Source: Aminobacterium colombiense DSM 12261 (GTDB taxonomy: Bacteria; Synergistota; Synergistia; Synergistales; Aminobacteriaceae). Taken from it: 64,000 nucleotides of DNA. The notes beneath the pieces were generated by a model. That model saw only the letters and a list, made by a program, of their open reading frames with translations. It was not told the DNA's origin and did no database searches. The position numbers and the translations under genes were made by a program. The DNA lies in assembly GCF_000025885.1 (NCBI RefSeq), contig NC_014011.1, positions 496,001-560,000 of the forward strand, written 5' to 3'. Shown piece by piece: positions 1 to 64,000 of the stretch; position 1 is the stretch's first letter, and every line of letters starts with the position of its first letter.

Positions 1-1
1 C

Positions 2-1786
2 ATGGCAATCCTTCCTGAGGAATTTCCAGTTGTTCTTACCATCTTCCTAGCCATGGGGGCTTGGCGAATTTCACAAAAGGGTGTTCTTACAAGGAGGATT
101 CCCGCCGTAGAGACTTTAGGGGCAGCTACTGTCCTATGCGTAGATAAAACAGGAACCCTTACACTGAACCAGATGAAAGTGGGCGCTCTTTGCTCGGATG
201 GGATTTCAAAAGATCTTCAAGAAAGAAGGGAAACTTTGCCGGAAGAGCTTCACGCACTATTGGAATACGCTATTCTCGCCAGCCAAAAAGACCCCTTTGA
301 CCCAATGGAAAAAGCCATCCTTAAAGCGGGAGACGACCTATTGAAGGGAACGGAACATTTACACTATGGGTGGTCCCTTGTTCGAGAATATGCACTTACG
401 CCGGAGCTTCTTGCCATGTCAAACGTTTGGTGTTCCCCCGAAAGGAAGGACTGGATAATAGCGGCAAAAGGGGCTCCAGAAGCAATCATGGACTTATGCC
501 ACTTGGATCCATCGATTGTCGAGCAAGTGGAGTCCAGAATTCTTCTCCTTGCGGATAATGGGCTCAGAGTACTTGGTATTGCGAGGGCCAAATTTTCTTC
601 GGAAGAAGATTTGCCGATAGGGCAACATGATTTCAAATTTGAATTTATTGGTCTTGTGGGGCTGCTTGATCCGGTTCGCCCTGACGTTCCCAAAGCAATT
701 CAGGAATGTTATGCCGCTGGTATTCGTACCATAATGATTACTGGAGACTACCCTGGCACGGCCAGAAATATCGCTCGAGCAATAGGGCTAAATTCACCAG
801 ACCTGGTTATTACTGGGCAGGAACTAGACTCTTTGGATGAAATTACTCTCCGAGAAAAGATCCAGACTGTCAATGTTTTTGCCCGGGTTATCCCAGAACA
901 GAAACTGCGCATCGTAGAAGCTCTTAAGGCGAATGGAGAAATAACGGCAATGACGGGAGACGGTGTTAATGATGCTCCTGCGTTGAAAAGTGCCCATATC
1001 GGGATAGCGATGGGAGGTAGAGGGACAGATGTTGCTAGGGAATCAGCGGGCCTTGTCCTCGTAGACGACGCTTTCTCTTCTATTGCCAAAGCGGTTCGCA
1101 TGGGACGACGCATATTCGATAATATCCGTAAGGCCTTGGCTTTTGTTGTTGCCGTACACGTGCCTATTGCCGGCATGTCTCTCTTGCCGGTGTTCTTTTC
1201 GGATTGGCCGATGGTTCTGCTTCCTGTCCATATAGTCTTTCTAGAACTAATTATCGACCCAACTTGCTCGGTAGTATTCGAGGCCGAGGAGGAGGAAGAG
1301 GATGTAATGCAGAGACTTCCGCGAGATCGTTCAAAGCCGCTTTTTGACATAAGAACCGTTTTGTTTGCCCTTTTTCAAGGGTTCAGTATCCTTTGTGTTG
1401 TAGCTCTTGTTTTTACAAGTTACATTAAGGCAGGGTCTTCTCCAGATAGAGCAAGGGCTCTGGCTTTTTCAACCCTTGTTTTTTCGAATCTTGCACTTAT
1501 ACTGACGAATCGCTCCTGGACAAAAAACGCATGGGCGTTGCTCAAGATTCCCAACAGAGCTTTCTGGAGTGTTCTGGTTGGATCGATCCTTTTTCTAGCC
1601 GCTTCTTTTGCTGTCGGGCCGTTGAAAGCAGTCTTCAAGTTTGAAACCCTCAGCGCGATGGAATTCGCTAAATGTTTCGGACTAGGCTTGGCTCTATTAT
1701 TATGGTTTGAATTGATCAAGACCCTATTCGAGGAATTATGGAACATTCATAGTCGAAAAAAGCATGAGCGGCTCCTAAATCGTTAG
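2..1786 (+). CDS. P-type cation-transporting ATPase, 3' part (5' end outside window)
   Basis: The gene enters from the left edge; the Met at base 2 is internal. The visible 594 residues start in the PEEFP segment of the ion-binding membrane helix (PEGLP in Ca2+ pumps), followed by the phosphorylation motif DKTGTLT with the acceptor Asp at about residue 48, the nucleotide-binding domain, the hinge motif TGDGVNDAP near residue 318, and a C-terminal group of about six membrane helices. This layout is that of P2-type Ca2+/Mn2+ or Na+ pumps, which expel or sequester cations using ATP at the cytoplasmic membrane. The actuator domain with its TGE motif lies upstream and cannot be checked. The ion is not determinable from the fragment. 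The gene ends at a strong hairpin shared with the convergent neighbour. Confidence 0.93.
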   Translation: MAILPEEFPVVLTIFLAMGAWRISQKGVLTRRIPAVETLGAATVLCVDKTGTLTLNQMKVGALCSDGISKDLQERRETLPEELHALLEYAILASQKDPFDPMEKAILKAGDDLLKGTEHLHYGWSLVREYALTPELLAMSNVWCSPERKDWIIAAKGAPEAIMDLCHLDPSIVEQVESRILLLADNGLRVLGIARAKFSSEEDLPIGQHDFKFEFIGLVGLLDPVRPDVPKAIQECYAAGIRTIMITGDYPGTARNIARAIGLNSPDLVITGQELDSLDEITLREKIQTVNVFARVIPEQKLRIVEALKANGEITAMTGDGVNDAPALKSAHIGIAMGGRGTDVARESAGLVLVDDAFSSIAKAVRMGRRIFDNIRKALAFVVAVHVPIAGMSLLPVFFSDWPMVLLPVHIVFLELIIDPTCSVVFEAEEEEEDVMQRLPRDRSKPLFDIRTVLFALFQGFSILCVVALVFTSYIKAGSSPDRARALAFSTLVFSNLALILTNRSWTKNAWALLKIPNRAFWSVLVGSILFLAASFAVGPLKAVFKFETLSAMEFAKCFGLGLALLLWFELIKTLFEELWNIHSRKKHERLLNR

Positions 1787-1830
1787 CATTAAGATCGTAG
1801 TACTTCTTTCCCATACCTGTTGCAGGTTGA

Positions 1831-1863
1831 AAGAGGGGCTCCCGTATATCGGGAGCCCCTCTT
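1831..1863. terminator. Bidirectional terminator between convergent genes
   Basis: A perfect 14-bp stem (AAGAGGGGCTCCCG and its complement) with a 5-nt loop lies between the ends of the P-type ATPase gene and the convergent DedA/PAP2 gene. It lacks a long T tract, but its strength and position fit termination from both sides. Confidence 0.8.
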
Positions 1864-1876
1864 CTTATGGATAGCT

Positions 1877-3997
1877 TCAGTGGAAGAGATGTAAAATTAC
1901 CATTTTCCCATCGGAGAAAAAGGCATCTCCTGAAAAATTCGATCCCATTGAGGGCTCAACAAAGGTGATTTCTTCATAATTGGAAACAATTTTTGCTTCC
2001 AGGCAATTATCGACAAAAGTTTTCCGCTCAGTGTCAATAACTGGGTCTATCCGATGGCTCAAATGAAGCCAGTTAACCCCTTTATCAAAACTGGCTGTAC
2101 CCACAAATTGAAGACTTCCATCCGAAAGACGATATCCTGTCTTCCACAAGCGGATGTGATGTCTTTGCCTTACAGAGTGCAGTTCAGTCTCTTTTTCAAA
2201 GGCTATGTCCAGAGGAACCCCATTCCAGAAAGATGGCGTAACTGGGGCCTGAGGATACGAATTGTTCAAGAGAGCGGACTTGAAGGCCTTGACAAGGGAA
2301 CGGAAGGAAACGAGCTCTGCCTTCACCCAGCCAGCTTTTTCCAGAGCCGTGATAAGGTTGTTTCCGTTCTGAACGTAGATCATTAGGCTGAGAGGTTCCT
2401 GCGGAGATCCAGAGATTGTTTCGGTAAAACGGGATAAACCTCTCAATTCAAAGGGTGCCAAAGGGTCCATTGATTCTGTGAGAGCTGCGGGATGGGGAGA
2501 TTCCTTGAAATAGGGAGGAACAAATGTGGCGACAATGCACAAGTATAGAAAAACTCCTGCCGTAAATAAGGCAGGGCCCCAGTACGTTTTCTTCCTTGTG
2601 GCAGGGGGGGGCATTGTTACCTCAAGTTTAGTTCTTCTGGACTTCCTCCACTCCGAGAGGCTGATGCCGATGATAAGCCAGGAAAAACCAAGCAACGCGC
2701 CAGCCAGAACATCGCTCAGGTAATGCACGCCGATATATAGACGGCTGAAACCAACAGCTGTTACAAGGAGTACCCACAGGAAAAAAAGATCAACTTTCTT
2801 TCCTCGGTCCGTTGTGCCTCGGGCAAGGGCATAGGCCAGGAAACCATAGAAAAAAGCCGAATAGGCAGTGTGTCCGCTGGGAAAGGAAAATTCCATGAGA
2901 TGGGTCATGTTAAAGGGCCTTTGTCTTTGGAAAAGCCATTTCCCACCTGTTGTAAAAAATGTACAGCCTCCCAGAGTCACCCAAAATGGTGCCAGAAAAT
3001 ACTTTTTGTTATCCAGAAGAAGGTAGAGGGAGAAAAGAATAACGCCTCCCAGCACGATCTGCCAACTTCCCAGAAGCGTGACCTTCAGAAAGATCCACAG
3101 CAGAATGGGACTTCTGAAAGCAAGCAGGAGGGTCGCCAGTCTCTTGTCTACAGCTACAATTGGGTCTGCCGTCAGGAGATCTTCGACAACCCCGCCAAGC
3201 AATACGAGTGAATAGCCTAGTGCGAGGCACAGGATCGTCAGCGGGAATCCCTCGAAGCGTTCAGGATTGAAACGTTCCCAAAAGAAACTTGCGCACCTTG
3301 GATGTCGATCTATGAAGGTTTTTAAAAGTGGATTTCTCCCGACGCCTTCAGCAGCTGAGCAGATTATAGAGGCCAAGACTATAAACAATGGCCAGGCCCC
3401 CTTAACAACAAGAGTACGGATCAGATAAAAGATTCCAAGAAGTCCAGCTGTTGTGGCTAAGAAAAAGACCAGACGAGTGGACCAAATTCCGAGAGAAATC
3501 CAGGCATGCCGCGCGAAATAGCCAAAAAGCAGGTACGTAACCATACCAATCCCATTGGCAATCCCTGAGTATGCCACGAAATGACGAAAGGGTAATCTGG
3601 CAAAACCGGCAAGAAAAGGTAATAAAGATCCTATGGCCATGAACCGACCTGGTATCATTGCCCATAAGCCATATTTTGAGAGGTATTTCTTTCCCGCGTC
3701 TATTTTCGAAGTTAGCCGTCCGAACCTTGAAGCGAAGCGATCGCCCGCTGTCCCCAAATAATAGCTCAGGCAATATCCCCCCATGGCTCCCAGGAAGCAG
3801 AACCAGAAGGCGTCAATAGGGTCGAAATATCCATGGGCGACAAGAAAACCCACAGTTGGAAACAAAAGAACTCCTGGGATAGCCATGCCGACGAACGCCG
3901 TCGATTCCCACAGAGCAAGCGCAAGAATTATCCAGTAACCCAGTAGTCGGAAATGTTCAAGAGTTGGAAGCAGGAGATGGACTATATCCACAACCAT
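1877..3997 (-). CDS. DedA / PAP2 phosphatase / LssY-like fusion membrane protein
   Basis: A 706-residue polytopic protein with three parts. Residues about 1-200 are a DedA (VTT, SNARE-associated) membrane domain. Residues about 230-450 are a PAP2 lipid phosphatase with the full signature: KWLFQRQRP, then FPSGHT (catalytic His), then SRLYIGVHYLSD. The last 230 residues resemble the soluble LssY C-terminal domain. DedA proteins are lipid-carrier flippases/scramblases and PAP2 enzymes dephosphorylate lipid phosphates such as undecaprenyl diphosphate, so the fusion probably couples dephosphorylation and recycling of a lipid carrier at the membrane. The start is placed at the ATG just after a GGGG-rich Shine-Dalgarno. 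It stands alone, about 180 bp downstream of the ABC operon on the same strand. Confidence 0.88.
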   Translation of the reverse strand: MVVDIVHLLLPTLEHFRLLGYWIILALALWESTAFVGMAIPGVLLFPTVGFLVAHGYFDPIDAFWFCFLGAMGGYCLSYYLGTAGDRFASRFGRLTSKIDAGKKYLSKYGLWAMIPGRFMAIGSLLPFLAGFARLPFRHFVAYSGIANGIGMVTYLLFGYFARHAWISLGIWSTRLVFFLATTAGLLGIFYLIRTLVVKGAWPLFIVLASIICSAAEGVGRNPLLKTFIDRHPRCASFFWERFNPERFEGFPLTILCLALGYSLVLLGGVVEDLLTADPIVAVDKRLATLLLAFRSPILLWIFLKVTLLGSWQIVLGGVILFSLYLLLDNKKYFLAPFWVTLGGCTFFTTGGKWLFQRQRPFNMTHLMEFSFPSGHTAYSAFFYGFLAYALARGTTDRGKKVDLFFLWVLLVTAVGFSRLYIGVHYLSDVLAGALLGFSWLIIGISLSEWRKSRRTKLEVTMPPPATRKKTYWGPALFTAGVFLYLCIVATFVPPYFKESPHPAALTESMDPLAPFELRGLSRFTETISGSPQEPLSLMIYVQNGNNLITALEKAGWVKAELVSFRSLVKAFKSALLNNSYPQAPVTPSFWNGVPLDIAFEKETELHSVRQRHHIRLWKTGYRLSDGSLQFVGTASFDKGVNWLHLSHRIDPVIDTERKTFVDNCLEAKIVSNYEEITFVEPSMGSNFSGDAFFSDGKMVILHLFH

Positions 3998-4179
3998 ATC
4001 CCCCCTTACTTGAAAAAGGCGCTCTTTCCAAGATCTTCTTTTATTTTAAATTATCTTTCTAAAATACAATACGGCAAATTGGTGGCTTATAACCAACTGG
4101 TTCCTTAGATGACCGCTTGCTTTTGCCGAAGATTTTCTTCACGTGAAAGGAAACTAAGCAAAGGTAAGATGTCTCAAAT

Positions 4180-4866
4180 TTACTCTAGTCGTATGATCCT
4201 TGAACAAAGGGCGTTTAAAAGGACTTCGTCATGGGAGATAAACAGAACTGCGATACTCTTTACATGGGCTTCTTCAACGAGCATATGGGCAACTTTAGCT
4301 TGAACAGAAGGGTCAAGGCGGGAGGTTGGTTCGTCCGCTACAAGAAAGAGGGGAGAAAAAAGCAAGGCCCGAAGCAGGGCAAATCTTTGAAGTTCTCCAC
4401 CAGAGAGCTGGCAAGGGTACCGATGGAGAAGTCGTTCTGAAAGTGAAGCTTTTTCCATCCCTTCCCCTAGAGCATTCCACCATTCTTTCTCCGAAGAAAG
4501 TGCGGGATGATACCCCCACCGGAAAAAATCCTCGAAAATGGTACGTATCAATCGGTTCTGGGGGAAAGAGGATCCAGGATCCTGATGAATCTTCTGAAAG
4601 TACGGGCGAAGATTCTTTTTCTTTGTTTTGGAGAGAGTGCGTATATCTTGACCCTTCCACAACACTTTTCCTCTATCGGGAACAATAAGGCCAAGCAAAA
4701 TGTCGCCGAGGGTTGTTTTTCCTTTGCCAGAAGGTCCCACAAGTCCAACTACTTCCCCTTTTTTAAATGAGACTGAAAGGTGAGAGAAAAGAACAATTTG
4801 AGAACCTCCTTTTCGTAAAAAGGTCTTAGATAGGGATTGTCCTTCAACGGCAAATATGTTTTTCAT
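4180..4866 (-). CDS. ABC importer ATPase, NikE/OppF type
   Basis: Second ATPase of the Ni/peptide-type importer. The Walker A motif is GPSGKGKTT, the ABC signature LSGGELQRFALLRAL, and Walker B LFLVADEPTSRLD, followed by a switch His in SHD. At about 228 residues it is short and lacks the C-terminal oligopeptide/dipeptide extension of OppF, which is typical of NikE. The ATG at 4866 is chosen because it overlaps the stop of the preceding ATPase as TGATG, indicating translational coupling; a GTG at 4875 is an alternative start. Last gene of the operon; it energises uptake in the cytoplasm together with the upstream partner ATPase. Confidence 0.88.
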   Translation of the reverse strand: MKNIFAVEGQSLSKTFLRKGGSQIVLFSHLSVSFKKGEVVGLVGPSGKGKTTLGDILLGLIVPDRGKVLWKGQDIRTLSKTKKKNLRPYFQKIHQDPGSSFPQNRLIRTIFEDFFRWGYHPALSSEKEWWNALGEGMEKASLSERLLHRYPCQLSGGELQRFALLRALLFSPLFLVADEPTSRLDPSVQAKVAHMLVEEAHVKSIAVLFISHDEVLLNALCSRIIRLE

Positions 4867-5687
4867 CAGTGACACCAGGCCCTTTCAAGCTGAGCGAGAA
4901 GTTCGTCAGAAATAGGGTGAAGCCCTCTCTCTGGGAGGGCGTTCAACAAACCTTGGGTATAAGGATGAGAAGGATGTTGCAGTACTATTTGAGAATCTCC
5001 CGATTCAACTAGAAGTCCACTGAAGAGTACGCCAGTCTGACCTCCAATTTGCTTCGGAAGAGAAAAGTCATGGGTGATGCAGAGAAGTGTTTTGCCCGCA
5101 TTTATAATTCCTTTTACGAGAGCAGTGGCATCTTCCTTTCGCGATGAATCAAGCCCTTTGGTAGGCTCATCTAAAAGGATAAATTCCGCTGGTGAGGCGA
5201 GAGCCATGGCTAAGAGAGCCCTTTGAGCCATGCCCCCAGATAACTTGCCAGGTCTTTCTCTGGAAGCTTCTTGCGTAATGCCTAGAGCAGAAAAGAGATT
5301 TTGTGTAGCGGTTCTTGCTGTATGCCGGTCCATTCCTCTCAAATGTTGGAAAACTTCCCGAACTTGTCGAAATACAGAAAGCAGAGGGTTCAGTGCAGTG
5401 GAGGGTTCCTGGGGCATAAGAAAGAGATACCGCCCCCAGAGCTTTTTAAGTTCCTTTTCCTTTACGGAGAGGAGGTTCTGTTTTTTAAGAAACACTTTTC
5501 CGCAGACAGAAAGCCTTTTAGCCAGCGTTCCTGCTATAGCCTGGGCTATGGGAGTCTTACCGCTTCCCGTTTCCCCCACCAAAAAGAAGACGCTTTCGGA
5601 GGGAATAGAAAAAGAAACGTTACGCACAAGGGGCTTATTCTCTTCATCCAAGATTGACAGGTTTTCTACACTGAGAAAAGAGGTCAT
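4866..5687 (-). CDS. ABC importer ATPase, NikD/OppD type
   Basis: A 273-residue ATPase with Walker A GETGSGKT (residues about 37-44), signature KLSGGMAQRALLA, Walker B EFILLDEPTKGLD and a short C-terminal region of the oligopeptide-transporter type (SHPYTQGLL), which in this family precedes the coupling segment. The gene overlaps the upstream permease by 4 bp and the downstream ATPase by a TGATG junction. With the other ATPase it forms a heterodimer on the cytoplasmic face of the two permeases. The substrate cannot be told from the ATPase itself; see the substrate-binding protein. Confidence 0.89.
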   Translation of the reverse strand: MTSFLSVENLSILDEENKPLVRNVSFSIPSESVFFLVGETGSGKTPIAQAIAGTLAKRLSVCGKVFLKKQNLLSVKEKELKKLWGRYLFLMPQEPSTALNPLLSVFRQVREVFQHLRGMDRHTARTATQNLFSALGITQEASRERPGKLSGGMAQRALLAMALASPAEFILLDEPTKGLDSSRKEDATALVKGIINAGKTLLCITHDFSLPKQIGGQTGVLFSGLLVESGDSQIVLQHPSHPYTQGLLNALPERGLHPISDELLAQLERAWCH

Positions 5688-6481
5688 AATTGAGGCCCTC
5701 CCGTTTTGTCAGTATTTTCGTTGCCAAGAAGAAGTAAAGCAAAGACAAAGAGACATATGACTCCACCTGGTAAAAAAACAACCCTGGAATCTGTTCTCAT
5801 ATATGCTATTCCCTCCGAGATCATGGCTCCTAATTCAGGTTCTGGAGGGGCTACTCCAATTCCCAGAAAACCAAGAGAAGATATTTCAAGAACGGCTTTC
5901 CCCCATGCAAGGGTGGCCATAACTCCCAGTGTGGGAATAAGTTTAGGAAAAACATATTTCACTAGAAGTATAGGGAGGGGAAATCCTGCAAGTTTAGCGG
6001 CTTCTACATATGGACTGACTAATATCCCTTTTAACAGTGAACGAACCATACGAAAATAGTGGGGCCATCCGGTGAAAATGAGAGCAATTATAACGGCATT
6101 GGGGCCTCCGCTTGTAAGGGCACTCAATACTATGGCCAGAATAATGCCTGGGAACGCCATGACGATGTCTGTGAGGACAAGCAGGCACTTTTCTGTCTTT
6201 TCTTTTCCACAGGCAGCGAGAGAACCAAAGAGCATACCAATAACTACAGAGCCAAATACACAGAGTGCCGAAAGATAAATGGAATTTAAGGCTCCTTGTG
6301 CCAGGCGAGCTGCAAAATCCCTTCCAAGATGGTCAGTTCCCAGAATGTGGTTTTTTGAAGGTCTTTCAAGGGTATGAAGAAGATTTTGGCTAAAAGGGTC
6401 AGAATCATGTAAAAAGAAACCTCCTAAACTAATAAAAAGAAAAGCCAAAAGGAAGATCGCCCCTTTTTTCTTTGTTGTCAT
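5684..6481 (-). CDS. ABC importer permease, NikC/OppC type
   Basis: A 265-residue inner-membrane permease. It has an N-terminal helix, the OppC-type segment LGTDHLGRDFAARL found near the start of this family, and five further helices with the EAA loop in YVEAAKLAG (coupling helix that contacts the ATPase). It overlaps the upstream permease by 4 bp and the downstream ATPase gene by 4 bp, so stoichiometric translation is likely. Confidence 0.9.
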   Translation of the reverse strand: MTTKKKGAIFLLAFLFISLGGFFLHDSDPFSQNLLHTLERPSKNHILGTDHLGRDFAARLAQGALNSIYLSALCVFGSVVIGMLFGSLAACGKEKTEKCLLVLTDIVMAFPGIILAIVLSALTSGGPNAVIIALIFTGWPHYFRMVRSLLKGILVSPYVEAAKLAGFPLPILLVKYVFPKLIPTLGVMATLAWGKAVLEISSLGFLGIGVAPPEPELGAMISEGIAYMRTDSRVVFLPGGVICLFVFALLLLGNENTDKTGGPQL

Positions 6482-7434
6482 AGGACGAGACCTTCTTTCT
6501 TGTCAGCAGGAGTAAAGCTGTCAGATAGCCATTCCGTAAGGGAATTTACCGTGACATAAATCCATCCGAGGAGGAGGCCGGCGCCCTGGATTGCCAGAAT
6601 ATCTCCAGAACGAAGGGCATCAAGGAGATGACTTCCTAATCCTGGACAGGCAAATAGAGTTTCAATAACGACAACACCGTCGAGGAGTTCGGCTGCCTGT
6701 AATCCTACATATGTTGTAATAGGAACCAAAGCATTAAGAAGACCGTGGGGTAAAAAAAGCTGGTGCCCGAAGAGTCCCTTGTGTTGGGCAAAGTTGTAAT
6801 GTTCTGATTGGCAGACTTGCTTAACAGAAGAAGCTATTACCCTGCATGATTCTGCGGCGAGGCCAATGGCAAGGATTATGGCAGGCAAGGCTATATGCCA
6901 ACCTGAAGTGAAGCCGGCCACGGGGAAAAGTTGTAACTTGACGGCCAGCAAAAGGATGAGAAGTGCTCCCTTGATAAAAGATGGGAAGGAGACAAGCAGG
7001 CTGGATAATATTGAGGATGAGATATCAATAATACCTCCGGGATGGCAGCCGCAATAAATCCCTAAAGGGAAGGCCAATAGCAGAGAAAAGATAAGGGATA
7101 CTCCGCCAAGAATGGCTGTGCGCTGAAATGAGCGTATCAACATGGGAAAGATCTCTTCCCCTCCTATCATGGAGTGACCCCATTTCCCCCGAATCAAGGA
7201 AGAGAGCCAGGCCTGATAACGGACAAAAGGATGCCTGTCGAGACCCTCACTGTCTCGAACATATTCTGTCGCCGAGACAGTTGCGCCGTCGAGGCCGTAG
7301 CGCGCTATAGCCACGTCAAAGGCCCGGTCCCCTGGGGAGAACTCCACTGCAAGAAAGCACAGGGTGCTCACCCCCAGAGCCACGATGACCATACGAAGAA
7401 GATAGGTACGTATAAAAGATGCTATTCGGACCAT
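6478..7434 (-). CDS. ABC importer permease, NikB/OppB type
   Basis: A 318-residue permease with an N-terminal helix, the characteristic FSPGDRAF segment (FxPGDP-like, OppB/NikB family), and six predicted membrane helices. It forms the heteromeric channel with the second permease. The start codon lies 13 bp inside the end of the substrate-binding protein gene, and its stop overlaps the next gene, as in tightly coupled nik/opp operons. Confidence 0.9.
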   Translation of the reverse strand: MVRIASFIRTYLLRMVIVALGVSTLCFLAVEFSPGDRAFDVAIARYGLDGATVSATEYVRDSEGLDRHPFVRYQAWLSSLIRGKWGHSMIGGEEIFPMLIRSFQRTAILGGVSLIFSLLLAFPLGIYCGCHPGGIIDISSSILSSLLVSFPSFIKGALLILLLAVKLQLFPVAGFTSGWHIALPAIILAIGLAAESCRVIASSVKQVCQSEHYNFAQHKGLFGHQLFLPHGLLNALVPITTYVGLQAAELLDGVVVIETLFACPGLGSHLLDALRSGDILAIQGAGLLLGWIYVTVNSLTEWLSDSFTPADKKEGLVL

Positions 7435-8960
7435 TCTACTCCTTCCGGATAGGGACGAACTTCCGAAGGATCAAGAGAAACACCTTTGACCCTTTTGTTT
7501 ATTGTTACGTGATTGTCATACCATGCTACGGGAATAACAGGGAGTTCTTCCTGAAGAATAGATGTCATAGTGCCCCGTAAGGGTTTCTGTTTTTCACTTG
7601 CAAAGGTTTGTCCATATGTTGTAAGGGCATCATCGAACAGTGGAGAGGACCAGTTCATGGCTCCCCATCCGCCTCTTTCCTTTTCAGGGCCGAAATCGCT
7701 TGTCAGTGTTCCGATGGGATCCGCAACGAAACCAAAATTCCTTGCAATAAAGGCTGTTTCAAGAGTTCCGTTCTTGTGTCTTTCGGGAACCATGCTTGAC
7801 TTTTCAACTCTGATGCTTACAGCAATGCCCTCGTTTTTTAATGCTTGCTGAATAACCTCTGCTATAAGGGGCAGGTCTGGTCGGCCAGCATAGGTTAAGA
7901 TTTCGAAGGCGAAGGGATGTCCGTCTTTTGTAAGAATACCCTCCTTGCCTGCAGGAACCCACCCTTCCTCCTTGAGCAGGGCTCTGCCTTTTTCAGGGTC
8001 GTAGGCAAGGGGAGCCAAATTTTTATTGTGCCATGCTGAAACAGGTGGAAAGAGCTGTGTAGCAGCGGCGTTGGAATTTTTTAGCAATGCAGTGGTAATG
8101 CTTTCGCGGTCAATGAGGTATGAAAGAGCCGAACGTACTTTTGCATTTGAGAAGAAGGGGAGCGCGGAATTTACAGTGAGAAGGCGCACCCTGGGAAGTG
8201 GGTCGCTTATGACCGTGAGGTTTTTGTTTTCCCGAAGGCGGAGAGCTGCTTCAGCAGGGATATCCACAACGATGTCTCCTTCTCCGGATTCAGCAAGAAG
8301 AACTCTTGTTTCAGGGTTGGAGACGGCGAAATACCGAGCCTCGTTTATCGCGGGTTTTCCTCCCCAATATTTGTCGAAGCCTTCAAAATCGATGATTTTT
8401 CCTTCCTTGAAGGAGGTCATGCGGTAAAAGCCGGTTCCTATAACTGTTATGGCTTTTCCTTCGCTGTCGAAAGATGCCGGTGCAGAAATAGCGGCAGAAT
8501 AGTGGACTAGATAGGCTGGGAGAGCAGAAAAGGGACTTTCAGTGGTAGCCAATATCTTCGTCCCATCCCCTGAGAATCCTTTAACAGGAGTTCCCTTAAA
8601 AATACTTCCCTTCGCGAGTGTCCGATTAAGAGAGAGAGCGGCAGTTTCTCCCGTCAAGAGTGTTCCGTCATGAAAAACTACGTTTTTGCGAAGATTAAAG
8701 GTCCAGGTGAGTCCGTCTTCAGAAACGGACCAATTCGTTGCTAAACGCGGTTCAATGCCACCTTTTTTGTCGGATGTTACAAGTGTTTCCAAACAGCCCA
8801 TCCGAGTAAAGACGAATCCCGAAACTACCGGATCCATTCCTGAAGCTTCCCAGGCAGATACGATTGTAAGTGGTTGGGCAGAAGCGCTCCATGCAGGAGT
8901 TAAAGATAAACAAAACATGAACAAAGACAAACAGACAGCGAAAAAAATACATCTTTTCAT
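7422..8960 (-). CDS. Periplasmic substrate-binding protein, NikA/CntA/OppA family
   Basis: A secreted SBP_bac_5-family solute-binding protein of about 512 residues. The N-terminus is a signal peptide (basic MKRC, hydrophobic core, cleavage near PAWSASA). The fold shows the NLRKNVVFHDGTLLTG region typical of NikA/OppA proteins. Neighbour gene types (no OppF extension, NikD/E-size ATPases) favour nickel or a metal-metallophore complex over peptides, but this is inference. The ATG at 8960 is chosen over a GTG at 8975 because a TGAGGT Shine-Dalgarno sits about 8 nt before it. The upstream methyltransferase ends about 33 bp away, so both belong to one transcript. Confidence 0.87.
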   Translation of the reverse strand: MKRCIFFAVCLSLFMFCLSLTPAWSASAQPLTIVSAWEASGMDPVVSGFVFTRMGCLETLVTSDKKGGIEPRLATNWSVSEDGLTWTFNLRKNVVFHDGTLLTGETAALSLNRTLAKGSIFKGTPVKGFSGDGTKILATTESPFSALPAYLVHYSAAISAPASFDSEGKAITVIGTGFYRMTSFKEGKIIDFEGFDKYWGGKPAINEARYFAVSNPETRVLLAESGEGDIVVDIPAEAALRLRENKNLTVISDPLPRVRLLTVNSALPFFSNAKVRSALSYLIDRESITTALLKNSNAAATQLFPPVSAWHNKNLAPLAYDPEKGRALLKEEGWVPAGKEGILTKDGHPFAFEILTYAGRPDLPLIAEVIQQALKNEGIAVSIRVEKSSMVPERHKNGTLETAFIARNFGFVADPIGTLTSDFGPEKERGGWGAMNWSSPLFDDALTTYGQTFASEKQKPLRGTMTSILQEELPVIPVAWYDNHVTINKRVKGVSLDPSEVRPYPEGVEWSE

Positions 8961-8993
8961 TTGTATCAACCTCACTATAGTTTTATTAATAAT

Positions 8994-9692
8994 TTATTTT
9001 TTACGGCAATCGTTAACTGCTGATAGAACAAAAAATTCATTATTATACTCATAGGGATTTTCATGGAAAAGATGATCGTGCCGACTGATTTCAGAAAACC
9101 CCGCCTGTTCCAGTAGGGAAAATCCATTTTCAGCAGAAAGACCTAAAAAGTATGGGAGCTGCTCGCGAATCTCTGAATAGGCTTCTTTGAATTTGATCGT
9201 GACAGGCTCTTCCTTTGCCAGATATAACCTGGGTTCCCATAGCCCATCAGCAATCACAACGAGGCCTTGGGGTTTCAAAAGTCTTTTCCAGGCAGTTAAA
9301 GCCCTTAGCGGGTTGGGAAGGGTCCACAGAAGATTACGGCACGTTATCCCATCAAAAGGGCTTGAAAAAAGGGGCGGTTCCTGGGCGTCTCCCAGAAAAA
9401 ACTCAATAGAAATATTTTTCTCTCGGGCCATCTTTCTTGCGAAATTTACCATTTCGGGAGAGAGGTCTATACCAGTGACTCTGTGTCCTTTTTTTGCGAA
9501 GCCGAGAGATAGAAATCCCGTTCCTGCCCCCATATCAAGAAGTCTAAGAGATTTCTTATCTTTGAAAGGGGCGAGAAAGATGTCATGCCATTGAGTATGC
9601 TTAGAGCATGTAGTGTCATATACTTGTGATCGCCAGCTCCAGTAGGATGCCACTCGTTCTGCTGTTGTGTTTGAGGAGATTCCTGTATCCAT
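8994..9692 (-). CDS. Class I SAM-dependent methyltransferase (Methyltransf_11-like)
   Basis: A 232-residue cytosolic protein. Motif I is LDMGAGTGFLSLG (residues about 52-64), motif II is VTGIDLSPEMV, and a Tyr/Trp-rich region (VASYWSWRSQVYD) precedes the SAM fold. The substrate is unknown. It is the promoter-proximal gene of the ABC importer operon, with a good Shine-Dalgarno (GGAGG) 5 nt before its ATG, which suggests that it modifies the imported compound or a metal chelator; this link is inferred from position only. Confidence 0.85.
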   Translation of the reverse strand: MDTGISSNTTAERVASYWSWRSQVYDTTCSKHTQWHDIFLAPFKDKKSLRLLDMGAGTGFLSLGFAKKGHRVTGIDLSPEMVNFARKMAREKNISIEFFLGDAQEPPLFSSPFDGITCRNLLWTLPNPLRALTAWKRLLKPQGLVVIADGLWEPRLYLAKEEPVTIKFKEAYSEIREQLPYFLGLSAENGFSLLEQAGFSEISRHDHLFHENPYEYNNEFFVLSAVNDCRKK

Positions 9693-9926
9693 GAGGTCCT
9701 CCGAAAGTGGATTTTTTAATCAACACAATAGTAGCACATATTTCGTATTTAGTGTTACTTTTGTTTGCTTGTTGCTATTGGTTGTTGTTCGTTCAAACTT
9801 TGTATTCGGGCCCAATTTTTGGGTTGAAAGTACCAGCATGCTCAAGTTGTCTGGTTATTCGGGTGTACAATTAAAATGTTGAAGCATTAGTGAGGAGTTT
9901 TAACTTGTTTATATGGGAGTGATTAC
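9693..9926. other. AT-rich divergent intergenic region
   Basis: This stretch carries the promoter region of the ABC operon on the minus strand and the upstream DNA of the methyltransferase scar on the plus strand. No convincing coding frame was seen: the longest open frame on the plus strand has no family resemblance and no Shine-Dalgarno. Confidence 0.4.
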
Positions 9927-10216
9927 ATGGCAAGGATAAAACCCTTTGAAAAAATGGCGTGTTGGTGATCGGGTTTATCGATCGGGCAAGTCCTGTGGGT
10001 CAGGTATACCAGAAATTCAAGGAACATAACGTTTTTTACTGTGAGGCAACCTTTTATTCAGTAGATGAAGTAGTGATTTGTTTGAAAAACGCCGGGTTCC
10101 AGATGTTCCGCTTTTCTCAGACTGTCTTCAACCAGCTAAAAGATATTAAGGCACCAGAACCGGTCAGGAAAGGCTATGGAGAAGGTTCGTTTGTGGTCAT
10201 AAGGGCTATAAAATAA
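9927..10216 (+). pseudogene. SAM methyltransferase remnant with internal deletion
   Basis: The 5' end reads M-ARIKPFEKMACW and stops; this is the usual N-terminus of small UbiE-like methyltransferases (xRIxPFEK). Within the stop codon region, in the frame shifted by two, the sequence continues as LVIGFIDRASPVGQVY... to GYGEGSFVVIRA, which looks like the C-terminal third of the same enzyme type. The SAM-binding core is missing. The two ends are joined at about position 9955-9960, so a single out-of-frame deletion removed roughly 120-140 codons. It is non-functional as a methyltransferase. Confidence 0.7.
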
Positions 10217-10326
10217 TCTAACCCGATAAGTCCGTTTGAAATTTCGACGCCCTTGTTTTTTCAAATCAAAGGGAAGCTGTTGCCCGAGCTCTGTGCTGAA
10301 AGTGCAAAGGGGGGGACGCGATAACT

Positions 10327-11280
10327 ATGCGTGAAGGTGTCAATCGATTTACTCTCTTGAGCAAAGATTTTGAGCCAGCGTATGTTTCTCTTCTGCATAG
10401 TGGAGAATTGAAGCGAAGGGCGGAGCAAGCGCTGGCTGGTCTCGAAAGTTGCACCTTTTGCCCTCGCTGTTGTGGGGTGAACCGCATGGCAGGCGAGACA
10501 GGAGTGTGCAAGACTGGGCTGCTTCCACGAGTTTCAAATCACTTTGCACATTTGGGAGAAGAGAATTGTTTGCGCGGGCGACGTGGGAGCGGTGCGATTT
10601 TTTTTGCTTTCTGCAATTTAGGTTGTATTTTTTGTCAGAACTACGAGATTTCCCATTTGGGAGAAGGGGTTGAAGTTACCCCTGAACAGCTTGCTCTTTT
10701 CATGTTAGAGCTACAGCTTTCCGGCTGCCACAATATAAATGTAGTGACTCCATCCCACGTGGTTCCACAGATTATAGCGGCCGTATCAATTGCTGCAGAA
10801 AATGGACTTCATTTACCAATAGTTTATAATACCTCTGCCTATGATTCGATGTGTAGCCTGCAACTCCTAGATGGGATCATTGATATTTATATGCCAGACT
10901 TCAAAATGTGGAACCCCGATCAGGCCCTTCGTTATCTCACCGCTTCTGATTATCCGGAAGTTGCGTGCCAGGCAATTATAGAAATGCATCGTCAAGTGGG
11001 AGATTTGAAACTTGACGAGCATGGTTTGGCAAAACGTGGCCTTCTAGTGCGGCATCTAGTGATGCCTGGGGGAGTTGCTGGCAGTGAAGCGATCCTCCAC
11101 TTTCTTGCTGAGAAGGTTTCTCCCCATACCTACGTTAACGTAATGTTCCAATACCACCCTGCAGGGGAGGTATCCTGTGAAAATTTCCCAGAGATAAACT
11201 GCCGCCCAAGTCGTGCTGAATACCTAAAAATTGTTCAAATTGCCTGTAATCTTGGGCTGCGGCTTGATGCTTGCCGTTAA
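10327..11280 (+). CDS. Radical SAM protein, pyruvate-formate-lyase-activase-like (AmrS-type)
   Basis: A 317-residue protein with the radical SAM cluster motif CNLGCIFC (Cys at about residues 97, 101 and 104), preceded by an N-terminal Cys-rich part (CTFCPRCCGVNR...GVCKTG). This architecture is that of the PflX/AmrS-like group of putative glycyl-radical activases; the physiological partner is unknown. Cytosolic. The start ATG is preceded by a GGGGGGG-containing Shine-Dalgarno. There is no glycyl radical enzyme gene nearby. It stands as a single gene facing the convergent msrB. Confidence 0.88.
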   Translation: MREGVNRFTLLSKDFEPAYVSLLHSGELKRRAEQALAGLESCTFCPRCCGVNRMAGETGVCKTGLLPRVSNHFAHLGEENCLRGRRGSGAIFFAFCNLGCIFCQNYEISHLGEGVEVTPEQLALFMLELQLSGCHNINVVTPSHVVPQIIAAVSIAAENGLHLPIVYNTSAYDSMCSLQLLDGIIDIYMPDFKMWNPDQALRYLTASDYPEVACQAIIEMHRQVGDLKLDEHGLAKRGLLVRHLVMPGGVAGSEAILHFLAEKVSPHTYVNVMFQYHPAGEVSCENFPEINCRPSRAEYLKIVQIACNLGLRLDACR

Positions 11281-11338
11281 AAGCGTTTTAGACCCTATAT
11301 ATTTTATGTTTCTCTGACTGGTTATACCCTTCATTTTT

Positions 11339-11812
11339 TTATTCTTCTTCTGCAATAAAGTTCAGAGCGGCAGAGTTGATGCAGTATCGCATCCCGGTGG
11401 GTGGAGGGCCGTCTGAAAAAAGGTGGCCCAGGTGTGCGTCGCAACGGGCACAGAGCACTTCCGTCCGCTCCATTCCAAAAGAAGAATCCAGTTTAGTTGC
11501 GATGGGTGCATCTTTTACTGTTGCCCAGAAGCTTGGCCATCCAGAGCCAGAATCAAACTTTTCTTTCGATGAAAAAATGACAGCGCCACAACAAACACAA
11601 ACATAGGTGCCCTTTTCGTGTAAGTTCCAGTATGCTCCAGAGAAGGGGGGTTCTGTCCCCTTTTTTCTGGTGATAACGTACTGGTCTGGCGTAAGAATAG
11701 CTTTCCACTCTTCGTCAGTTTTTTCTATTCGTTCTATAGTTGTGGCACAGACGCTTGTTGTCACAAAAAATATAATTGTTCCTACCGTTAGCAATAGTAA
11801 CGTGTATTTCAT
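11339..11812 (-). CDS. msrB: Exported peptide-methionine (R)-S-oxide reductase
   Basis: About 157 residues. An N-terminal signal peptide ([16 protein letters not shown], cleavage near SVCA) is followed by a complete MsrB domain: two zinc pairs (CVCCG and [12 protein letters not shown]), the GSGWPSF segment and the resolving/catalytic RYCINSAAL with the catalytic Cys. The enzyme repairs oxidised methionine (R form) of proteins, here in the periplasm or at the outer face. The start is taken at MKYT because the Shine-Dalgarno AAGGAG lies about 6 nt upstream and because it restores a clean signal peptide; an upstream in-frame start at 11860 is rejected. Confidence 0.92.
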
Positions 11813-12021
11813 GACCACTCCTTCTTTCTTATACCCTACAATAGTATTATACAGTATCATATAAAGGTGAAAAACGAGGATTCTTTATTATTCTTCTTGT
11901 ACAACTAAAGCAAACATTTTATAATAATTTAATAATTTGGGAAGGCTCTAATGATGAAGGGGCGTCCAGATTCAACGTAGGGGGCTCGAAAATTTTGCCT
12001 TAGAAAAAGGAGATGTGTGTA

Positions 12022-12828
12022 GTGAGCGAATATTTTGAAGATAAGGTTGCGGTAGTAACCGGAGCGGCTTCTGGCATAGGTTTGGGAATTACTGAGCATT
12101 TGCTTTCGAGAGGAGCCATGGCTGTCTTTATGGGTGATGTAAACGAAGAAAATCTTAAAAGTGAATCTGAGCGTTTAAGCATAGCCCACGAGGGAAAAGT
12201 TTTTTCAAAATTGACAGATGTTACCAAGCTGGAGCAGGTTGAAAACCTTATATATACAGCAAAAGATTTCGATGGACACCTTGATTTTGTATTCAATAAT
12301 GCAGGCATGGGTATGACACTTCCTACGGAAAAAATAACCTTTGATATTTGGAAATTGATAATTGATTTGAATGTAATGGGCGTAGTTCACGGAACGTATA
12401 CAGCTATCCCTCTTATGAGAGAGCAGGGTTTTGGGCACATTATAAATACGGGTTCCATCACAGGGCGCATTCCAGTTCCATATCAGGCCGTTTATGCTGC
12501 TACTAAAAGTGCAGTTATATCTATGACCGAGAGTTTACAATATGAATTGGAAGCTTATGGGTTGCAATTCAGCGTATTTTGTCCCGGTAATGTTGCTACG
12601 TCAATATTTGGAGAACTGACGCCTCCTCCAGATTCAATAAGTGTGGACGATGCTGTTAATTATATTTTTCAAGAAATGGAAAGAAACTCTCTTGTTATTA
12701 TCCTTCCTCAAATCATGCGAGAAATAGAAGCTCTTTATAGGGAAAACAGAAAAGAATACGACGAGATCGCTCGTAAACTAGCGAGTGAACGTCGTGAAAA
12801 TTACCGGACAAAGGGAACCTATTTTTAA
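12022..12828 (+). CDS. Short-chain dehydrogenase/reductase (SDR)
   Basis: A classical SDR of about 268 residues with the dinucleotide motif TGAASGIG, the NNAG motif, the Ser in NTGSITG and the catalytic YAATK. Substrate unknown; the family reduces or oxidises alcohol/ketone groups with NAD(P)H in the cytosol. The GTG at 12022 is preferred: AGGAG at 12008-12012 is 9 nt upstream, whereas the ATG at 12013 directly abuts it. It is monocistronic, convergent with the following membrane protein gene. Confidence 0.88.
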   Translation: MSEYFEDKVAVVTGAASGIGLGITEHLLSRGAMAVFMGDVNEENLKSESERLSIAHEGKVFSKLTDVTKLEQVENLIYTAKDFDGHLDFVFNNAGMGMTLPTEKITFDIWKLIIDLNVMGVVHGTYTAIPLMREQGFGHIINTGSITGRIPVPYQAVYAATKSAVISMTESLQYELEAYGLQFSVFCPGNVATSIFGELTPPPDSISVDDAVNYIFQEMERNSLVIILPQIMREIEALYRENRKEYDEIARKLASERRENYRTKGTYF

Positions 12829-12867
12829 GTAAAATGTGACGTATCAGGCAATAATATTCACATCTCT

Positions 12868-14046
12868 TTACATTTTGTCCAGAAGTTTCAATATATGCAG
12901 CAAATATAAAAGAACGCAACCATTTATGGTGAGAATCACACCAATTACTCGTCCTGGAATCATATGGGCAACGAGCATTGATGTGCCAAAAAGTACGGAC
13001 ACTAGATTTAATGTGACTTGAGCGAAGGTAAGTTTCACTAATACTAGAGGTACAGGATCTCGCGGCCTATCCCTTTTTTTCAGTATAGGAGAGCATATTC
13101 TCCAAAGCATAATGGCACCGCCGAGAATGTTAAGAACTCCGACGAGCACCGTGAGAGGGGAAACCAATATTTCAGGAATAATACAAGATGTAATTCCAAG
13201 GGCCGCAAAGAGGAGCCCGAAGAGGATGATTGGCCATGAACGGGGAAATGGTCCTATCGGCGTGTTCCCGAAGGCAAGCATCTGAATTGCGAAAATGGTC
13301 ATCAGCAATCCAAGCTGTGCACTTCCCGAAAATGGAAGCAGCCCTAAATTAACAGGAATCAAGAGAACTCCGAGCAATATCATAAAAATACCCGTCAGTA
13401 AAATCATTGCCTTATCTGTAGAAAGAGCAATACCGGTATCATTAAGTTTTTCTGCTTCGGGATATAAGAGATATATTTTTCGAAGAACCTCTGCAAGATA
13501 GATAATTGTCACACCATAAACCATTATGACCACTGCCGTTTTCGACGTTGTCAGCAGGTTGTGTTTTAAAATAAGCGCTCCAATTAGTATCGATAACAAA
13601 TAAACCACTCCACATCCAAAGACAAGAGAATGGAATATCCCCCCGTATTTCAGCCACGACAGAAGTTTATCTTTAGAAAATAACATTTGCAGAAACAACA
13701 AGAAACCACCAAGTCCAAAACAGAGAAGGAGTAGTATTCGAGGAATATTGTTAAAGATGTCAGGAATAAAGCACGTTACAATACCTATTGCTGCAATGGC
13801 CACCCCAATGGCAAGTAATGGTTTCGTTCTGCGCATATTGCCGAAAGGTGTTTGGCCGAGGGTAATTATTTGCAAAGCGAAAATAAACAAAAGCAAGCCA
13901 TAGAGACCGTTTTCATAATAAGGAAGCGCTCCTGCCGATATTGGAAGCAGCAAACCCCCGGTAATTAACATAATCATTCCGATAATTATCAAAAGGATCA
14001 CATCAAAAGGAATATCTGCTGTTTTTAACAAATTATATTTTTTCAT
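12868..14046 (-). CDS. Uncharacterised membrane protein with internal duplication
   Basis: A 392-residue hydrophobic protein with about 10-12 helices. I do not recognise a named family. The two halves repeat: around residues 30-95 the order is LLPISAGALPYY...FALQIITLGQTPFGN...IPDIF, and around residues 230-300 it is LLIPVNLGLLPF...FAIQMLAFGNTPIGP...IPEIL. An ancestral half was therefore duplicated in tandem in the same orientation. The ATG follows a GGGGG Shine-Dalgarno. Neighbours do not suggest a role. Confidence 0.75.
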   Translation of the reverse strand: MKKYNLLKTADIPFDVILLIIIGMIMLITGGLLLPISAGALPYYENGLYGLLLFIFALQIITLGQTPFGNMRRTKPLLAIGVAIAAIGIVTCFIPDIFNNIPRILLLLCFGLGGFLLFLQMLFSKDKLLSWLKYGGIFHSLVFGCGVVYLLSILIGALILKHNLLTTSKTAVVIMVYGVTIIYLAEVLRKIYLLYPEAEKLNDTGIALSTDKAMILLTGIFMILLGVLLIPVNLGLLPFSGSAQLGLLMTIFAIQMLAFGNTPIGPFPRSWPIILFGLLFAALGITSCIIPEILVSPLTVLVGVLNILGGAIMLWRICSPILKKRDRPRDPVPLVLVKLTFAQVTLNLVSVLFGTSMLVAHMIPGRVIGVILTINGCVLLYLLHILKLLDKM

Positions 14047-14406
14047 ACTAGCCCCCTGTAATTAAAAATTGCTTTGCCAGAGGGGAACTTGTTGTGACTG
14101 AAGAAGAGAAAGTGAATGGTATGTTGTTCCGGCAAATTTCGGAGAACGCTTTGCGAATTGCATGTGAACATATAAATATAAAATGAGCAGAGCTTTTTGA
14201 CAGCAATAACCTTAATAATCTTACCTGAATTAGTTACATCTAATATAGCACCTACATATATTATTAAAATAACAGCAATATAATTTTAAGGGCAAAATTT
14301 ATGTATGTAATGAGGAATGTATATTCTTTTACCATTACTTCTTTGCTATACCCTAATATGGTATTATGTTGCCTGGTTTTATAGTTAATTAAGGGGGGAT
14401 TATTTC
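14047..14406. other. AT-rich divergent promoter region
   Basis: Between two divergent genes. It holds no credible gene. On its right side, at 14348-14366, lies a short dyad, ATACC-N7-GGTAT, related in sequence to a motif upstream of msrB (see findings). A GGGGGG Shine-Dalgarno precedes the polyferredoxin ATG at 14407. Confidence 0.4.
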
Positions 14407-15149
14407 ATGAAACGGCAAAATTTACGCAAGGCTCTTATGGTTATTTTTATTCTCTCTCTTCCGGTGACCATGTTCTATCTTTCGCCACTTCTTACTTTGC
14501 AGGGAGCTTTGAAAGGCATAGTTACATCGAGCCTTATTTTTATAGTGGTTTCTGCGGTTATAGCCTTTTTTGCAGGGCGAGTTTTTTGTGGCTGGATATG
14601 CCCAGGCGGAGCAGTACAAGAAGCCCTTTTTCCAGCAAATGATTCAAGAGTTTTAGGCGAAAAATTTAATCTTATCAAGTATGGTATTGCTGCTGTTTGG
14701 TTGATGACGCTGGTTGTTTTCTTCGTCATGGCCGGTGGCATATTATCAATTAAACCTCTATATGGCATAGAGGGTGGTTTTTCCCTTGGAACCCCTAAAT
14801 CCTATCTTATGTTCTATGTTGCCATGGGCGCCATGGTGACACTATCCCTTCTATTAGGGCGAAGATCCTTTTGCCATTATGGCTGTATGTTGGCTCCTTT
14901 ATGATTTTGGGGAAGTGGGCGGCGAGAAAATTTAATACTCATCATTTTCATCTTGTAGCAGACAGCTCAAAATGCATTGACTGCAAGCTCTGTACAAAAA
15001 ACTGTCCCATGAGCCTTGATGTGAATGCCATGGTTCGCTTGGGAGATATGTATTCTTCTGAGTGTATTTCTTGCGGTGCATGTGTAGATGTTTGTCCCAA
15101 AAAAGTTATTTTCTTCTCCTTTTCTTCCCCCAAAAATGATCGTCATTAA
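14407..15149 (+). pseudogene. NapH/NosR-like polyferredoxin, frameshifted
   Basis: The 5' frame (165 residues) has four or five helices and the paired motifs FCGWICPGG and SFCHYGCMLAP typical of membrane-bound NapH/NosR/RnfB-like 4Fe-4S proteins. It stops at a TGA near 14904. In the next frame the protein continues directly as FMILGKWAARK and two ferredoxin clusters, CIDCKLCTKNCP and CISCGACVDVCP. The join is the T-run at 14898-14900: one more T would restore MLAPFMILGK. Either a genuine frameshift mutation, an assembly error, or rarely a slippage site. The intact protein would pass electrons at the membrane. A terminator overlaps its last stop codon. Confidence 0.82.
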
Positions 15150-15176
15150 GTGGCTGTGCTTTTCACAGCCACTTAA
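15146..15176 (+). terminator. Terminator of the polyferredoxin gene
   Basis: A perfect 13-bp stem TTAAGTGGCTGTG with a CTTTT loop begins within the TAA stop codon. Confidence 0.8.
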
Positions 15177-15471
15177 TATATTAATTAATATTTAAAATTC
15201 TCCCCCCAAAGCACCCTTCTCGTTGTTGTCTCTTGCTGATTGTCTTAACGTACTTTTATTAGGCAAACAATTCTAAAAGTAATCAAAATTTCACAAAGCA
15301 ATACAGATAGCATGTTGACAAAGCTAAATTTAAGAGTTATATAATAATATAAATTAAAAGAACATTAGAGTAACTTAAAATTAGCGTTGTATATTTTAAT
15401 AAAGATTTCTTTAAGATTAAATGTGTGGGTTGGCAGTTTGTTGCTAATTCAATTTGCTTTTTACGTTTTTC

Positions 15472-15501
15472 GGGATCACGCATAAAAACAAGTGAGATCC
15501 C
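15472..15501 (+). promoter_or_regulatory. 5'-UTR hairpin before the collagen-like gene
   Basis: GGGATC and GATCCC pair across about 18 nt immediately upstream of the GGGAGG Shine-Dalgarno. Could limit translation or stabilise the mRNA. The preceding 15177-15471 is AT-rich and shows no gene. Confidence 0.4.
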
Positions 15502-15517
15502 TTAGGGAGGGATAAAA

Positions 15518-16477
15518 ATGAAAAAGTTATTTGCTCTAATCGTAATAGGCGGGTTATTAGTGGCTGCGACTGCTGCCTTAGCTAGCACGCCAGTAGAGGG
15601 ATGGTGGGTTCATCCAACTGACAAGGCGCCGCAAAATGAAGTGATTAATATACAGGATGATATTGATGCGAGGATTATGGAGTTAATAGACCAGTATGGC
15701 GCCGGCGCTGATGGGAAATCGGCCTACGAAATAGCGGTAGAAAACGGTTTTGTAGGCAGTGAAATGGACTGGCTCGATTCTCTTATCGGCGAACAGGGGC
15801 CACAGGGGGAGCAGGGGCTTTCCGGTGATGATGGACAAGATGGAGTCAACGGCCTCTCTGCTTACGAGTTGGCAGTTTTAAATGGTTTTGAAGGGACAGA
15901 GCAGGACTGGCTCGATTCCTTACATGGCGGAGCCCCAGGTCCTCAAGGTGAGCCAGGAGAAGATGGGAACTCTGCTTATGAAGTGGCGGTGGAGAACGGT
16001 TTTACAGGCACATTGTCAGAGTGGCTCGATTCTCTCGTGGGGGAAGGTGTTCCTACGGGTGGTTCAGCAGGTCAGGCCCTGGTTAAAGCTTCTGGTGACG
16101 ATTACGATACCACTTGGGCGGATGTGCTAACAAATGAAGACCTTCAGGAAATTAACGAAAAGAACGAGGAACAGGATGGCCGAATTGGAAGCATAGAAAA
16201 CTGGCAGGATTCTGTCAATAGCAGAATGGATCAGTTTGAGGATAGGCTTTCCGATCTTGAGGATCCTCAGTTCATTTTGGGTCTTAACCTCAGGTTGACT
16301 GATACAAAACGTACAACTTTGGAGGCCTTTGGGGATTACTCTGTAACTCGCGGTGAAGTTGATCGTTATGGGTTGCGCCTTACCTTCAAGCTTGGAAAAA
16401 GCTATGAAGAGAAGCTCATTGAAAACCTTCAAGCTGAGGTAGAAGAACTGAAAGCCTTGCTGAGTAAAAAAGAATAA
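15518..16477 (+). CDS. Secreted collagen-like repeat protein with C-terminal beta-strand and coiled-coil end
   Basis: A 319-residue exported protein. Residues 1-23 are a signal peptide (MKKLFALIVIGGLLVAATAALA, within it the AxA cleavage site). Three modules of about 35 residues follow, each with the pattern G-x-SAYE-x-A-V-x-NGF-x-G-x(4)-WLDSL, separated by collagen-type Gly-X-Y runs (GEQGPQGEQG, GPQGEPGEDG). Then comes a heptad-rich helix (residues about 205-245) and a short amphipathic strand section ending in YGLRLTFKLG, then a final helix. Collagen-like repeats form trimers; the C-terminal strand section could be an outer-membrane anchor, but it is shorter than a YadA anchor. Probably a trimeric surface or periplasmic fibre; function unknown. 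A strong terminator follows. Confidence 0.82.
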   Translation: MKKLFALIVIGGLLVAATAALASTPVEGWWVHPTDKAPQNEVINIQDDIDARIMELIDQYGAGADGKSAYEIAVENGFVGSEMDWLDSLIGEQGPQGEQGLSGDDGQDGVNGLSAYELAVLNGFEGTEQDWLDSLHGGAPGPQGEPGEDGNSAYEVAVENGFTGTLSEWLDSLVGEGVPTGGSAGQALVKASGDDYDTTWADVLTNEDLQEINEKNEEQDGRIGSIENWQDSVNSRMDQFEDRLSDLEDPQFILGLNLRLTDTKRTTLEAFGDYSVTRGEVDRYGLRLTFKLGKSYEEKLIENLQAEVEELKALLSKKE

Positions 16478-16496
16478 TAGAATAAAGGCTCACGGT

Positions 16497-16525
16497 AAAA
16501 GGGCCCCTTATAAGGGGCCCTTTTT
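16497..16525. terminator. Bidirectional terminator
   Basis: AAAAGGGGCCCC-like stem (AAAAGGGCCCC with its complement) closing on TTATAA, followed by five T. It serves the collagen-like gene and, on the other strand, the convergent ogt gene. Confidence 0.85.
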
Positions 16526-16531
16526 GTAGAC

Positions 16532-17002
16532 TTAATTTTTATATTCCATTTCCAGCTTTAAGAGAAAGGATTTTATGTGGAGTCCTCCTCCATACCCAAC
16601 AAGTTTGCCATTAGCACCGATAACGCGGTGGCAGGGGATAAAAATAGGAATGGGGTTACGATTGTTGGCAAGACCGACTGCCCGTGAGGCCTTTTTGTTT
16701 CCGATACTTTCAGCTATTTCCTTATAGCTTCGTGTTTCACCGTAGGGTATGGCACATAAACTTTTCCACACACGAATCATAAATTCAGTGCCGACTGGTG
16801 CAAGGGGGAGAGTAAATTCTTTTCGTTTCCCCTCCATATATTCCTTAAGTTGTTTTCCAGCCTCTTTAAGAATTTTAGTTTCATGGATTGTCATGTCTTT
16901 AAGAATATCTTTACTTTGAAAGCAGAGGTGGGTTATTACATCGTTTTCTTCAGCTATGGCTATTTCTCCTATAGGGGTTTGGTAAAAAAACAGATGTCTC
17001 AT
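16532..17002 (-). CDS. ogt: Methylated-DNA--protein-cysteine methyltransferase
   Basis: About 156 residues. The C-terminal DNA-binding/acceptor domain carries the invariant IPCHRVIG with the acceptor Cys, the RAVGLANNRNPIP helix with its arginine finger, and GYGGG. The N-terminal part is the short Ogt/Ada-C type domain. It removes alkyl groups from O6-alkylguanine by suicidal transfer to its Cys. The ATG at 17002 is favoured, with GAGGAG about 11 nt upstream; an upstream GTG directly abuts that site. Confidence 0.95.
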   Translation of the reverse strand: MRHLFFYQTPIGEIAIAEENDVITHLCFQSKDILKDMTIHETKILKEAGKQLKEYMEGKRKEFTLPLAPVGTEFMIRVWKSLCAIPYGETRSYKEIAESIGNKKASRAVGLANNRNPIPIFIPCHRVIGANGKLVGYGGGLHIKSFLLKLEMEYKN

Positions 17003-17122
17003 TTTTAAAATCACTCCTCTTGGTGAGGGTTTTGTTCCCTTTTCATATTATCAGAAAGATCATATTTTTACTTGAGTTCAGTGACATCTCCAGTGGCTTT
17101 ATGGGGAGGCAAATTTGTTTAA

Positions 17123-17151
17123 TTGACAATCCATTGTTTTTTTGTTGTTAT
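17123..17151 (+). promoter_or_regulatory. Candidate sigma-70 promoter of mscS
   Basis: TTGACA, a 17-nt spacer and TGTTAT, about 32 nt upstream of the start codon. Confidence 0.5.
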
Positions 17152-17183
17152 GGATAGTATCAAAGGAAAAGGGAGAGTGTTTT

Positions 17184-17978
17184 ATGAATAGTTTTATTGA
17201 TTTGTCCATGCCAGTCATTAAAAGCGTAGCTTTGGCTATTTTAGCGGTGTTAATTGGATTAAAGGTTATTCATTGGATTACCAAAACAGTAGAAAAGATT
17301 ATTGAAAGATCATCTCTTGATAAGACTTTGAAGCCATTTATTGTTTCTCTTGTCAATGCCTTATTGAAGGTTCTTTTGGTCATATCAATTATTAGTATTC
17401 TTGGAATAGATACCACATCCTTTGTAGCTGTTATTGCGGCAGCAGGTTTTGCCGTAGGTTTGGCTTTTCAGGGCTCTTTGTCTAATTTTGCGGGAGGAGT
17501 ATTGCTTTTGGCCTTGAGGCCTTTTAAGGTGGGGGACTATATAGAAGCAAGCGGATTCAGTGGAACTGTCCAGGCTATACAGATTCTCTATACAGAACTT
17601 GTCACCGTTGATAATAAGGTGATTTTCATTCCCAACGGAAGCCTTTCAAATGCCAGCATCGTAAACTACTCTGTTAAGAGCACTCGCCGTGTGGATTTCA
17701 AGTTTGGCGTCGGGCATGAGGCGGATTCTCATAAGGTTATTGAGGTGTTGCAGGGAGTTGTGGGGAACCACGCGTTAATTTTAAAAGAGCCAGAAACCTT
17801 TGTGAGAATGTCAGAGCATGGGGAAAGCGCGATTTTCTTCACGGTCCGAGTTTGGGTAAACGCCCAGGATTACTGGACCGTCTATTTCGATATCATTGAA
17901 ACAGTGAAGAGACGTTTTGATGAGGAGAGCATATCAATACCATATCCTCAAATGGACGTGCATTTAAAGCAGCAGTAA
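17184..17978 (+). CDS. mscS: Small-conductance mechanosensitive channel, MscS family
   Basis: About 264 residues, close to the length of E. coli MscS. Three N-terminal helices are followed by the pore helix with its Gly/Ala packing pattern (AAAGFAVGLAFQGSLSNFAGG) and the LRPFKVGDYI transition into the cytoplasmic beta domain. The channel opens on membrane tension to release solutes after hypo-osmotic shock. The ATG with GGGAGAG 7 nt upstream is preferred over an upstream in-frame ATG at 17142. Confidence 0.93.
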   Translation: MNSFIDLSMPVIKSVALAILAVLIGLKVIHWITKTVEKIIERSSLDKTLKPFIVSLVNALLKVLLVISIISILGIDTTSFVAVIAAAGFAVGLAFQGSLSNFAGGVLLLALRPFKVGDYIEASGFSGTVQAIQILYTELVTVDNKVIFIPNGSLSNASIVNYSVKSTRRVDFKFGVGHEADSHKVIEVLQGVVGNHALILKEPETFVRMSEHGESAIFFTVRVWVNAQDYWTVYFDIIETVKRRFDEESISIPYPQMDVHLKQQ

Positions 17979-18136
17979 GTTATTGATTTCGGCCAAGAGA
18001 AGCTTCACCTTTGTCTTCCACCAGCTTGGGACGTAGCTTTAGTGGTGTTGCAAGGAGCAGATACAGCAGAGATAGGAAAAATATTTCATTTCGTTATAAA
18101 TCTTATTTATTATCTATATTTATCGAATAGCTCAAG

Positions 18137-18145
18137 TGATATAAT
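18137..18145 (+). promoter_or_regulatory. Extended -10 promoter element
   Basis: TG-A-TATAAT, an extended -10 hexamer, lies 34 nt upstream of the next start codon. No good -35 is visible. Confidence 0.5.
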
Positions 18146-18178
18146 CCTTTTTATGTTTTGGAAAGGAGGTTTGTCACG

Positions 18179-18391
18179 ATGAGCAAGGCGCAAGAAATTA
18201 TCGATAAAATAGAAAAAACTGCGAAAGATCCAAACGTTTCCAATGCTGTCATTGACGGATTGCTCAATGAAATGGTGTCTCTTCTCAATAAGGAGCCTGA
18301 GGCATGGGATCTGTGCACAGACAGGGTTCGTTTTTTGCTGAATGAACGTTTCTGCTATACAGGCCCCTCTTCTTACGGATCATATCGTTAA
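18179..18391 (+). CDS. Small conserved-looking protein of unknown function
   Basis: A 70-residue, soluble, mostly helical protein (MSKAQEIIDKIEKTAKD..., ending GPSSYGSYR). AAAGGAGG lies 8-9 nt before the ATG, a promoter element precedes it and a strong terminator follows, so this is a real transcription unit. I do not recognise the family. Two Cys flank the C-terminal third. Confidence 0.75.
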   Translation: MSKAQEIIDKIEKTAKDPNVSNAVIDGLLNEMVSLLNKEPEAWDLCTDRVRFLLNERFCYTGPSSYGSYR

Positions 18392-18395
18392 ATTC

Positions 18396-18424
18396 AAGCC
18401 CCCCTTGGGGGGCTTATTCTTTTT
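18396..18424. terminator. Terminator (likely bidirectional)
   Basis: AAGCCCCCC and GGGGGGCTT pair closely, followed by ATTCTTTTT. Between the small protein gene and the convergent exporter gene. Confidence 0.85.
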
Positions 18425-18438
18425 GCCAACGTCGACTT

Positions 18439-19347
18439 TCATCTCAAGGCACATGCTTTGAGAGCTAAAAAAGACCCAGCAAGCACGAGAATCCCCCCCA
18501 GATATTGAAGAATGGTCAGGTACTCCTTAAAGATTAATAGAGATAAAACTACAGTTACAAGGGGTTCTGCCATGCTGAGAATGGCCGCTATTGACGGGGT
18601 TGTTAGTTTCACCCCAAGAAAAAACGCGAGGAAACCAGAAAGGGAAACAAGAGAAATAATGCAAAATAGCAGCCATGTAGAAGTAGTGTGAGGAAGAATA
18701 AGATTATGAGTTGCTTTTCCTACTATAAAAAAAGACACGGCTGAAAAGAAACAGACAAAGGCAACAACTACTTGATATGGTGTCTTTTTCATGAGAGAGT
18801 TTCCATAAAGGATATAGGATGTGTAAGAAAGAGCAGCAAAACCTGCTAAAAGAACACCTTTCATACTAACCGAAGCGTCAATCTTTCCAGAAAGAAATAT
18901 AAGACCCACAGTAGAAAGCGTAATAGAAAGAATAATCTTTGTTGTAAGAGGTTCTTTATTGACATACAAGGATCCAATAGCAACAAGAGCTGGATAAGAG
19001 TAAAAAATAAGCGCTGCCATGGATGCCGGGATATACTGAAAACTAGAGAAGTAGCTAAAACTTGTGAGAGTGAAAAGAATACCGCCAAGTACAAAAAGCT
19101 GTAAAAAGTTCTTCTTGCCCACCATTACTACCTGATGGCCCTTCTGAAAATAAAGCAGGCAGAAAAGAGCAATTGATGCGATGATAAATCGCATGAAGTG
19201 AAAAGTCATGACGGTAATGCCTTTTTTATAGGCAGATACTGCTAGAATAGGGATAAAGCCAAACAAAAAAGCTGATAAAAGTGCCGCTGCTGCCCCCTTA
19301 TAATGATCAGGCAATTTCGATTGTTGAGTATTTGTGGCATTATTCAT
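18439..19347 (-). CDS. EamA/DMT-superfamily exporter, copy 1
   Basis: A 302-residue protein with ten helices arranged as two EamA repeats; the end of repeat 2 carries LTTPSIAAILSMAEPLVTV, the characteristic E-P motif of the family. Members move amino acids, nucleotides or other metabolites out of the cell. A close paralogue lies at 54449-55363 (shared pattern SYFSSxQYIPASxAxLIFYxYPxLVAI). Substrate unknown. Confidence 0.9.
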   Translation of the reverse strand: MNNATNTQQSKLPDHYKGAAAALLSAFLFGFIPILAVSAYKKGITVMTFHFMRFIIASIALFCLLYFQKGHQVVMVGKKNFLQLFVLGGILFTLTSFSYFSSFQYIPASMAALIFYSYPALVAIGSLYVNKEPLTTKIILSITLSTVGLIFLSGKIDASVSMKGVLLAGFAALSYTSYILYGNSLMKKTPYQVVVAFVCFFSAVSFFIVGKATHNLILPHTTSTWLLFCIISLVSLSGFLAFFLGVKLTTPSIAAILSMAEPLVTVVLSLLIFKEYLTILQYLGGILVLAGSFLALKACALR

Positions 19348-19466
19348 CTCATCAGCCTCTTATCTTCCATAATATTTTTAGAATATACAAATTTGATAAA
19401 ATAAACAAGTTTAATTTACATTGATTTTTTCAGTGTTAAAATTTGTTTGAAGAAGGTGGTGGAGAG

Positions 19467-19556
19467 ATGAGTACACTGCATAGCGACCAGATAAGGGAAT
19501 TTTGTAAATATGAGAGGGGTATGTGGCTTAAGAATTCATATAGAGAGGGGCGCTAG
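19467..19556 (+). CDS. Possible 29-residue leader ORF
   Basis: MSTLHSDQIREFCKYERG... begins after a GGTGGAGAG-like site and ends 2 nt before the next start codon. It could couple translation of the following secreted protein, but nothing else supports it. Confidence 0.3.
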   Translation: MSTLHSDQIREFCKYERGMWLKNSYREGR

Positions 19557-19558
19557 TA

Positions 19559-20251
19559 ATGAAGAATAAGTTTTTTAAGGGAGCAATATTTTTTGTATTG
19601 TTTGTAACCTTTATTTTTTGTTATGCCCAAGAAGGGATCTCAAAAGTTACACCCCCAGTAAAATCGGCTCATATAGAGTACGAACTCTCAGGACAGACAG
19701 TGGGGAAAAAGACGGTTTTCTTTGATAGTTATGGGAAAAATTATTATGAATTACGAGATGAGGAAACAACTATTTCTTTTGGTGGGACAAAAGAGGTAAC
19801 GCAAAACAAAACACTTTTTATCCGTACTGATAGCTATACATATAACATTGACCTTTTGACGAACACGGGGACAAGGATGAAAAATAGCGATATGGAAAAA
19901 ATGGCAGCTATGTATTCAGGTGCCATGACCCCCGAGCAAATGAAAGAAAAAGGGGAGGAAATGTTTAAGGAAATGGGCGGGAAAATCCTGGGAAAAGAGA
20001 AGTTACTCGGGTATGAATGCGTGGTAGCAGAGGTTTCAGGCGTGAGAACGTGGGTATATGAGGAACACATCACCTTAAAGTCTGCGATGAGCTTGGGAAC
20101 TATGGAACAGAAAGAGGAGGCCACTCTTTTCGAGGTGAATCCTTCCATTCCTTCATCCCAGTTTACCCCCCCTGGAAACATAGAGTACGAGGATATAGAT
20201 TTGAGTTCCATGGGAATGCCTCCTGGGGTGAGCATGCAGCCGCAAGATTGA
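19559..20251 (+). CDS. Secreted protein of unknown function, DUF4412-like
   Basis: A 230-residue protein with a signal peptide (hydrophobic FFKGAIFFVLFVTFIFCYA). The mature part is a beta-rich sequence with LLGYECVVAEVSGVRTWVYEEH, reminiscent of DUF4412-type periplasmic proteins; a Met-rich loop (KMAAMYSGAMTPEQMKEKGEEM) precedes it. No catalytic motif recognised. It is followed at 70 bp by an L,D-transpeptidase gene on the same strand, so both may act in the envelope. Confidence 0.72.
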   Translation: MKNKFFKGAIFFVLFVTFIFCYAQEGISKVTPPVKSAHIEYELSGQTVGKKTVFFDSYGKNYYELRDEETTISFGGTKEVTQNKTLFIRTDSYTYNIDLLTNTGTRMKNSDMEKMAAMYSGAMTPEQMKEKGEEMFKEMGGKILGKEKLLGYECVVAEVSGVRTWVYEEHITLKSAMSLGTMEQKEEATLFEVNPSIPSSQFTPPGNIEYEDIDLSSMGMPPGVSMQPQD

Positions 20252-20321
20252 TAATGGTTAAGAAAGCAGCACCCAGACAACGTGGGATATGGAGCATAAA
20301 TCTAAACTGGAGGACTAGGCA

Positions 20322-20825
20322 ATGAAGATTAAAAACCTTATTCTGTTGACATTTTTCCTTTGCTTTTTCGCAGCGGCCAACAATCCAGCCCTGAGTGGAG
20401 AAAAGACTTATGCTCATGAGCCTCCAGACAGGATTGTCGTGGAAAAAAGAAAATTTGTTCTCACCCTCTACAGAGAAGGGAAAGAAGTATTGTCTTTTCC
20501 CGTAGCAGTGGGGCGAAATAAGGGTAATAAACAGCGAGTCGGAGATTTGCGAACTCCCGTGGGAACTTTTATGGTAGAAAGAATTCATGACTCAAGCCAT
20601 TGGGTTCACGATTTCAAGGATGGGAAGGGACCCATTAAGGGGGCATATGGCCCATGGTTTATCCGGTTGAAGACCGGCTGGTCAGGCATAGGCATTCACG
20701 GAACCCATGATCCGGGTTCTATTGGACAAAGGGCAACGGAAGGATGCGTTCGGCTAAGAAATGATCATCTTGAACTTTTAGTTAAGCATGTAGAGCCGGG
20801 TTTGGTTGTTGTTATTGAGGAATAA
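20322..20825 (+). CDS. L,D-transpeptidase (YkuD domain)
   Basis: 167 residues, exported. After a signal peptide (cleavage near NNPALSG) comes a compact YkuD domain with the motif IGIHGTHDPGSIG and the catalytic Cys in ATEGCVRL. The family forms 3-3 crosslinks in peptidoglycan or attaches proteins to it, in the periplasm. The ATG lies about 10 nt after GGAGG. Confidence 0.93.
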   Translation: MKIKNLILLTFFLCFFAAANNPALSGEKTYAHEPPDRIVVEKRKFVLTLYREGKEVLSFPVAVGRNKGNKQRVGDLRTPVGTFMVERIHDSSHWVHDFKDGKGPIKGAYGPWFIRLKTGWSGIGIHGTHDPGSIGQRATEGCVRLRNDHLELLVKHVEPGLVVVIEE

Positions 20826-20940
20826 AGCCTTTGTTTTTTATTGTTGAATGACAGTTAATTATTAACCTCTTGACATGGCAGCAAACGGTTAGAATTAACA
20901 AGGAGGGATTGGGGAAGAGCGTGAAGAGGAGGGAAAGAAA

Positions 20941-21612
20941 ATGATCACAACAACTGATGCTTTTCTAAAGAAGTTTCCGAAAGCCCATATTGGTATTTTA
21001 ATCATTAAAGAAGTCAGTAACGGGTCATGTCATGATTGCCTTAACCGCGTGAGAGAGAACCTGGAAGAAGATTTACGAAGCAAATTTAGTATGATGTCTC
21101 GGGCAGAATTGCGAAATCAACCAGTACTTCGTGTCTATGACCAGTATTTTAAGTTGTATGGTCAGAATTATCCTGTGCTTTACCAGATTGAGTCTGTAGC
21201 AATAAAGGGGAGAAGTATCCCCATTGTCAATTGTCTCGTTACCGCTATGTTTATAGCTGAGTTAAAAAATATGCTGCTTACGGCAGGGCATGATTTCGAC
21301 AAAGTTGAGTTTCCCATAGTTGCAGATATTGGAGATGGTGATAGATACTACACGTTAATAAATGATACGGAGAAACTCGTTTGTGATAACGATATGCTTA
21401 TCTGTGACGATAAAGGTGTCATATCAAGTGTCATTTATGGCCCTGATAAGCGCACAGCCATTACTGCTGAAACGCAAAACGTTCTTTTTGTAGTGTATGC
21501 GCCGGAGAATATAGATAAACAGGACACCTTATCCCACTTGGAAGATATAAAAAATAATGTACTTCTTTTTTCTCCGAGAGCAAAAATCGATTTCATGGCT
21601 GTTTCCCCATAA
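20941..21612 (+). CDS. B3/4-domain protein
   Basis: A 223-residue cytosolic protein resembling the B3/4 domain of phenylalanyl-tRNA synthetase beta chain: VLRVYDQYFKLYG, SVAIKGRSIPIVNCLV and MFIAELKNMLLTAGHD are the typical blocks. Stand-alone B3/4 proteins have been proposed to edit or bind amino acid adducts; the role is not settled. An AAGGAGG site lies upstream (20901-20907). Confidence 0.8.
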   Translation: MITTTDAFLKKFPKAHIGILIIKEVSNGSCHDCLNRVRENLEEDLRSKFSMMSRAELRNQPVLRVYDQYFKLYGQNYPVLYQIESVAIKGRSIPIVNCLVTAMFIAELKNMLLTAGHDFDKVEFPIVADIGDGDRYYTLINDTEKLVCDNDMLICDDKGVISSVIYGPDKRTAITAETQNVLFVVYAPENIDKQDTLSHLEDIKNNVLLFSPRAKIDFMAVSP

Positions 21613-21832
21613 TAGTGGAGGGCGCAGTCAGTGGATTCATTGCAAATCAAAGAGGTTCACCTCTCACACAGGCTTTTTATTTTGATAGAGGAAAAATTCA
21701 GGGTTCATTCGCAACTGAGCCTTCTCAGCATCAATTTTGATATTTAAAAAACACTAGTAAAGTAGTAGGAATTATGGTAGCATGTCAAAAATACACAGTG
21801 CATATTTCTATTACTAGAGGAGGAGTGAAAAA

Positions 21833-22162
21833 ATGAACCACGGGACTTTTGAAAAAGGAGAAAAATTTGAAGCGGGAAAAATGGTTGAGGTTCAAGAGGG
21901 CGCGATTGTCAGCCGTACTCTTATAGACTATCCTACAGGAACAGTGACCCTCTTCGCATTTCATAGAGGACAAGGTCTTAGCGAGCACACTGCTCCCTAC
22001 GATGCGTTGGTACAGGTACTCGAGGGGAAAGCGGAAATAAGCCTTGCTGGAACACCACAAATAGTTGAGAAGGGGGAATGGCTTATTATGCCAGCAAATG
22101 TTCCCCATGGGCTGAGGGCTATTGAAGATTTTAAAATGGCCCTAGTAATGATCCGTTCGTAA
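21833..22162 (+). CDS. Cupin-domain protein
   Basis: 109 residues with a single cupin barrel: HTAPYDALVQVLEGKAEI (motif 1) and KGEWLIMPANVPHGLRA (motif 2). The metal ligands His (HTA) and the PHGL His are present. Such small cupins act as sensors or isomerases; the substrate is unknown. GAGGAGG sits 7 nt before the ATG. A strong terminator follows. Confidence 0.85.
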   Translation: MNHGTFEKGEKFEAGKMVEVQEGAIVSRTLIDYPTGTVTLFAFHRGQGLSEHTAPYDALVQVLEGKAEISLAGTPQIVEKGEWLIMPANVPHGLRAIEDFKMALVMIRS

Positions 22163-22165
22163 TCT

Positions 22166-22204
22166 AAAAGAGGCTAGACTTAATAAGGTCAGCCTCTTTT
22201 TCAT
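22166..22204 (+). terminator. Terminator of the cupin gene
   Basis: AAAAGAGGCT pairs with AGCCTCTTTT, with an inner GAC/GTC pair; followed by TTTT. Confidence 0.85.
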
Positions 22205-22309
22205 AAATATAAGCATATTCCACGATGATAAGACGGGTTCCTTTTTGTATAAATAGACGGCATGTACCCTATATAAAGATAATAAAGATTATTTTTGAAG
22301 GAGCTTGGG

Positions 22310-23584
22310 ATGAAAAAGTACGTCTTTTTGGTTTTGACAGCTTTTCTTTGTATGTGCCATTCTACTGAAGGATTAAGTGAAGAAAAAATAATATTCACTA
22401 CCCCTCTCAGTCTTGAACAGTGTCTTGCCATAGCGGAGGTACACCACCCGAATCTTAAAGCATCCAGGGCTAAAATTGATGTAGCTGACAGCCAGATGGG
22501 GCAAGTTGCTTCAAAAGAACGCCCTCAGGTTGATGTTTCGAGCAGCTACAGCCGTCAGGAGTCTTCTGCTGCTCGGGATGGCGATACTTATTCTACAAGT
22601 GCTGGAATTTCACAGTTAATTACAGACGCTGGGAAGACGAAGGCGGAAAAAAGCATCGCTCGTTTGAAGAAAGAGAGTGCTTCTCAAAACTATAAAACCA
22701 TTGAGTGTCAAGTTCAATATAATGTTAAAAAAACCTATTTTGATGCCCTGGAGGCACAGAAAGATCTCGAAGTAGCCGAAGAAACTTTGAATCTTTATAC
22801 TCTTCTTCTCACCCAGGCCCAGGCCTTTTATGACGTGGGCTCTGTTCCAAAATATGATGTGACTACTGCGGAAGTGGAACAAAGCAAGGCTAGGCTTGGG
22901 GTGGTGACTGCGAAAACAGCAATAAAAAAAGCGAGGGCAGAGCTCAATAATGCCATGGGGGTTACAGAAGCACCGGAATATGTACTCAAAGATGTAGAGG
23001 AGCGTGTTTCGTTCTCTATACCTTTCGACGAAGTTTTAAAAACAGCGTTAAGGAAAAGGGCAGACCTTCTGGCCAGTGAGATAGGTGTTAAGGCAGCCAA
23101 GGAGAGCATTCGCCTGGCTGCGAAAGGAAATGCACCAGAGGTAAGAGCATCGGGAAAATACGCCATTGGCGGCAGTCATCCTACCGAAGATGATAACTGG
23201 TCTGTTGGAGTTACACTTCAGATCCCCCTTTACGATGGAGGACTTGAGGGGGAGAAAATAAACCAGGCCAGGGCGGAGTTGGTTGTGGCCGAAGGGGAGG
23301 AAGAGTCTCTTCGATCTGATGTTCGTAAAGAAGTGGAACAGGCTTATATGGAGTTTATCGACTCTGATGAGGTTTTGGCAGTTGCGCAAAAAACGGTGCA
23401 GCAGGCAGAAGAGAATCTGACGATTGCGCAAAACAGATATAAAGTAGGCGTAGGCTCTCCAATTGAAGTGGCCGACGCTACAGAAAAATTTAAAGAGGCT
23501 AAGCAAGGGTACTGGTCGGCACTCTATTCTCATCACCGGTCCTGGGCTGCTCTTGAAAAGGTGGTAGGGGGAACGGTGGAATGA
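22310..23584 (+). CDS. TolC-family outer membrane efflux protein
   Basis: About 424 residues with a signal peptide and two OEP repeats rich in long heptad helices (LEQCLAIAEVHHPNLKAS; YKVGVGSPIEVADATEKF). It forms a trimeric outer-membrane and periplasmic duct. Its stop overlaps the next start (ATGA), so it is the first gene of a tolC-macA-macB-macB' tripartite efflux operon. The ATG is chosen after AAGGAG CTTGGG; an upstream TTG is rejected. Confidence 0.92.
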   Translation: MKKYVFLVLTAFLCMCHSTEGLSEEKIIFTTPLSLEQCLAIAEVHHPNLKASRAKIDVADSQMGQVASKERPQVDVSSSYSRQESSAARDGDTYSTSAGISQLITDAGKTKAEKSIARLKKESASQNYKTIECQVQYNVKKTYFDALEAQKDLEVAEETLNLYTLLLTQAQAFYDVGSVPKYDVTTAEVEQSKARLGVVTAKTAIKKARAELNNAMGVTEAPEYVLKDVEERVSFSIPFDEVLKTALRKRADLLASEIGVKAAKESIRLAAKGNAPEVRASGKYAIGGSHPTEDDNWSVGVTLQIPLYDGGLEGEKINQARAELVVAEGEEESLRSDVRKEVEQAYMEFIDSDEVLAVAQKTVQQAEENLTIAQNRYKVGVGSPIEVADATEKFKEAKQGYWSALYSHHRSWAALEKVVGGTVE

Positions 23585-24786
23585 AAAAGTGGATAGTTGT
23601 CCTTCTTTTACTTCTTGCTTTGGGCGGTTATTTTATCATATCCCGTAAAGACGCTTCAAAAGCCATGGTTGTGGAAACAACTCCTATTACTCGTGGCAAG
23701 ATCATAAAGACAGTTTCCGCAACGGGCAGCCTTCAGGCGGTCAATACTGTAAATGTTGGAACCCAGGTTTCCGGCACGGTCAAAGCTATCTATGCCGATT
23801 TCAATTCTATTACAAGAAAAGGAGCGCTCATTGCAGAGATAGACCCTGCTCTTTTGCAGGCCAACCTCGAGACAGCAAAGGCTGACGTTCTTTCCGCTCA
23901 GGCAGACCTTGCAAAAGCCGAGGCCACTGTTAAAAACACGAGGAAGAACAGGGATAGAAAAAAAGAGCTCTATTCCAGAGACCTTATCGCAGAAAGTGAG
24001 CTTGATGCAGCTCAGACAGAGTACGATACGGCTCTTGCCCAATTAAAGGCCGCTAAAGCAAGTTTGGCCCAGTCTCAAGCTAATTTGAGACATAAGGAGG
24101 TAAGTCTTGGCTACACGCGTATAACCTCTCCTATTAATGGAGTCGTTATTGACAGGACAGTGGAGGTTGGACAGACTGTGAATGCGAGCCAGTCTGCTCC
24201 CACTCTCTTTACTATCGCAGAAGATCTGACGAAAATGAAAGTGGAAGCGAACATTGATGAAGCTGATATTGGACAGATAGAAGCAGGACAAAGGGTTGAA
24301 TTTACTGTTGATGCCTATCCTGAGCTCTTTTTTATAGGTAGTATAGAGGAGATCCGCCTTGCTCCTAATGCCGAAGGCAATATAGTTACATACACAGTTA
24401 TCATTATGGTTCAGAATCCGGATCTTAAACTTATGCCTGGTATGACAGCTAATGTTTCGGTCATTGCCAAAGAAAAGATTGACGTGTTTAAAGTATCTAA
24501 TGCTGCCTTGCGTTTCAAACCGAGTCCAGATTTTCTCGCTTCCAATGGAAATGGGCAAAATTTTAATTCGGCTAGACGAAACGCTTCTTCAAACCAGAAG
24601 ACACTTTGGCTTTATGACGGCAAGGAATTCAAGCCCCTTCCCGTATCTATAGGAATATCTGATGGTTTGTACACTGAAATTTCTGGCAATGTTAATGAGG
24701 GAATGAATGTGGTTACAAGCATTCTTTCTGGTAAAACCAATAGCAATGGAGGAGGGTCTCCCTTTGTACCTGGTCCGCGTCGATAA
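23581..24786 (+). CDS. macA: Periplasmic adaptor of tripartite efflux (MacA/HlyD type)
   Basis: 401 residues: N-terminal signal/anchor helix, biotinyl-lipoyl halves around SVTGSLQA-like and VGQTVNASQSAP segments, a long coiled-coil hairpin (residues about 95-170), and a beta-barrel. It bridges the MacB transporter to TolC. Overlaps neighbours at both ends. Confidence 0.92.
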   Translation: MKKWIVVLLLLLALGGYFIISRKDASKAMVVETTPITRGKIIKTVSATGSLQAVNTVNVGTQVSGTVKAIYADFNSITRKGALIAEIDPALLQANLETAKADVLSAQADLAKAEATVKNTRKNRDRKKELYSRDLIAESELDAAQTEYDTALAQLKAAKASLAQSQANLRHKEVSLGYTRITSPINGVVIDRTVEVGQTVNASQSAPTLFTIAEDLTKMKVEANIDEADIGQIEAGQRVEFTVDAYPELFFIGSIEEIRLAPNAEGNIVTYTVIIMVQNPDLKLMPGMTANVSVIAKEKIDVFKVSNAALRFKPSPDFLASNGNGQNFNSARRNASSNQKTLWLYDGKEFKPLPVSIGISDGLYTEISGNVNEGMNVVTSILSGKTNSNGGGSPFVPGPRR

Positions 24787-25459
24787 TATTTACAAGACCT
24801 ACTCTATGGGAGAGGTAGATGTTACGGCTCTTCAGGGAGTGTCTTTTTCCGTTAAAAAGGGAGAATTCCTTTCGATTATGGGGGCATCGGGGTCTGGAAA
24901 ATCAACGCTTATGAACATTATAGGATGTCTCGATACCCCAACGGAAGGGCATTATTATCTTGATGGAACAGACGTGAGCACCATCGACGAAAACCAACTT
25001 GCGGATATCCGGAAGAATACTATTGGTTTTGTCTTTCAGGGTTTTAACCTTCTTCCCCGTATGACAGCTCTCGAAAATGTAGAACTCCCTATGCTCTATA
25101 GCGGCATATCGGCAAGGAAACGTCATGAGCGAGCTCTCCATGCCCTTCAAATTGTGGATTTGGAAGACAGGGCAAATCATCAGCCGCAGCAGCTCTCAGG
25201 AGGCCAGCAGCAGCGTGTGGCTATAGCGAGAGCTCTTGCCAATGATGCACCCCTCATTCTGGCTGATGAGCCTACCGGCAATCTCGATAGCAAAACGGGG
25301 ATAGATGTGATGAAACTCTTCGTGCGACTTAATGTTGAGTCCGGTAAAACTATTATACAGGTTACTCATGAGCGGGATATGGCACTATTCGGCTCCAGAA
25401 TTATTACGGTAAAAGATGGAACCATAGTGCACGATGAAAGAGTGAACCCGACATGCTGA
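24764..25459 (+). CDS. MacB-type ABC exporter ATPase
   Basis: About 231 residues. Walker [10 protein letters not shown], signature [15 protein letters not shown], Walker [13 protein letters not shown] and an H-loop in VTHE mark a LolD/MacB-type ATPase. I place the start at the TTG at 24764: GGAGGAGGG ends 7 nt before it, and this gives the usual short N-terminus [11 protein letters not shown]; the first ATG upstream lies inside the Shine-Dalgarno. It overlaps the adaptor gene by 23 bp. Confidence 0.9.
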
Positions 25460-26676
25460 GTTTGTATGAAACTTCGAAAATATCCTTTAGGTCTCTTCGC
25501 GCCAATAAAACCCGTTCGGCTTTGACCATGCTTGGAATCGTCATAGGCGTTATGGCGGTGATCATTATGTTCGCTGTGGGGAGCGGTGCCAATAAAGAGA
25601 TTGCAGAGCGTTTTTCGAGTCTTGGCAGCAATATGATTGTGGTGCGTCCCGAAACAATTACCTTTGGAGGTTCACGAAGTTACATAGCTCATAATCTTAC
25701 AATTGATGATGCGATGTCCATTGGAGAGGAATGCAGCGCGGTGGCTTACGTTGCTCCCTATTACGGCGGAACGGCTCAAGCGGTCTATGGAAATGAAAAT
25801 TACCCGGCCCGGGTGACAGGGACGACCTCTGACTATCTTTTTGTTCGTGATTTGAGCCTTGCCTCAGGGAGAACTTTTACAGATCAGGATGTACGGAGCG
25901 CGACAAAGGTTTGTATTGTGGGGCAGACCATTGTAGATAATTTATTCGTGACGGAGGACCCAATTGGTAAGATCCTTCGTCTTAAAGGTGTGCCCATGGT
26001 TGTAATCGGCCTTCTGAACAAAATAGGGGAAAGCGCTATGGGGCGGGACGAGGATGATATTGTTCTTGTTCCAATTACTACCGTGCAGCGACGGTTGTTT
26101 AGCCCCCAAAGGATGGGTATGGCTTCGTCCATTTCGGTAAAGGCCCTTTCTGAACAGCACCTTGATTTGGCTCAGGAACAGATAGAAGCGCTTCTTGCTC
26201 AGCGCCATCGGATAAAACCAGGGGAATCAAATGATTTTACTGTGCGCAACCTGACACAGATGGTGGAAAGCGCCAAAAGTGCGACCCGGGTCATGAGTTT
26301 GCTTCTCACTGCAGTGGCAGGGGTGTCCCTTTTAGTGGGGGGCATTGGCATTATGAATATCATGCTTGTCTCGGTTACTGAACGGACACGGGAAATTGGC
26401 ATTCGAATGGCTATAGGGGCCAAAAGAGCAGATATTCGATTGCAGTTTCTTGTGGAAGCCCTTACTCTCTCTCTTTTAGGGGGAATTACAGGTATTATTC
26501 TTGGTATCGCAGGGGCTGAAGTCATTTCGAAGGCGTTGGGATGGACCGTTGATATCTCTCTTCTATCTGTGGTCCTTTCCTTTGGATTTTCTGGCTGTGT
26601 GGGCATCTTCTTTGGCTTTTACCCAGCATATAAGGCTTCGTTGCTTAATCCCATCGAAGCGTTAAGATACGAATAA
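25453..26676 (+). CDS. MacB-type ABC exporter permease (FtsX family)
   Basis: 407 residues: helix 1 with the TMLGIVIGVMAVI signature, a large periplasmic MacB_PCD domain, then three FtsX helices with the ERTREIGIRMAIGAKR motif. In this operon the MacB ATPase and permease are separate proteins. The system expels antibiotics, peptides or lipid-like molecules. Confidence 0.93.
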   Translation: MLSLYETSKISFRSLRANKTRSALTMLGIVIGVMAVIIMFAVGSGANKEIAERFSSLGSNMIVVRPETITFGGSRSYIAHNLTIDDAMSIGEECSAVAYVAPYYGGTAQAVYGNENYPARVTGTTSDYLFVRDLSLASGRTFTDQDVRSATKVCIVGQTIVDNLFVTEDPIGKILRLKGVPMVVIGLLNKIGESAMGRDEDDIVLVPITTVQRRLFSPQRMGMASSISVKALSEQHLDLAQEQIEALLAQRHRIKPGESNDFTVRNLTQMVESAKSATRVMSLLLTAVAGVSLLVGGIGIMNIMLVSVTERTREIGIRMAIGAKRADIRLQFLVEALTLSLLGGITGIILGIAGAEVISKALGWTVDISLLSVVLSFGFSGCVGIFFGFYPAYKASLLNPIEALRYE

Positions 26677-26680
26677 TAAA

Positions 26681-26713
26681 AGAAGGGGCTATCGAAAAAT
26701 GACAGCCCCTTCT
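26681..26713 (+). terminator. Terminator of the efflux operon
   Basis: AGAAGGGGCT and AGCCCCTTCT pair over a 13-nt loop just after the stop codon; weak T tract. Confidence 0.75.
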
Positions 26714-26732
26714 GACTTTCTCGAAAAAAGAA

Positions 26733-27989
26733 TCAAAGGCGGTGAACACCTGCTGCAATGAAGGAAAGACCTGCTTTGGTGAGGGCTTCGGCCGTGGTGT
26801 TTACTGCTTTGTGCTTAAGAAGATAATTGCGGGTAAGTGCCTCCCAATCTCCAGTGCCTACTATTTCCTTTTTATCCCTAAAGTAGTCGAGTATATCTGA
26901 CTGGTGATAAAGCTGCTGTTCGTCTTCTGGATTTCCTCCTTCATGTTTGGCTGAGATGTTAGGAATAGTTTTTGCAAGCTCAAGGAGTTCGTCTCTTCTA
27001 TCGTATGGCTGGCGAACGATGCTTTTCCACGTTTCTGTAATATGGTGTTCTATGCGAACATCATCTTCTAGACCGAGTTCTCTTCGAATCTCTGCAGATT
27101 TTGCGATATGCTCTCCATCAATAGAATTAGATAAGTTAAATCCAGCAAGAGGGGTAGTCCCGTCATCTCTGGCGAAAAGACGGGCAGCCAACAATGTCCA
27201 CAGTACAGAATAGGGGTTGTCATTTCCCATGAAAACCGAGATTTTGAATCTGATGTTTACACCGAGACGGTAGAGGAGATATCCTAAAAAAACTGTTCCT
27301 GGATTTATATTCAGCACTTCGTCTACTCCATAGTTTACATAGTAATAGAGAAGCTCATCGATCCATTTTAGAGGGTGGCTGTTGGGTTGCCCGATGCCGC
27401 CGAAATATCCAGTGATGGTATCTGGCCCTCCCAGATGTATGTTCGATCCGTCTGTTCCTTTAGTATCGAGAGTCTCTACACAACTGGCTCCAAGAATTTT
27501 AATGGCTGCTCTTACCGCTGGTAAGTCCCCATTATCGGCTTCCTGCTCTTTCATCTTACGAACTCTAATGAAACGGCCGGGAAGAATTTCACCCTTTTCT
27601 TTGGCCTGTTTCGCTTCAGCTATCAGCCAGGGGAAATATTGCATGGCACTGATCTCAAGAGTCACAGCCCTTGTTTCGTCATAACTCCATGCTGGCCGAT
27701 CTGGATCAATGCGGGAACGATATTCGGATAGGGATATAAAATCCCCACAGTCTTTAGCAGCCTGTAGCCAATCCAGCTCTTTGACATGGGATGGGTTTGC
27801 GTGTTTCACTTTCTCTAGAAGACTTTCAACCTTCCCAGCTTCATGGGCTTTTTCGTTGATCTCTGATACAGTACCGTATTTTGAAACGACTCTACGCAGG
27901 TCGGTTAGGGTCTTATTTTTGGTATCAGAGAGAAAACAGTTAATGTCCTCCAATGTTTGCGGCATTATGCAAAACTTTTCGTAGCTCAT
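26733..27989 (-). CDS. Uncharacterised 418-residue protein downstream of homoserine dehydrogenase
   Basis: I do not recognise this family. It is soluble, without signal peptide or membrane segments. Notable conserved-looking blocks are GRFIRVRKMKEQE, LDTKGTDGSNIHLGGPDTIT, GYFGGIGQPNSHPLKW and NINPGTVFLGYLLYRLGV, suggesting an alpha/beta (possibly TIM-barrel) enzyme with Asp, Asn and His in the active site. The ATG at 27989 has a strong GGAGGAG 7 nt upstream; a longer frame to 28079 is rejected. It follows homoserine dehydrogenase by 61 bp in the same transcript, which is under threonine leader control, so it probably acts on a homoserine, threonine or aspartate-semialdehyde-related compound (inference). 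Confidence 0.7.
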   Translation of the reverse strand: MSYEKFCIMPQTLEDINCFLSDTKNKTLTDLRRVVSKYGTVSEINEKAHEAGKVESLLEKVKHANPSHVKELDWLQAAKDCGDFISLSEYRSRIDPDRPAWSYDETRAVTLEISAMQYFPWLIAEAKQAKEKGEILPGRFIRVRKMKEQEADNGDLPAVRAAIKILGASCVETLDTKGTDGSNIHLGGPDTITGYFGGIGQPNSHPLKWIDELLYYYVNYGVDEVLNINPGTVFLGYLLYRLGVNIRFKISVFMGNDNPYSVLWTLLAARLFARDDGTTPLAGFNLSNSIDGEHIAKSAEIRRELGLEDDVRIEHHITETWKSIVRQPYDRRDELLELAKTIPNISAKHEGGNPEDEQQLYHQSDILDYFRDKKEIVGTGDWEALTRNYLLKHKAVNTTAEALTKAGLSFIAAGVHRL

Positions 27990-28050
27990 CTCAAAACTCC
28001 TCCTCACATCTTTATAATAACTGCCTCTACTATGAAGCCTGTGTTTTTCT

Positions 28051-29079
28051 CTAAAAGAGAACTTGTTCATGAGCAACAATAGAGAGCATGTCGGACAGAA
28101 GAGCCTGCCCCGTTTCTTCTCTTCCTGCTCCAGGGCCTATAATAGTGACATTTTTGATATTGTTTGTGGTGTAAGTTATGGCGTTGGTGGCGCCGTCCAC
28201 TCCTGCTAAAGGATGGGATAGCGGAAGTTCAACAGGAGCTACTGAGGCTGAAATTCCATTCGAGGTGCGTTGAATATGAGCGAGAAGCTTAATTTTTGCC
28301 CCTTTAGATTTAGCTGCTTGTATATTTTTACGGCTCAAGCCAGCAATACCCTTTCGAGTTACCTTAGAGAGAGGAATAGTGTTTCTCATAATAACATTTG
28401 CAATGATCTGAGCTTTTACTGCAGCGTCCCACCCGTCCATGTCCCCTTCGGGATTGGTTTCCGCATATCCTAAATCTTGAGCCTCCTTAAGGGCAACATC
28501 GTACTCAAGCCCTTCTTCCATCCTGGTCAGAATATAGTTCGTTGTACCATTAACTATACCTTGAATTTCATAAAATTCACACCCTGCCATAGATTCCAAT
28601 GCCAAATTGATGGCGGGAGTTCCACTCATGACTGTGCCCTCAAATCGGTATTCACATCTTTTGTCAGAAGCTAATTTCTGAAGTTCATGAAATGCCAGAG
28701 AAACAGGACCTTTGTTGCTGGAAATGACATGCTTTCCTTCATTCAATGCGGCTCTTGTGATGGATAACCCAGGTTCACCGGTAGTGAGGTTTGTGGGGGT
28801 AACGTCAATAACAATATCTACGCCAGAAAGACGAACAGCTTCCAAGGGGGAGATAAGATCTGTGCCTATGGATTCGCCACGATCCAATCTGTTAAGAAGA
28901 GCCTGCAGAGAGATACCTTCGGGATTCTTACAGGCACCTTTTGTCCGGCCTACTACAGCTAAAGTTTTAAATTTGAATCCCCACTTGTGATAAAGCTTTT
29001 CTTCCTCTCGAACCAAAATACGAGCGAGACCTTGACCAACGTTACCAAAACCAATAAAGCATAGGCCCCAAATCTTCAT
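28051..29079 (-). CDS. Homoserine dehydrogenase-like oxidoreductase, copy 1
   Basis: 342 residues. N-terminal Rossmann fold with GFGNVGQGL, the central catalytic region KGPVSLAFHELQ (catalytic Lys in SNKGP), GTTNYILTRMEEG, and DGWDAAVKAQIIANV. It has no ACT domain, unlike many homoserine dehydrogenases, so allosteric inhibition by threonine would be missing and replaced by leader control. It reduces aspartate-semialdehyde to homoserine with NAD(P)H. A paralogue lies at 52137-53168. Confidence 0.9.
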   Translation of the reverse strand: MKIWGLCFIGFGNVGQGLARILVREEEKLYHKWGFKFKTLAVVGRTKGACKNPEGISLQALLNRLDRGESIGTDLISPLEAVRLSGVDIVIDVTPTNLTTGEPGLSITRAALNEGKHVISSNKGPVSLAFHELQKLASDKRCEYRFEGTVMSGTPAINLALESMAGCEFYEIQGIVNGTTNYILTRMEEGLEYDVALKEAQDLGYAETNPEGDMDGWDAAVKAQIIANVIMRNTIPLSKVTRKGIAGLSRKNIQAAKSKGAKIKLLAHIQRTSNGISASVAPVELPLSHPLAGVDGATNAITYTTNNIKNVTIIGPGAGREETGQALLSDMLSIVAHEQVLF

Positions 29080-29115
29080 ATTTCACCATCTCTTTTCTCT
29101 CTAGAATAATGACAT

Positions 29116-29155
29116 AAAAAAGGCCGGGAGCCTTCTAAAATCGAAGACCCCCGGC
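29116..29155 (-). terminator. Attenuator terminator of the hom operon
   Basis: On the minus strand GCCGGGGGTCTTC pairs with GAAGGCTCCCGGC (13 bp, two G-U), loop of 7 nt, then six T. It lies 37 nt before the homoserine dehydrogenase start. Confidence 0.9.
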
Positions 29156-29177
29156 TGAAGTTTCAGTACACGACGTA

Positions 29178-29282
29178 TCAAACGCCGACTGCTCCAGGAG
29201 GGTCGACACATGTCGTCATGGTAGTAGTTGTAGTTACATTGATAAGAGAAATTTCATTGATGCTATGGTTTTTTGAAGACAC
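29178..29282 (-). CDS. Threonine-rich leader peptide
   Basis: A 34-residue frame starting at GTG after AGGAGG and an 8-nt spacer: it ends INVTTTTTMTTCVDPP..., with seven Thr in eight consecutive codons (five of them in a row). Directly downstream lies a terminator hairpin, and then homoserine dehydrogenase. This is the arrangement of the thr operon attenuator of enterobacteria: lack of charged tRNA-Thr stalls the ribosome on the Thr codons and favours an anti-terminator. Segments GACCCTCC and the terminator's GGGGGTC are partly complementary, giving a possible anti-terminator. Confidence 0.88.
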   Translation of the reverse strand: MSSKNHSINEISLINVTTTTTMTTCVDPPGAVGV

Positions 29283-29321
29283 GTAAGGATCCTCCTTTCC
29301 TGAATACTTAAATTTTCAAGG

Positions 29322-29350
29322 AGATTAACATAATGTGCCGATAGTGTCAA
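29322..29350 (-). promoter_or_regulatory. Candidate promoter of the hom operon
   Basis: Minus-strand TTGACA, 17-nt spacer, TAATCT (weak -10), about 40 nt upstream of the leader peptide start. Confidence 0.45.
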
Positions 29351-29393
29351 TTGTTGTTACCGGACAGCGATAATTAATTCCTAAACAGCCGCT

Positions 29394-29945
29394 TCAACGC
29401 ATGAACTTGGAAACAAAGGGAGAAGTTTCACCTCTTCTCAAGAAATGGCCAGAAGGACCTTCTCCAAGAAATTCGGAGAACCACGATTCGTGTTCTATTT
29501 CCTCATTTAAAATGGCCAGGGCAAGCTCATAGGTCCGATGATCCTTGCCTGCTGTCAAGTGGCATATCTCGGTGTATCCACGGACCGCGCATCGCTCAGC
29601 GTTTACGAGAACCATCAAGATTGCTTTTACGTCTGTAGGGTCTTTAGGCAATGATGCGGGAGGACAGGCAGAAATATCGTGAAAGGCCTTCATATCGTCA
29701 GGAAGTTTGCCCCCTAACTCGTAAATTCTGGGAACGAGTGCTTCAAAGTGGTTTCTGTCCTCAATTCGTGCTGTCTCCGCTATTTCCTTTATTCCTTCTC
29801 CTTCGAGGCCAATAAGATTGCATCGAAGTATAGTGTAGTAATAAAAAGTTGTCAGCTCTGCAGCTGCATTGGCCACAAGCAATTTTAGGAGTTTTTCCAC
29901 ATCAACTCCTGCTTTTTCAACCATTTCTCTTGCTACTTTTGCCAT
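29394..29945 (-). CDS. Dps-like ferritin (DPSL type)
   Basis: About 183 residues, four-helix ferritin-like fold. Iron ligands appear in [18 protein letters not shown] and EEIEHESWF. The Cys pair in [10 protein letters not shown] is the thioferritin motif of the DPSL subfamily, which protects anaerobes from peroxide and iron. The ATG at 29945 has AAGGAGG just upstream; the longer frame from 30011 is rejected. Confidence 0.88.
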
Positions 29946-30101
29946 TTTCGTGCCTCCTTCCGAATTGAAACATCTTACATGCAGATAAATATATCGCAGC
30001 ATAATTTGCAATACAATACAGAAAACCCTGATATTAAGATGAGTAAACCCAAAGAGGCGGAACGAAACTCAGGTCCATCTACACAAATTCAAAAAATTTT
30101 C

Positions 30102-30130
30102 TTGACAAAGTTGCTAAAAGTCTGTATGCT
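30102..30130 (+). promoter_or_regulatory. Strong sigma-70 promoter of the cold-shock gene
   Basis: TTGACA, exactly 17 nt, TATGCT. The resulting 5' UTR is about 40 nt. Confidence 0.8.
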
Positions 30131-30179
30131 AACCAAGCTGCAGAAAAGAAGCAGCAAAAACAATTTAGGAGGCAACATC

Positions 30180-30380
30180 TTGACACAAGGAACAGTAAAA
30201 TGGTTTAACGGCACAAAGGGCTATGGGTTTATCACTGGTGAGGACGGAAAAGATTATTTCGTTCATTTTAGCGCGATTCAGGTTGATGGTTTTAAGACTC
30301 TCGACGAGGGGCAGAAAGTCTCTTTTGATATCGAGTCTGGTCAGAAAGGACCTCAGGCTGCCAACGTTAAACCTCTGTAA
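30180..30380 (+). CDS. csp: Cold-shock protein
   Basis: 66 residues, the usual length of the family. RNP1 (KGYGFIT) and RNP2 (YFVHFSAI) are present. Acts as an RNA chaperone. The TTG start is inferred from AGGAGG seven nt upstream; the long upstream frame starting at 29979 contains no homology. Confidence 0.96.
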
Positions 30381-30405
30381 GAATTTACTTTAATTCTAGG
30401 CAGAT

Positions 30406-30441
30406 AATAGGGACTGTCCCATTGGGGCAGTCCCTATTTTT
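30406..30441 (+). terminator. Terminator of the cold-shock gene
   Basis: AATAGGGACTG-T-CCC pairs with GGG-CAGTCCCTATT, followed by TTTT. Confidence 0.9.
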
Positions 30442-30612
30442 ATGATTATCTCGAATGGAAGGTTGATAATATTAAATTGAGCGGTTCGGAAAGGATTTTT
30501 ACACGGAGGGATATCAGAAGGAAGTTTGTTATTTTAATAACATGACACTGGCATTTGCCGTGATTTTCATCCATAATCATAAGTAGCAAATTTGCCCCAA
30601 AAGGAGGAGCTT

Positions 30613-31647
30613 ATGGCCCTTTACGTTACCGGCGATAAACACGGAACCGTAGAAATGGATGAGTTGCTGCCTTTTTATTATGCTGTGGGCAAAAATTTGA
30701 GTGAGCATGACTTTTTGCTCATTATGGGTGACTTTGGCCTGCTCTTCGCTCCTGAACCTACACAAAAAGAGCTGGAGTGGCTTCAATGGCTTTCCTCTAT
30801 GCCGTGGACGACACTTTTTATAGACGGTAACCACGAAAATTTTACACGACTAGATGACCTTCCTACAGAAAAACATTTCGGCAACCCCGTAGGTGTGATT
30901 ACAGATAAAATATTTCACCTAAAGAGAGGGTATGTTTATACTATAGAAAATTATGCTTGCTTCACATTTGGTGGAGCGTTAAGCATCGATAGGTGTTTCC
31001 GTCGCCCAGGAATCTCGTGGTGGGAGCGCGAAATTCCATCTGAAGAAGAAATGGTTAGGGGCTGGCAATCTTTAGAGCAGGTGAGATGGAAAGTGGATTA
31101 TGTGTTTACCCACATGGCTCCTTTTTCCGTTTTGTTAGAGTTGCTTCGTGCAAAATATATTGGCATTACCCTTAATCCCTGCCATGTTCCACGAGATCCA
31201 GTAGCTCTTTACTTTGATACCCTTGTTCCCCGTCTTCATTTTCGCCAGTGGTATTTTGGACACCTCCATGTTCAGACTCCGCCCTTTAGTGTGGGGATCG
31301 AGGGAGAAGGGGTCTACCAGGCTCTTTATCGCCTGGTTATTCCTGTAGAAGAATCGTTAATGTCTGCAGAACCTCTGGCTGTGAGGGAACATCGGGAAGA
31401 AAGTCTTTCACAGATTCTTTTTAAAACTAAATCCCTTCTCTCTCTTATAGAACATCATGGAGAGTTGCTTAATGCGTGGCTGGAGTTTGAGCAAGTTCTA
31501 CAGGGCCATGACATAATGGCTTTCCACACTTTAATTCGACGTACAGCTCTTGAGGAAGTTGAAGAAGCCATAGAAAGCTGCAAGCGTAAAGGATACTATC
31601 ACCTTCTGCTTGTGCTTAAGGTAGAATTCAAAGAAATGTCGTGCTAA
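30613..31647 (+). CDS. Metallophosphoesterase-like protein with helical C-terminus
   Basis: About 344 residues. The calcineurin-like metal motifs are GDKHG, GDFG, GNHE, a His in THMAP and GHLH. The last 90 residues form a helical domain not typical of the small family members. Substrate unknown (a nucleotide or phosphodiester is usual). The ATG follows AAAAGGAGG. Its stop lies about 34 bp before the start chosen for pxpB, so it might share the transcript of the 5-oxoprolinase operon. Confidence 0.8.
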   Translation: MALYVTGDKHGTVEMDELLPFYYAVGKNLSEHDFLLIMGDFGLLFAPEPTQKELEWLQWLSSMPWTTLFIDGNHENFTRLDDLPTEKHFGNPVGVITDKIFHLKRGYVYTIENYACFTFGGALSIDRCFRRPGISWWEREIPSEEEMVRGWQSLEQVRWKVDYVFTHMAPFSVLLELLRAKYIGITLNPCHVPRDPVALYFDTLVPRLHFRQWYFGHLHVQTPPFSVGIEGEGVYQALYRLVIPVEESLMSAEPLAVREHREESLSQILFKTKSLLSLIEHHGELLNAWLEFEQVLQGHDIMAFHTLIRRTALEEVEEAIESCKRKGYYHLLLVLKVEFKEMSC

Positions 31648-31680
31648 AAGTTTTAGGAGCTGCCATCTTTGGAGGTGGGC

Positions 31681-32436
31681 TTGGTTTTGATAGAAAAACA
31701 ATGGCCGAAAATACGATGTGCTGGAGATAGCTGCGTGGTTATAGAGTATGGCGATGCTATATCTTTAGATGTGAATGGAAGGGTTCAGGCTTTACGACGT
31801 ACTCTAGAAAGTAAAAAAGTTTCAGGGTTGCGTGAACTTGTTCCCACATACTGTTCTCTTGCAGTATATTTCGACCCTCTTGCCATTGATTTTTTACGGT
31901 TCTTTCCTCTTATAAATCGTCTAGCTAGTGAGGCCGAATCAGATTTTATAGGAGAAAAGGGAAGAGGTGTCATCATTCCTGTTTGTTATAGTTTCGAGTT
32001 TGGGCCGGACCTTCAAAATGTTATTCATCATTCAGGGTTATCAGAGGAAGAAGTGATTAAAAGACATTCTTCTGTGGATTATTACTGTTATATGCTTGGG
32101 TTTACTCCTGGATTTTCATATCTCGGCGGGATGGATGAATCTATCTCCACTCCTCGCCTTGTAGAGCCTCGAGAAAAAATCCCTGCGGGAAGTGTGGGAA
32201 TAGCTGGAAGACAGACGGGGATTTATCCAATAGATAGTCCTGGTGGATGGCAACTTATCGGACGAACGCCCTTACGAATGTTTGATGCTACACGAGAACC
32301 GCCCACATTAACTGATGGGGGGCTATGGATACGATTTCGACCAATTTCCCCTAACGAATATGCCCTTATAGAAGAACAGGTTTCCCATGGAGAATATACT
32401 CTCGAAATGTTTGATAAAGGAGAGGTCCCGGCATGA
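31681..32436 (+). CDS. pxpB: 5-oxoprolinase subunit PxpB (KipI-like)
   Basis: About 251 residues, KipI/Ahs1 domain with YMLGFTPGFSYLGG and IAGRQTGIYPIDSPGGW. With PxpC and PxpA it opens 5-oxoproline to glutamate using ATP. Two TTG codons (31681 and 31687) follow the GGAGG at 31671; the start is therefore uncertain by two residues. The stop overlaps the next start by 4 bp. Confidence 0.92.
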   Translation: MVLIEKQWPKIRCAGDSCVVIEYGDAISLDVNGRVQALRRTLESKKVSGLRELVPTYCSLAVYFDPLAIDFLRFFPLINRLASEAESDFIGEKGRGVIIPVCYSFEFGPDLQNVIHHSGLSEEEVIKRHSSVDYYCYMLGFTPGFSYLGGMDESISTPRLVEPREKIPAGSVGIAGRQTGIYPIDSPGGWQLIGRTPLRMFDATREPPTLTDGGLWIRFRPISPNEYALIEEQVSHGEYTLEMFDKGEVPA

Positions 32437-33512
32437 AGATAAAAGTTGCACAGCCGGGAATGCTTACCACAGTACAGGATATGGGCAGGTGGGGATTTCA
32501 GGGCAAGGGGATGCCTGTTGCGGGAGCAATGGACCTTTTTGCTTTGAAAAGCGGTAATGTTATGGTGGGGAACGAAGAAGGAGCAGCTTGTCTCGAAGTG
32601 ACAGTTCTTGGTCCGACATTGACGGTAATTGAAGGAGAAGGTGCTGTTGTGGCAACAGGAGCCGACCTGGGTTTTTCCATTAACGGAATATCCTATCCCT
32701 GTAATAATGTTTTGAAAGTTGGCGAAGGGGACACCCTTTCTTTCAGCGGAATGAAAGGTAATGGTTGCCGTGCATATCTGGTTTTTTCAGGGGGTGTAGA
32801 TGTTCCTGTCGTTATGGGAAGCCGTTCTACATATCTTAGGGCACAAATCGGAGGAGTAGACGGACGGGCACTCGTAAAAGGTGATATTTTTATTACTGGC
32901 GAGCCTCATATCCTTTGGCGCCGTTTTGTAGATTTTCAGTGTCCTGTAGCAGTATTGCCTGAGCGGAGGACAGGTCGGCCATTACGAGTAGTACTCGGTC
33001 CTCAAGATGATGCTTTTTCACCTAAGGGGATAGAGACGTTTTTCTCAGAACCCTATAAAATTACCGAATCCGCTGATCGTATGGGATATCGTCTGAAAGG
33101 GGCAGTTATTGAACATTCTGGGGGGGCAGATATTATTTCAGATGCCATCCCTCTTGGTGCAGTCCAAGTTCCAGGTGATGGCCAGCCTATAGTGATGCTG
33201 GCAGATCGTCAAACAACTGGTGGATATACGAAAATCGCTGTTCTCTGTTCGCCTGACATTGCTGAAATTGCTCAATATCTTCCAGGCCAGGAAATCCGCT
33301 TTCAGCAGGTGTCTTTTGAAGAAGCTGTTTCTTTAGCAAAACAAGAATCTGATCAAATAATAAAACTTAGACAGTCTGTTGCTGCATGGATTACACGGAT
33401 TGTTCCCCCGATGTCTGAGTGCGAAACAGAAATATTAATGACGTCTGGGACGTGGGAGCTTTCAGTGGATGGAGAAACTCATACAGTGAGTTGGGAGAGT
33501 CTTGATTACTAA
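32433..33512 (+). CDS. pxpC: 5-oxoprolinase subunit PxpC (KipA, biotin-dependent-carboxylase-like)
   Basis: 359 residues, Ahs2-like domain with DMGRWGFQGKGMPVAGAMD near residues 16-34 and GDGQPIVMLADRQTTGGY. It works with PxpB to activate 5-oxoproline by phosphorylation. Confidence 0.93.
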   Translation: MKIKVAQPGMLTTVQDMGRWGFQGKGMPVAGAMDLFALKSGNVMVGNEEGAACLEVTVLGPTLTVIEGEGAVVATGADLGFSINGISYPCNNVLKVGEGDTLSFSGMKGNGCRAYLVFSGGVDVPVVMGSRSTYLRAQIGGVDGRALVKGDIFITGEPHILWRRFVDFQCPVAVLPERRTGRPLRVVLGPQDDAFSPKGIETFFSEPYKITESADRMGYRLKGAVIEHSGGADIISDAIPLGAVQVPGDGQPIVMLADRQTTGGYTKIAVLCSPDIAEIAQYLPGQEIRFQQVSFEEAVSLAKQESDQIIKLRQSVAAWITRIVPPMSECETEILMTSGTWELSVDGETHTVSWESLDY

Positions 33513-33535
33513 TTTTTGAGAGAAGGGATGATTCC

Positions 33536-34309
33536 ATGTTCTCTGTAGACTTAAACAGCGATTTGGGAGAAAGCTTTGGTGTGTATGTTCTGGGGCATGA
33601 TGAAGATGTTATGAAAAGCATCACTTCCGCTAATATTGCATGCGGATTCCATGCTGGTGATCCTCAAGTGATGTTAAAGACAGTCCAGGAGGCTGTAGTA
33701 AAAGGCGTTGCAGTGGGAGCTCATCCAGGTTATCCGGATCTTATGGGATTTGGACGGAGAGAAATGGCTTGTTCTCCAGATGAAGTGTATGCCTATTGTC
33801 TTTATCAGATAGGGGCAATACAAGCTGCATGCAAGGTCTATGGAATACCTCTTCAGCATGTTAAGCCTCATGGCGCCATGTACAATCAGTTAGCTAAGAA
33901 TCCAGCCCTGGCTGAAGCCGTAGCCCGTGCTGTTCGGGACGGAGGGGAAGGGCTAATACTTCTCGGTCTAGCTGGCACTTGTTTTGAAAAAGCAGCCAGT
34001 GAAGCAGAAATCCCCTTCGCTGTCGAAGCCTTTGCAGACAGGGCCTACCAGTCAGATGGCACTCTTGTTCCACGGAAGCAGCCAGGGGCGGTTATTCATG
34101 ATATTGAACTGGCAGCAAGCCGGGTTGTCCGGATGGTTAAAGAAGGTGTTGTGGAGGCTATTGATGGAACACTTGTTCCCCTAAGGCCTCATTCTATATG
34201 TCTTCATGGAGACACTCAAGGGGCAGTGGCCATGGCTGCTGCTATTTGGGAGATTCTTGTTCAAGAGGGCATTTCGATTCAAAATATCAAGGAGGTTCTT
34301 GGGATATGA
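33536..34309 (+). CDS. pxpA: 5-oxoprolinase subunit PxpA (LamB/YcsF)
   Basis: 257 residues. N-terminal [20 protein letters not shown] and [10 protein letters not shown] are the hallmark. Likely performs the hydrolysis. Its end overlaps the next start (ATGA). Confidence 0.94.
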
Positions 34310-35103
34310 AAGGGGCAGATTTTTGCAGCTGCACTCCACAGGAGGTTCGCGAGCTGATTCGACAGGGGAAATATAACCTGCCAACTCCTGGTATGGCCAA
34401 GGGACATGTTCAGGCTAACCTCGTTATTTTACCGAAAGACTGGGCCTATGACTTTCTCGTTTTTGCTCAGCGTAATCCAAAACCTTGCCCAGTACTTGAT
34501 GTGACAGAGCCAGGGGATCCGGAACCAAAGATGATCGCTCCAGGTGCCGATATCAGAACAGATATCCCTAAGTATAAAGTTTGGATCGATGGCCTATGTG
34601 TTGATGAGCCAACAGACATAATAAAATACTGGAGAGACGACCTCGTGGGGTTTCTTCTAGGTTGCTCTTTTACGTTTGAAAGTGCACTGCTTGGTGCAGG
34701 CATTCCTGTTCGGCACATTGAGATAGGTTCGAATGTGCCGATGTATGTTACAAATATTCAGTGTAAATCAGCTGGGCGTTTGTCAGGCCCAATGGTGGTG
34801 AGTATGCGCCCAATTCCATATACACAGGTTCCCAAGGCTGTGCTGTCAACAGGTCGATTCCCTGCTGTGCATGGGGCGCCAGTTCATATAGGCAATCCAG
34901 CGGCTATTGGTATTAAAGACATTCATTCTCCAGAGTTTGGGGATGCTGTTCCTATATATGATAACGAAGTTCCAGTATTTTGGGCATGTGGAGTGACCCC
35001 TCAGGCAGCGCTTATGGTGAGCAAGCCTCCCTTTGCCATAACCCACGCGCCTGGTTATATGTTTGTTGCAGATTCGCTGGATTCATCGTATGCGGTGTTT
35101 TAA
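34306..35103 (+). CDS. DUF1445 / D-glutamate cyclase family protein (putative hydro-lyase)
   Basis: About 265 residues, with the DUF1445 blocks [31 protein letters not shown] and MRPIP. The mammalian relative converts D-glutamate to 5-oxo-D-proline; next to pxpABC such a reaction would feed the same pathway. The start at 34306 is the ATG after AGGAGG, overlapping pxpA by four bp; a longer upstream frame is only a shadow of pxpA. Confidence 0.9.
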
Positions 35104-35123
35104 GTGAGAAACGGGGTATTACG

Positions 35124-35765
35124 ATGAAACTTCAAGAAGAGCGGGAAGCGATAGTGGCATATTGTCAGAAAATGATTACTTCCAGACTGACAACTGGCAC
35201 AGGGGGGAACATTAGTATTTGTAACAGGGCCAGGGGAGAAGTGGCCATGACCCCCACAGGCGTGGATTATTTTGAGATGAAGGCAGATGATATCGTGATA
35301 ATAAACCTTGATGGGGAAATTGTGGAAGGGACGACAAAACCTTCCAGTGAGGCGGGGATGCATCTTGCTTTGTACCATAAAAGAGATGATATATCAGCCG
35401 TTGTTCACACCCATTCCGTGTTTGCTACAACTATTGCGTGCCTGAGATGGGAGCTCCCACCAGTTCATTACCTCATCGGATATTCTGGCAAAAAAGTTCC
35501 ATTGGCACCCTACGCCACTTATGGGACTACCGAACTTGCTCAAAATGTGGCGGAGGCTATCGGTAGCTATAATGCCGTTCTTCTTGCCAACCATGGGCTG
35601 GTAACTGTAGGTTCGTCTCTTTCAAGAGCCTTTTCAACAGCAGAAGAGATTGAACTTGTTTCAGAAATTTACTATCGAACAAAAAGTATTGGTGAACCGG
35701 TCATCCTTTCCAAGGAAGAGATGGATAATGTTCTGCGCAAGTTTGGCAGTTATGGAAAACAATAG
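35124..35765 (+). CDS. Class II aldolase (FucA/AraD-type)
   Basis: About 213 residues. GTGGNIS, the substrate/metal region SSEAGMH, the zinc His pair in HTHS and the third His of LLANHG are complete. Cleaves a sugar phosphate (L-fuculose 1-phosphate-like) into dihydroxyacetone phosphate and an aldehyde, but the substrate here is not known. Joined to the DUF1445 gene at 20 bp, so it may serve 5-oxoproline metabolism or merely share the transcript. Confidence 0.88.
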   Translation: MKLQEEREAIVAYCQKMITSRLTTGTGGNISICNRARGEVAMTPTGVDYFEMKADDIVIINLDGEIVEGTTKPSSEAGMHLALYHKRDDISAVVHTHSVFATTIACLRWELPPVHYLIGYSGKKVPLAPYATYGTTELAQNVAEAIGSYNAVLLANHGLVTVGSSLSRAFSTAEEIELVSEIYYRTKSIGEPVILSKEEMDNVLRKFGSYGKQ

Positions 35766-35808
35766 GGCGCCTCGTTAATAGCAGTTCTTTCTCTCTTTAA
35801 TAATCTTA

Positions 35809-36162
35809 TTAGTTGAACATTTTTGATGCGATTTGAGTTAACCCTAGTTCTTCCAGTTTTCCTTTCGTTGGTATCCCTTGTTCATCCCAGCCTTTAGCAG
35901 TGTAGATAAGATTTAGAAGACGACCTTGATCCACTACCTGTCCTTTTCCTGGGCCATTCATTGCAGGTTCTTTGCTGAATCTTTCGGGGAGATAGTCATC
36001 TTTCCTGGTGAAACCTTCTCGGATGTTAAAGAGCCTTTCTAAATTAAGAACCCGTTCGCTGACTTTAAAAAGATCTCTATATGAGTATTCAAGACCTGTA
36101 GCGCTGCAATGGTATAAACGGTCTCTCTCAATATTATTGACTTTGATCAGATCATTTAACAA
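35809..36162 (-). pseudogene. C-terminal fragment of tungsten aldehyde:ferredoxin oxidoreductase
   Basis: 117 residues that match only the last part of AOR enzymes: RVLNLERLFNIREGFTRKDD, LPERF, and KGWDEQGIPTKGKLEELGL. The N-terminal cofactor-binding domain and Fe-S cysteines of an enzyme of about 600 residues are missing. The fragment starts with a TTG eight bp after the stop of the upstream isomerase gene; it looks like a deletion scar. Confidence 0.8.
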
Positions 36163-36170
36163 GAGATAAT

Positions 36171-36890
36171 TTATTTAATACCCTTCAACAAACTTCCGTG
36201 ACCTAAAATCATCTCAGTTATATTAAGAGAGCGCAATGCATTCCATAAAAGAGCTTGATTAGAGCTTATTACGGGAATATTTAGATCAGTCTCAAGTTTT
36301 TCAATTATATTTAATGTTCTAAAATTAGTGCAACTTAGCACTAAAACATCTGGGCTTGTCCCAGTCAAAACTTGCTTGGCAAAATCATATATGGATTCAG
36401 ATTCTATATATCCAGAACCGCCATGTTCGATTATGTTCATTCCTTCTATTTTGAGGACATTAAACCCGCATTCTTGAAAAAAAGATCGTTGCTTCTCGTT
36501 AACTTCTGGAATGTAAGGAGTAGCTACTACTATATTTTTAGCAGAAAAAACATGTAATGCATATACTAAGGATTGCATCGCAGTGACAGCTTTCTTTTTA
36601 GTTTTCATATATATACGATGTTGTAGCTCATTATCCCAAGTTAGACCTTTAATAAAACTACCACTTGTACAAGCGTAAAGGAAAATATCGGTTATATCTA
36701 TAAGAGATTCTAAACATAAATCAAGGCTACTTTCCATGGAAGAAAGTTTCTCAAGTTTAGAACTACCTTTCATTAGCATTCTCGTAGTGAAAAAATCAAT
36801 ACCTATTGGCAAAATATGACGAAATTCCGGCTCCAACACTGTGTTAATACACGGAACCAACAACCCTAATCTAGCCCTCCATCCAAACAT
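36171..36890 (-). CDS. Maleate isomerase / Asp-Glu racemase-like enzyme, copy 1
   Basis: 239 residues of the AMDase/maleate cis-trans isomerase superfamily. Both catalytic cysteines appear: YACTSGSF near residue 70 and LSCTNFRT near residue 187, so an epimerase, racemase or cis-trans isomerase activity is possible. Opens as MFGWRARLGLLVP, identical in style to the paralogue at 38560. Substrate is likely a dicarboxylate or 2-oxo/amido acid delivered by the TRAP system. Confidence 0.86.
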   Translation of the reverse strand: MFGWRARLGLLVPCINTVLEPEFRHILPIGIDFFTTRMLMKGSSKLEKLSSMESSLDLCLESLIDITDIFLYACTSGSFIKGLTWDNELQHRIYMKTKKKAVTAMQSLVYALHVFSAKNIVVATPYIPEVNEKQRSFFQECGFNVLKIEGMNIIEHGGSGYIESESIYDFAKQVLTGTSPDVLVLSCTNFRTLNIIEKLETDLNIPVISSNQALLWNALRSLNITEMILGHGSLLKGIK

Positions 36891-36900
36891 TATTTCACTC

Positions 36901-37782
36901 CTATCCTTTTTTAGAAAACCTTTTAACGAGTTTTGTTGGCGTTAAAGCCTTACCGTGAACGAGTGCAGTTTCTGTGAAATAGCGATAACGTTCTAACATT
37001 TCCCTGTTGCTCATGGAGTTGGTATGAAAAAGTGTATGCACAAATTGCGGCGTATTCTTTTTTTGTGCGCGGTCTAAAATAGCGTTCCATATCGAGAGGA
37101 TAGATTTTAATGTGGAGAGGTCATAATCTATATAAAGATAGTCAGTGTTATCCGTTCCGCTACCGCTTGCACCTAAAGGGATAGAAAGTACAGAGCTTGT
37201 CTCTATTTCATTTTTAGGAGATACAAGATCATCTCCTTTTCCAAGATAGAAAGCAGAGAAAGGACAATTGCTCCAACTCGCATTCCGTTCTTTATTTTGA
37301 AAGCCTGGTGCTGGGGTCAAGTCAACATTAAGTCCGAGCTCTTCAAGATATGAAGTCAGAAAAGGAGCAAATCCATAAAGTCCTCCGCGATATCCCACTG
37401 GGTGCAGGTTTGCAGATTTAAGTCTATCAAATTGCCTATAAATAACCTTTTTCATATGTTGTTCGTTACTATTAAGTGTTCCTTTGGCGGCGATTTCTTC
37501 ATGCGTGTGGATTAAGAGTTCACCACCTATTCTTTCCACTTGGTGCCAAATAGATAAGAAAGGTTCTTCTGTAAAAGAATCACGACAGTAGGTTCCTGTA
37601 TGAATTGCTACAGCGAAATTTCCATTGTAAAGCTTTACCATCAGATCCAACATAACCTCTAATTCTTTTACACATAAATTAAGAGGCGGAGATTCATGGC
37701 TATAGTTTTTACGTGGATTCAATGGGCCAAATGCATTCCAACTTACATCTATGACAGGAATAAAATAAACCTTCTTTTGCAT
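36901..37782 (-). CDS. Polysaccharide deacetylase-like protein
   Basis: A 293-residue cytosolic protein. HTHEE and GYRGGLYGF resemble the metal-binding and substrate motifs of NodB/PuuE-fold hydrolases, though the match is distant. PuuE-like deacetylases also open cyclic amides such as allantoin. Located between two isomerase-type genes; a hydrolytic role in the same pathway is suggested. Confidence 0.65.
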   Translation of the reverse strand: MQKKVYFIPVIDVSWNAFGPLNPRKNYSHESPPLNLCVKELEVMLDLMVKLYNGNFAVAIHTGTYCRDSFTEEPFLSIWHQVERIGGELLIHTHEEIAAKGTLNSNEQHMKKVIYRQFDRLKSANLHPVGYRGGLYGFAPFLTSYLEELGLNVDLTPAPGFQNKERNASWSNCPFSAFYLGKGDDLVSPKNEIETSSVLSIPLGASGSGTDNTDYLYIDYDLSTLKSILSIWNAILDRAQKKNTPQFVHTLFHTNSMSNREMLERYRYFTETALVHGKALTPTKLVKRFSKKG

Positions 37783-37852
37783 TAAACCGCCTCCTAGTTT
37801 ATTAAAAGTATATATTAAACAAATTAAAATCTTTTTTACTTTATTGTTTCTA

Positions 37853-38506
37853 CTAACAACCTAAAGTTTGGCCAACAAGAATTACATTGGCTTTCCTTCC
37901 TGTAGGAGGGGCTTCTTGTATGAGAAAAGCCTTGCATACTTTTTGTGAAGTCATACAGTTTACGCAATAGCCAACCTGTGCACAAGGAGAGTCTACGCCA
38001 CGGCGAAGTGCACTTAAAACACAAGAACGATTACGAATTAAACTAAAAGCTGCTTCTAGATTATCAGCTACCTTGTTCATACTTATTACATAAATAAGTT
38101 CACCTATTCCCCATGACATTCCACTTATTCTGTTGCCAACCCCATCAACGTTAACAAGAATTCCGTTTCGTGTTACGGCGTTTGAGCTTGTCAAAAAATA
38201 ATCGGCGCTGTTCTCTCTTATAAAAATCTTATTTTTCTCTTCAATAGTCAAAGGCATGTTCCAGTGTTCATAAATGGTACATCCCTTCTCTTTTAAAGCA
38301 GCTATTGCCCCAATTTCTCGTATAGTCACGCTTCCAGGAATTCCAACAGATGATCCATCTTGTATTAAATCACATATTAGTCGTAGGGCTTCCTCTTTTT
38401 GGTTAACATAAGTGGCGAGAAACCCTCTTTTTTTTAGAGAATTTACTACTGTTTCTCCAAGAATATGTAAAAACTTAAAACGAATATCATTGTATTTATT
38501 ATTCAT
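37853..38506 (-). CDS. LUD-domain protein (LutC/DUF162 type)
   Basis: 217 residues. GSVTIREIGAI and the block TSSNAVTRNGILVNVDGVGNRISGM are the LUD core, which occurs in lactate-utilisation proteins. Here a C-terminal CVNCMTSQKVCKAF adds four Cys, which may bind an Fe-S cluster or zinc. A dehydrogenase accessory role is likely. Confidence 0.85.
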   Translation of the reverse strand: MNNKYNDIRFKFLHILGETVVNSLKKRGFLATYVNQKEEALRLICDLIQDGSSVGIPGSVTIREIGAIAALKEKGCTIYEHWNMPLTIEEKNKIFIRENSADYFLTSSNAVTRNGILVNVDGVGNRISGMSWGIGELIYVISMNKVADNLEAAFSLIRNRSCVLSALRRGVDSPCAQVGYCVNCMTSQKVCKAFLIQEAPPTGRKANVILVGQTLGC

Positions 38507-38559
38507 TTTTTTCTCCTGTTTTTTATTAACATAATCGCAAGTGAGTTTGAGAATAGAAA

Positions 38560-39285
38560 CTAGATTATTTTTCGGTCAAACAAGGATCCAAAATCTTTAT
38601 TATTTACGTTTATTTTAAGTTCATTTAAGACATTCCATAAAAGAGATTGATTTGTACTAATAACAGGAATTCCAAGATCTTTTTCTAATGTGTTAATTAT
38701 CTTTACTGAAGGGATATCTGTAGCTAAAATGCAAAGCATCTTTGCCTCCTTAAGATCCATAGACCGTGCCGAACGATATATATCTATATTCGTAATGTTT
38801 GATAGTGTGGAAAAGTTAGAGATGCCTAAGCTGTGAACAGACACTACGTTAATTTTATCAGCTGCAAAGCGATTCAACCCTAACCTTAACATTTCACTTT
38901 CATAAGAGCAGAGAAGAGCTATATCATCTGTATTAAAACTACGAATAGCGCTAATAGTGGCACTCATGGCAGTTATGGCAGGTGATTTACTCCTTTTTCT
39001 AATATGGCTAGCATAACTTGCTTCCCAATCAGGATGTACAAAACTTGTTGACAAACAACCGTATAAAAAAGCGTTTACTCCGGTGATTGAAAGCTCTTCT
39101 GTTGCTCTTTCTACATTTGAAACAATATGTTGCAAGCCACTCACACTGGCGTAACCAGATCGGCTAGAAATCATTCTAGTGGTGTAGAGTGCGACTCCTG
39201 AAGGGGTTAGTAGGGCTAACTCAGGTTCTATTACAGTGTTATTTGTTGGTATCATTAAACCTAACCTTGCTCTCCAACCAAACAT
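38560..39285 (-). CDS. Maleate isomerase-like enzyme, copy 2 (second Cys replaced)
   Basis: 241 residues, with MFGWRARLGLMIP at its start like the paralogue at 36171. The first Cys is kept (YGCLSTSF), but in the second active-site block the cysteine position is Ala (CILATDIPS aligned with VLSCTNFRT). It probably cannot perform a two-base isomerisation; single-cysteine relatives act as decarboxylases or it may be a partner subunit. Confidence 0.83.
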   Translation of the reverse strand: MFGWRARLGLMIPTNNTVIEPELALLTPSGVALYTTRMISSRSGYASVSGLQHIVSNVERATEELSITGVNAFLYGCLSTSFVHPDWEASYASHIRKRSKSPAITAMSATISAIRSFNTDDIALLCSYESEMLRLGLNRFAADKINVVSVHSLGISNFSTLSNITNIDIYRSARSMDLKEAKMLCILATDIPSVKIINTLEKDLGIPVISTNQSLLWNVLNELKINVNNKDFGSLFDRKII

Positions 39286-39313
39286 ATTTAATTCACCTCT
39301 TTTGGTATCCTCG

Positions 39314-41272
39314 TTAATCCTTAAGAGACCTGCTTTTTGTATGAACTCGTATTTGAGGTAAGCTTGCTACTACAATTACAATGAAACCGATAATATCTGT
39401 TTGTAGACCAGGGAATATTAAAAGAATAGAGCCAGCGAAAAATAAAAGTCTAGGAATTGGCGAGATAGTTTTTATAAAGTACCCAGTACCAGCGATTGCC
39501 ATAAAAACCACTCCAATTAAAGCTGTAAATACAGACAAAAGAAAGAAGAATGAGATACAACCTTTTGCGCAAAGTAAAACAGGGTTATATGTAAATAAGA
39601 AGGGAATTAGAAATCCAGGAGCTGCTATTAAAACCGATTTCCATGCTACGCCAAATGGTTTTGCGTTGGCGATTCCAGCGGCTGTATAGCATGCAATAGC
39701 TACCGGGGGAGTTATGTTAGAAAGACAAGAAAAATAAAAAACAAACATATGAGCAGCAAGAGGAATTGCTCCCATTTTTACTAGGGCAGGAGCTACTATC
39801 GTTCCAACGACAATATAGCAAGCAGTAGCGGGCAAACCCATACTTAATATAAGGGATGCGCAGGCAGTAAGTAGTAATGCAAAGAACAAATTGTTTCCTG
39901 CTAAACCGACTATATTATAAGTGATTACTTGTCCTATTCCTGTCATGGCAGAAACTCCAACAATGATTCCTGCGGCAATACATGCGATGATAGCGTTTAT
40001 AGAAGAAAAAGCTCCATCCCTCAGACCATTAGTAAGGTTGGCTAAAGTAAACTTCTTTTTTTGGATAATAGCTGCAATGACAGTGGCAATCATCCCATAA
40101 AAGGCGGCATAGATAGGGGTATATCCGGAAAAAAGAGCCCAAATTATAACTCCTAATGGTAATAACAGTGTAAGTTTACGAGTGAAATTTTCAATAGGAG
40201 GTATTTCGCTTCTTTTTAACCCATATATGTTATGTTTTCTTGCATAAAAATGAACCCAAGAAAAAACAGAGACATAATAAAGAATTGCAGGAACCAACGC
40301 TGCTATCATGATAGTGTTATATGATGTTCCAAGATATTGGGCCATAATAAATGCTGCTGCTCCCATAATAGGGGGCATAACCATCCCCCCAGTAGAGGCT
40401 ACTGCTTCCACTGCGCCGGCAAACTCTGGGTTAAAACCAATTTTTTTCATCATCGGAATAGTAAAAGCTCCTGTAGTTGCTACATTTGCTGCTGCACTCC
40501 CGCTTATTGTTCCCATTAGTCCGCTTGAAATAGTTGCAACTTTTGCGGGGCCTCCCGCTGAAGCTCCTGCGATTTTATTTGCAAGATCCGTAAAAAATTC
40601 CCCAACGCCGCTTTCTGCTAGTAGAGAACCAAAAAGGATAAAAAGAAAAATGTAGCTTGAGGCTATTTGTGTAGTAATTCCATATATACCTTCATCAACA
40701 AGGTACATTCGTAAAAGGAATCTTTTTAAAGTAAAACCATAATGACCTAAAGGGCCAGGAATAAGGTGTCCCAAAAGAGCATAAAGAGCAAAAAAAGAGG
40801 GGATAACGACCATCCAGATACCTAAAGTTCTTCGCGCAGCTTCTAAGACAAGAAAAAAAGCTATCCCAGCCATTATATAATCACGAGTTTCTGCAGCAAG
40901 CATATTTATAGCAAATTGCTTCGCAGTAAAAGTAGTATAAAAACCCACTATAATCCCTAATATTGCAAGAAACCAGTCAAGGTAGTGCAGGTTTTTCTGT
41001 TTAAATTTTAAAGGTTTTGAAAGAAAAATTATAAAAAGAGTAAAAGCAAGAAAAACTCCGCTTTTTTCAATAGACGAAAGCATCCACCAACTATTTGTTA
41101 GGATTCCGAAAGCAGCGAATGCAATACAAGACCATTCAATTACTTTTTTTTCAATTAACTCAAGCGGATGTTTCCGTATAATGCTTAAATTGTTTCCAGC
41201 ATTCTTAATCATGTAAAATGCCCCCATCCTCTTGTATGGAAGATTAGTGACTAGCTGAGATGTTTTTAACAT
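39314..41272 (-). CDS. TRAP transporter fused permease (TAXI-type DctQM)
   Basis: About 652 residues with some 16-18 helices: a four-helix DctQ-like part followed by the twelve-helix DctM-like part (GLMGTISGSAAANVATTGAFTIP and GLPATACYIVVGTIVAPAL). Fused 4TM/12TM permeases occur with TAXI receptors and import organic anions with Na+ or H+. The start is taken at the ATG just after the intercistronic hairpin. Confidence 0.93.
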   Translation of the reverse strand: MLKTSQLVTNLPYKRMGAFYMIKNAGNNLSIIRKHPLELIEKKVIEWSCIAFAAFGILTNSWWMLSSIEKSGVFLAFTLFIIFLSKPLKFKQKNLHYLDWFLAILGIIVGFYTTFTAKQFAINMLAAETRDYIMAGIAFFLVLEAARRTLGIWMVVIPSFFALYALLGHLIPGPLGHYGFTLKRFLLRMYLVDEGIYGITTQIASSYIFLFILFGSLLAESGVGEFFTDLANKIAGASAGGPAKVATISSGLMGTISGSAAANVATTGAFTIPMMKKIGFNPEFAGAVEAVASTGGMVMPPIMGAAAFIMAQYLGTSYNTIMIAALVPAILYYVSVFSWVHFYARKHNIYGLKRSEIPPIENFTRKLTLLLPLGVIIWALFSGYTPIYAAFYGMIATVIAAIIQKKKFTLANLTNGLRDGAFSSINAIIACIAAGIIVGVSAMTGIGQVITYNIVGLAGNNLFFALLLTACASLILSMGLPATACYIVVGTIVAPALVKMGAIPLAAHMFVFYFSCLSNITPPVAIACYTAAGIANAKPFGVAWKSVLIAAPGFLIPFLFTYNPVLLCAKGCISFFFLLSVFTALIGVVFMAIAGTGYFIKTISPIPRLLFFAGSILLIFPGLQTDIIGFIVIVVASLPQIRVHTKSRSLKD

Positions 41273-41309
41273 ATCATCTTCCACATACCAGCGGTATGTG
41301 GAAGATGAT
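41273..41309 (-). promoter_or_regulatory. Intercistronic hairpin between receptor and permease genes
   Basis: A perfect 17-bp stem (ATCATCTTCCACATACC and its complement) around AGC. No T tract follows; on the minus strand it precedes the permease start by a few bases. Such hairpins often raise the amount of receptor mRNA relative to the permease. Confidence 0.75.
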
Positions 41310-41322
41310 ATTAAAGAGAGCG

Positions 41323-42303
41323 TTATTTTAAAAGCCCAACTTCCTTGTAATATCTAAGGGCTCCCGGATGGACAGGCACAGGCATACGATTAATGACGGT
41401 TGCAGGTTGTAGAAAAGAAGGATTATCATATCCGGAATACGCTGTTTTAAGCCAATCTGCGTTTTCGTGCATCGCTTTCACAAGGTTGTAAGCTACATCC
41501 TCTGGGAAATCATCACGAACAATCCAAAAACCAACATGTCCTATTGTTTCAACGTCGTGATCTAGCCCTTTATAAGATCCAGCGGGGATAGTCATAGGGG
41601 ACATCCAAACATTTTGTTCCAGTATAGATTGAATTTCTTTCTCATTTAAAGAGTAAATTGTGACATCAGAACCAGGAGCTGCTAGAGCGTCTGATATAGG
41701 GGCTAGAGGTACTATCCCTATGCATATAGCAGCATCTGCAAGGCCGTTTCGTATTGCATCTATACCTTCGCTTTGTCCGATGTTGTTTGCTTTTATATCA
41801 GAGATATTTATTCCAAATACCTTGAAAATTCTTTCATGTGTAACGAATGTTCCACTTCCTACTCGACCGACAACAATTCTTTTGCCTTTCCACCCAGAAA
41901 TACTTTCAAGGTTTGAGCTTTTTTTTACAACAAATTGATATGGCTGAGAAAAATTAGGAGAGAGAATCCTTAACTGGGGGTGGGGTTTACCTTGATAAGT
42001 TTCAATGCCTTCATAAGCATATTGAAGTATGTTACTTTGACAAGCAACGACGTTAGCTTCATTGCCCATAAGTAATGATACATTTTCTACTGATCCTGAG
42101 CTAGTAGATGCGGATGCGTTAGCCACGTCTTTTTCAGACCATAATTGAGCAAGAGCTATTCCGCCTGGATAATAGCTGCCACCGGTAGTGGCTGTGGCTA
42201 TGTTTATTCTCATATTAGCGTTTGAGCGTAATGGGGTGATAAAAACAAACAACATGACAAGGAAGAAAAGAGTGACGGTGAATTTTGTTTTCACTTTACA
42301 CAT
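41323..42303 (-). CDS. TAXI-family TRAP substrate-binding protein
   Basis: About 326 residues, exported (hydrophobic VTLFFLVMLFVFIT). The TAXI hallmark TATTGGSYYPGGIALAQ and ASTSSGSVENV are present. Captures a small organic anion such as a carboxylate in the periplasm. The ATG at 42303 (9 nt after AAGGAG) is preferred to the ATG at 42312. Confidence 0.92.
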   Translation of the reverse strand: MCKVKTKFTVTLFFLVMLFVFITPLRSNANMRINIATATTGGSYYPGGIALAQLWSEKDVANASASTSSGSVENVSLLMGNEANVVACQSNILQYAYEGIETYQGKPHPQLRILSPNFSQPYQFVVKKSSNLESISGWKGKRIVVGRVGSGTFVTHERIFKVFGINISDIKANNIGQSEGIDAIRNGLADAAICIGIVPLAPISDALAAPGSDVTIYSLNEKEIQSILEQNVWMSPMTIPAGSYKGLDHDVETIGHVGFWIVRDDFPEDVAYNLVKAMHENADWLKTAYSGYDNPSFLQPATVINRMPVPVHPGALRYYKEVGLLK

Positions 42304-42343
42304 ACAGTTCATCTCCTTATTTTGTTTTTAGCTTTTATAAAAA

Positions 42344-43252
42344 TTAGTCTAATCCTAGAATCCTAGCAGGGTTTTTCTTAAGCATAATGTTAATAGACTC
42401 AACGGAAGCCCCAGCCTCAAGCAGTGCTTTTACATATCCTTTTAGACCACTAGTTGGGGTTGGAACTTTGAGTTGGCCGCAATCAGACCCAAAGACGACA
42501 TTTTCTGGGCCAACAACATTTATGAGGTCCAGGTTTTCTTTGGGTGATATCAAATAACGTCCTTCATAAATATAAAGAGAGACATGCTCAATCAAAACTC
42601 CAAGATCTACAAGTTCCTTTTGTTCCGTAGGACTCCATGTCCAAAGTTCATTCAATTGGACATGTTGTAAAACAAGTTTATCGAGACCCATATCGTGTGC
42701 TTTTTTAAAAAGGGTAACTATTTCATTCTTAGACAAATGACCTGAGGCTATTGCGGCGTTATGTTCCTTTGCTAGAGTAAGCACTTCCATTGTTTCGTCC
42801 GTGAGAGTGCCATCTTCTTTTAATATATAAATTCCTTTTGTAGTTGCGTTTTCTTTCCCGTATTGGATTTGAATTTTCATGTGAAAATATTCGGGGCGGC
42901 CATATGTGTCAATATGATGTTGGGCCCATTGAGTAGGAAACCAAATATACTTCCCTCCCATGCGCATTGCAGCTTCCACAGAATAAGGATTTATTCCCCC
43001 TGAATATCTGTTCATACATATACCGCCGTAACATTCCATTCCAGTTGCCTTAGCAACTAAGGTTGCTCTATCCGATGTAATACCCTGATGATTTTTGAAA
43101 CAAATTGCGCGCATGCCAGCTTCTTTTGCTTCAAGGGCGCTTTCTATAGAATCGCAGGTACGTGCAAAAAGACTTGGCCCCGTGTGTTGGTGGCAATCAA
43201 TGGCTCCTTGAAAAATTTCATTGACAAACTCTTGACTGATTTCTTTGGTCAT
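42344..43252 (-). CDS. Amidohydrolase-like protein (DUF6282 type)
   Basis: 302 residues with DCHQHTGPSLF near the N-terminus and FGSDCGQ near the C-terminus: the metal-binding His-x-His and Asp of amidohydrolase/TIM-barrel phosphotriesterase-like folds. It is the first gene of the cluster, upstream of the TAXI receptor gene; a cyclic amide or lactone hydrolase role is inferred. Confidence 0.8.
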   Translation of the reverse strand: MTKEISQEFVNEIFQGAIDCHQHTGPSLFARTCDSIESALEAKEAGMRAICFKNHQGITSDRATLVAKATGMECYGGICMNRYSGGINPYSVEAAMRMGGKYIWFPTQWAQHHIDTYGRPEYFHMKIQIQYGKENATTKGIYILKEDGTLTDETMEVLTLAKEHNAAIASGHLSKNEIVTLFKKAHDMGLDKLVLQHVQLNELWTWSPTEQKELVDLGVLIEHVSLYIYEGRYLISPKENLDLINVVGPENVVFGSDCGQLKVPTPTSGLKGYVKALLEAGASVESINIMLKKNPARILGLD

Positions 43253-43574
43253 AATAACCCCTCCTGTTTTAGTTAGTTTGTATGATCTTTACATGCGTTT
43301 GAGCTTGTTTATAAAAACCCAAAAGGGTGTTTTAAGGAGAAGTCAAAATAATCATAAATATAAAATATTATATCTTATATACATTGCATTATACACGAAG
43401 CAAAATATATTTACATTTTATTTTATGGGGATTATATCATCTCTAAAAAGATTTTCAAGAAAGATTTTTCTAAAATGAGTACTAACTTGCTTATGCTTTT
43501 CTGTATTAAATTTAATCCTATGGAGGGAATTCTGAATAGTTTATTACGATATAAGTAGTGCTTGAAATGATTGA
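43253..43574. other. Promoter region of the TRAP cluster
   Basis: AT-rich, without a credible gene. At 43279-43293 lies TGTATGATCTTTACA, a dyad with TGTA/TACA ends, about 27 nt before the first gene of the cluster: a possible operator for the GntR regulator on the far side of the insertion element. Confidence 0.4.
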
Positions 43575-44996
43575 GTCTCTATAATGCTGTAAATTTCACT
43601 GAGCTAAAGTGGGATGGAAAGAAAGGTTGGAAAAAGCCATCGGTTTTCGGTTAAAGTAAAGTCACCAACCAAACCGAAGGAGTGAATCACCGATGGCCGA
43701 AGTAAAGATAAACCTAAATAACCCGCTTGTCCAATCTCTTTTAACAGGAGATCTATCCGGGCTGGAGAATCTTGTTGGCAAAGTGCTTAATGCAGCTCTC
43801 TAAGAAAAGGCAAAAGAACTTATCGGCGCTGACAGATACGAAAGGACCGAAGACCGGAAAGCTTACAGGAATGGGTATCGCAGCAGATGGATAACCACAC
43901 GGCTTGGTAAGATCCAGATACGGGTACCTCAGTTAAGGGGTGGTGAAATAGACATGGAGTCATTGAAACTTATGCCCAAGATGGAAAGATCCCTGGTCCT
44001 GTGCCTTATGGAGATGTACATAAACGGAGTAAGCACTCGCAAGGTCCGTAAAATAATGGAACCCCTGTGCGGAGAGAACATATCCAAAACGATGGTAAGC
44101 AGGCTCTGCAAGGAACTGGACCATGATATGCGGACCTGGAACGAGAGGGATCTTTCAGAAAGCGCCTACCCCTTCCTTCTTGCTGCCGCCCTTTACGTTT
44201 ACGTAAGGGTGAGGTTCGGACATCAGGTCATAAAGCGCGCTCTTCTTGTAGCCGTTGGAATAGATGAAAGAGGTTACAGGCATATCCTTGGACTCACCGT
44301 GGCTGCGAAAGAAAGCGAGGATACGTGGTATGAGTTCTTCTCATCCCTGAGGGAGGAGGGAGCGTGGGCTTAACGGCGTGAAGTTCGTCATCTCCGATAA
44401 ACACGAAGGACTGGTATCCGCAGCGGACAGGTCCTTTCCCCGCCAGCAGCTGGCAGAGATGCCAGGTCCATTTCAGGAGGAACGTCATGGCCCATGTGCC
44501 GCCTAAAAGGATGAAGGAGGTGTCGGAAGACATGGACCGCATCTTCAATGCCTCCACCAGCAAGGATGCGCGAATCATCATAGAAGATGTGATGGATAAA
44601 TATGAAGAAGACATTCCTGACGTTACCAGAATGCTTGACGAAGGAGGAGATGACATACTTGTCATTTACGTACTTCCAAAAAAATACTGGAAAAGATTCA
44701 GGAGCACCAACATGATAGAGAGGCTCAACGAGGAGATTCGTCGAAGGGAAAAGGTTGTTCGCATATTCCCTGACGATGGATCTGTTATGAGGCTTATAGG
44801 CTTGTTGCTCCTTGAAAAAGACGAGGAATGGAGTCCTGGAAGAATGTATCTGGACACGAGGGAATACAGGGAGAACATTCCGTTCCTGGAGAAAGCTCAG
44901 CGAAACAGTTGTCAAGCTACAGGCAAAGATTCCCCGATGATTCGGGGCGTATGAAACCATATTTAACCGAAAATAAATTTACAGCAGTATTGAGTC
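43575..44996 (+). mobile_element. Decayed IS256-family insertion sequence
   Basis: About 1.4 kb, bounded by imperfect 22-bp inverted repeats: GTCTCTATAATGCTGTAAATTT at 43575-43596 and the complement of GACTCAATACTGCTGTAAATTT at 44975-44996, differing at 3 positions. No clear 8-bp target duplication is visible. It carries a broken Mutator-type transposase and splits the TRAP cluster from its probable regulator. Confidence 0.8.
43693..44954 (+). pseudogene. IS256-type transposase, multiply broken
   Basis: Reading starts at ATG 43693. Codon 37 is TAA; the remainder matches Mutator transposases (GADRYERTEDRKAYRNGYRS, GVSTRKVRKIMEPLCG). Two further frameshifts lie near 44366 and 44450, where GLNGVKFVISDKHEGL and SWQRCQVHFRRNVMAH continue in other frames. 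The first catalytic Asp appears replaced (AAALYVYVR where DALYVKVR is usual). Cannot be active. Confidence 0.92.
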
Positions 44997-45157
44997 TTGA
45001 CTCTTGAAACAAAAAAGGTTCTTAATATATGCAATAATTTCTTTAATAATTTTATGGAAGTAAGTTTTGTGGGATGCCTTATTTGTTAATGTAAATAATT
45101 TTAAAATCTTTTTTGTCTTTGTCTAAAATTCAAACATTCTGTATGCGAGTTGTGGAA

Positions 45158-45199
45158 CAGCAAAATAATAAAGCTCGTACGAGCTTTATTATTTTGCTG
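45158..45199 (-). terminator. Perfect 42-bp palindrome, probably GntR-gene terminator
   Basis: CAGCAAAATAATAAAGCTC, GTAC, and its exact complement. Lies 20 bp past the stop of the GntR gene on the minus strand; no long T run outside it, but the stem ends in TTTTG. Confidence 0.65.
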
Positions 45200-45219
45200 C
45201 ATTAAAAAGGTTGGATAGG

Positions 45220-45882
45220 CTACTCATTGTCAAAGAAAGGGGATTTCATAGTTCGCTTTTCGGCATTTTCAAGGTGCATTTTTACCCTTTGTTCTACAAG
45301 GTCAGGATTGTGATATTTTAGTGCTTCCACAATCGATAAATGTTCATAAGTAACGGGGACGATAACTTCTTCTGGGAAGGGCCCCTCTTCTGCGAAATAT
45401 CGAATTCGCCTTGCGTTAATGCTCAGGTTATTTAGAGAGTTAATAATAAGATAGTTTTCTGTGTATTTCGAAAGAAGCGCATGAATAGCTAGGTCTGATT
45501 TTTTATATAATTCAAAATCACTTGGGTGTGCGAGTACTGTTTGCAAGGTAGACTCAAGAGCTTCAAGTTCTGCGTCTGAGCAATGGATAGCTGCATCTCG
45601 AGATGTATGGGCTTCAAGAAGTCTGCGAAACTCCCATGTATATTGGGCTAGTTTTTTACTGACTTGTGTTACAACCGCTCCTTTGTTTCTTTCGATACAC
45701 ACAAGCCCCATGCTTTCTAAGCGAAGTAGAGCTTCTCGCACAGGGGTTGTACTTACCCCCAGCTCACTTGCGAGTTTGTCTATTTGCATAAGTTCTCCAG
45801 GTTTGTATTCGTTGTTGACGATTTTTTCTTTAAGAGTTTCAAAAACTTGATCTCCAAGGGATTGAAATACTTTTATACCCAT
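45220..45882 (-). CDS. GntR-family transcriptional regulator (FadR/FCD type)
   Basis: About 220 residues: winged helix (KLASELGVSTTPVREALLRLESMGLV) and FCD effector domain with metal-ligand-type residues (HALLSKY, HLSIVEAL, RVKMHLENAE). The ATG at 45882 follows GGAAGG by 9 nt. Likely regulator of the TRAP cluster (inference from position). Confidence 0.9.
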   Translation of the reverse strand: MGIKVFQSLGDQVFETLKEKIVNNEYKPGELMQIDKLASELGVSTTPVREALLRLESMGLVCIERNKGAVVTQVSKKLAQYTWEFRRLLEAHTSRDAAIHCSDAELEALESTLQTVLAHPSDFELYKKSDLAIHALLSKYTENYLIINSLNNLSINARRIRYFAEEGPFPEEVIVPVTYEHLSIVEALKYHNPDLVEQRVKMHLENAEKRTMKSPFFDNE

Positions 45883-45910
45883 ATTTTCCATCCTTCCATA
45901 GCATAATGAT

Positions 45911-45923
45911 TTCACTAGGTGAA
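45911..45923. promoter_or_regulatory. Probable GntR operator
   Basis: TTCACTAGGTGAA: a perfect dyad between the start of the GntR gene and its putative -10 (TATATT) on the minus strand; autoregulation is likely. Confidence 0.5.
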
Positions 45924-46022
45924 CTTTTAATATACTTTCGTCTTTTTTGCAGTTGCTGTCAAGGGTAAGGAGGAAGGAAATGCAAAGTGCTTAAAATATT
46001 ATCTGCAATGTATGTAATATAT

Positions 46023-46051
46023 TTGACATTCAGCATTGCGCATGTTATTAC
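46023..46051 (+). promoter_or_regulatory. Promoter of the kor-suc operon
   Basis: TTGACA, 17-nt spacer, TATTAC, 67 nt upstream of korA. Confidence 0.55.
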
Positions 46052-46118
46052 TTATTTTACGTTATTTAAAAAAAAGGAAAATATTGTTTGCCAATATAAG
46101 TTGAAAGGAGCTTTGTCT

Positions 46119-47276
46119 ATGGGAACTTCTGATGAAAATAAGCAGAGCAGAGTTTTATCAGGTGTCCACTTTATGCTAGGCAATTATGCGTGTGTAGAAG
46201 GCGCCTTGGCTGCAGGATGTGATTTTTTTGCTGGATATCCGATTACACCGGCCAATGAGATTTCGGAGAGAATGTCACAGCGTTTGCCGGCAGTTGGAGG
46301 GCACTTTCTGCAAGGGGAAGATGAATTATGCTCCATATATGCAATTTCAGGAGCCTCTTTAGCGGGCGCGAAGGCCATGACAGCCACTGCAAGTGCTGGC
46401 TACAACTATATGCAAGAGGGTATTGGGTATGCCGTAGCTATAGAAGCTCCTATTGTTATTGTAGATGTGCAGCGTTGCCGAGGAGAAAATTTTGCAACAC
46501 AGGCAGATGTAATGCAGATGAGATGGGGTGTAAGCGGCGATCACGAAATGATCGTTCTTGCACCATCTTCAGTACAGGAACTTTTCGACTACACAGTTCG
46601 GGCCTTTAATTTAGCAGAACAGTACCGCACTCCAGTTGTTGTTATGTCAGAAACAACCATAGCTTTAATGAGAGAACGCCTTTCTATCCCTGAAGCGTCC
46701 GATATTCCCATAGTTCATAGAAAGAGAACAACTGCTTCCCCAGAAGAATATATGCCATTTAAAGCCGACCCCTTTGGAGTGCCAGATTTCGCCGAGCTGG
46801 GAGAAGGTTATCATACCATTTATTCTTTAAACCCCCATGATGAAAAAGGAAGTATCGATTGGGATCCAGATGTGTTCGAAAGACTTTACAAGAGAATCAC
46901 TGGAAAAATCTGGGAGAACAGGCACTCTATATCTACAACTCAGACCTTTAATATGGGCGATGCTGATGTAGCCCTTATCGCTTACGGAAGTGAAGTTCGG
47001 CCGTGTCTTGATGCCATGGATCTTGCCCGGGAAAAAGGAATGAAGGTCGGTGTGCTTAAGCTTGATGCAGTTTGGCCTGTTCCGGAAGAAGCGATACGGG
47101 ATGTTGCCAAAAATGTGGGAACAGTGATTTCTGTTGAGATGAATATTGGTAAATATGCGGGAGAAATAGAACGTGTGTGCGGCGGTCTTTGTAAAACAGC
47201 AAGAGCAACACGCAATAGGGGACTCATTCACTCTCCCCAGGAAATAGTAACCGTAATAGAGGAGGTCTGGGCATAA
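46119..47276 (+). CDS. korA: 2-oxoacid:ferredoxin oxidoreductase subunit alpha
   Basis: About 385 residues. GYPITPANEISERM and ATASAGYNYMQEG are the KorA/PorA pyrimidine-domain motifs. Part of the enzyme that oxidatively decarboxylates 2-oxoglutarate or related 2-oxo acids to acyl-CoA with ferredoxin. The ATG at 46119 follows AAAGGAG; a longer frame from 45987 is rejected. Next gene starts on the last base of the stop. Confidence 0.92.
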   Translation: MGTSDENKQSRVLSGVHFMLGNYACVEGALAAGCDFFAGYPITPANEISERMSQRLPAVGGHFLQGEDELCSIYAISGASLAGAKAMTATASAGYNYMQEGIGYAVAIEAPIVIVDVQRCRGENFATQADVMQMRWGVSGDHEMIVLAPSSVQELFDYTVRAFNLAEQYRTPVVVMSETTIALMRERLSIPEASDIPIVHRKRTTASPEEYMPFKADPFGVPDFAELGEGYHTIYSLNPHDEKGSIDWDPDVFERLYKRITGKIWENRHSISTTQTFNMGDADVALIAYGSEVRPCLDAMDLAREKGMKVGVLKLDAVWPVPEEAIRDVAKNVGTVISVEMNIGKYAGEIERVCGGLCKTARATRNRGLIHSPQEIVTVIEEVWA

Positions 47277-48091
47277 TGCTCAAGAATCCTTTAAGAAAAT
47301 ATATGCGCGAAGAAAAGCTGCCCCATATGTTTTGTCCAGGCTGTGGGTGTGGTCAAGTTCTGAATACTTTTCTGCAGGTAGTAGACGAGATGCAGATTGA
47401 CCTTGACTCCACAGTTGCCATAGGTGGCGTTGGGTGTACTGCTCGCATTCCGGTTTATATTAAAACAGATATGCTGCATGGCGTTCATGGGAGGACGTTA
47501 GCCTGGGCAACGGGCATTAAACTACACAAACCTCAGACTCGTGTCATTATCTTTGCTGGTGATGGCGATGCAGCGGCAATCGGAGGCAATCATTTTATCC
47601 AGGCTGCTCGTAGAAACCTTGACGTTACAATGATTGTGGTAAACAACTTTAATTTTGCCATGACTGGAGGGCAAGTGGCTCCCATGACTCCAGCAGCAGC
47701 TGTCACGATGACGACCCCCTATGGAAGCGGAGAGCCACCCTTTGATTTGTGCAAGGTAGCGGAGGCCGCCGGGGCAACCTATGTGGCCCGTTCTGCAACC
47801 CCATTTCAGCCTCAAATGAAAAGTCTAATGAAATCAGCCCTTTCCCATAAAGGATTTGCCGTTCTTGAAATCTTATCTCAATGTCCTACCCACTTTGGTC
47901 GCTATGCGCTAAACACCGGTCAGCCTCAAAAAATATTCGAGTGGATACGATCTATTTGTGTCATGGCCAAAAAGGCAGAAAATATGAGTGAAGAAGAGCT
48001 GGAAGGAAAAACTGTTTTAGGGGAATTTGTAAATAAGCAGCGGCCTGTTTTTGAGGGAAGCTCTGTTTATCGAGAGGGGGTTCAGGCATGA
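47276..48091 (+). CDS. korB: 2-oxoacid:ferredoxin oxidoreductase subunit beta
   Basis: 271 residues. Thiamine-pyrophosphate subunit: Fe-S binding CPGCGCGQV near the N-terminus, GDGDAAAIGGNH (Mg-TPP) and a NNFNFAMTGGQVAPMTP segment. Confidence 0.93.
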   Translation: MLKNPLRKYMREEKLPHMFCPGCGCGQVLNTFLQVVDEMQIDLDSTVAIGGVGCTARIPVYIKTDMLHGVHGRTLAWATGIKLHKPQTRVIIFAGDGDAAAIGGNHFIQAARRNLDVTMIVVNNFNFAMTGGQVAPMTPAAAVTMTTPYGSGEPPFDLCKVAEAAGATYVARSATPFQPQMKSLMKSALSHKGFAVLEILSQCPTHFGRYALNTGQPQKIFEWIRSICVMAKKAENMSEEELEGKTVLGEFVNKQRPVFEGSSVYREGVQA

Positions 48092-48654
48092 AGCCTTTGA
48101 GCATCCGTTTATGCGGTTACGGCGGGCAGGGCATTATTCTTTCTGCCATTATTCTTGGAGAAACTGCAGTTACAAAACAGGGGCTCTATGCTGTCCAGAC
48201 CCAATCTTATGGTTCTGAGGCGAGAGGGGGACAATGCCAATCAGAGTTAATTATTTCTGACACCCCTATTCGTACGCCCATTCAGGAAAAAAACGACATT
48301 CTTGTTGCACTCTTTCAAACAGCTTTTCGTTCCTATGTGCCGGGGCTTAAGAAAGATGGTTTGCTTATTGTAGATAGTGAACTTGTACCAGATCTTTCAG
48401 GTGTTGGTTCTGAAGTATCTATCTATAAGATCCCCGCTACTGAGATAGCTATTGGCCTAGGTAATAAAATGGCAGCGAATATGGTGGTGCTTGGTTATCT
48501 TCAGGCTAAAACAAATCTTTTTACGAAAGAGCACCTTTTAGATGTGGTGAGAGATACTGTAAAACCGCGCTTTTGGGATCTTAATAAAAGAGCCGTAGAG
48601 GCTGGCGTTCAGTTTGCTTTAGATCCGGAGGACAAGGCTGATGAAACTCTATGA
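48088..48654 (+). CDS. korC: 2-oxoacid:ferredoxin oxidoreductase subunit gamma
   Basis: 188 residues with the GYGGQGI start and the YGSEARGGQCQSEL block. Overlaps neighbours at both ends by four and 14 bp. Confidence 0.93.
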   Translation: MKPLSIRLCGYGGQGIILSAIILGETAVTKQGLYAVQTQSYGSEARGGQCQSELIISDTPIRTPIQEKNDILVALFQTAFRSYVPGLKKDGLLIVDSELVPDLSGVGSEVSIYKIPATEIAIGLGNKMAANMVVLGYLQAKTNLFTKEHLLDVVRDTVKPRFWDLNKRAVEAGVQFALDPEDKADETL

Positions 48655-49774
48655 ATTTCAGGGAAAAGAGCTTTTTGCCCGTTGTGGCATCTCTGTTCCT
48701 AAAAGAAGGCTCGTGCGATCTTTCGAAGATCTAGAAACCCTTGACGCTCCTCTCGTATTAAAATCACAGGTTCTTTCTGGAGGACGAGGAAAAGCTGGTG
48801 GAGTGGTAGTATGTGATGACAATGCTTCTCTTGTTCAGGAAGGGAAAAGATTAATAGGATCAAGCCTCAAGGGAGAGAGAGTATTAGCCCTTCTTGCGGA
48901 GGAAAAGGTAGATATTTTACAAGAATACTACCTTTCATTCGTTATAGATGGAGAACTTAAGAAACCACTGATCATTGCCAGTGCCGCCGGAGGCATGGAA
49001 ATAGAGAAGGTAGCTGAAGAAGAGCCAGAAAAAATTTTGAAATTGTCTTTTGACCCTCTTGCGGGGCCTTCTGATTATCATTTCAGAAGAATTGCAGATT
49101 TCCTGAGTCTTCGTAACGAACTCAAGGATTTGCGTAAAGTCTTACGAGCCATGTATGCCCTGTTCAATCAGTATGATGCAAGTTTAATTGAGATTAATCC
49201 ATTAGTGAAAACCTCCGCAGGACTTATTGCCCTCGACTCAAAGATCAATCTAGATGACGATGCTGAATTTCGTCAAAAAGAAATTTTCCAAGAGTTTCAG
49301 GAACAGCAAAATGTAATCCAACAAAACAACGCAAAAGCGAAAGATGAGGGTACCATTACCTATGTTCCTCTTGATGGGAATATCGGTATGATTTCAGACG
49401 GAGCTGGTACGGGGATGCTTTCTCTTGACCTTATTCGTGATTTTGGCGGGGAAGCCGCTGATTTTTGCGAAATGGGAGGCTTGACTAGCCCTGATGTGAT
49501 GTATCAGGCTATGGAAACAGTGTTTAACAGGGCTACGAAAGAGCTAAAAAGTTTGCTGGTTATACTCATCGGTGGATTTAACAGAATGGATGAAATGGCA
49601 GAAGGCATTATTCGCTACAAAAATGATCATGGTCTTTCAGTGCCTCTTTTTGTGAGGTTATGTGGAACTATGGAGACAGAGGGTAAGAAAATGATGATAG
49701 ACTCAGGCCTTCCAGTGTTTGATGACCTTGAAGAAGCTGTTGAAAAAGCTGTTATGGCAGCGGAGGGTGAATAG
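48641..49774 (+). CDS. sucC: Succinyl-CoA synthetase / acyl-CoA ligase beta subunit
   Basis: 377 residues, ATP-grasp fold with QVLSGGRGKAGGVVV, and the C-terminal CoA-ligase domain with GDGAGTG-like MISDGAGTGML. Converts acyl-CoA to acid, forming ATP (substrate-level phosphorylation). Confidence 0.94.
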   Translation: MKLYEFQGKELFARCGISVPKRRLVRSFEDLETLDAPLVLKSQVLSGGRGKAGGVVVCDDNASLVQEGKRLIGSSLKGERVLALLAEEKVDILQEYYLSFVIDGELKKPLIIASAAGGMEIEKVAEEEPEKILKLSFDPLAGPSDYHFRRIADFLSLRNELKDLRKVLRAMYALFNQYDASLIEINPLVKTSAGLIALDSKINLDDDAEFRQKEIFQEFQEQQNVIQQNNAKAKDEGTITYVPLDGNIGMISDGAGTGMLSLDLIRDFGGEAADFCEMGGLTSPDVMYQAMETVFNRATKELKSLLVILIGGFNRMDEMAEGIIRYKNDHGLSVPLFVRLCGTMETEGKKMMIDSGLPVFDDLEEAVEKAVMAAEGE

Positions 49775-49776
49775 CC

Positions 49777-50643
49777 ATGTCCATTCTTATTAATGCAGAT
49801 ACTAAAGTGCTCGTTCAGGGAATAACAGGTCGCTCAGGAGCCCTTCAAACTCAAACTCTTATTGAATATGGGACCCGCATTGTGGCAGGAGTTACGCCAG
49901 GTAAAGGTGGAATGATAGTACACGATATACCTGTTTTTGATTTTGTCAGTGAAGCAGTTTCAAGGTATGGTGCCGACGCAGCTATTAGTTTTGTCCCGCC
50001 TGCTCTTGCCAAAGATGCTGCTTTTGAAATTATTGACAGCGCTATCCCTTTGCTTGTTCTTACGATGGAAGGTATTCCTCAAAAAGATGTGCTTGCAATT
50101 ATCAGTTATGCATCAGCCCATAATACACGGATTATAGGCCCTGGAGCTGCCGGGTTGATCGCTCCAGGGAAGTGTAAGCTTGGCGCTCATCCTGCGCGAA
50201 TGTTTAAAGAAGGACATGTAGGAGTTGTTTCTAAGAGTGGCGCCCTTTCGTATGAAATGGGGAAAACGTTGACAGAAGCGGGAATAGGACAGTCTACAGT
50301 GGTTGCTCTTGGTGGTGGCCCTATCTGGGGAACAACTCAAAAAGAAATAGTTGAGCTTTTTGAAAAGGATCCTGAAACAGAAATTATTTTGCTTCTAGGA
50401 GAAATTGGCGGGGCAACGGAGATTAAAGCAGCGGAATATATTGCTGAACACGTAACGAAACCGGTTGTTTCTCTTATTGTGGGAAGATCGGCTCCAGAAG
50501 GGAAATCTTTAGGCCACGCGGGGGCTATCATCAGAGGCAATAAAGGAACAGCTGCTTCAAAAATGAAAGCTCTTGCAAAGTCTGGCGTATATGTGGCGCA
50601 AAATCCAAGAGAAGTTATTGAGATTATTCGCAAATTGAGGTGA
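49777..50643 (+). CDS. sucD: Succinyl-CoA synthetase / acyl-CoA ligase alpha subunit
   Basis: 288 residues. QGITGRSGALQTQT and VGVVSKSGALSYE are CoA-binding motifs; GHAGAII carries the phosphorylated His. Two bp from the beta gene. Confidence 0.94.
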   Translation: MSILINADTKVLVQGITGRSGALQTQTLIEYGTRIVAGVTPGKGGMIVHDIPVFDFVSEAVSRYGADAAISFVPPALAKDAAFEIIDSAIPLLVLTMEGIPQKDVLAIISYASAHNTRIIGPGAAGLIAPGKCKLGAHPARMFKEGHVGVVSKSGALSYEMGKTLTEAGIGQSTVVALGGGPIWGTTQKEIVELFEKDPETEIILLLGEIGGATEIKAAEYIAEHVTKPVVSLIVGRSAPEGKSLGHAGAIIRGNKGTAASKMKALAKSGVYVAQNPREVIEIIRKLR

Positions 50644-50648
50644 AGCTT

Positions 50649-50849
50649 ATGACCATACATATCGATAAAGATTTATGTAAAGGTTGCGGACTTTGTGTAG
50701 AGGCCTGCCCGACGAATGTTTATGCAATTACTGGCGAAACAAACCGTAAAGGCTTTGCTGTTGTAACGGCTGTTAATGCTGAGAAGTGCGTCAAATGCAG
50801 AATATGTGAGAAGACATGTCCCGACCTGGCTCTATATATTGAAGAATAG
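50649..50849 (+). CDS. korD: 2-oxoacid:ferredoxin oxidoreductase delta subunit (2x4Fe-4S ferredoxin)
   Basis: 66 residues with CKGCGLCVEACP and CVKCRICEKTCP. Electron carrier of the KorABCD complex. The ATG at 50649 follows GAGGTGA; the upstream GTG is less likely. Confidence 0.92.
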   Translation: MTIHIDKDLCKGCGLCVEACPTNVYAITGETNRKGFAVVTAVNAEKCVKCRICEKTCPDLALYIEE

Positions 50850-50865
50850 ATGGAGGGGTAGAATA

Positions 50866-52068
50866 ATGAGTAGAAAAGTTTTATCGGATCTTGTCGCTGG
50901 CATAGAACCATCTCCCACCGAAGAAACGTCTTTTCTGGCGAATAGCTTAAAACGCCAGGGTGTTGATGTTATCAGCTTTGCTCAGGGAGAGCCAGATTTT
51001 GATACCCCCGATTATATTAAGAATGCCGCTATAGAAGCTGTTCAAGAGGGATTCACCAAATATACTGATGTTCCAGGGATTCTTGAACTTAGAGAAGCTG
51101 TGGTGCAAAAACTAAAACGTCAGAATAATCTTGATTATGATGTTTTAGAAGTTCTTATAGGTAATGGTGGGAAACAGCTTCTTTACGAAGTTTTTGCTAC
51201 ATTGTGCGATCCAGGGGATGAAGTGGTTATACCTACACCTTGTTATGTGAGCTATGTAGATCAAATACGTTTAACAGGGGCCAACGCTGTTTTTATGCCT
51301 ACTCAGGAAGTGAATAAGTTTCGCCCTCGCTTAGAAGAAGTACAAAAGATTTGGAACCCGAAGGTTAAAGTTTTTGTTTTGAACTCGCCTTGTAATCCCA
51401 CAGGTGCTGTGTTTGAAGAAGAAGAGATGAGAAAAATAATGGATTTTCTCGTGGAAAAAGAAACTTTTGTAGTTACAGATGAAGTATATGAGTATTTACT
51501 TTATAACGGAGCGAAGCATACTAGCCCTGCGGCCTTGGATATACGGTATAAACCATGGTGCGTTCTTGTTAATAGTGTTTCTAAAACTTATGCAATGACT
51601 GGTTGGCGAGTAGGGTATGCGGCTGGGCCAAAAGAAATTATCAAGGGAATGAATGCTCTTCAGGGCCATGTAACAGGAAATGTGAACTCTATTGCCCAAA
51701 AGGCAGTGGTAGAGGCTCTTTCTGGCCCTCAGGAAGATATTGTTCTTATGGTAGGGGAATATGCGCAGCGTAAAGATTATATAGTTAATAGAATTAATTC
51801 TATCAATGGACTCTCATGTATCGACCCAGACGGTGCTTTTTATATTTTTGCCAATGTAAAAAAACTGATAGGCAAAACCTTTGGGAGGGAAAGAATCAAG
51901 AACGATAAAGATGTGGCAAAATTCTTTCTCAATGTCGCTCATGTGGCGGTAGTGCCAGGGATAGCCTTTGGTTACGAAGGGTATGTGCGTTTTGTTTTTG
52001 CGAAGTCTCTCGACACCATTAAAGAAGGCCTCGATAGAATAGAAAAAGCCATACTCCGTCTTGAATAG
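50866..52068 (+). CDS. Class I/II pyridoxal-phosphate aminotransferase
   Basis: About 400 residues, aspartate-aminotransferase-like (AspB type). Block NSPCNPTG, PLP lysine in NSVSKTYAMTGWRVGY, and GIAFG. Provides the 2-oxo acid for KorABCD by transamination; follows korD by 16 bp with GGAGGGG before the ATG. Confidence 0.93.
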   Translation: MSRKVLSDLVAGIEPSPTEETSFLANSLKRQGVDVISFAQGEPDFDTPDYIKNAAIEAVQEGFTKYTDVPGILELREAVVQKLKRQNNLDYDVLEVLIGNGGKQLLYEVFATLCDPGDEVVIPTPCYVSYVDQIRLTGANAVFMPTQEVNKFRPRLEEVQKIWNPKVKVFVLNSPCNPTGAVFEEEEMRKIMDFLVEKETFVVTDEVYEYLLYNGAKHTSPAALDIRYKPWCVLVNSVSKTYAMTGWRVGYAAGPKEIIKGMNALQGHVTGNVNSIAQKAVVEALSGPQEDIVLMVGEYAQRKDYIVNRINSINGLSCIDPDGAFYIFANVKKLIGKTFGRERIKNDKDVAKFFLNVAHVAVVPGIAFGYEGYVRFVFAKSLDTIKEGLDRIEKAILRLE

Positions 52069-52093
52069 CCCAGTGAAACACTCCTCTTACGAA

Positions 52094-52130
52094 GGAGGGA
52101 AACGTATTGTTTCCCTCCACTTTCTTTCTC
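52094..52130 (+). terminator. Terminator of the kor-suc operon
   Basis: GGAGGGAAAC and GTTTCCCTCC around GTATT, followed by a T/C-rich tract. Confidence 0.85.
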
Positions 52131-52136
52131 TTAGTT

Positions 52137-53168
52137 TTAAACAAACGGGTATCCTTTATAAATATTAATAATATCTCGTAAAATAGAAGCAGCTGCGGAC
52201 TTAGTTCCCGATGCTCCTCCTATAACCGTAAGGTCTCCAAGAGTGTCGGTTATATAACGTACGGCCTTATTAGTACTATTCACGTTAAAGAGGGGGTGAT
52301 CCTGGCTTAAAGCTTCAATTCCCACTGTAAGCGCTGTTCGGTTATTTCCTTTTTCAGCCTTTCCTATTAATTTAAGACGTTTTCCTTCTTTTTTCGCTTC
52401 CTGAATATGTTGGGGTGAAAGACGGGTTATTCCCTCAACGCGAATTTCTCTTAGTTTATGTTCTTCTTCCATAAGAATGTTGGTAAGTATGAGAAGTTTT
52501 GTTGCAGTATCCCAGCCTTCCACATCCAGTGAAGGGTCTGTTTCTGCTATGCCCATTTGTTGGGCCTGTTTCAATGCCTCTTCATAGCTGCAATCTCGTT
52601 CTTCCATTTCGCTGAGGATATAATTACTTGTTCCGTTAAGAATTCCTTCAATGGAAAGAATTTGGGCTCCTGCAAGATCAAAACGTCCTGCGTTAATAGT
52701 GGGCAAAGCTCCACCTGTTGTACAGCCTATCCCTAATTGCACGTGGCTTTTGGCGGCAAGGGTGCATAATTGTTTATAAGCTAAAAGAACGGGTCCCTTG
52801 TTGGCCGTTACTACATGAAAACCTCTTTCCAATGCTTTGCTGATATGGGTCAGTCCAGGCTCTCCCGTTTTATTGTTTGTGGGTGTCGTTTCTATTAATA
52901 AATCCACATCTCGCCGCATAATAAGGTTCTGAAAGGTTTCTTTACGAATACCTTCATCGGGAAACTCACAAAGCTCTCCTCCTTGGTGGACGTGTTCAAT
53001 AAGACGCAGGGGGTCAATTCCCATAGGATTATAGATACCCCCCTTGCTGTTCATTACAGACTTAAGGATAAGTGTAAGGCCCATGCTCTTTAATATTTCA
53101 TGCTTATCGTGTAAGAGCTCTATAAAAGCTTTTCCTACTCCTCCAAAACCAATAAGGGCAATGCGCAT
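52137..53168 (-). CDS. Homoserine dehydrogenase-like oxidoreductase, copy 2
   Basis: About 343 residues, GFGGVGKAF at the N-terminus, TANKGPVLLAYKQL with the catalytic Lys and DVEGWDTATKLLILTN. Like the first copy it lacks an ACT domain. The ATG at 53168 has AGGAGG upstream. No leader peptide is visible before this copy. Confidence 0.88.
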   Translation of the reverse strand: MRIALIGFGGVGKAFIELLHDKHEILKSMGLTLILKSVMNSKGGIYNPMGIDPLRLIEHVHQGGELCEFPDEGIRKETFQNLIMRRDVDLLIETTPTNNKTGEPGLTHISKALERGFHVVTANKGPVLLAYKQLCTLAAKSHVQLGIGCTTGGALPTINAGRFDLAGAQILSIEGILNGTSNYILSEMEERDCSYEEALKQAQQMGIAETDPSLDVEGWDTATKLLILTNILMEEEHKLREIRVEGITRLSPQHIQEAKKEGKRLKLIGKAEKGNNRTALTVGIEALSQDHPLFNVNSTNKAVRYITDTLGDLTVIGGASGTKSAAASILRDIINIYKGYPFV

Positions 53169-53291
53169 TTTAAACCTCCTTGGGAAAAAGTACTTTAAGA
53201 TTAACACAAATACATACAATTTTCTTTTGATTATTTAGGAGATTATATTAAAATACATTGCAAGAGTAGAATAGAGAAGGGGGGAAATTAA

Positions 53292-53804
53292 ATGCAGCGC
53301 AAAATGAGACCTATGAATCCTTATGTTGCAGGAAGTCTGGCAGGCCTTCTTTCAGTAGCTTCTACGTGGTTATCTGGGAAGTACTTTGGGGCTTCAACGT
53401 CCTTTGTCCGATCTGCTGGTTTTGTGGAGAAGACACTTGCATCAGAACACTTTTCTACAGTTGGCTATTTAGTTAAAAATGCTCCTAAGATTGACTGGCA
53501 GCTGATGTTTGTGGCAGGTATCTTTTTGGGAGCCCTTGTGAGTTCTTTAGTTTCGGGTACCTTTCGATTTCAATGGGTTCCAGATTCCTGGGAAGATCGC
53601 TTCGGGAAACGCATTTTCCCCCGGGCTATAATAGCTTTCTTTGGAGGTATTGTCGCTATGTTTGGGGCCCGACTGGCTGATGGGTGACCGAGTGGGCACG
53701 GGCTAAGCGGTTCGCTTCAGCTGGCGGTAAGCGGATTTATTGCTCTGGTTCTCTTTTTTGGCGCAGGAATGCTTGTGGCCCGCATCCTGTACGGAAGGGA
53801 GTGA
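53292..53804 (+). CDS. YeeE/YedE-family sulfur/selenium transporter half 1, probable selenoprotein (TGA at 53685)
   Basis: The frame from ATG 53292 (GGGGG site upstream) reads through TGA 53685-53687 to a second TGA at 53802-53804, giving 170 residues if the first TGA is selenocysteine. The order is GARLADG-U-PSGHGLSG, in which U stands where YeeE/YedE proteins have the invariant Cys of GCTSGHGISG. After the TGA the frame stays typical of the family to LVARILYGRE, with hydrophobic helices. A SECIS-like hairpin follows at 53702. The family carries thiosulfate or selenium compounds through the membrane by relay of cysteines. Conventional calling would split it at 53687. An ordinary nonsense mutation is the alternative. 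Confidence 0.85.
53702..53721 (+). promoter_or_regulatory. Candidate bacterial SECIS hairpin
   Basis: AAGCG and CGCTT form a 5-bp stem around the loop GTT, extended by GCT/AGC across one bulged C. The loop G lies 22 nt after the TGA, which is in the range of known bacterial SECIS loops; those also keep GU in the loop. Confidence 0.65.
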
Positions 53805-53810
53805 AAATTC

Positions 53811-54341
53811 ATGGAGCTGGATCTAATTTTTGGGCTTGTTACAGGTATCATATTTGGTATTTTGCTTCAGCGATCTGAAACTATTCGCTATGACAGGCAG
53901 CTTGGTGCTCTTCGCCTCCTCGATTTCACTATTCTTAAGTTCATGCTTTCTACGATTATTGTAGCCATGATTGGGACATATTTCCTTAGAGATTTAGGGG
54001 TTGTAAAGCTTTCAATAAAACCAACAATTTTAGGAGGAGTCATCCCTGGCGGTATTCTGTTTGGCATAGGCTGGGGGTTGTTGGGATATTGTCCGGGAAC
54101 ATCTTTAGGAGCTTTGGGGGAGGGGCGTTTTGATGCTCTATGGGGTATTTTAGGGATGGTAGCAGGCGCTGCCCTTTATGCCGAAGCCTACCCCTATATG
54201 GAGCAGACGCTTTTGACATGGGGTAACCTTGGGAAAATTACCGTTCCAGAAGTTATAGGTATTAACCATTGGATTGTAATTACGGTATTTCTATTAGGAG
54301 TTCTTTTATTTTTTCAGTGGAGTGAAAAGAAGGGGCTTTAA
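53811..54341 (+). CDS. YeeE/YedE-family transporter half 2
   Basis: 176 residues with about five helices. GYCPGTSLGALGEGRFDALWG is the Cys-containing C-terminal-type motif of this family; here Cys is intact. With the preceding selenoprotein half it would form one split YeeE/YedE transporter, like the PmpAB type. Starts 7 bp after the stop of half 1. Confidence 0.88.
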   Translation: MELDLIFGLVTGIIFGILLQRSETIRYDRQLGALRLLDFTILKFMLSTIIVAMIGTYFLRDLGVVKLSIKPTILGGVIPGGILFGIGWGLLGYCPGTSLGALGEGRFDALWGILGMVAGAALYAEAYPYMEQTLLTWGNLGKITVPEVIGINHWIVITVFLLGVLLFFQWSEKKGL

Positions 54342-54357
54342 GCCCCTTCTTTTTTTA
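54325..54357 (+). terminator. Terminator of the YeeE/YedE pair
   Basis: AAAAGAAGGGGCTT and its complement, overlapping the stop codon, followed by a long T run. Confidence 0.9.
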
Positions 54358-54448
54358 TACCTTTCTGTTGATGATTCTCCATGATAGTGTATATTGTGAT
54401 CATCGAAGGAATATTCTTCATTCTTAACATCGAATCAGAGGAGATCTA

Positions 54449-55363
54449 ATGAAAAGGAATCCGGAAATACCATCCCCAACATCCATTACCTACTATAAAG
54501 GCTCTTTCTCAGTGCTTGCTTCCGCATCTCTTTTAGGATCAGTTGCTATTTTAGCCTTATTTGCCTACAAGGAAAATGTAAATGTGATGACCATGTTGTT
54601 GCTTCGTTTTTCTCTTTCCACGCTTTTTTTATTTCTCTTCTCAATTTGTAAAAAGGGTTATCAATGTGTTTGTGTTGAAAGAAAACAATTTTTACGTCTT
54701 TTCCTTTTAGGCGGAGTATTTTACGCCTTTTTCTGTTTTAGTTATTTTTCATCTATTCAGTACATCCCAGCGTCCTTAGCTGTCCTCATTTTTTATACAT
54801 ATCCAACGTTAGTTGCGATAGTTTCCTCTTTTATCAACAAGGAAAGAATTACTCGCATTGTTGTAATGTCTATTTTCCTGTCTTTTTTCGGGCTGTACTT
54901 TGTTTCGGGGCCTGGCTTGGCATCCGCGAATATAAAGGGACTTCTTTTAGCAGTATGCGCCTCTGTGTTTTATGCTGCCTATGTAATTTATGGTCATTCA
55001 GTAATGAAGGTAACTCCTTTTCATATAACAGTAGCTTATGTTTACCTGTGTGCCACTATTTCTTATGGCATTGGTGGATTATTGGCACAGAATGTGGTTT
55101 TGCCACGTACTTTTTCTGCCTGGTTTTATGTTTTTCTTGTGTCTTTCATTTCTGTTTGTGGATTTATTACTTTCTTCATAGGAGTTAAGCTTACTACTCC
55201 TACTGTTGCTTCTATTCTTAGCATGGTCGAACCCCTTGTGACTGTGCTTCTTTCAGTGATATTTTTTCAAGATCGACTGTCCCTTATGCAGGGCATAGGA
55301 GGGGGTCTTGTTCTTTTAGGGGCACTTCTCATCATTTTGAAAAATCGCATTGAAAAAAGATAG
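54449..55363 (+). CDS. EamA/DMT-superfamily exporter, copy 2
   Basis: 304 residues, ten helices, paralogue of 18439-19347 (shared KLTTPTVASILSMVEPLVTV). Substrate unknown; family members export amino acids and related compounds. Confidence 0.9.
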   Translation: MKRNPEIPSPTSITYYKGSFSVLASASLLGSVAILALFAYKENVNVMTMLLLRFSLSTLFLFLFSICKKGYQCVCVERKQFLRLFLLGGVFYAFFCFSYFSSIQYIPASLAVLIFYTYPTLVAIVSSFINKERITRIVVMSIFLSFFGLYFVSGPGLASANIKGLLLAVCASVFYAAYVIYGHSVMKVTPFHITVAYVYLCATISYGIGGLLAQNVVLPRTFSAWFYVFLVSFISVCGFITFFIGVKLTTPTVASILSMVEPLVTVLLSVIFFQDRLSLMQGIGGGLVLLGALLIILKNRIEKR

Positions 55364-55400
55364 GTCTCAGAGAATCTTTTCCAAGACCTATCCCTCTTTT
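55359..55400 (+). terminator. Terminator of the exporter gene
   Basis: GATAGGTCT and AGACCTATC around a 16-nt loop, then CCTCTTTT. Starts within the last codons. Confidence 0.75.
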
Positions 55401-55408
55401 ATTGGTTT

Positions 55409-55810
55409 TTATTCTTCTGGCTCCGCTATGGCCGCTACGACTTCCATTTCAATATCAAGCCCATAGTTAATGTCTAAGCCGCAGTAAATACCCCGCGCTG
55501 GTGGAGTGGTGTTTTCAAAATAGCGAGAATATACTTTGTTTACAGCGTCCCATTGATCGGTGCTGCGTATGAAAATAGTGGATTTCACTACATGCTCAAG
55601 GGAGGAGCCATTCGTTTCGAGAAGGGCCTTTATGTTGCGAATAACTAAATCTGTTTGTTCTTCCACAGAGCCTCTGAGGCATTCTCCTGTTTTAGGGTCT
55701 AAAGGAAGCTGCCCTGCTGTGAAAATGAGGTTGCCAATACGAACAGCTGGAGAATAAAAACCTTTTGGTGCAGGTGCATCTGGAGCATGTAAACGGACAG
55801 GTCTCATTGT
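55409..55810 (-). CDS. ridA: RidA-family reactive-intermediate deaminase
   Basis: About 133 residues. The Rid hallmarks include FTAGQLPLDPKTGE and the G-x-CG-near C-terminus (RGIYCGLDIN). Hydrolyses reactive enamines/imines formed by PLP enzymes. The ATG at 55810 has AGGAGG 8 nt before it. Confidence 0.9.
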   Translation of the reverse strand, partial: TMRPVRLHAPDAPAPKGFYSPAVRIGNLIFTAGQLPLDPKTGECLRGSVEEQTDLVIRNIKALLETNGSSLEHVVKSTIFIRSTDQWDAVNKVYSRYFENTTPPARGIYCGLDINYGLDIEMEVVAAIAEPEE

Positions 55811-55998
55811 GCATTCCTCCTTTATGCTAAAAAGTACCCCCATTTTATAAAATTTTTTTACGTTTATATAGCCCTGGCATGTATTGCAAAATCTGTCAAA
55901 AGGCGATGTGGGCAGTGTTTGTTAAAATTTGAATAGAGACCGCAAAGAGGAGTCATCAAGAAATTGTATGGAAAAAGTAACATTTTTAAAGAAAAGTA

Positions 55999-56027
55999 TT
56001 GACAAGAACGGATATACTTTGTAAAGT
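55999..56027 (+). promoter_or_regulatory. Promoter of the 26-residue ORF
   Basis: TTGACA, 17 nt, TAAAGT. Confidence 0.6.
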
Positions 56028-56067
56028 GTTAAGTGTAGTAATTTTATAGGGTATAAGAGGTGTTTTT

Positions 56068-56148
56068 ATGTCATTAGTCATTGTGGTTACGAGTTTCATG
56101 GTAATGCTTTTTTTAGGACTGGCTCTTGGACATCCAGAGAAAATGTAA
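56068..56148 (+). CDS. 26-residue single-pass membrane peptide
   Basis: MSLVIVVTSFMVMLFLGLALGHPEKM: one hydrophobic helix and a short charged end. AGAGGTG lies 5 nt before the ATG; a promoter and a terminator enclose it tightly, so it is a complete independent unit. The size and the end ...PEKM recall the KdpF-type small membrane subunits, but no kdp genes are nearby. Function unknown. Confidence 0.7.
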   Translation: MSLVIVVTSFMVMLFLGLALGHPEKM

Positions 56149-56154
56149 AAAATA

Positions 56155-56180
56155 AGCCGGGCAGATTGGCCCGGCTTTTT
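56155..56180 (+). terminator. Terminator of the 26-residue ORF
   Basis: AGCCGGGC and GCCCGGCT around AGATTG, then TTTTT. Possibly also serves the convergent yeiH. Confidence 0.9.
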
Positions 56181-56193
56181 ATGTATTTGGAAA

Positions 56194-57129
56194 TTAGAGA
56201 CCAAGATGGATAAAACCTAATTTTATTACTGTAAGAGAAAGTAACGAGACGAGAACCCAGAGAGTAACAGCTTTCAACAAAGCACCTTTACCTATCTTTT
56301 TTAGGTCTTCTTTTGTTAATCCGGCGCCTACAAAAAAAAGGGTTCCCACCATGAGTTTTTTCCCTCCTAGTGCCAGCATATTCCAGCATCCATCTGCTTC
56401 TGGCATGAGAGAACGAATAAGTGCTGTGAGCAGAAAACCAAAAAGAAACCAGGGTATTGTAGCCTTACTCTGGTTTTTGTTGAGTTTGGCTCCCAAAAAT
56501 GAAAGGGGAAGAATCCAAAGAGCGCGAGTAAGTTTTACCGTTGTTCCAATGACCAGGGCTTCGGTTCCATAGATGGCGGAAGCTCCAACCACACTGCTTG
56601 TATCGTGGATAGCAAGGGCGGCCCAAATACCAAAGTCGGTCTGGCTTAATTCCATAAAGTGTCCCGCATAGGGAAAGATCAGTAACGCAATTCCATTCAG
56701 TAAAAAGACAACAGCCATAGCCACGGCAGTCTGGGCCTGAGAAGCGCCAATTGCGGGAGACATGGCTGCGATTGCGCTTCCGCCGCATATGGCAGTTCCA
56801 CTATTAATAAGTAAAGAAACATTATGTTCTACCTTGTAGAGTTTTCCAAGAAGCCATCCAAGCAACATGGTCGTAGAAATACTAAAAAATGTGATTCCCA
56901 GGGAAGTATAACCTACTTTTAGAATAACATTGAGTTGCAGCCCAAATCCCAAAAGGATGACGGCGAGCTGAAGTAAGTATTTTGAAAGTTTTCCCGTTAT
57001 ATTCTTCAAAGGGTTTCCCCAAATGAGAGCAATAATGCTGCCTACGCAGAGGGCTAGGGCAGGAGAGTTGAAAGTAAAAGTGAGAATGAGGCCGGTTGCA
57101 ATCCAGAAAAATGGTGACTGAAGGACCAT
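56194..57129 (-). CDS. YeiH-family membrane protein (UPF0324, putative sulfate exporter)
   Basis: About 311 residues, ten helices. Blocks NSGTAICGGSAIAAM and AIHDTSSVVGA are the UPF0324 signature. Linked to a divergent LysR regulator as in many bacteria (yeiH/yeiE). Two adjacent ATG codons; the second (57129) has better spacing from AGGAG. Confidence 0.92.
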   Translation of the reverse strand: MVLQSPFFWIATGLILTFTFNSPALALCVGSIIALIWGNPLKNITGKLSKYLLQLAVILLGFGLQLNVILKVGYTSLGITFFSISTTMLLGWLLGKLYKVEHNVSLLINSGTAICGGSAIAAMSPAIGASQAQTAVAMAVVFLLNGIALLIFPYAGHFMELSQTDFGIWAALAIHDTSSVVGASAIYGTEALVIGTTVKLTRALWILPLSFLGAKLNKNQSKATIPWFLFGFLLTALIRSLMPEADGCWNMLALGGKKLMVGTLFFVGAGLTKEDLKKIGKGALLKAVTLWVLVSLLSLTVIKLGFIHLGL

Positions 57130-57253
57130 CATGAACTCCTTTGTTTAAATTTGTTGCAATGCAGTGTAATACTATAACCATGATTGGTTGTTGATTCCAG
57201 CTTATTATTATGATAACTTCAATCAATAAAATTGATAACGCTGGAGGCCTTTA

Positions 57254-58150
57254 ATGGAATCAGTAACGTTGAGGCAGCTTGAAATATTTGTTTATATTGC
57301 TCAGTTTGAGAATATGACAGCGGCATCCAAAAAGCTTTTTTTAACACAATCTGCTGTGAGTATGTCACTGAAAGAGCTAGAGAAAACGCTCGGGGGATCT
57401 GTTTTTCATAGAGTGGGAAGAGGGTTGATCCTCAACGATCGTGGGCGTGCTCTCTTGCCAAAGGCAAAAAATATTTTAGCATCGGTAAAAGATTTAGTGG
57501 ATATGGCTCACAATACGGAAAAAGCTCTTATGGGAGAACTTATGATCGGGTGCAGTACGACTATAGGAAATTATTTTTTCCCCACACGCTTAAAATTATT
57601 CTGCGATGAACATCCGCAGGTAAGAATTACATTAAATGTAGGCAACACGCGAGAGATTGCCAAGCTTGTGCGAGAAGGAATTCTTGATATCGGTCTCGTC
57701 GAAGGGATTGTAGAAGAAAGGGATCTTGATGAAAAAGAGTGGGTTAAGGATGTGTTGGTAGTTATAGCATCTCCAGAACATCCTTTTGCTTGTCGCTCCA
57801 TGGTTCCAATGGCAGAAATGATAGAGGAGCAATGGGTATTGAGAGAGCGTGGGTCTGGGACGCTTAGCTCTTTCGAAGCACTTCTTGCCAGTAAAAACTT
57901 GCGTTTCCCCTATGTGCAGGAGATTGGGCATACCGAGGCCATTAAGCGAGTGGTGGAAGCTGGTATGGGGATGAGCTGCCTTTCCCGTTTGGCAGTTGAA
58001 CAGGAATTGCGAGAGGGGAGTCTTGTTGAAATCCCAACAGATATAGAGATTTCTCGGTGGTTCAGAATAATTTCGCTGCCTGAAGAACATAGAAGCAGGT
58101 TATTTAACTATATGATGAAATGGCTCTTTTCTTTTGCCTCCGTAAAGTAA
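57254..58150 (+). CDS. LysR-family regulator, YeiE/CysL-like
   Basis: 298 residues. N-terminal helix-turn-helix (FENMTAASKKLFLTQSAVSMSL), effector domain following. Transcribed away from yeiH, sharing a 120-bp intergenic region with a partial dyad CAATCAATAAAATTGAT, likely a LysR box. Probably activates yeiH in response to a sulfur or amino compound. Confidence 0.92.
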   Translation: MESVTLRQLEIFVYIAQFENMTAASKKLFLTQSAVSMSLKELEKTLGGSVFHRVGRGLILNDRGRALLPKAKNILASVKDLVDMAHNTEKALMGELMIGCSTTIGNYFFPTRLKLFCDEHPQVRITLNVGNTREIAKLVREGILDIGLVEGIVEERDLDEKEWVKDVLVVIASPEHPFACRSMVPMAEMIEEQWVLRERGSGTLSSFEALLASKNLRFPYVQEIGHTEAIKRVVEAGMGMSCLSRLAVEQELREGSLVEIPTDIEISRWFRIISLPEEHRSRLFNYMMKWLFSFASVK

Positions 58151-58155
58151 GGAAA

Positions 58156-58200
58156 AAGCGGCGCCTTTTATAGAAGGGAAAAAAGGCGCCGCTTCTGTTT
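58156..58200. terminator. Bidirectional terminator
   Basis: AAGCGGCGCCTTTT and its complement around 11 nt, then a T-rich end. Between the LysR gene and convergent trpB. Confidence 0.9.
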
Positions 58201-58203
58201 CTT

Positions 58204-59382
58204 TCACACTAAAAGAGGTAGTACAGTATCCATATCTTTATCTCCCCGTCCAGAAAGGTTTACAAGCACGGTCTGGTCTTTCGCCAATGCAGGAAGAAGT
58301 TTAAATGCATAGGCAAGGGCATGAGAGCTTTCTAGGGCAGGAATAATTCCTTCCTTATTGCTGAGGAGTTTGAAAGCATCGATAGCTTCTTCATCTGTCA
58401 CAGATTTATAGTCTACCCGTCCAATATCCTTAAGATAGGCATGCTCCGGTCCGACCCCTGGATAATCAAGGCCTGCCGATATGGAATAAACTTCGGCTGG
58501 TTCCCCGTTTTCTTTTGAAAGGACGTAGCTTTTAAAACCATGGATAATGTTTGGCTGACCAACAGAAAGAGTTGCGGCATGTTCTCCGGTAGCAAGGCCT
58601 TTCCCAGCAGGTTCCACTCCTATGATTTTAACTTCAGAGTCATCCAGGAATCCACTGAAAAGCCCGATGGCGTTGCTTCCTCCGCCAACACAGGCAATGG
58701 CGTAATCCGGGAGTTTTTGTTCCCGCTCTAAGAATTGAGAGCGAGCTTCTTTGCCTATGATACTTTGAAAATCACGGACCATAGTGGGGTAGGGATGGGG
58801 TCCCACTGCCGAACCGAGCAGATAAAAAGTATCAGGCTGTTCTGCAAAGGCTTTTAATGCAGCGTCTACTGCTTCTTTCAGAGTCTTTTGTCCATCCTGC
58901 ACGGCAACTATTTCAGTTCCGAGAACTTTCATTCGTGCCACATTTGGTGCCTGTCTTGCTACATCGACGGCTCCCATATAGACTGTGCATTTCATTCCCA
59001 TAAGGGCTGCCACTGTGGCACTGGCGGTGCCATGCATTCCAGCCCCTGTTTCTGCTATGAGTTCATTTTTACCCATGCGGCGAGCTAGAAGAGCCTGTCC
59101 TAAGGCATTGTTGATTTTATGGGCCCCTGTATGATTTAGATCTTCACGTTTAAGAAACAGACGGCCTCCTCCAAAGTGACGGGAGATATTCTTACACTCT
59201 GTTAAGGCCGATGGCCTCCCCACATACTCCTTTAGAACAGTAATGAATTCATTGCTGAACGAAGGATCTTTTTTTGCCTCTTCATATGCTTCCTCAAGCT
59301 CATCAAGGCGTACTTGAAGTGCTTCCGGAACGAAACTGCCGCCGTACTCTCCAAAATATCCTTTTCTGTTTTTCTGTATCAT
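58204..59382 (-). CDS. trpB: Tryptophan synthase beta chain (TrpB)
   Basis: 392 residues. PLP lysine in [25 protein letters not shown], and GGGSNAIG. Makes tryptophan from indole and serine. No trpA or other trp genes adjoin, so it probably salvages free indole. AAGGAGG is upstream. Expression depends on a leader attenuator. Confidence 0.95.
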
Positions 59383-59425
59383 GAGTAATTCCTCCTTAAA
59401 CTGTATGTTTTATGGGTCTGTTTAT

Positions 59426-59458
59426 AAAAAAAGGCTTCTCTCAACGTTGAGAGAAGCC
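59426..59458 (-). terminator. Second terminator immediately upstream of trpB
   Basis: GGCTTCTCTC and GAGAGAAGCC around AACGTT, then seven T on the minus strand. Ends 44 nt before the trpB start, so transcription must pass it. Confidence 0.8.
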
Positions 59459-59499
59459 CACTTTTTCTTTTCGTTAATAGTGTAACTGAACTAGGTAAA

Positions 59500-59536
59500 G
59501 AAAAAGGGGCTGGGGGTTTTAGGCCCCGCAGCCCCT
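59500..59536 (-). terminator. Trp attenuator terminator
   Basis: Minus strand: AGGGGCTG-C-GGGG pairs with CCCC-CAGCCCCT, loop CCTAAAA-like, then TTTTT. Alternative pairing of its 5' arm (CTGCGG) with the preceding CCGCAG gives an anti-terminator. Confidence 0.88.
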
Positions 59537-59564
59537 GAAAGGTCAGGTCAAACCTGCGGCGGCG

Positions 59565-59633
59565 CTAGCTGCGCCACCACCAGAACATACCCGTTAAATT
59601 TAAGCCGGTGAGATTATCATCATATTTTTTCAT
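59565..59633 (-). CDS. trpL: Tryptophan leader peptide
   Basis: 22 residues ending in GMFWWWRS: three consecutive Trp codons just before the stop. A hairpin GGTGGCGC-AGCTA-GCGCCGCC covers the Trp and stop codons, with the attenuator further down. The full classic 1:2, 2:3, 3:4 arrangement is present. No clear Shine-Dalgarno precedes the ATG; with the promoter below, the mRNA could begin at the ATG (leaderless). Confidence 0.88.
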   Translation of the reverse strand: MKKYDDNLTGLNLTGMFWWWRS

Positions 59634-59639
59634 GAGTGA

Positions 59640-59669
59640 ACCATACCAATTGGAAGGTGTTTTTGTCAA
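59640..59669 (-). promoter_or_regulatory. Promoter of trpL-trpB
   Basis: Minus strand TTGACA, 18-nt spacer, TATGGT. Confidence 0.6.
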
Positions 59670-59718
59670 GAGGGCAATAACTAGTTATTGTAGGTGGGCT
59701 AGAGCTGAAAACAAGAAA

Positions 59719-59756
59719 GGCCGCTCGAAAAGCTAAAGGCAGCTTCTCGGGCGGCC
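59719..59756 (-). terminator. Terminator after the 43-residue ORF
   Basis: GGCCGC...AAGCT pairs with AGCTT...GCGGCC with two imperfect positions; T-rich on the minus strand beyond. Confidence 0.75.
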
Positions 59757-59773
59757 AACGATAGGAGTAACCG

Positions 59774-59905
59774 CTATCGTCGTTCATTGTTCAACGCATC
59801 TTCATAAGCAAAGGGGAGGCCCTCAAGGTCAAATTCATTTTCTTGAGGATCATAAACGTTCTTTCTTGTACGGATGTTCTTTTCAGTACTTGCCTCTTTT
59901 AGCAT
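59774..59905 (-). CDS. 43-residue charged protein downstream of the aryl-CoA ligase
   Basis: MLKEASTEKNIRTRKNVYDP...EDALNNERR, soluble and strongly charged. AAGGAGG lies 8 nt before the ATG. It sits between the ligase end (26 bp upstream) and a terminator, so it is the last cistron of the same mRNA. Family not recognised. Confidence 0.65.
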   Translation of the reverse strand: MLKEASTEKNIRTRKNVYDPQENEFDLEGLPFAYEDALNNERR

Positions 59906-59930
59906 GTTTTGTTCCTCCTTGTATTTTTTA

Positions 59931-61182
59931 TCAGGCTACATGAAGTACTCGAAGAGCCTTGCCTTCGTTTCTGCCGAGAGCTTCAGGGGCTTCTATGCGC
60001 ACGTCCACTCGAATTCCTAAATGTTCTTTTAAGCAATGGGATGTTCTTGTTCTCAGCTTTTCCATCTCAGATGCTGGCTGAAAGAAGAGAGACAGATTCG
60101 CATACTACAGTTAAATCGGGCATGCCTTGTTTGTGATCCACATCTAATCGGTAATGAAGAGAAATACCTTTAACGTCGGCCAAAGCCGCTTCTACTTGTG
60201 AAGGGAAAATATTTACTCCGCGAATAATTAGCATGTCATCATTACGACCAGTCACTCTGGCTATTCTTTTTCCGTGTCGGCCACAAGGACATGGCTCAGA
60301 TATGAGAGAGGTTAAGTCGCGAGTTCTGTATCGGATTAAAGGAAAGGCTTCTTTTGTCATGGTAGTGATGACAAGTTCTCCGAACTCACCATCAAGAAGG
60401 GTTTTACCATTCTCAGCATTAACAGTTTCAGCGAAAAAATGGGTTTCATTAAAGTGCATGCCTCGTTTCGCTCCACATTCCATGGCAACTCCCGGGCCTA
60501 AAATCTCAGAAAGGCCATATGAGTTGATTACGGTAACGCCGAGCATTTCTTCTATCTGACTTCCCATATCTTCTGTCCATGCTTCCCCACCCAAGATAGC
60601 GAGACGAAGATGAAGGCGGGATATTAAGCTTTCCTTTGCCACTCTTTCTGCAAGGTAGAGGGCATAAGATGGAGTGCTTGTAAAGACTGTTGTATGTGCG
60701 TCTTCCATCAGCATAAGCTGTCTATCTGTGAAACCTCCTCCCGATGGGATAACCATAGCTCCCAGCTTTTCAGCCCCATAATGGAACCCCAATGCTCCAG
60801 TAAATAGACCGTAGCCGAGGATAATTTGAAATACGTCATTGGGGGCAACTCCTGCTGTGGCGAGACATTCTGCCATACACTCTTTCCAGATATCAATATC
60901 TTTTTGTGTATAGGGAACGAAGGTAGGTTTGCCTGTAGTACCTGAGGATGCATGAAGCCGAACTACCTGTTCGCGTGGACATGCGAGCATGCCTAAGGGA
61001 TAAGAATCCCTTAGGTCTTGTTTTGTAGTAAAAGGCAGTTTTTTAAAATCATCAATAGATTGAATGTCATCTGGAGAAATCCCAGCCACTTCCATTTTTT
61101 GTCTGTAAGAGCCTTGTGCATTCCAGACACGATGTACCATATTTTGAAGTCTTAAGAGTGTTGCCTGTTCATGAGAACCCAT
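59931..61182 (-). pseudogene. paaK: Phenylacetate-CoA ligase (AMP-forming), C-terminal frameshift
   Basis: The open frame from ATG 61182 (MGSHEQATLL, GGTGGAG upstream) runs to TGA at 60067. It has the AMP-binding motif LHASSGTTGKPTFVPYT and RYRTRDLTS of PaaK ligases, which activate phenylacetate or other aryl acids with ATP and CoA. In the frame shifted by one base the sequence then continues as ASEMEKLRTR...GIRVDVRIEAPEALGRNEGKALRVLHVA, which is the normal C-terminus with its EGKA end. One extra base in the T/C run around 60080 accounts for it. Either a mutation that trims the last 46 residues or a sequence error; the protein may still be partly active. Confidence 0.85.
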
Positions 61183-61220
61183 AACAATCTCCACCTTTCT
61201 AGTTTTAGGGAATAAAAAAT

Positions 61221-61260
61221 AAAAAAAGGGCCGGGTTCCCATTCTAAGGGAACCCGGCCC
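61221..61260 (-). terminator. Attenuator terminator upstream of the aryl-CoA ligase
   Basis: Minus strand GGGCCGGGTTCCC pairs with GGGAACCCGGCCC (13 bp, perfect), loop of 7 nt, then seven T. Confidence 0.92.
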
Positions 61261-61278
61261 TGTAAAGGCCACAGACGC

Positions 61279-61365
61279 CTAAGCGCTGGCCCTCCAGTGG
61301 GGTCCCTCGCTGGCGTAATAATACTCAAAGAAACAGTTGGAAGAAGCGATAACATCTAAGAACAT
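61279..61365 (-). CDS. Aromatic leader peptide (Phe/Tyr/Trp)
   Basis: 28 residues: ATG after GGAGG (8-nt spacing), then ...NCFFEYYYASEGPHWRASA. Two Phe, three Tyr in a row and a Trp lie at a suitable distance from an intrinsic terminator. GGGACCC within it can pair with the GGGTTCC arm of the terminator, giving a possible anti-terminator. Confidence 0.88.
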   Translation of the reverse strand: MFLDVIASSNCFFEYYYASEGPHWRASA

Positions 61366-61400
61366 CCTAATAGCCTCCAAACTGTCCAAATTTTGCAACA

Positions 61401-61429
61401 CTTATATCACGATGGGAGAGGGAAGTCAA
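61401..61429 (-). promoter_or_regulatory. Promoter of the aryl-CoA ligase leader
   Basis: Minus strand TTGACT, 17-nt spacer, TATAAG. Confidence 0.75.
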
Positions 61430-61431
61430 AT

Positions 61432-61660
61432 TTAGCGCGAGTCCTTGTCATTGAGCCGCAAATTTTACATTTAGATGAGCCGTTCTGTGCTCTTGATATG
61501 AAAGGGGGGGAAAGAATGCGCAACTGCATGATGAGCCTGAGAAAAAAATGGGGATAACAGTTTTGCATGTAACTCACGATATAGAAGATGTCCGAACCTT
61601 AGCGACGACCCATGTTGTTGTTATTCATGACGGATAGATTTTTCAAAAGGGGAAGTCTGA
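61432..61660 (+). pseudogene. ABC-transporter ATPase fragment
   Basis: Reads LARVLVIEPQILHLDEPFCALD (Walker B and D-loop), then in another frame GITVLHVTHDIEDVRTLATTHVVVIHDG. The N-terminal Walker A half is missing, one frameshift near 61550 and an in-frame TAG are present. A remnant of a molybdate/polyamine-type ATPase. Confidence 0.75.
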
Positions 61661-61766
61661 CGACAAAGTTCTACGACCAGACACTATCCCCTGACTGTTT
61701 CGGTCAACGTAACGGAAAGTACAGATTAGTTTGTGGATTTGGAGAGTTCTGCCAGAGGTGTGTTTT

Positions 61767-62864
61767 TTACTTTAAAGAAAGACATGCCAAAGTTTCTACA
61801 TGGTATGTGTTTGGAAAGAAGTCGTAAGGGGTAATATGCTTTATTTTATACCCTTCTTTTTCCATATACAGAAGGTCACGGCCTAATGTTCCTGCGCTGC
61901 ATGAGAGATAGGCTATACGTGAAGGGCGCGCTTTTAAGGCGAGCCATTGTCGAACGTCAGATTCTATACCTGTTCGAGGTGGGTTGAGGTAGGCTAGCCT
62001 TTCATAGCCCTCTATGGTTTCGATCCATTGAGCCAGTTGAGGTATTCGTTGGCTGCATGTTCCTCGCAAAAGGAGAGCTCCCGGAGCGTTGCTACCAGCG
62101 CTTTCAATGGCCTCTGCAGATGTTTCGACTCCAACTGTGTGACATCCCTTGCCAATCCATCGTTTGAGACTTGCTCCACTGCCGCAATAAAGGTCTATGA
62201 CCCCCTCTTTTTCTTTTGGAGAAAGAAAAGCTTCAGCCTCGTCAAGAGAACGGGCGTATAGATCTGGAATAAGTTGCTGGAAGGCCGTTGGCCCGTATAT
62301 AAGCCCCAGTTCATTATATGAACGAGGCTTTCCCCAAAGCAGCTGCCAGGCTCCACGTCCGAAGAGCCTTCGCCCTGCACTTGGATGCATATGGAGCCAC
62401 AATCCTTCCAGTCCTGTTTGAGCCAGTGCCTCCTGTTTGTATTTTAACCAGTTGAGGTCAGGTGTTTCGTGAGTTTTTAGAATAAGGGTTCCTTGCCTGC
62501 CAGCCTGTACGTAGATTGAAAGTGGGAAAAGAGGGAAGGGGGGCAAGTATTGCTCAAGCCACGAGAGAGTCAGGCGAACCCCTTCAGAATGAATAGGACA
62601 CTCCTTCAACGAGATGATCTCGTCTTTTACCTTCATTCCGAAGACCCAGTCTGAAGAATTCCATTGAGCTGCAAGACTCACTTTATTTCGATATCCCCAG
62701 CGCTGTTCTGGGGCAGGAGAAAGAATGGGGTTAATAAGATGACTCCATTGATGAAGGCTTTGTTTTAACCAGGCTTCTTTTTGTTTCTCGCTTTCTTCAT
62801 GGGTCATCCATCGATGGGCACAAGCTCTGCATTTTTCATTACAACCGATAGGAAGCTTTTTCAT
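61767..62864 (-). CDS. RNA uracil-5-methyltransferase, TrmA/RlmD (RumA) family
   Basis: 365 residues. N-terminal CNEKCRAC Cys group (Fe-S or zinc), SAM fold DLYCGSGASL, DPP-like YLNPPRTG, and the catalytic Cys motif YLSCSAGTLGRDL. Methylates a uridine in rRNA or tRNA; which one cannot be told. Confidence 0.9.
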   Translation of the reverse strand: MKKLPIGCNEKCRACAHRWMTHEESEKQKEAWLKQSLHQWSHLINPILSPAPEQRWGYRNKVSLAAQWNSSDWVFGMKVKDEIISLKECPIHSEGVRLTLSWLEQYLPPFPLFPLSIYVQAGRQGTLILKTHETPDLNWLKYKQEALAQTGLEGLWLHMHPSAGRRLFGRGAWQLLWGKPRSYNELGLIYGPTAFQQLIPDLYARSLDEAEAFLSPKEKEGVIDLYCGSGASLKRWIGKGCHTVGVETSAEAIESAGSNAPGALLLRGTCSQRIPQLAQWIETIEGYERLAYLNPPRTGIESDVRQWLALKARPSRIAYLSCSAGTLGRDLLYMEKEGYKIKHITPYDFFPNTYHVETLACLSLK

Positions 62865-63003
62865 AGGTTTGACCTCTTTCTTTTTCTGAATCAGAATAAT
62901 TATAGCCTGTCTCTTTTATTTCGCTGTCATTTTTGACTTCTCTAGTAAGCGTGAATGGCGGCGGGGTGTCTTCTATTGTCGATCTTGCTATTTGTTTTCT
63001 CAT
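62839..63003 (-). CDS. Possible 54-residue protein overlapping the uracil methyltransferase start
   Basis: MRKQIARSTIEDTPPP... polar, charged, ends 26 bp inside the next gene. GAGGGGTG lies 4-5 nt before the ATG. It could be translationally coupled with the methyltransferase; no family recognised. Confidence 0.4.
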   Translation of the reverse strand: MRKQIARSTIEDTPPPFTLTREVKNDSEIKETGYNYSDSEKERGQTYEKASYRL

Positions 63004-63205
63004 TTGCACCCCTCTTTTTTTGCCCAGATGAGTGCCATTATTGGTTGGCTGGATGTTAGCATATTTTGATATAAAAGCCTCATAAACTCTAGTTCACAAG
63101 GCTTTCTAAATGAAAATTCGTTGAATTTCCTAGTTATTGTTTTTGGGTGATGGTATACTTAAAAAAATAAATAAAAAGTCTATGCTCAAGAATTTGCTCT
63201 TCTGA

Positions 63206-63235
63206 TTGACGCATATTTGATGGCGCTCCTAAATA
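63206..63235 (+). promoter_or_regulatory. Candidate promoter of the PAS gene
   Basis: TTGACG, 18 nt, TAAATA, 23 nt before the small upstream frame. Confidence 0.5.
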
Positions 63236-63257
63236 TACACGAGAGAAGGAGATAAAA

Positions 63258-63317
63258 ATGAATCCCACCGTAACTTGGTCATGGACAGCAAGGTATTTAG
63301 AGAAAGAAGTAAAATAA
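63258..63317 (+). CDS. 19-residue ORF coupled to the PAS gene
   Basis: MNPTVTWSWTARYLEKEVK, with AAGGAG 7 nt upstream. Its TAA overlaps the next ATG (TAATG), so the ribosome may reach the PAS gene by reinitiation. Confidence 0.4.
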   Translation: MNPTVTWSWTARYLEKEVK

Positions 63318-64000
63318 TGGAAATAAAACAAGATTTAGACAAGGTGCATTTACAGTATTTATTCGATAATGCGCTAGATGTGGCCGTGTTGGTCGATCCT
63401 TCAGGAAATGTGTGTAGGGTCAATTCCTATTTTGAAAGGTTATTCGCTTTAAAAGAAGAAGAGATTATAGGAAAATCTATCATAGATATAGCATTCCCCC
63501 CCCATTCCCGAAATAGAGCGAAACAGGCAATTTTAGAACTTCAAAAAGGAGAAAAAATAGAGCTTTCTGAAGTTCAGTGTATGAGGAAAGATGAAACGAC
63601 TTTCCTTTGTCGTGTAGTTGTTTTCCCCATTCTGTTTAATTCAAAGGTTGCAAGCATATATGTTGTTTTTTATGATTTAACTCAGAAGAATGAGAGAGAA
63701 AAACAGCTTCTTTATGCTTCTGCTGTGGTAAAAGAAAGCCCAGTAGTTTTTTTCCGTTTGAAGGCTGATGAGGGCTGGCCTATTATTTATGCTTCAGAGA
63801 ATGTTAGTCGATGGGGCTATACCTCAGAATTATTGGTAAGAAATGAGAATTCTTATCTTGGCATTATTTATGAGGAAGACAGGGAAAAAATAATTCGTCA
63901 GGTTCGATTTTATGAAGAAGCCGGACGTGAAGAGTACGAACTTGAATATCGAATTCTAACTGGTAAAGGCGATATTATCTGGGTAAATGAAATGGCATCT
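63317..64000 (+). CDS. PAS-domain signalling protein, N-terminal part (runs off window)
   Basis: At least 228 residues without a membrane segment. PAS domain 1, residues about 10-125 (FDNALDVAVLVDPSGNVCRVN, EEIIGKSIIDIAFP, then FYDLTQKNEREKQ), PAS domain 2 from about residue 135 (FRLKADEGWPIIYASENVSRWGYTSEL, ...YRILTGKGDIIWVNE). The output domain (GGDEF, histidine kinase or other) lies beyond the edge. Confidence 0.9.
   Translation, partial: MEIKQDLDKVHLQYLFDNALDVAVLVDPSGNVCRVNSYFERLFALKEEEIIGKSIIDIAFPPHSRNRAKQAILELQKGEKIELSEVQCMRKDETTFLCRVVVFPILFNSKVASIYVVFYDLTQKNEREKQLLYASAVVKESPVVFFRLKADEGWPIIYASENVSRWGYTSELLVRNENSYLGIIYEEDREKIIRQVRFYEEAGREEYELEYRILTGKGDIIWVNEMAS

Follow-up and report, generated by a model that had tools for sequence, protein, structure and literature searches.

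The in-frame TGA codon at positions 53685-53687 (+) of the window (i.e. the whole stretch of 64,000 nucleotides of Aminobacterium colombiense DSM 12261 DNA that was analysed, which lies within one contig of 1,980,592 bases) almost certainly encodes selenocysteine (Sec). It would be residue 132 of a 170 amino acid PmpA/YedE-like selenoprotein, the C-terminal half of a YeeE/YedE transporter, the gene for which occupies 53292-53804 (+). An earlier note on this DNA had called selenocysteine probable here, and this reading is now supported by a conserved site, an open downstream frame, a hairpin under selection and a complete set of selA, selB, selC and selD genes.

The TGA is the sole interruption of the frame, and it lies at the position of the invariant cysteine of the PmpA-like half. 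Standard gene calling stops at this codon, leaving an uninterrupted open reading frame of 131 codons (53292-53687, +), the truncation that the earlier note had described; selenoprotein genes of this kind are cut short in this way. Reading through the TGA generates the motif GARLADG-U-PSGHGLSG followed by 38 residues, ending at an ordinary TGA stop at 53802-53804. The ATG of the downstream gene is at 53811, 6 bp past that stop and 123 nt beyond the in-frame UGA, so the claims of a single TGA, 38 further open codons and a normal stop 6 bp before the second half of the transporter all hold. The downstream gene (53811-54341, +) encodes a PmpB-like partner of 176 amino acids, i.e. the N-terminal half, with a cysteine in the sequence GYCPGT.

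The Pfam profile PF04143 (Sulf_transp; curated cut-off 27 bits) matches the short form with 53.0 bits and the readthrough form with 79.9 bits. The match ends at residue 131 in the former and at residue 160 in the latter, where it spans the TGA (residues 5-160). The partner also exceeds the cut-off (56.2 bits), and matches DUF6691 with 34 bits. The two genes cover different parts of the 310-position profile, with positions 174-309 in the PmpA-like gene and 18-147 in the downstream gene. An AlphaFold2 model of the lone half-subunit was poor (mean pLDDT 56, pTM 0.31).

Elsewhere in the window, on the minus strand (26619-28136), a stretch of 467 codons is followed by a TGA and 37 more open codons. 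There is no NCBIfam match, so this TGA is probably an ordinary stop.

A search of 101 relatives found nine genomes, including that of A. colombiense, in which the gene has exactly one TGA, always at the cysteine position; the remainder have cysteine. All three genomes of the genus carry the TGA together with an intact frame and the hairpin, where a cysteine codon or a decayed downstream frame in sister genomes would have pointed to a nonsense mutation. A wider search of the order gave no additional TGA carriers at the Sec site among the loci examined. A broader search of contigs found TGA in the same column at 27 of 79 sites, in records labelled Desulfovibrio, Geobacter/Trichlorobacter, Syntrophaceae, Desulfobacterales, Negativicutes/Sporomusaceae, Nitrospirota and others. 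The TGA, the frame and the hairpin are thus kept in more distant genomes, with clean replacement by cysteine in other relatives. After removal of identical sequences there were 36 TGA genes (9 from Synergistales and 27 from elsewhere, covering several phyla) and 76 cysteine genes (TGC or TGT), and the column aligned with Sec132 contains only TGA or cysteine codons. Each of the 36 TGA sequences has 38-46 open codons beyond the TGA, and then a stop. A PmpB-like partner lies downstream in 35 of the 36 loci, the exception being on a short contig. The partner has its own conserved cysteine, in a motif that could be located at 33 of 36 TGA loci and 71 of 76 cysteine loci; its codon is never TGA at these, so Sec is specific to the PmpA-like subunit.

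A SECIS-like hairpin, GGCTAAGCG-GTT-CGCTTCAGCT, is located within the coding region at 53701-53722 (+). Its apical GTT loop (53710-53712) begins 22 nt past the UGA, as the earlier note had reported. In A. colombiense one stem pair (columns 21 and 34) places A opposite C, so that the pairing is slightly shifted. Against dinucleotide shuffles the A. colombiense hairpin shows no unusual stability (z 0.0 to 0.6). That comparison is uninformative, and a control was therefore used in which the protein was held fixed and the codons redrawn according to the codon usage of the gene itself. By this measure the A. colombiense hairpin has a z of -2.96; the mean is -3.20 for the 36 TGA genes compared with -0.54 for the cysteine genes, and fewer than 5% of recodings were as stable in 89% of TGA genes but only 17% of cysteine genes. 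The two sets differ with a Mann-Whitney p of 3e-15, a value that overstates the independence of the rows because these are related.

The pattern of substitution is in agreement with this. Lower-stem positions pair in 93.3% of alignment cells, compared with 6-51% when the stem is slid, and include compensatory double changes between G-C and A-U and between C-G and U-A. The stem CTGAGC...TTCAG is almost invariant across phyla among the TGA genes. Where the encoded SLQ has changed to LAQ or SAQ (L101, L128, L135 and L131) the stem is retained by use of other codons. RNAalifold recovers the hairpin from the 9 Synergistales TGA genes, and no structure from the 19 cysteine genes found in the same search for homologues. 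Selection at synonymous sites maintains the hairpin, and does so only in TGA genes. We attach significance to it because it is conserved and passes the synonymous-codon control, rather than on the basis of raw folding energy. A search of the window with Rfam at gathering thresholds gave no match.

The genome has the machinery for selenocysteine insertion, for which all four genes had been proposed as a check. The selA (573 bits) and selB (362 bits) genes adjoin one another together with yedF, and there is a tRNA-Sec (selC, 73 bits). The selD gene (324.9 bits; L056:1465-2544, G000:C1 at about 1095498-1096433) itself has an in-frame TGA in the sequence TSG-U-AAKIGP, at the well-known Sec site of selenoprotein SelD. 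Since selD is thus a selenoprotein gene, it provides independent support for UGA recoding in A. colombiense. TGA and cysteine carriers cannot be told apart by tRNA-Sec, since nearly all of the Synergistales examined (29 of 32) were above the cut-off. In the related Aminobacterium sp. MB27-C1, 13 known selenoprotein genes are reported in the deep-Sep paper (PMC12013277).

Three other readings of the TGA have been considered. The first would add to selenocysteine insertion rather than exclude it. Decoding of UGA as Sec generally competes with termination, so when selenium is scarce the UGA might act as a stop, giving the 131-residue form and uncoupling the downstream subunit, the start of which lies close to the real stop but well beyond the UGA. 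Such a selenium-gated switch seems rather unlikely, as the 131-residue form lacks not only the Sec site but also the last helix, making any independent function doubtful. In the second, UGA would be decoded by near-cognate suppression, for example as tryptophan or cysteine. An open frame across the TGA leaves the inserted residue unspecified, but the site alternates between TGA and cysteine codons only, tRNA-Sec is above the cut-off in all nine TGA-bearing Synergistales genomes, and a TGA at 53802 serves as the stop of the same gene; we regard this as very improbable. Lastly, the idea of a nonsense mutation or sequencing error truncating a decaying gene, which agrees with termination of standard gene calls at the TGA, is refuted because 36 sequences, those of the three genomes of the genus among them, have the TGA at this site and an intact frame after it, and because the hairpin is selected at synonymous sites.

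With the TGA read as selenocysteine, its distribution indicates that Sec and Cys have been interchanged repeatedly. On a tree of 111 proteins calculated with the Sec site masked, at least 16 changes of Sec/Cys label are required, of which at least 6 are forced by well-supported branches, although this is a quick tree with one very long branch (L028) and the exact number is therefore unsure. Shuffled labels need about 30 changes on the same tree. Both forms occur within one genus, in which the cysteine genes L007 and L008 have lost the stem; the T-L-Q codons of the Sec-bearing L010 correspond to T-M-Q in these two relatives. A further cysteine gene of that genus (L009) retains the stem, and this looks like a recent change from Sec to Cys. 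We note that in the cysteine homologues L009, L066, L070 and L137 none of the six lower-stem pairs of the SECIS-like hairpin has been lost, and these stems are possibly relics of recent Sec-to-Cys changes. The occurrence of Sec or Cys among close relatives in a single genus offers a ready comparative system for the contribution of selenium to sulfur transport.

The role of the selenocysteine can be considered in the light of what is known of the family. In YeeE thiosulfate is relayed by C293, C91 and C22 in that order (PMC11073785), and Cys293 and Cys91 are reported to be indispensable (PMC11582611). Both halves of the A. colombiense pair align to a single chain of TsuA/YeeE from Spirochaeta thermophila (6LEO and 8K1R; best E values 1.9e-4 and 2.8e-5), placing Sec132 at Cys293 and the cysteine of the partner at Cys91. 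In the two-gene YedE1E2 of Cupriavidus each conserved cysteine is essential for the import of zero-valent sulfur (PMC10812762). Given the relay positions of Sec132 and the partner cysteine, together with these essential cysteines, import of a sulfur species by a relay from Sec to Cys is the most likely function, and by analogy we consider it probable that the pair imports such a species. Thiosulfate, polysulfide or sulfane sulfur, and selenium species are all candidate substrates.

We propose that the two genes encode a two-subunit importer of reduced sulfur (or selenium) species of the PmpAB/YedE1E2 type, in which the pore cysteine of the first subunit, the counterpart of Cys293 in YeeE, would be replaced by Sec. 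SelB with Sec-tRNA(Sec), bound to the hairpin that follows the UGA, would insert Sec, whereupon a further 38 codons, taking in the last membrane helix, would be translated. From knowledge of the family, Sec132 would be the first residue to meet the incoming thiosulfate or sulfane-sulfur species, handing it on to the cysteine of the partner subunit, and the selenol may have been retained in anaerobic cells as a stronger nucleophile and a better leaving group. A more tentative suggestion, about which we are doubtful, is that proteins with Sec at the pore entry form a class of their own among anaerobic chalcogen importers, working by a selenylsulfide relay, and that the recurrent Sec/Cys switches adapt the protein to its substrate (polysulfide, thiosulfate or selenium species) or link it to the supply of selenium.

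A scan of gene neighbours at these loci found no universal neighbour besides the partner. Neighbours that recur now and then are genes like CoA-disulfide reductase at 5 loci (3 TGA) and metallo-beta-lactamase/rhodanese genes at 8 loci (1 TGA), which fit weakly with sulfane sulfur. In L108, L084 and L064 the gene for a CoA-disulfide-reductase-like flavoprotein lies directly 3′ of the transporter pair, hinting at reduction of sulfane sulfur.

Selenocysteine is uncommon in membrane transporters, most known selenoproteins being redox enzymes. In the present gene it would replace a residue whose counterpart lies on the path of the substrate, according to crystal structures and mutants. The earlier note held that selenocysteine at the relay position was not a standard annotation. 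This needs correction, as the listing of YeeE/YedE (PF04143) among selenoprotein families goes back to at least 2022, in a review that gives WP_012471001.1 as the example (PMC9312934), and a YeeE/YedE selenoprotein with the motif GUxSG is given in a 2026 review that cites work of 2008 and 2016 (PMC13188914). The main texts of those two cited works do not mention YeeE or YedE. The listed selenoprotein belongs to the same Pfam family and has the same motif around Sec (GUPSG) as the A. colombiense gene, which therefore falls within an already known selenoprotein family; the Geobacter/Trichlorobacter group on the 111-protein tree carries the same TGA. The main texts of PMC9312934 and PMC13188914 give one example, without naming A. 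colombiense or describing the split gene, a SECIS element, the relay position or the history of Sec and Cys, and a literature search found no paper on these aspects of YeeE/YedE selenoproteins. To the listing the present analysis adds how the gene is split, where Sec lies in the relay, the selection on the SECIS-like hairpin and the repeated switching between Sec and Cys.

The link of YedE homologues to selenium metabolism that the earlier note had drawn does exist, but that YedE (TIGR04112) is a different branch. The selenium-linked YedE/FdhT transporters are distant homologues of the A. colombiense gene, the scores being well below the NCBIfam cut-offs (33.3 against 200 bits for TIGR04112 and 31.4 against 350 bits for NF033796). 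The genome also contains a separate full-length Sulf_transp (YedE-like) paralogue with the sequence GGCPGR and no in-frame TGA (L168:835-1935, around G000:C1:146305-146637).

The TsuA/YeeE of S. thermophila is a single fused chain and has a partner resembling TusA (YeeD), whereas A. colombiense has two half genes. Moreover Cys22, the third cysteine of the YeeE relay, has no cysteine counterpart in the alignment of the A. colombiense partner. In the split transporters PmpA is the C-terminal half and PmpB the N-terminal half (PMC11582611). Like PmpAB and YedE1E2, the A. colombiense pair consists of half-transporters encoded side by side, each having a single conserved cysteine position (Cys293 and Cys91). 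The transporters that have been studied have cysteine at both positions, while that of A. colombiense would have selenocysteine at the position of Cys293.
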